This document shows, piece after piece, positions 1 to 20,593 of a stretch of 20,593 bases of DNA (position 1 is its first letter; each line of letters starts with the position of its first letter). The stretch is from Giardia muris (taxonomy: Eukaryota; Fornicata; Diplomonadida; Hexamitidae). The position numbers and the translations under genes are program-made. The stretch covers positions 1 through 20,593 of the forward strand of contig VDLU01000013.1 in NCBI GenBank assembly GCA_006247105.1, read 5' to 3'. Below the pieces are notes generated by a model. That model had not been told where the DNA came from. It worked only from the letters and a program-made list of their open reading frames with translations, and did no database searches.

Positions 1-5
1 CCCTC

Positions 6-115
6 CCCGTTCGATTTGAGGGGGGCGGGCCCTGGAGCCTCCTCCCGTCCGATTTGGGGGCCTCTCGCCCCTCCCCCGTCCGATTTGAGGGGGGGCGGGC
101 CCTCGGCCGGCCTCG
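6..115. repeat. short tandem repeats at left IGS edge
   Basis: Three degenerate copies of a unit with core CGATTTGAGGGGGGCGGGCCC start near positions 11, 50 and 80, separated by CCTC-rich linkers. The spacing is roughly 30-40 bases. They lie immediately left of the first promoter-like block, the place where rDNA enhancer or spacer repeats usually sit, but a function is only inferred. Confidence 0.6.
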
Positions 116-150
116 CCCCTTCGGGCCCCGGGCCCGGCCTCCTGGCCCCT

Positions 151-205
151 ACAGTAGCGGAAAGTCGGCCTCCACCTTTCGTCCACTTATTGAGGGTCCC
201 AGGTG
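151..205 (-). promoter_or_regulatory. promoter-like rDNA spacer block, copy 1
   Basis: This is the first of three copies of a conserved block of about 50 bases (also at 284 and 7173). The core is AGTAGC(C/G)GAAA(G/A)TCGGCCT, followed by C-rich sequence and CACTTATTGAGGGT. The copy at 7173 sits about 120 bases upstream of the SSU 5' end, so the block is a candidate Pol I promoter or initiation region, read on the minus strand. This copy would be a spacer promoter or belong to the next unit. Role is inferred from position and conservation only. Confidence 0.45.
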
Positions 206-283
206 ACCCCTCCGATCCTTCTCCTCCCCGCCCGCGGCAGCACTTCGTCCCCCGTCCCCCGGGGCCCGGCCTTCCTCCTTCCC

Positions 284-335
284 TATAGTAGCCGAAAGTC
301 GGCCTCCATCTTTCGTGCACTTTCTGCTCGATTTT
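284..335 (-). promoter_or_regulatory. promoter-like rDNA spacer block, copy 2
   Basis: Second copy of the block, 133 bases from copy 1. TATAGTAGCCGAAAGTCGG matches the copy at 7173 except for one base in the hairpin loop. The CCGA-AAG-TCGG core can form a small hairpin. Similarity fades after the CACTT element, where this copy continues TTCTGCTCG instead of ATTGA. Confidence 0.45.
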
Positions 336-648
336 AGGTGTAAGTTGGTGTCCGAAGTCGAGTTTCAAAAAATGGCCCACCAGGCCTCGACCCGTCCCCG
401 GCCCAGGAGCGTCCCGGGAGCCTCCCGACCCCCAAAGATCGCTCATAGGCCCCCACAAGGCCCTTAGGTGGCCCCTCCATCCCTCTCGACCCGTCCCCAA
501 GGATGACCCATCCAACTCCCCTGCCATCCCCACGACCCCACGGCCCTCCACTGCGTGCACAGTCACGTAACACCGTCGTAAGGGTGCAGGGGGACGGGAG
601 TCCCATGGGACGAGATGATGGATCGAACCCTCTATTGTCCGGGATTCC

Positions 649-679
649 CCTGGATTTCATTAGTAAATATTAATCCAGG
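649..679. other. AT-rich hairpin inside the IGS
   Basis: CCTGGATT (649-656) is the exact reverse complement of AATCCAGG (672-679). The loop is 15 bases and AT-rich (contains TAGTAAATAT). It is the only clear AT-rich island in the otherwise very GC-rich spacer and lies about 2.1 kb downstream of the LSU 3' end. It could be an rRNA terminator, a replication-fork or unwinding element, or chance; nothing decides between these. Confidence 0.4.
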
Positions 680-689
680 AGGATCTGGA

Positions 690-1085
690 GACCTGGGGTT
701 GGGGGACGAGTCAGACGGATGTGGGAGAGGGCTCCCCGACGTGGTAGAGGGATGGGGGGAGTGTGTGCAGGCGTGGGAGGGCTGAGGGAGGAAGGGGGGA
801 GGCCTGAGAGGGGGGGCCACGAGGTGATTCAAGAGGAGTCAGGGGGCATGGGGGGGCATGAGGGGGCATGAGGATCCATGAGGATCCATGAGAGGGGCCA
901 GGGGGATCCACGAGAGGAGTGGGGGGCTGGGGACGCGATGAGAGCGATGAGAGATGACGGGGACGATAAGAGATGATAAGAGACGATAAGGGACACGAGA
1001 CACGATAAGGGACGATAATAAGTGATGAGAGGTGATGAGAGACGCGGGAGATGCGAGAGATGCGAGGGACACGGAGACGCGGGCC
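690..1085. repeat. purine-rich strand-asymmetric repeat tract
   Basis: The plus strand is strongly purine-biased for about 400 bases. It starts with G-rich runs, then direct repeats of GGGGGCATGA (about 841-870) and AGGATCCATG (about 870-892). A longer run of degenerate 9-12-base units around GACGATAAG / GATGAGAG / GATGCGAG follows (about 938-1075). Because the rRNA unit is transcribed from the minus strand, any read-through transcript here would be pyrimidine-rich. Confidence 0.6.
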
Positions 1086-1379
1086 GCCCGGGGACGCAGA
1101 CACGCCCAGTCAGTGGCCGGTGCCCACAGTGGCCTCGCCCTTCGGGCCGCCCTTCGGTCCCCCTCTGAGGGGCCCGTCGCTTCGGCGCCCCTCCGGTCCT
1201 AAACTTGAATGAAGGAGAAAGCGGGAAGGGTTCCCTCCCGTCTGGAATGATGAGCGTCGTCCCGGGCCCCATGGACCCACTACCTCTACTCGTGCCCTCG
1301 GGGGCCCGTTCGATCGTCCGTCCGATGACCCGTGGGGGCCTGAAAGTCCCATGCCGTGTCCGATCTTCACCCTCTGAAG

Positions 1380-2110
1380 GATCCGTGAGGGACCCGATCG
1401 ATGAAGGGGGCCCGCCCCGTGGGGGAGTCCCCGTCCATGGATATGAGGCCCGGGCCCATATGATGACCCGGATCCCCCTGATGACCCGGTCCATGTGGCC
1501 CGTATGAGGGACGTGAAGGCCCCTGGATCCTGTCCCGTGAGGACCGGACGGACCCCCGACCGAAGGAACCCCCATCCGTATGATGGACCACCCCCACCCA
1601 TGAAGGTCCATGGACCTATGGGGGGAGGCCCCGTTCGTCTTGAAGGACCCCGTGAGGGCCCGGGAGCCCCCGTCCCTCGTATGATGGAGCCATGACCCCC
1701 CGTACCCGTACGATGATCCCGTGAGGGCTTGGGCCCCCCATTATAATCCCGTGAGGGTCCGGCCCGAGACCCCAGAGATTCAAGGGACCCCACGGGGATC
1801 CCCTGGCCCCCGTGGACCTCCGTCCCGTTCATGGAGGACTCGAGGGGGACCTGTGAGGGTCGAGGGGGACCCCGGACCCCAATGGGGAAGATGGTCCCCC
1901 ATCCCATTCGATGACCCACCCCCGAGGGACCGTGGCCCCCCGAAGGCCCATCCATATGACCACATGGTCCGATGACCCGGATCCCTCGAAGGAGGGCGGG
2001 GGGGTCGGACCCCAGTCCCGTCCCCCGATGGAGCCATGAGCCCCCCCCGTGTGAGGGCCCACCCCGTGAGGGACCGGGCCCCCGTCCCCGTTCATCTTGA
2101 AGGACTTCAA
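1380..2110. repeat. degenerate short-repeat region of the IGS
   Basis: The stretch is built of recurring short words, notably CCCGTGAGGG (near 1651, 1718, 1747 and 2064), ATGATGACCCGG (around 1460-1485), GATGGAGCCATGA (near 1683 and 2028) and CCGTTC(G/A)TCTTGAAGGAC (near 1632 and 2088). The spacing is irregular, so this is a decayed repeat field rather than a clean tandem array. No gene is supported in it. Confidence 0.5.
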
Positions 2111-2449
2111 GGGCCCATGGACCCAGGGGACCCCCGGGGACACCTCGAATGACCCCTGGAGGGAAGGCCCCCGTGAGGACCCATGTGGACTCCCGGGCCA
2201 GGGCATGGACCCCCGATCCGTTCCGTGCCCAGGGGGACGGCCGTGGGCCCACGGGGGACCCCTGTACGACCCCCCGTTCGAGGGACCCGCGGACCCGCCC
2301 TCGCCCCTCCGGTCTTTTGATCTCGAGTCCGGATCCAAAATCCACTGTAACCGTTCCAAATCTGGTATCCTTCTGTAGGCCCCCGTACCCGGGCCTTCGA
2401 CCCACGGGGGTCTGATCTCGCTTCAGGTCGATCCGGGCGGGGGACGCCC

Positions 2450-2725
2450 CCCTTGGGGCCCTCACCCCCCTGGTATGACCCTCGGCGCCTCAAGTCTCAC
2501 CCCTCGGGGATGCCCCCTTACGACCGGGGGCCCTCACCCCCCTGGTCCCACGACCGGAGGGGAGCCCTTCCCACCCCCCTGGTATGACGGGGGATGCCCT
2601 CACCCCCCTTCAGGTCTTCCTCGGGGCGGGGGGCCTCGCTTCCGGCCCCCCTTCGGGTCTCACGACCCTCGGGGGGGTTGTTCCGGCCCTTCCCTCACCC
2701 CCTCAGGTCTTCGACCCTCGGGGGC
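2450..2725. repeat. direct repeats just downstream of the LSU gene
   Basis: CCCTCACCCCCCTGGT recurs near 2458 and 2530, with shortened forms near 2571 and 2597. TCAGGTCTTC followed by CTCGGGG occurs near 2609 and 2704. The block sits directly beyond the LSU rRNA 3' end in the direction of transcription, so it belongs to the 3' external spacer, where it could contribute to termination or processing (inference). Confidence 0.5.
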
Positions 2726-2764
2726 TCGGGGGGAATGCCAACCCGAACCAAACCTCAGGCGGTC

Positions 2765-3005
2765 GCAAGAAGCTCCACGCCGTACAGTAGGTCGGAGAAA
2801 AGGGTCGTCAACCCGGGCGAATCGAGGGGAAGCCCCTCAACCCATGCGAGTAGGTGGGATGGACACTTAGAGGCGTTCAGTGCTAGTCCCCCGAGCGCGA
2901 CAGACCGGCACTGTCAAGTCAAACAACCGGGAGATCGGAGGCTCGCGACGGGTGTTCCTCTCGTACTGACCCGACGTACTGGACGCATGGAGATGGTCGG
3001 TAGGA

Positions 3006-3049
<44 letters not shown>

Positions 3050-3099
3050 CCTTAGACGGGTGAACAATCCGACGCTTCCGCACCGATGCATGCGGACGG

Positions 3100-3143
<44 letters not shown>

Positions 3144-3145
3144 GG

Positions 3146-3189
<44 letters not shown>

Positions 3190-3634
3190 TCACCTCCACG
3201 CTCGGATTACCGGAGCGGTTGAAGGATCGTTAGGCCACGCTTTCACGGCAAGTACCGGGACAGGGGGTACTAGTCAAGTAAGCTTATGCCCTTATGCTCC
3301 ACGTGAGGTTTCCGACCTCACTGAGCTTACCATAGGACGCCTGCGGTGTGATCTAGCAGGCGCGCCGCCCCAGCCAAACTCCCCATCCGACCGTGTGCCG
3401 ATGTAAGTCGGTGAGTGGGATGGTGAACAACGTCAGGGTATCTCATGGAAGCGGCCTCCCCTGTATGCTGCACCGATGATCCCATCCCCCAGGATCGGAT
3501 TGGAGTCAAGCTCAAAAGGGTCTTCTTGCCCCGCCGACCAACACCCGCCCGTTCCCGGGTCTGTAGGTTCACGGAGGCATGACTTGGGACAGTGGGATCC
3601 TCGTTGATCCATTCATGCACGTCGGAAATTACCC

Positions 3635-3686
<52 letters not shown>

Positions 3687-5430
3687 AGGGCTTGGATGAA
3701 CCTCTTCATGGTGACGGTCATGGCACTGGGCAGAAATCACGTCGTGTACGCATCCATGACGACTGGCACGACGCTATGTTGTTAGTAGACAGTCGGGATC
3801 CCTCGGTCCGTGCCGGTTCTGATCGATCAGAGCCACTCCTTCTCCCGAGGTTACGGAGCTAGTTTGCCGACTTCCCTGAGTCATGGTCTCTCCCGCCTAG
3901 AGGCTGATCACCTTGGAGTCCTGTTGCGGTTGTGGTACGATCAGGATGGGGGGGACACAACGGGTTTCATGGATGACCGAAGGGACATGTGATCCATCAT
4001 GGCCATGCACGACCTGAAGTACTACTGGCCATGGGGGGACTGGGGTAGGACGGGATGACTCCCACCATGTGCTTCGTTCATGTACCGTTGTGAAAGGATG
4101 TCACCAAGACCCCATCATACCACCGGGATGTTAACCGGTCAGCCCTATCGTCCTGTGAGGATGACCCCATGGTACGGCGTACACCATCGGACTTAGGATC
4201 GTGTCACCCGTATCTGATCGACAGGGATACGGAACCCATCTCCACGTCAGGCCTCCAGATGGAGTAATGGCTACTACTACCGAGATCAGCAATCATGACT
4301 CGATCCACCACGTGTCACCCCATGGCTTCGACTCGATCATGACGACCTCCTACCCGAGACACATCTCGGTCGGGTTCCGATCGTATGCTTCGGCGTGTTC
4401 CATTTTCCGGGCCCCTCGATTCGGCTGGTGGGTTGTTACACACTCCTTAGAGGCTTCCTACTGTTAAGGCCACCTTCCAGCTGTCACGATCGACGGACAC
4501 CGTTTGATCGAGCATACACTTCCACACCTTCCCCCGACTGTCGGTTCATCCCGTCTTGCCCGTCCTGCTTACCAGGAGAGGCCCACTCGACATCAACACT
4601 GTTGAGGGGGCCCACACAAGTTGGCCCCGCTCCACCCTTGTTCATGGTTCGAGGGGTGGATAAGGAGTGACCTCCCTACTCCCACCGATCGTGGCCTTAC
4701 CTAGGGCAGCTGTTCATGATGTCGGCTATCCTGGGAGACATTTCGGAGGTAACCAGCTACCAGGTGGTTCGATGAGTCTTTCGCCCCTACACTCAACTCG
4801 ACCGAGCGATTTGCACGTCAGCACCGGGATGGGCCTCCACCAGGCTTTCGTCTGGCTTCACCCTGGTCAAGTGTAGATCACCACCTTTCGGGTCTAGGAC
4901 CGATCGCTCTGCCCTTGTAAGGGGCCCCTTGAAGTCTTGACTTCCCTTTGCCACATGACTCGCGATCGGTCCTAACTCCTCGGTCCGTGTTTCGAGACGG
5001 GCCCGACCAATCGATCATCGACAGGTCGGGAGTCGCCTCCCGGGTTCAGGGTCTTTTGACGTGCCTGGGTCGGCATCCTTCTCACCTTTCGTTCGCACTA
5101 CTTGGTCCTCTATCGGTCTCGGGGCGGTATTTAGCCTTAGAAGGGTACCACCTCCTCTTCCCTCTACACTCTCAAGCAGAGGTACTCGTCGTTGGGGTTG
5201 TGTCCATCCCTACGGGACTGGCACCCTCCTTGGTGTGGGTTTCAACCCATCTTCGGGTTTAGGACATCCCCCCAGTCCTCACAACGCTCATCGCTTCGAG
5301 GTCGGACTACTCCTGGATCGCTCGCCGCTAATCAAGGAATCCCGGTTGGTGTCTTCTCCTGGGCGTACTGATATGCTTAAGTTCCACCCGTCATCTTCAT
5401 CGGAGTGGGGGGGGATCCTCATCTCATTCC
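2765..5430 (-). rRNA. large-subunit (28S-like) rRNA
   Basis: This encodes the LSU rRNA, transcribed leftward. Read on the minus strand, the conserved 5' element AACTTAAGCATATCA lies at 5384-5370. The peptidyl-transferase-region sequence GGGATAACTGGCTTGTGGC lies at 3173-3155. The sarcin-ricin loop AGTACGAGAGGAAC lies at about 2966-2953, and GAACGCCTCTAAGT follows near 2880. The length of about 2.65 kb is short for a eukaryote, as is known for Giardia. Both ends are approximate: the 5' end is set by the gap to the 5.8S gene, and the 3' end by where rRNA-like sequence gives way to C-rich repeats. Open frames inside it are rRNA shadows. Confidence 0.93.
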
Positions 5431-5454
5431 CCATCGTTCAACCCCTCGAACAAC

Positions 5455-5585
5455 CCAGTTCGTAGATCACCCCACCACCCCGATGATCCATTCGAAGATC
5501 GATGTCACGTGCTTGGACCACATCGAGTATCGTCGTCAGCCACGTCCTTCATCGTCCCCCGAGCCAAGGCATCCACCGGGTCGCG
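5455..5585 (-). rRNA. 5.8S rRNA
   Basis: Between the SSU and LSU genes the minus strand reads GGTGGATGCCTTGGC then CGATGAAGGACGTGGC, the conserved 5.8S sequence (equivalent to the 5' end of bacterial 23S rRNA). Internal spacers on both sides are only tens of bases, which fits the compact Giardia rDNA unit. The 3' limit is approximate. Confidence 0.88.
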
Positions 5586-5622
5586 TCATCTCATTGCCTT
5601 CATCCTCGTACCTTCCCTCTCG

Positions 5623-7054
5623 ATGGATCCATCCGCAGGTTCACCTACGGATACCTTGTTACGACTTCTCCTTCCTCCAAGCCTCGCGGTTCGTCCCTGT
5701 TCGGTTCATCCCTCCCAGGAGCTCGCCAGAAGACCCAGTCGGTAGGAGCGACGGGCGGTGTGTACAAGGGGCAGGGACGTATCCGGCGTAGATTGATGAC
5801 CTACGCCTACTAGACATTCCAGGTTCACGAGGACGTTCCAGTCCACGATCCCAACCACGTGGGGGTTTGATCTCATCAAGCTTCACAACTCGACGTGGTT
5901 TCATCCCCACAGTGTAGTACGCGTGCAGCCCAGGGCGTCTAAGGGCATCACAGACCTGTTATCGCCCCACCTTCCTCCAATTCACCATTGGCGGTCCCAT
6001 CCAGGTTAGGGTCTCGCTCGTTGTCGCAGTCAAGCAGACGGCTCAAGCCACGGGCTGTGAACGGCCATGCACCACCACTCGTACGATCACGAAGGTCCTC
6101 TCAACCGTCGATCCTCCGTACGTCTGGGCCTGGTAAGGTGTTCGCGTTGAGTCAAATTGAGCCGCAGACTCCACGTCTGGTGGTACCCCTCCGTCAATGC
6201 CTTCAAGTTCCAGCCTTGCGGCCATACTCCCCCCAGAGCCCGTACCCTGATCGGTTTCCCTTCGATCCTGACGACCTGGCCAGTCTCTCGGTGGCATCGT
6301 TTACGCCCGGGAATACGGTGGTGTCTAATCGCCTTCTCGCCCCCGGGCTTCGTCCTGGTTCGACTGATATGGTCTTGGCAAGTGCCTACGCCTTTGTCTG
6401 TCTTGGTCGGATCATCCTATTTCACCCGTCCCCCACCAATACACATGCCCTTACCCATTCACCTTCATGTCCGTCCCGGGCTTTCTCGTACTCACTCCCG
6501 CCTTAAGCGCTCCTCTTTCCTCCCGGCTGGACGTCTCGACTCCGGACGTTTTAACTGCAACAGCGCCGTACGACGCCTGCCGAGCTGGAATTACCGCGGC
6601 TGCTGGCACCAGACCTTTCCCTCGACTTGTGCTGGGGTCATCTACCCCCCAGTCTTCCCATTTCATGGGATCCCCCGTTGCTGCCTCACGCCTTCACGCA
6701 TTGGGCAAGTTCCGCGCCTGCTGCCGTCCTTGGATGTACGGGCCGTCTCTCAGGCCCGTTCTCCGGAGTCAAACCCTGATCCTCCGCCAGGCATCATCCC
6801 CTCCGTAGACCACTACTCTACCGACTAGGTAATACCTCGGAACCTCATCCGGGCATTCGCTCCATCGCGTGCTTTCCTTCCCCGCTCTTGAGCACTCGTC
6901 TTGGCGCTGGGTTGCCAGCGGTATCCGTCTAGCCTTCACCCCCGGTCAGACTCGTACCGTTGTACCGAGCCGTCCGCCACTTCATACCTCGTGTCCGCTT
7001 GCATGGCTTTTGTCCTTGGGGGTAGCGTAGTACTCCGGCAGGATCAACCGGATG
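5623..7054 (-). rRNA. small-subunit (16S/18S-like) rRNA
   Basis: The minus strand starts CATCCGGTTGATCCTGCC at 7054. It carries the 530-loop sequence GTGCCAGCAGCCGCGGTAA near 6610-6591 and the decoding-site sequence TTGTACACACCGCCCGT at 5767-5751. It ends after GTAGGTGAACCTGCGGATGGATCC near 5623. The length of about 1432 bases is far below the usual eukaryotic 1.8 kb and matches Giardia. GTTGATCC near the 5' end, instead of the GTCGATCC I recall for G. intestinalis, and the moderate GC content point to G. muris. Confidence 0.96.
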
Positions 7055-7265
7055 GTCTGTCGATCGGTCGATCCGTCCGTTGTGGGCCGGCCCTTCCATC
7101 CTCTCGTCGTACGATCCACACTCGTCGTCGGGTGGGTCTTCTCGTCCCGGTCCGGCCTCGTCGTGCCTTCCCTATAGTAGCCGAAAATCGGCCTTCATCT
7201 TTGGGACACTTATTGAAGGTCTCTAGGTGGGGGTTGTGGTCCTGCACGGCACTTCGTTCCTCTCC
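7055..7265 (-). other. 5' external transcribed spacer and upstream rDNA edge
   Basis: This short spacer upstream of SSU contains the third promoter-like block. Similarity to the IGS at 130-260 continues past the block into a CAC(T)TCGT-rich stretch (GGCACTTCGTTCC near 7247, compared with CAGCACTTCGTCC near 238). It fades at about 7265, which marks the right-hand end of the rDNA array in this window. Confidence 0.6.
7173..7227 (-). promoter_or_regulatory. putative rRNA promoter block, copy 3
   Basis: TATAGTAGCCGAAAATCGG (7173-7191) followed by CACTTATTGAAGGT (from about 7207) repeats the two IGS blocks at 151 and 284. It lies about 120 bases upstream of the SSU 5' end on the minus strand. It contains a CCGA-AAA-TCGG palindrome. 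Location and conservation make it the best candidate for the Pol I initiation region; no transcript evidence is available. Confidence 0.5.
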
Positions 7266-8552
7266 GTCTCCCTTCCCCATCCCCTGTGTCCTTCCTTTCT
7301 CTCCTGGAAGCCCTCATCGTCCAGAAGTGAGGAGACTCGGATCTAAGTGATGTCAGATGCAGTCCGTGAATGTGCTCGAGGGGACGTGGAACCGTAGCAG
7401 CTGGGTTCATACGTCGGGGTGCCTGGACAGGATAGACCAGCCCATTGTGGGTGCCATCAGGCCTCAGGTTGGGCCGGACGTCTCGAGGTCGTAGTATGAG
7501 ACCCCGGAAGCACTCGTGATGGGGCTGCCGTTCTGGGTCGAGACGGGAAGATCGGAAGGGAGGTGAGCCCGTTCCCTGTGTGCGGCCTCCAGGCACGTGT
7601 TTCGGTCCTCCCCACGTCCCCGGGCCTCCTGGTCGTATCTCAAGGAGGTCCTCGATGACATCCGGTCGTCACGGCACGTCAGAGGCCTGGTTGGGAGACA
7701 CCTCCCCGAGCCCCCTCGTGGGACGGTCCGGTCGGTCCTGCACGTGCAGGCGTCTAGGAGGTGGGAGGGGTAGGATGCCACTCTATACGCATACCTACCA
7801 GTCTGAAGACGTCCGTCTTGCCCCAGCCCTCCCACCACTTGACCTGCCCCCGATTCCCTGCATGTTGCTGACAGGATGACCTCGGATGAAGAGCCGTCCG
7901 AGGTGGAGATAACGGAGACCTCCTTGGCGTCCGTGTTGGGAAGGGGTCAGACGGACGACCGGGAGCACGTCCCTGCAGGAGGAGCTCCCCAATGGCAAAG
8001 GTCTCGGGGCGTTCGTACTCGACCTCCTCCTTGGGCGTGTGATGACAGCCCCACTCGAACGATATCCGTGCAAGGGTGGACAAGGAGGTCCTCGTGCCTT
8101 CAAGAAGGGTTCCAGAAGGAGGCAGGGATCCGACGACAAGGGGACGATCAGAGTCGGAGGCCGAGTTGGGGCGAGGAGGGGACGAACCAGTGGCTGGTGT
8201 ATCAGACTCAGGGTTCGAGAGCGAGGGGATCCATAAGGTCGGACAGGACTCGTGCTCCATCCGATGATCGAACTCAGAGGTTCCATGTCCCCCCGACGTC
8301 CCCAGCTGATGGTGGACCTCCCGATGCCACCACAGTCGGGAAGGAGGTAGAACGTGTCCTTCCACGAACCGACTGACACCCACTCCGTTCGACTCGGGCA
8401 GTCTTCCCTGTGCCTAAGGACCCGTCGTCGTGGATGCTGTCATCCCCGATGATTCTCAGTGCATCGTGGGACGACCAAGGAGGATATTGTCCATGGTGGC
8501 GTCGACCCGTGCACCTCACGCTCCTCGAACAGGCCCCAGTTCGTGGCACGGC
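7266..8552. other. intergenic region without recognisable gene
   Basis: This connects the rDNA edge to the left arm of the inverted repeat. Open frames exist on both strands (for example 7876-8376 plus, and two overlapping ones at 7754-8383 minus). Their translations are Arg/Pro/Ser/Gly-rich, lack domain-like patterning and overlap in several frames, so I do not call genes. I found no copy of this stretch elsewhere in the window. Confidence 0.55.
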
Positions 8553-8772
8553 CCCACGAGCTGGAGGGCGTGAACTCCGGACACCCACTTCTGTCACGAG
8601 TCCGGAGCAGTGAGCAGCCGGCATTGGCTCACACAGCCATGCACGACCTGGTGCCCTTCCCCGCTCTCCATCCATGCCCTCAGACAGATCTGAGGAGGCC
8701 GGCCCTCCTTCATGGAGACGGGTTGGGATCAACCGGGGCTCATGGTCGTCCTCTCGTCCCTCCCGTGATCCC

Positions 8773-8779
8773 GTTCACT
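8773..8779 (-). terminator. AGTGAAC poly(A) signal of ankyrin gene copy 1
   Basis: The minus strand reads AGTGAAC, matching the Giardia consensus AGTRAAY, 130 bases beyond the TGA stop. The same heptamer is conserved in the other copy at 18129. Giardia 3' UTRs are usually shorter, so the assignment is moderate. Confidence 0.45.
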
Positions 8780-8908
8780 CCTCTTGATCGAAGGACGAAG
8801 ACCGGGGCACTGGACGATGACTGTTGATCCCGGAGGCCCATAGGAGGACCGACGGGGACTCCTTCATCTGGCCGGGCCTTCCGACCTCCTGCCCCTGCCG
8901 GACGCAGG

Positions 8909-10561
8909 TCATCCAGTGGGCGTTCCAAGGCCCTGGGGGTGGTTGGTGAGCCTGCCCCCGACAGCAGCGAGGTTCTGGAGGAGGATCCTCTTCTCCTCCT
9001 CCACCTCCTCGAGGCGTCTCCGAAGGTCTTTCATGTCATGGCTCTCGGTCCTCAGTTGGGCGTTCTCCTTCTCGAGGACGAGGTTCTGGGCCTTCTGGTC
9101 TGCGAGTGCTCTCTTGAGGTCCTCAATGGTCTTGGAGAGCTGCTCCTGAAGAGTCGCCTTCTCGGTGGTGAGGGCGTTGATGAGGGCTCGATTCTGGTCA
9201 GAGGCCTTTCGAAGGTCCTCGTTCATCTCCGCATGCCTCTTGGACTCATTGATAGCATTGTCGAGCTGCTGTTTGAGAGAGGAGACTTCTGCAGTTAGCT
9301 GATCGATCTGAGCCCTGTCCTGTCGTTTCCTGTCCTCGAACTGTTTGTGGAGGATATCGTTCTCTTTGTTGGCCTTCTGGAGTTGTTGTTTGAGAGAGGA
9401 GTTTTCCTGATTCAGTTGGGATAACTCCTTCTTTGTCTCCTCTAGGGTATTCTTGGAAGAGGAGAGGTCTTTCTTGAGGGAGTCGTTCTCAGTGGCGAGC
9501 TTGTTAACACGATCCCGGAGCCTAGGCACTTCACCGGGGTTATGTGGCGGGGGGATTCGCTCTGTCCCCTCATTTTCGAGGAGCTGATGGACTCGGGTGA
9601 AGTCGCCTCCCCACGATACCCCATTGTTCGCATGCCATTGAGCTGTATGACCTTTGGAGTCCTTCATTCCCTGTTCGTAGGGGAGAAGGAGCTCAACGAT
9701 CTTGGGGTAGTTGTAGTGGGCTGCGATCATGAGAGCGGTTGCTCCGGAAGGGAAGGCAATTCCATTAAAGTTGAACTTTCGTTCCTCCGTTGACTGCTTT
9801 CCCGCCTCGGAGAGGAGGAGTCGGGCGCAGTCCGTCTTGCCATTAAGGGCGGCCCACATCAATGCGGTCAATCCATCTTCGTCCTGCATCCCAATTTCCT
9901 TTTCTAGGAAGGGGATGCAATTAGAGTGGCCATATTTTGCGGCCATCATCAGGGCTGTCATCCCGGTCGGATCCTGATATCCAACACGATCCAGATGCTT
10001 CTTGACTCCCTCAATGTCTCCGGTGACTGCGGATACCATAAGCGGTGGTTGCTCTTTCGGGGGAGGGAGTTGTTCCGTGCCCTCGTTCTTGAGGAGCTGA
10101 CGGACTCGAGTGAAGTCACCTATCTTTGTGCTGTTGTTCGCATGCCATTGAGCTGTGTATCCTTCAGAATCCTTAAGTCCCTGTTCGTAGGGGAGAAGGA
10201 GTTCAACGACATCGGGATGGTTCTGGTGGGCTGCGAGCATGAGTGCGGTTGTTCCGGGAGGATAAGTGTTGAGAAGGCCCTTCCATTCCTCTGTCGTCTG
10301 CTTTCCTGCCTCAGAGAGGAGGAGTCGGACGCAGTCTGTATAACCGTCGGAGGCTGCCAACATCAGTGCGGTCCGTCCACAGTTGTCCTGCATCCCGATC
10401 TCCCTCTCAAGTAGGGGGATGCAGTTGGCGTTACCTTCCATTGCGGCATACATCAAAGCCGTCCATCCATTTTTGCTCTTCTCCCCAACTTGATTGAGGT
10501 TCCTTTTCACGTCCTCGAGGTTGCCAAACATGGCCGCCCCCATCAAATCTGTAAGGGACAT
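8909..10561 (-). CDS. ankyrin-repeat / coiled-coil protein (protein 21.1-like), intact copy
   Basis: The 550-residue protein belongs, by architecture, to the large Giardia 'protein 21.1' group. Residues 1 to about 340 are ankyrin repeats, recognisable from repeated G-x-TALM-x-AA and LLLSEAGKQ / ELLLPYEQG motifs. They form two successive modules of about 165 residues, each ending in TAQWHANN, a (R/H)QLL(K/E)NEGTE element and a Pro-rich hinge. Residues from about 345 to 535 are a long Lys/Glu/Leu/Gln coiled coil containing SSLKQQL twice (388-394 and 427-433). There is no signal peptide or membrane segment, so a cytosolic or cytoskeletal scaffold is likely; partners are unknown. The ATG follows TTCAAAA, a typical Giardia A-rich start context, and both start and upstream sequence are conserved in the second copy. 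Stop is TGA. Confidence 0.9.
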   Translation of the reverse strand: MSLTDLMGAAMFGNLEDVKRNLNQVGEKSKNGWTALMYAAMEGNANCIPLLEREIGMQDNCGRTALMLAASDGYTDCVRLLLSEAGKQTTEEWKGLLNTYPPGTTALMLAAHQNHPDVVELLLPYEQGLKDSEGYTAQWHANNSTKIGDFTRVRQLLKNEGTEQLPPPKEQPPLMVSAVTGDIEGVKKHLDRVGYQDPTGMTALMMAAKYGHSNCIPFLEKEIGMQDEDGLTALMWAALNGKTDCARLLLSEAGKQSTEERKFNFNGIAFPSGATALMIAAHYNYPKIVELLLPYEQGMKDSKGHTAQWHANNGVSWGGDFTRVHQLLENEGTERIPPPHNPGEVPRLRDRVNKLATENDSLKKDLSSSKNTLEETKKELSQLNQENSSLKQQLQKANKENDILHKQFEDRKRQDRAQIDQLTAEVSSLKQQLDNAINESKRHAEMNEDLRKASDQNRALINALTTEKATLQEQLSKTIEDLKRALADQKAQNLVLEKENAQLRTESHDMKDLRRRLEEVEEEKRILLQNLAAVGGRLTNHPQGLGTPTG

Positions 10562-10690
10562 TTTTGAACATCAAACGTCCACTTTCACCAGCCTTCCACT
10601 GAGGCTCCCATCTGACACTCTGGGCATCCAACCACTACCACCTACCTGCCCCGAGGACGGGAGGCCCACAGCTCTCCTCGGGATGCTCGT
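10562..10690 (-). promoter_or_regulatory. conserved 5' flank of ankyrin gene copy 1
   Basis: Shared with 16268-16395 upstream of copy 2, including GGAGAGCTGTGGGCCTCCCG, GTGGTTGGATGCCCAGAGTG and the start-proximal TTGATGTTCAAAAATG. Giardia promoters are short and AT-rich close to the ATG, so the TTGATGTTCAAAA element is the likely core. Conservation of the whole 130 bases also reflects duplication. Confidence 0.55.
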
Positions 10691-11283
10691 TGGGGCCTCC
10701 TCGCCCCCACAAGCCAGCCCGATCGCATCCATAACCCCTGGAAGCCGTTGATGCAGGTCGTGCAGACGTCCTTGCTGTCTGGACGGGATACACAGTTGGA
10801 GAGGACGCACTTCGTACAGGCGACGGGAGAAGAGGAGGAAGAGTGGTGGCCCTCGAGGCACTCCGAGCACGTGAAGGCGTTCGAGGCGTAGGTGCACGTC
10901 CCGCAGTTCTCTTTTCCTCCATTTGTCGCATCGCTACAGAGGTAGAGGTTCTTATTACTACCATCCGTCTTGACGAAGGTGATCGCACCATCAGCTGCCG
11001 TCTCACAAACACCGTTGGTGGCCGTCTTGCAGAGCTGCTTTCCAACCCCCTGTGTCTGGTCATAACAGCCTCCCTCGAACAGGAAGTAGTTGTTGGTAGA
11101 AGGGTCCCTGCCACCACTGGCCGCCTTGTTGCAGCCCGAGCACACACCACCAGTACAGTCAGCAGTCGTAACGGTGCTTGGATCCGCACAAGCCCCATTG
11201 ATCGGGGCCTGGTTCGTGTCACTGCACTTCTTGCAGAACTCTCCCTCAACCCCCGGGATGGTGAAGGTCGAACCACCCCCGTC
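10642..11283 (-). pseudogene. VSP module C, truncated at both ends
   Basis: The frame opens right after a TGA with DGGGSTFTIPG and carries the VSP amino-terminal pattern: CKKC, PINGACADPSTVTTADC, CSGC, YFLFEGGCY, CGTCTYAS, CSEC, CTKC, CTTCINGF. There is no in-frame ATG and no signal peptide. The VSP similarity stops near 10740, and the frame then runs about 33 residues into the ankyrin gene's upstream DNA before stopping at 10642. The Cys-rich C-terminal half, transmembrane helix and CRGK tail are all missing. Its first about 110 bases of coding sequence are nearly identical to the matching part of module A. It cannot make a normal surface VSP and is most likely a recombination remnant or donor fragment. 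Confidence 0.8.
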
Positions 11284-11444
11284 TCATCCTTCCCCTTCAC
11301 CATTCACTCACTTCCCCCTGCATCCGAACCACCAACCGAGGAAGCCCCCGAGGCCCCCCAGGACCAGCAGGACGGCGATGACGATCCCCGCAATGGCACC
11401 CCCAGAGAGCCTGGAAGAACTGGAGGAGGGGGGAGGGGGGCAGG
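11197..11444 (-). repeat. VSP junction repeat, copy B/C
   Basis: This holds the last about 135 bases of VSP module B, the 24-base spacer and the first about 85 bases of module C. It matches 13207-13454 at an offset of exactly 2010 bases. The 3' coding part differs at only about two positions over 134 bases. Confidence 0.85.
11284..11307 (-). terminator. 24-base inter-VSP spacer with poly(A) signal (B/C)
   Basis: After the CRGK-TGA end of module B, the minus strand reads GTGAATGG then TGAAGGGGAAGGATGA. Module C opens immediately after that final TGA. AGTGAAT (11308-11302), overlapping the stop codon, matches the Giardia poly(A) consensus AGTRAAY. The ATG in the spacer is out of frame with VSP. 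Confidence 0.65.
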
Positions 11445-13293
11445 CATCGTTGGTGGGAGTGGAGCCGTCCCAGCAGAGGGTGCACTTCCCATTTGGACAG
11501 GAGGTGCACCCACTGGGGCAGGCCATGCAGTCGGAGGGGCTGGTCACAGTAGTGGTGTTGTAGTACCCAAGGGCACAGGAGCTGCAGGCGGTCGAGGAGG
11601 TGCAGGCCCCGCACTCCTTCGGACAGGCCGTGAAGGCGCCTGAGGCTGTGTCGAGGATGAAGGGGGCATTGGGGGCGGGAGTAGTGCACTTCCCGTCGAC
11701 AGCCGTCTGGCACAGCTTGCTCCCGACCGAAGTCCCGGTGGTCGAAGATACAGGATAGCAGCCTCCCTCGAAGAGGAAGTAGCTGTTCGTATTACCGGTC
11801 ACAGTCGGATTCTTGCAGCTCCCGCACCTCGTGGCACTGGACGAGACGGGGTCAGTCCCGGCCTCGTTGAGGCAGATGTCGTTGGCGCCTGCCGCCCTCG
11901 TCGTCTTCTTGTTGACGGCGGCCAGGGGCGTGCAGGTCCCGTCAAATGGAACGAAGCCGGAAGGGCACTCCTTGCAGACGGTCGTGCTCCCAACAAGAAG
12001 CTGGTTCTTCAGAGGGCAGATCTTGAGGTCCGCCGCCTTCTGGGGAGAGAAGCATCCGCCCTGATAGGCCAGGAAGCCGTTGAGGCAGGAGGTGCAGTAG
12101 CCGGAGGACCCCGTGCAGATCTTCGTGTTCGCATCGACGCACTCTCCGTTGATCGGGTTCTTCCCAGTTGGACACCCGACACAGACGAGCCCCGAGCCGA
12201 GGCCGAAGTCGAGGCAGCTCTCGCAGTTGTCGGGGCACTTGCTGCAGGTCGTGATGGAGAGGGAAGAGTTGTAGGTTGGGCCGAAGCCGCTCTTGCACGC
12301 CTCGCACTGGCTCTTGTCAGTGTTGCAGGCTCCACAGTTCTGGAGGTCGCAAGGCTGGCACGTCCCGTACTGCTGACCGGCGTCGGGGGTGTAGAAGAAG
12401 CCCTCGGAGCACTTGTCGGCATCGCACTTCTTGTGAGATTGATCGGCGTCGCACTGGTCGCAACCCTCGGGACAGGCCTTGCAGGTCGAGTCGAGGTAGA
12501 AGGTCGGCATGCACTTGGTGCAGGTGTCGGCGTCCGTGCACGTCTTGCAGTTCTCGGTCTTGCACTTCGTGCACTTGTTTCCGTCCTTGAAGTACCCGTC
12601 GGTGCAGGTCGTGCAGGTGTTGGCATCGGAGCAGGTCAGACAACCGGCGGGACAGGCCGTGCACGCGCCCTTGTCGAGGTAGAACCCGTCCGCACAACCC
12701 GAGCAGGTGTTGGCAGCATTCGCCTCGATGCAGTTCTCGACCGAGCAGGAGAAGCAGTTGGCCTTGGTCGAGTCGGGAAGAAAGCCGGGGTTGCAGGTCG
12801 TGCAGGTGGCCGCGGAAGCACTGGTCGCCGTCCCCGTCTTGCAGTTCTGGGGCAGGGCGGGACAGCCCGAGATAGCGCCATTCGACGTGAAGGGGACGGA
12901 CCCGGGGAGGCAGGCCTGACAGGTGACGGTCGAGGCGTAGGTGCACGTCTCGCAGTTCGCCACTCCTCCGCTCGAGGCGTCCCCGCAGAGGTAGAGCTTC
13001 CCGTCCTTGAGGAAGGCCCCAGATGCCGCCGTCGTGCAAGCACCGCTGCTGGCCGCTGAGCAGAGAATGCTCCCGGGAGAGGACGCCTGGTCGTAGCACC
13101 CCCCGTTGAAGAGGAAGAGGGTCCCGGACGTCCCACACGACTCACACGTGCCATCGGCAGTTGGGGACTTCTGAGTACAGTCATTGCCTGGAGTCCCACA
13201 CTTCCCATTGATCGGGGCCTCACCCGTCTCACTGCACTTCTTGCATAACTCTCCCTCAACCCCCGGGATGGTGAAGGTCGAACCACCCCCGTC
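11308..13293 (-). CDS. variant-specific surface protein (VSP) module B, lacks start codon and signal peptide
   Basis: An open frame of 661 codons encodes a VSP body: over 25 CXXC motifs across the ectodomain, GGCY motifs (NGGCY near the start, EGGCY later), and FGPTYNSSL. The C-terminus has a CPPPPSSSSS linker, a Gly/Val/Leu/Ile-rich transmembrane helix and the terminal CRGK of the VSP family. Such proteins coat the trophozoite and undergo antigenic variation. The frame starts directly after an in-frame TGA at 13296-13294 with DGGGSTFTIPG. The first usable codon is an internal GTG at 12963, and no signal peptide can be encoded. Only 24 bases separate it from module A, leaving no room for its own promoter. 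I read it as an intact but unexpressed cassette; expression after recombination behind a leader is possible. Confidence 0.8.
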   Translation of the reverse strand, partial: DGGGSTFTIPGVEGELCKKCSETGEAPINGKCGTPGNDCTQKSPTADGTCESCGTSGTLFLFNGGCYDQASSPGSILCSAASSGACTTAASGAFLKDGKLYLCGDASSGGVANCETCTYASTVTCQACLPGSVPFTSNGAISGCPALPQNCKTGTATSASAATCTTCNPGFLPDSTKANCFSCSVENCIEANAANTCSGCADGFYLDKGACTACPAGCLTCSDANTCTTCTDGYFKDGNKCTKCKTENCKTCTDADTCTKCMPTFYLDSTCKACPEGCDQCDADQSHKKCDADKCSEGFFYTPDAGQQYGTCQPCDLQNCGACNTDKSQCEACKSGFGPTYNSSLSITTCSKCPDNCESCLDFGLGSGLVCVGCPTGKNPINGECVDANTKICTGSSGYCTSCLNGFLAYQGGCFSPQKAADLKICPLKNQLLVGSTTVCKECPSGFVPFDGTCTPLAAVNKKTTRAAGANDICLNEAGTDPVSSSATRCGSCKNPTVTGNTNSYFLFEGGCYPVSSTTGTSVGSKLCQTAVDGKCTTPAPNAPFILDTASGAFTACPKECGACTSSTACSSCALGYYNTTTVTSPSDCMACPSGCTSCPNGKCTLCWDGSTPTNDACPPPPSSSSSRLSGGAIAGIVIAVLLVLGGLGGFLGWWFGCRGK

Positions 13294-13454
13294 TCATCCT
13301 TCCCCTTCACCATTCACTCACTTCCCCCTGCATCCGAACCACCAACCGAGGAAGCCCCCGAGACCTCCCAGGACCAGCAGGACGGCGATGACGATCCCCG
13401 CAATGGCACCCCCAGAGAGCCTGGAAGAACTGGAGGAGGGGGGAGGGGGGCAGG
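13207..13454 (-). repeat. VSP junction repeat, copy A/B
   Basis: Same structure as 11197-11444: the 3' end of one VSP, the spacer and the 5' end of the next. The 2010-base offset is a multiple of three, so the reading frame is kept from module to module. Confidence 0.85.
13294..13317 (-). terminator. 24-base inter-VSP spacer with poly(A) signal (A/B)
   Basis: Identical to the B/C spacer. AGTGAAT (13318-13312) overlaps the TGA of module A, and a second in-frame TGA (13296-13294) closes the spacer just before module B. Confidence 0.65.
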
Positions 13455-14946
13455 TCCCATTGAAGGACGACCCGTCCCAGCAGGTCGTGCAGGCCGTCGT
13501 GTTGCATCCCGTGCAGCCCGAGTGGTAGATCGAGCACGCCTTGCAGTCGGGGGTGGCTCCAGCTGTGGTGTTGGCGTTGTAGTACCCGAAGCCGCAGGAC
13601 GTGCAGGTGACGGCACCGTTCGAGGAGGTGCAGGCCCCGCACCCCGGGACCTTCGAGGAGCAGGAGGTGAGGACGGTCCCATTGAGGTAGAGGCCCGAGG
13701 TGGTATTGACAGCATTACAGACCCCACCAGAGGCCGAGGTGCAGGCGCTCTTCCCGACCTCCGTGGAGGCGTTGTAGCAGCCCCCGTTGAGGAGGAAGAA
13801 GTTAGTGGTCGAGGACCCGGTCACGTCCTGGCACTTCCCGCACCTCGTGGAGGACGCATCGAGGGCGGTTCCGTCCTCCTTCTGGCAGATCTGGGTCGCC
13901 CTCGTCACGTTCGTCGAGGCGACCAGAAGGCATTCTCCGTTGATCGGGACGAAGCCCGGCTTGCACTCGGAGCAGACGGTCGTGTTCCCGACCAGGAACT
14001 GCTTCTCCTTCGCACAGACGCCCAGCTCGGCGGCCTTGAAGGTCGAGTAGCATCCCTCGAGGTAGGGGACGTATCCATTGAGGCAGGACGTGCAGGTGCC
14101 GGAGGAGTCGGTGCAGACCTTCTTGGTGGTCTCGTTTGCAGGAACACACCCCCCGTCGATCGGGGCCTGATCAGTCGGACACTCGGTGCAGACGAGCCCC
14201 GGACCGAGGTTGGTGCAGGAGGTGCAGTTCTTGGGACAGGAGTCGCAGGACGTGATGGCAAGGGAGGAGTTGTAGGTCGGGCCGAAGGAGGGGAGGCAGG
14301 CCGAACAGGTCTTCTCGTCCGTGTCGCACGTCTTGCAGTTCTGGACGGTACAGGCCTTGCAGGTCTTGTCATTCTCTCCAACAAGGCCGAAGCCGGGAAG
14401 GCAGGACTTGCAGGTGAAGACCTCTCCGGCACGGGAGGTGGTCGAACCTCCGTTTCCACCTGAGTTCCCTCCTGGAGTTGGGGCCGCATAGGTGCATGTA
14501 CCGCAGTTCTCTTTTCCTCCTGCATCTTCTGAGGTGTCACTGCAGAGGTAGAGAACCTCACTCTTGATGAAGGCGGGGGAGTTATCCTGGAGAACAGTGC
14601 ACTTCCCAGCAACCACGGTCTTGCAGAGCTTGTTCCCGGGAGAGGAGTCCGTCTTGTAGCACCCACCATAGAAGAGGAAGTAGTCCGTTCCTGTTCCACA
14701 TCCCGTACAGACACCATTGGCACATTCAGCAGTCGTAACGGTGCTTGGATCCGCACAAGCCCCATTGATCGGGGCCTCACCCGTCTCACTGCACTTCTTG
14801 CAGAACTCTCCCTCAACCCCCGGGATGGTGAACTTTGAGTTTGCATCGCACTCTCCCGTAGCTCGAGCCTTCACCTCCACCGAGCCCTCGAGGACGTCGA
14901 TCTCCGGTGCTGCTCTCCCGGAGGAGCGGTCGATCGTCCCGAGCAT
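13318..14946 (-). CDS. variant-specific surface protein (VSP) module A, start uncertain, no signal peptide
   Basis: The VSP body begins near GECDANSKFTIPGVEG (about 14856) and has about 18 CXXC motifs. It carries GGCY motifs, FGPTYNSSLAITSC and a C-terminal linker, transmembrane helix and CRGK tail almost identical at DNA level to module B. As first module of the array it could be the expressed member, but the nearest in-frame ATG (14946) gives MLGTIDRSS and a charged leader with no hydrophobic signal. The same frame stays open to 15801; those extra 285 residues are Arg/Pro/Ser-rich and look like chance read-through of GC-rich DNA. Other frames upstream also show no signal peptide. It may be 5'-truncated by recombination at about 14870, or its start may be misread. 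The VSP identity is certain, the start is not. Confidence 0.75.
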   Translation of the reverse strand: MLGTIDRSSGRAAPEIDVLEGSVEVKARATGECDANSKFTIPGVEGEFCKKCSETGEAPINGACADPSTVTTAECANGVCTGCGTGTDYFLFYGGCYKTDSSPGNKLCKTVVAGKCTVLQDNSPAFIKSEVLYLCSDTSEDAGGKENCGTCTYAAPTPGGNSGGNGGSTTSRAGEVFTCKSCLPGFGLVGENDKTCKACTVQNCKTCDTDEKTCSACLPSFGPTYNSSLAITSCDSCPKNCTSCTNLGPGLVCTECPTDQAPIDGGCVPANETTKKVCTDSSGTCTSCLNGYVPYLEGCYSTFKAAELGVCAKEKQFLVGNTTVCSECKPGFVPINGECLLVASTNVTRATQICQKEDGTALDASSTRCGKCQDVTGSSTTNFFLLNGGCYNASTEVGKSACTSASGGVCNAVNTTSGLYLNGTVLTSCSSKVPGCGACTSSNGAVTCTSCGFGYYNANTTAGATPDCKACSIYHSGCTGCNTTACTTCWDGSSFNGTCPPPPSSSSSRLSGGAIAGIVIAVLLVLGGLGGFLGWWFGCRGK

Positions 14947-16267
14947 TGCGGGTCGTCCGGGCTCAGACCTCAGGCATGACGATCCCATTGGGTGGTGCGA
15001 AGACCGATCCTCCTGGAGCGGACCTAGTTGGGAGCTGCTGGACGGTCCTGAGTTGTGTGGTCTTGCACCAAGGTCTGGGATGAGAGGGGAGGGGCCTGTC
15101 AGGCTGCGGTCGAGGAGGCGGGCTCTATGACGACTCCTCACCAAGTCCTCTCTCCATCTGTCGGCAGGACTCCGAGCTCCTGGACGTCTGGTGCGTCCTC
15201 CCAGTGGTCCCGTCCCTGAGCCACGGTCTGAAGGGCGTGAGGAGCCACAAACCGGGCCCCTGCTCGAAGTCCTTCGTTCGTCAACGATCTGCAGGACGGG
15301 CCTCCTCTCGTGGCCAGGAGCACACGTCCACGACCTCTTCCATATCTCCTCGGATGCTCCCGTCCCTCCAAACTCATACTTGGTGGGCAACGAGGACAGA
15401 CAGCACGGCCTTCTTGTCGTCCCCTGCCCCGAGGGAAGGCTCGAAGTGGTCATGATGGGGACTGCTTCTCGACTTCCGGAGAGGAGTAGTGGACGAGGTA
15501 TCCCGACGTCATGCCTCTTCGACTCCTTGAACGAGCCGGGACTGAGAGTCCTCACGAAGGTCACGACCTCGAGGAGGAGCGGAGAGAGTCGTCTGTAATC
15601 CCAGAGCCACGGGCCGAGATGAGTCGACAGGAAGGGATGTCCGTCATCCAGCACAAGGGTCCTGGCCTCTCGATCCCAAGGACCTTGCAGGCACGGTTCC
15701 CAGTCCTCGTCGTGTGGTCCCATCCGAAGAGCTGAGTCATGAGACACCCGTTGATGGAACAGGGGTGATGAGGACTGCAGTGCGACGGGAGGTGCCCACA
15801 AGGACGTCGTGGAGTGGACGGACGAACCGTCTCGTGCAGGAATGGGGCCACGGGACAGGCCACCGGTGTGAAAGGACGGACGGGAGAGGGGAGCAGTAGG
15901 TCTTCATCAGGCCGGGCAGTCTGGAAGGACTGAAGGACTATCGTGGGCACCACTGGTTCCGGACAGCAGTGATGGCCTCTGGTGCAGGACGGCTCGTTGT
16001 CGTCCCAGGCCGTGAGCCCGCCCACATTGGACGACTCCGGCTCCTCGTTGGCAGAGATGGGACGTGTCCCTCCCCAACGGCCAGGGAGAGAGGACGAGCA
16101 TAAGTCGGGGGCGTCTCCCTTCTGAGTCTGGATGCGAGTTGCACGTCAGCCAGCTTGGACCCACGCCTATCTGGAGGGGCCGGAAGGCTCTTCACCCTGC
16201 CATTGAGTGGGTGGGGAGCTATAAGGGGAGACTGATGACCAGTGGGAGCTCATTCGGGGACGAGAGA
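14947..16267. other. intergenic region between VSP array and ankyrin copy 2
   Basis: About 1.3 kb without a supportable gene. The minus-strand frame continuous with VSP module A covers 14947-15801, and smaller frames occur on both strands, but none has recognisable domains or VSP-like cysteine spacing. No A-rich start context followed by a convincing open frame was found. Confidence 0.5.
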
Positions 16268-16395
16268 ACCCCGAGGAGAGCTGTGGGCCTCCCGTCCTCG
16301 GGGCAGGTCGTTGGTAGTGGTTGGATGCCCAGAGTGTCGGATGAGCGGGAAGGGGGAGCCTCAATCCGAGGAGAGTTGATGCTTGATGTTCAAAA
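16268..16395 (+). promoter_or_regulatory. conserved 5' flank of ankyrin gene copy 2
   Basis: This matches 10562-10690 in reverse complement: the same GC-rich block, the same GTGGTTGGATGCCCAGAGTG, and the same TTGATGTTCAAAA immediately before the ATG. About 10-25 bases around 16342-16380 differ between copies. The AT-rich start-proximal element is the probable Giardia-type core promoter or initiator. Confidence 0.55.
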
Positions 16396-17859
16396 ATGTT
16401 CGATACGGATTTGATGGAGGCGGTCAAGAAGGGAGACCTCAAGGGCGTGAAAAGGAATCTCAGTCAGGCTGGGAAACAGGATGGATATGGTGGGACGGCC
16501 CTGATGTGGGCTGCAATTAATGGCCGCGCCGATTTCATCTCCCTACTTGAGAAGGAGATTGGAATGCAGGACAACAGGGGATGGACCGCATTGATGCTAG
16601 CCGCCCACAAAGGCAATACGGATTGTGCCAGACTCCTCCTCTCAGAGGCCGGGAAGCAAACGACGGGGGAATGGATTGGCTTTCCCCCCGGGACGACCGC
16701 TCTCATGACGGCAGCTCATCGGAATTATCCCGAGATTGTTGAGCTCCTTCTCCCCTATGAGCAGGGAATGACTGATTCCAAGGGTCATACCGCTCAATGG
16801 CATGCAAACAGCAGTCCAGAGAAAGGCGACTTCACCGAAGTCCGCAAGCTCCTCGAGAACGAAGGGACAGAGCGAATCCCTCCTCCGAGAGAAGAATGTC
16901 TGCTTATGGCATCTGCAATCACTGGAGACATCGAGGGAGTCAGGAAGCACCTGGATCGTGTCGGATATCAGGATCCGACCGGGACGACGGCATTGATGAT
17001 GGCAGCAAGCTATGGTCACTCTAATTGCATCCCCTTCCTAGAAAGAGAAATTGGGATGCAAAGCAATGATGGGACGACCGCATTGATGAAGGCCGCAATG
17101 AAAGGTCACACTAGTTGCATTCCCCTACTTGAGAAGGAGATCGGGATGCAGGACAACTCTGGATGGACTGCATTGATGCTGGCCGCCTACCATGGCAATA
17201 CGGACTGCGCCCGGCTCCTCTTCTCTGAAGCGGGGAAGCAAACAACGAAGAGTAGTGGGATCACCTCGAATGGCAAAACAGTTCCCTTCCCTTCCGGAAT
17301 GACGGCTCTCATGCCTGCAGCCTACTTCAACCGCCCTGAAATCGTCCAGCTCCTTCTTCCCTACGAGCAAGGATTAAAGGATTCCGAAGGACACACTGCC
17401 AAGTGGTATGCAAACAACAGTCCAGAGAAAGGAGACTTCACCCAGGTCCGCCAGCTCCTCGAGGACGAAGGGATAGAACGACTTCCTCCATCAAGTCCTG
17501 GACTAACCAATCAGGAACATATCAACAAGCTCACAGCTGAGATCGAGTCTCTCAAGAAAGACCTCTTCTCGTCCAAGAATGCCCTAGAGGAGACAAGGAA
17601 GGAGCTATCCCAACTGAATCAGGAAAACTCCTCGCTCAAACAGCAGCTCGACAATGCTATCAATGAGTCCAAGAGGCATGCGGAGATGAACGAGGACCTT
17701 CGAAAGGCCTCTGACCAGAATCGAGCCCTCATCAACGCCTCACCACCGAGAAGGCGACTCTTCAGGAGCAGCTCTCCAAGACCATTGAGGACCTCAAGAG
17801 AGCACTCGCAGACCAGAAGGCCCAGAACCTCGTCCTCGAGAAGGAGAACGCCCAACTGA
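16396..17859 (+). CDS. ankyrin-repeat / coiled-coil protein (protein 21.1-like), frameshifted copy
   Basis: As read, this encodes 487 residues. Residues 1 to about 365 are ankyrin repeats of the same two-module plan as copy 1 but clearly diverged, with one additional repeat of about 32 residues (around 222-253). Coiled coil starts at about 373. The SSLKQQL element occurs once, not twice, so the 39 residues between the two copies in the intact gene are absent. After ALINA (about 17738) the frame is lost: a run of three C in copy 1 is two C here, producing about 40 Arg/Ser/Pro-rich residues and an early stop. The ATG follows TTCAAAA as in copy 1. The protein may be genuinely truncated, or the base may be missing from the assembly. 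Confidence 0.82.
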   Translation: MFDTDLMEAVKKGDLKGVKRNLSQAGKQDGYGGTALMWAAINGRADFISLLEKEIGMQDNRGWTALMLAAHKGNTDCARLLLSEAGKQTTGEWIGFPPGTTALMTAAHRNYPEIVELLLPYEQGMTDSKGHTAQWHANSSPEKGDFTEVRKLLENEGTERIPPPREECLLMASAITGDIEGVRKHLDRVGYQDPTGTTALMMAASYGHSNCIPFLEREIGMQSNDGTTALMKAAMKGHTSCIPLLEKEIGMQDNSGWTALMLAAYHGNTDCARLLFSEAGKQTTKSSGITSNGKTVPFPSGMTALMPAAYFNRPEIVQLLLPYEQGLKDSEGHTAKWYANNSPEKGDFTQVRQLLEDEGIERLPPSSPGLTNQEHINKLTAEIESLKKDLFSSKNALEETRKELSQLNQENSSLKQQLDNAINESKRHAEMNEDLRKASDQNRALINASPPRRRLFRSSSPRPLRTSREHSQTRRPRTSSSRRRTPN

Positions 17860-18000
17860 GGACCGAGAGCCATGACATGAAAGACCTTCGGAGACGCCTC
17901 GAGGAGGTGGAGGAGGAGAAGAGGATCCTCCTCCAGAACCTCGCTGCTGTCGGGGGCAGGCTCACAACCACCCCAGGGCCTTGGAACGCCCACTGGATGA
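17740..18000 (+). pseudogene. displaced 3' end of ankyrin gene copy 2
   Basis: The rest of the coiled coil, including MKDLRRRLEEVEEEK, continues in a different frame. Two further single-base losses relative to copy 1 (near 17965 and in the C run at 17971-17974) bring the frame back, so that it would end at the same TGA (17998-18000). Three one-base losses summing to a codon, all at short homopolymers or repeats, are suspicious of sequencing error. Confidence 0.75.
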
Positions 18001-18128
18001 CCTGCGTCCGGCAGGGGCGGGAGGTCGGAAGGCCCGGCCGGATGAAGGAGTCCCCGTCGGTCCTCCTATGGCCTCCGGGATCAACGGTCATCGTCCAGTG
18101 CCCCGGTCTTCGTCCTTCGATCAAGAGG

Positions 18129-18135
18129 AGTGAAC
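18129..18135 (+). terminator. AGTGAAC poly(A) signal of ankyrin gene copy 2
   Basis: Matches AGTRAAY and lies at the equivalent place to the signal at 8773-8779 of copy 1, about 130 bases beyond the shared TGA. Confidence 0.45.
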
Positions 18136-18354
18136 GGGATCACGGGAGGGACGAGAGGACGACCATGAGCCCCGGTTGATCCCAACCCGTCTCCATGAAG
18201 GAGGGCCGGCCTCCTGGATCTGCCTGAGGGCATGGATGGAGAGCGGGGAAGGGCACCAGGTCGTGCATGGCTGTGTGAGCCAATGCCGGCTGCTCACTGC
18301 TCCGGACTCGTGACAGAAGTGGGTGTCCGGAGTTCACGCCCTCCAGCTTGTGGG

Positions 18355-19376
18355 TCGTGAGTGGAACCGTGCACGTTGGACATCTCGTTCTCCGGACCAA
18401 CGCCCCTTGAAGGAACCCGTAGACGCATGGGTCGCAATCCCATGTCAGGATGGTACCGCAACGACAAACGCTCTGGGTCCTAAGCACCTCTGTATAAGCA
18501 CATGATGCAGGATGGTTCCCCTCGATGAGGAGGGCTCAACGACGACCAGTTCGACAGCACTCTACGTGAGCGGCACCTTCTTTGCGGCATCCTCAGGCCA
18601 TATGGCCCGGAAGTCCGGCAGTACCGTCGGGATGGAGAGCCGTGGTTGAGGAGCAGGGTGCGTGCTGAGGTCGAGGTCACCGTGCTGGCGGTTATGACGA
18701 TGGATGCGCCCCACTTCCCTATCCATCCTTGCCATCCTCCCCGTCCTGGGCCGGGGGGCCTCATCGCCTCCACTTACGATGGAGGAGTCCCGTACCTTCT
18801 CCCGTCCCGCGTGACGTGCCAGTCGAGGAGAATCCGTCCAAAAAAGAGCAAGGCTCGACACGACCGGTTAAGCACCCCGAACCCGCCCCCTGTCCTCAAA
18901 GGGCCGCTTTCCCCTTGACAAGCCCCCGACGCTTGAGGGACGCGAAAGATCGCATCCTCATCAACCATGATGATTCCACCACCAGGCCACCCCCTGCCTG
19001 ATAATGAGCAGGAGATGCTTTAATAGTGTTGGTTTCACTTAGACGCGGAAGACGGACTTCGATGTATCTTGGCTCCTCGCCCCCTAGGAGTAGTACGCGG
19101 ACACGGTTATCTATTGATTGACGCATGATCGCGTCCCTGATGAGGCGCCTCGGGACAGTTATGCGTTTCGTATTGGTCTGAATCTAGGTTGTATGCCCAC
19201 GTCCAGCAGTACGTCTTTCCGTTACGCCTGTCGATGTGAATGTCTCCTACGCGGTGTCAGCACCAACAGTCGTTGCAGAAGACCATCCAACCATTTTGTG
19301 GGCAAGTGTACCACTCTAGACAGTGCGTTTCCTCTTCTTGTTCGGTCCTGATTGTCTCAACTTTGTGGGGCAAAAA
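18355..19376. other. region between inverted repeat and Rep relic; only weak small frames
   Basis: No confident gene. Two minus-strand frames are worth recording. 18140-18529 runs out of the repeat and contains paired cysteines (VCRCG, CDPC, CPTC) at 18350-18470. 18896-19186 has no ATG at its opening (first ATG at 19126) and reads protein-like through RQSIDNRVRVLLLGGEEPRY before ending at 18896. Neither matches a family I recognise. GC content falls from about 18960 onward, in step with the Rep relic to the right. Confidence 0.4.
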
Positions 19377-20325
19377 ATGGAGCCAAGTAAGAGGCGACCT
19401 CCTACACCACGCCATTAGGTATTCACGGCGCGGAGGAGCCATTACGGATGGTGCCGTCTGATTTATCCTCTCGCGTGCGATATGTTGTCTGGCAGCACGA
19501 GAAGGCTCCCACGACCGATGCATGCTCAAGGATATGCTGAATTCACCGATTTCTCACGCTTTACAACAGCGCGATCTCTTCTTCAATTACCTGAAGGAAC
19601 GCACCTTGAGGTTCGAGCGGGTACACGTTCTCAAGCACGAGACTACTGTAGGAGGGAGGAGACCGTGTTGATGGATCCTGGAAACAAGGCACTTGGCAGC
19701 CTGAAAGGGGTAGTGCTGCTCGCCTTTTTGGAGGCCAGACGCCTGAGGAGTTCCTTCGTTCGTGGGACGACTCTGCGAACGTTGCTGATCTGTCTATAGA
19801 TCGAGACGCTCTCGTGCATCGCTTCCCTTCTATCTTTGCACGGGAGTCTAACTTGGTTTGCTTATGGACTTGACGTCTCCTCAATGCCCGCATCTCGACC
19901 GTCGACATTAAGCTGTTCGACTGGCAGATCGCTCTGCCTCGTCACCTACGCGCCCCTAGACGAGGAGGAGCTTTTGGAACTGGCACGAGTCTGCCACTGG
20001 TAAATCGACGTTCGTCAGTACTTGGCACGTGTCGAGTTTCGTCGCGTTCTTATCCCTCGTTGGTCCTTGAGGGATCTCCTCCTTGCGTACGTCACTGGAT
20101 CATAGCCTTCAGTATGCCACGCGATGCACAGGAGGAGTTCTTGCAGGACCGCACGTATCCGACCACGCTCGAACGTACCTCTGATGGAGGTATCCAGATG
20201 TCAGACAAGTATATGTCCTGTCAGAAGTACGTTGATGCTCATGTGATCGTGACCGCGAACACCTCTCCTCTATACGAGAAAGCTCCCGAAGTGCATCGTT
20301 GAGATCTACCTCGACCTTCATCTAT
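19377..20325 (+). pseudogene. rep: CRESS-DNA-virus-type replication initiator (Rep) relic
   Basis: About 950 bases hold, in order but in shifting frames, the landmarks of a Rep protein (usual length about 300 residues). These are a VFT motif-I remnant after an in-frame TAG (19416), QHEKAPTT (about 19490-19516), the metal-binding HAQGY (19521-19535), HLEVRAGT (19602), the catalytic-tyrosine motif DYCRRE (19641), GSWKQGTW (about 19673), a Walker A GKST (19999-20010), a Walker B-region IIAFSMPR (about 20100) and the motif-C VIVTAN (20243-20260). The first ATG (19377) follows CAAAAA. At least five frame changes and a TGA near 19877 break it, YxxK has become YxxR, and the Walker B acidic residue appears to be Ser. 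Family: HUH endonuclease plus superfamily 3 helicase of circular ssDNA viruses. Giardia is a proposed host of Vilyaviridae. It is non-functional as read. Confidence 0.85.
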
Positions 20326-20593
20326 GGTCTGTGCATATTGGGTGCTCGTGTTCCTAGAGGTCAGTCGGAACAATGAAGCAGGGAAGAGTCAGGAACAGAT
20401 GACTTCGATCCACGAGGAGCAGCACGTGATCAGCCGCCCCTAATCAACCTCTGAGACCCTGGGGATGGCGTCTCTTCGCTTTGTTCCGGTCGGGTTCATC
20501 GAATGCGAATATAGTGGACTGCTTCTTGTTCGATCTGCACGAGTCAACCCCGGTCTCCCATGACTTCCCCTCTTCGAGGGACCACGGGGCAAC
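20326..20593. other. right edge, nothing recognised
   Basis: After the Rep relic the sequence has no recognisable gene or repeat. No capsid-like frame, origin nonamer or terminal repeat is visible before the window ends. Confidence 0.4.

What the first reader, a model, noticed from the sequence alone, without database searches (positions are those of the whole stretch)
19377..20325. Endogenous CRESS-virus Rep relic next to a VSP/ankyrin locus
Seen: ordered HUH-endonuclease and SF3-helicase motifs on the plus strand, split over frames, in DNA of lower GC than its surroundings. Known: rep-like genes occur in Giardia and Entamoeba genomes, and Vilyaviridae are proposed to infect Giardia. Inference: an old integration, or a plasmid-like element, fixed near a recombinogenic locus.
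Basis: partly seen in the sequence, partly recalled or inferred. Interest (0 to 1): 0.8.

Follow-up and report, generated by a model that had tools for sequence, protein, structure and literature searches.

The report
Broken viral replication gene in Giardia
Near the end of a chromosome of what is very probably the mouse parasite Giardia muris lies a broken replication gene like those of tiny circular DNA viruses, a kind of fossil already known from another Giardia species.

Summary
Window 19377 to about 20340 (+) is a decayed CRESS-type Rep gene. The HUH half is solid: Pfam Viral_Rep over its cut-off (27.6 bits, E 3.6e-6), PDB Rep chains at E 4e-7, a metagenomic Rep (P0001) at 42.0 bits against at most 24.6 in 500 shuffles. 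The helicase half rests on motifs alone (Walker A plus motif C in 0 of 3000 shuffles); no profile supports it. The host is very probably Giardia muris (inferred). The window is one whole small contig; the left end of a 2.8-Mb contig and another small contig repeat the locus with 0 mismatches but 19 and 34 gap openings. So the relic is chromosomal in the assembly, and some of the window's frame breaks look like assembly errors. Three lesions shared by 3 of 3 contigs show it is broken. A 14-bp direct repeat (13 of 14) flanks it. The low GC is only local. Vilyaviridae membership could not be tested; Kinsella 2020 reported no such element in G. muris. Verdict: new member of a known kind, CRESS Rep pseudogenes of protists.

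The parts
19377..20340 (+). Decayed CRESS-type rep gene (end approximate)
   Evidence: PF02407 in one of nine pieces; PDB Rep chains; P0001; motif order; three lesions shared by 3 of 3 contigs
19416..19430 (+). In-frame TAG stop followed by the motif I remnant VFTA
   Evidence: three-frame reading, same in 3 of 3 contigs
19518..19658 (+). HUH domain stretch matched by Pfam Viral_Rep (motif II HAQGY 19521, motif III YCRR 19644)
19984..20007 (+). Walker A-like motif HESATGKS
   Evidence: motif only; no helicase profile hit
20243..20260 (+). SF3 motif C-like VIVTAN
   Evidence: motif only; hhalign puts it on the right columns but with E 0.17
19334..19347 (+). Left copy of a 14-bp direct repeat, possible integration footprint
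   Evidence: 0 of 300 shuffled flank pairs reach 13 of 14, windows chosen after seeing it
20522..20535 (+). Right copy of the 14-bp direct repeat (one difference)
18706..19310 (-). Decayed ORF of a repeated subtelomeric family, left flank of the relic
18816..19000 (.). Block of about 185 bp shared with 18 other places in the genome at 94-97% identity
16396..17859 (+). Ankyrin-repeat ORF left of the relic
11308..15801 (-). Two VSP ORFs (11308-12963 and 13318-15801)
   Evidence: Pfam VSP in both; C-terminal GCRGK
2733..7054 (-). rDNA unit (SSU 5622-7054, 5.8S 5440-5587, LSU 2733-5413)

Best explanation
A rep gene of a circular Rep-encoding ssDNA replicon (a CRESS virus more likely than a plasmid) was joined into a chromosome end of a Giardia, very probably G. 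muris, and has decayed into a pseudogene. In life such a Rep nicks the replicon's origin with its HUH/Tyr site and unwinds it with its SF3 helicase (knowledge of the family). Joining to the chromosome by Rep-linked nicking or by end joining at a break, leaving a short direct repeat, is inferred. Shown: HUH homology, motif order, linkage to chromosomal sequence in the assembly, lesions common to three contigs. Inferred: viral source, integration route, age, species name. It most likely does nothing today.
For: PF02407 over cut-off; PDB Rep chains 6h8o and 2hwt at 4.1e-7 and 4.8e-7; P0001 41% identity over 61 aa, 42.0 bits against at most 24.6 in 500 shuffles; hhalign with five Reps E 7.5e-6; motif chain in 0 of 5000 shuffles; helicase motif pair in 0 of 3000 shuffles and 0 of 102 other window tiles; same locus in C1 (2.82 Mb) and C41; stop and frame changes shared by 3 of 3 contigs; related integrations known in G. 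duodenalis.
Against: No helicase profile or PDB match (hhalign E 0.17). No nonanucleotide origin in the window and no capsid match in the genome, though that search had no positive control. Motif III reads YCRR, not YxxK; motif I is degraded. Two protein-database searches found nothing at E up to 0.01, the third one protein at E 0.03. A plasmid Rep (p4M) also scores well with the HUH piece.
Confidence: 0.78

Rival explanations
1. The Rep came from a bacterial CRESS-type plasmid, not from a virus.
For: The HUH piece scores 80 with RepA of Bifidobacterium plasmid p4M, second only to P0001 at 103 among five Reps. No capsid gene or origin was seen. The plasmid hypothesis was raised earlier for Giardia Reps.
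Against: P0001, the best match, resembles solved Rep chains such as 7lar (E 9.8e-34; that this is a porcine circovirus Rep is recalled). Whole virus integrations are published for G. duodenalis. The p4M helicase region shows no similarity to the relic's C-terminal piece (z -0.6), but that piece has no clear match anywhere.
Confidence: 0.14
2. A working or recently working Rep gene whose breaks are long-read assembly errors.
For: The three contigs differ by gaps only in BLAST (0 mismatches, 19 and 34 gap openings); 8 of 31 indel events fall in the Rep kilobase.
Against: The stop before motif I, the frame change between the motif I segment and motif II, and the different frames of Walker A and motif C are the same in 3 of 3 contigs; motifs I and III are altered.
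Confidence: 0.04
3. Contaminating or chimeric sequence assembled into Giardia contigs.
For: The published assembly had contaminated contigs removed; no reads could be examined here.
Against: Same arrangement in three contigs, one of them 2.82 Mb; the gene is decayed; left flank belongs to a repeat family of the same genome and right flank to its ankyrin/NEK family.
Confidence: 0.03
4. Chance resemblance.
For: Only one piece reaches a profile cut-off, and by 1.6 bits.
Against: Independent PDB, P0001 and shuffle tests agree.
Confidence: 0.01

Closest known systems
Rep/Cap endogenous elements of Giardia duodenalis assigned to Vilyaviridae (Kinsella et al. 2020, PMC7493932; sections 7 and 17, abstract and passages read)
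   Same: CRESS-type Rep sequence inside Giardia chromosomes
   Different: Those are in G. duodenalis A2 and B; the paper states that the G. muris assembly held no element of the three families. No Cap was found here. Sequence kinship could not be tested.
Rep-like genes of Giardia intestinalis (Liu et al. 2011, PMC3198968; section 5 and passages read)
   Same: Rep-like gene in a Giardia genome, some copies interrupted
   Different: Other species; neighbouring genes in that paper match gut viral metagenome sequences, whereas the neighbours here are Giardia families
P0001, a 307-aa Rep from a 982-base metagenomic contig
   Same: PF02407 plus PF00910; 41% identity over 61 aa of the HUH domain
   Different: Intact frame; origin unknown; helicase similarity to the relic not shown
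RepA of Bifidobacterium pseudocatenulatum plasmid p4M
   Same: PF02407 domain; score 80 with the HUH piece
   Different: Bacterial plasmid; its remaining sequence shows no similarity to the relic's C-terminal piece (z -0.6)

Membership tests
CRESS-type Rep (HUH + SF3 helicase), as a pseudogene | HUH domain by profile | tested here: met
   PF02407 27.6 bits against cut-off 26
CRESS-type Rep (HUH + SF3 helicase), as a pseudogene | HUH motif II (HxQ) | tested here: met
   HAQGY at 19521
CRESS-type Rep (HUH + SF3 helicase), as a pseudogene | HUH motif III (YxxK) | tested here: inconclusive
   Tyr kept, YCRR with Arg in place of Lys
CRESS-type Rep (HUH + SF3 helicase), as a pseudogene | HUH motif I | tested here: inconclusive
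   VFTA remnant behind a stop; alignment to P0001 reached by 23 of 300 shuffles
CRESS-type Rep (HUH + SF3 helicase), as a pseudogene | SF3 helicase domain | tested here: inconclusive
   motif pair in 0 of 3000 shuffles, but no Pfam or PDB match
Endogenous element | embedded in host chromosomal sequence | tested here: met
   in the assembly: C1 of 2.82 Mb and two further contigs; no reads seen
CRESS virus genome | nonanucleotide origin NANTATTAC | tested here: not met
   0 exact matches in the window; therefore not filed as a virus genome
CRESS virus genome | capsid gene | tested here: inconclusive
   PF02443 no match in the genome, but nothing rang in any control
Vilyaviridae | Rep nested in the Vilyaviridae clade | not testable with these tools
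   no sequence known to be Vilyaviridae was reached; Kinsella 2020 reports none in G. muris
CRESS-type plasmid (pCRESS) | Rep nested among plasmid Reps | not testable with these tools
   only two plasmid Reps were compared; no tree made

The most novel reading that the evidence does not exclude
CRESS viruses have infected the Giardia lineage beyond G. duodenalis, so that the association is genus-wide and old, and G. muris keeps the fossil of a Rep lineage outside or basal to Vilyaviridae, missed by nucleotide-level screening because it is decayed.
Probability: 0.33. Interest if true: 0.65.

Novelty: new member of a known kind. Interest (0 to 1): 0.45.

Why it matters
Published Giardia CRESS elements are from G. 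duodenalis, universal in A2 and B assemblies and absent from A1 and E, and the G. muris assembly was reported to hold none of the three protist-associated families. A Rep relic in a second Giardia species would widen the host evidence for CRESS viruses and give a locus that can be looked for in other rodent Giardia to date the association. It also suggests that profile searches find relics that BLASTn screening can miss.

Tried and rejected
Low GC as a foreign signature: rejected, it is close to the host average. Three gene copies: rejected, one locus in redundant contigs. The minus-strand ORF left of the relic as a capsid gene: considered because it diverges from rep, but it belongs to a family repeated at other contig ends or beside rDNA, and the pieces that I scanned had no Pfam match above cut-off; left unassigned. 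Nonanucleotide origin: none. Circovirus capsid profile: none, uninformative. PF00910 in the genome: 14 matches at E up to 1, one over the cut-off (C4, 24.1 bits), none at this locus; controls rang in 14 of 14 genomes, over the cut-off in 6; not followed. Walker A piece: AAA_29 at E 0.11, below cut-off. Relatives: two protein-database searches empty at E up to 0.01 (110 and 49 candidates), the third one hit of 17 candidates; viral contigs with protein queries empty (in one search nine stretches matched a pattern, none confirmed); one DNA pattern 0; a looser one 27 records, of which 10 matched PF02407 at E up to 0.001 and 3 of 27 were over the cut-off, in frames of 119 to 146 aa, too short to serve as full Reps; genome contigs 32 pattern matches, none confirmed. 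The HUH piece against phages and plasmids: none at E 0.1, only chance-level rows at E 10; the helicase piece against plasmids: none at E 10. P0001 against phages and plasmids: 6 and 5 records, of which 4 of 11 were fetched as yardsticks. The score of the helicase piece with P0001 (z 4.7, 0 of 300 shuffles) is discounted because BLASTP puts that alignment on P0001's N-terminus. MAFFT showed 23 substitution columns among the contigs where pairwise BLAST showed 0 mismatches; I take this to be gap cost, untested. No tree was made, for lack of reference sequences; no structure was predicted.

Full report
WHAT WAS CHECKED. The sequence and its frames show an ATG at 19377, an in-frame TAG followed by a motif I remnant, HAQGY at 19521, YCRR at 19644, HESATGKS at 19984 and VIVTAN at 20243, in that order and in different frames. 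Of nine stop-to-stop pieces scanned against Pfam, one matched PF02407 Viral_Rep above the curated cut-off (27.6 against 26 bits, E 3.6e-6); two others had only sub-threshold matches to unrelated families, and none matched a helicase family. PHROGs (5 pieces) and NCBIfam (4 pieces) gave no match at E up to 0.1. The longer HUH piece from contig C1 matched PF02407 again (26.6 bits) and PDB chains 6h8o and 2hwt at 4.1e-7 and 4.8e-7, with four further Rep chains at 0.2 to 0.73 and one unrelated chain at 0.98. The helicase piece matched no PDB chain at E up to 1.

CHANCE. P0001, a Rep found with part of the HUH piece (the only protein at E up to 10 among 17 candidates; E 0.03 for 5.77 billion sequences), gives 42.0 bits at window 19521-19658; the best of 500 dinucleotide shuffles of 19000-20593 gave 24.6. 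The chain of motifs II, III, Walker A and C occurred in 0 of 5000 shuffles, and the Walker A-motif C pair in 0 of 3000 shuffles and 0 of 102 other tiles of the window. The patterns were written after seeing the sequence. hhalign of the HUH piece with five Reps gave E 7.5e-6; of the C-terminal piece E 0.17 and 0.35% probability, though on the motif C columns. The HUH half is therefore shown, the helicase half a motif-level inference.

WHOSE GENOME. G000 has 9,737,486 bases in 52 contigs; C4 has 1,289,658 bases and C1 2,823,333. The G. muris genome paper (PMC7641422, passages only) gives 9.8 Mb in 59 contigs, five above 1 Mb, two of them of 1.290 and 1.297 Mb, VSPs with a GCRGK tail, and 54.7% GC. 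The window's two long VSP ORFs end in GCRGK and match Pfam VSP.

REDUNDANT CONTIGS. The window is the whole of contig C40. Window 9132-20593 matches C1:1-11473 with 0 mismatches and 19 gap openings; 7974-20373 matches all of C41 with 0 mismatches and 34 gap openings. Gap-only differences point to uncorrected long-read indels in overlapping contigs of one locus rather than three copies. A three-way alignment counted 31 indel events, 26 of one base and 23 next to a like base; 8 lie in 19377-20340 (8.3 per kb) against 22 in 9132-19000 (2.23 per kb) (its 23 substitution columns disagree with BLAST and are probably gap cost). The Rep lies at the ends of C40 and C41, where coverage is likely low (inference). 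Some of the window's frame breaks are thus probably not biological. Three lesions are the same in 3 of 3 contigs: the stop before motif I, the frame change between the motif I segment and motif II, and Walker A and motif C in different frames. Unless errors are shared, the gene is broken in the chromosome.

SETTING. From left to right: an rDNA unit on the minus strand (2733-7054), an ankyrin ORF, VSP ORFs and a second ankyrin ORF, a decayed minus-strand ORF of a repeated family (18706 to about 19310), the Rep relic, and in C1 an ankyrin/kinase ORF at C1:11444-13561. The block 18816-19000 occurs at 21 places: 3 are this locus, 17 are other contigs and one lies near the right end of C4. Of seven such stretches that I fetched, five carry LSU rRNA in the fetched part. 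Homology to this family was last seen, weakly (E 0.003 to 0.006), at 19310, just left of a 14-bp sequence at 19334-19347 that recurs with one difference at 20522-20535. Of 300 shuffled flank pairs 0 reached 13 of 14, but the test windows were set after the repeat was seen, and by my own rough arithmetic one such pair somewhere in 2.3 kb would not be surprising. It may be an integration footprint. I found no empty site and made no systematic search for one.

ORIGIN. PF02407, P0001 and DNA search find only this locus, in its three contigs. The HUH piece scores 103 with P0001, 80 with p4M RepA, 52 and 50 with two inovirus Reps and 47 with a staphylococcal plasmid Rep (the five compared). P0001 was picked by this piece and the others by P0001, so the ranking is biased. 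A viral source is favoured mainly by what is published for G. duodenalis. Kinsella 2020 (PMC7493932; abstract, passages, sections 7 and 17 seen) reports Rep and Cap integrations in G. duodenalis, found in A2 and B assemblies and absent from A1 and E, and states that the G. muris assembly GCA_006247105.1 contained no element of the three families. That G000 is that assembly is not shown. Liu 2011 (PMC3198968; passages and section 5 seen) reports rep-like genes in G. intestinalis. The main text of the G. muris paper has 0 occurrences of 'virus'; its supplements were not seen. Searches of 5.39 million open papers for Giardia muris with endogenous viral element (0 papers) and with CRESS (3 papers, unrelated by title and start of abstract), and broader ones (listings only), showed no report of this relic; subscription papers are mostly not covered.

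HOW IT WOULD HAVE WORKED. From knowledge of the family, not from calls: Rep nicks the origin by the Tyr of motif III with a metal held by motif II, and the SF3 domain unwinds. Joining to a chromosome through Rep-linked nicking or break repair is inferred. No contig holds an intact frame over the gene, motifs I and III are altered and the window has no exact nonanucleotide, so it most likely has no function now.

VERDICT. The finding is real: a CRESS-type Rep pseudogene in a Giardia chromosome end, to judge by the searches above not yet reported for G. muris. It is a new member of a known kind. Whether it is Vilyaviridae, another CRESS lineage or a plasmid Rep stays open.

Noticed in passing
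window 1-20593 against C1:1-11473 and C41: C40 overlaps the left end of the 2.82-Mb contig and extends it by about 9.1 kb into an rDNA unit, so this chromosome end can be extended to the rDNA; C41 is a redundant copy.
   Followed up: partly
window 18816-19000: A block of about 185 bp is kept at 94-97% identity at 18 other places, mostly contigs with rDNA where I looked, while sequence on both sides has diverged; why it is conserved is unexplained.
   Followed up: partly
window 18706-19310 (-); L056:3440-4485 (-); L060:2343-3276 (+): A decayed, repeated minus-strand ORF family (shared YTCPxNGW and LIxDxIxR-like stretches) beside rDNA; no Pfam match above cut-off in the pieces scanned.
   Followed up: partly
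window 8553-9284 and about 17628-18354: Inverted repeat of about 730 bp, 98-99% identical, with an ankyrin ORF at each arm and the VSP ORFs between, like the VSP pair arrangements described for G. muris.
   Followed up: no
C1:11444-13561 (L008:1444-3561): The ankyrin/kinase ORF right of the relic aligns to paralogues only from about C1:11470 on, close to where contig C40 ends; its N-terminal part may be lost.
   Followed up: no
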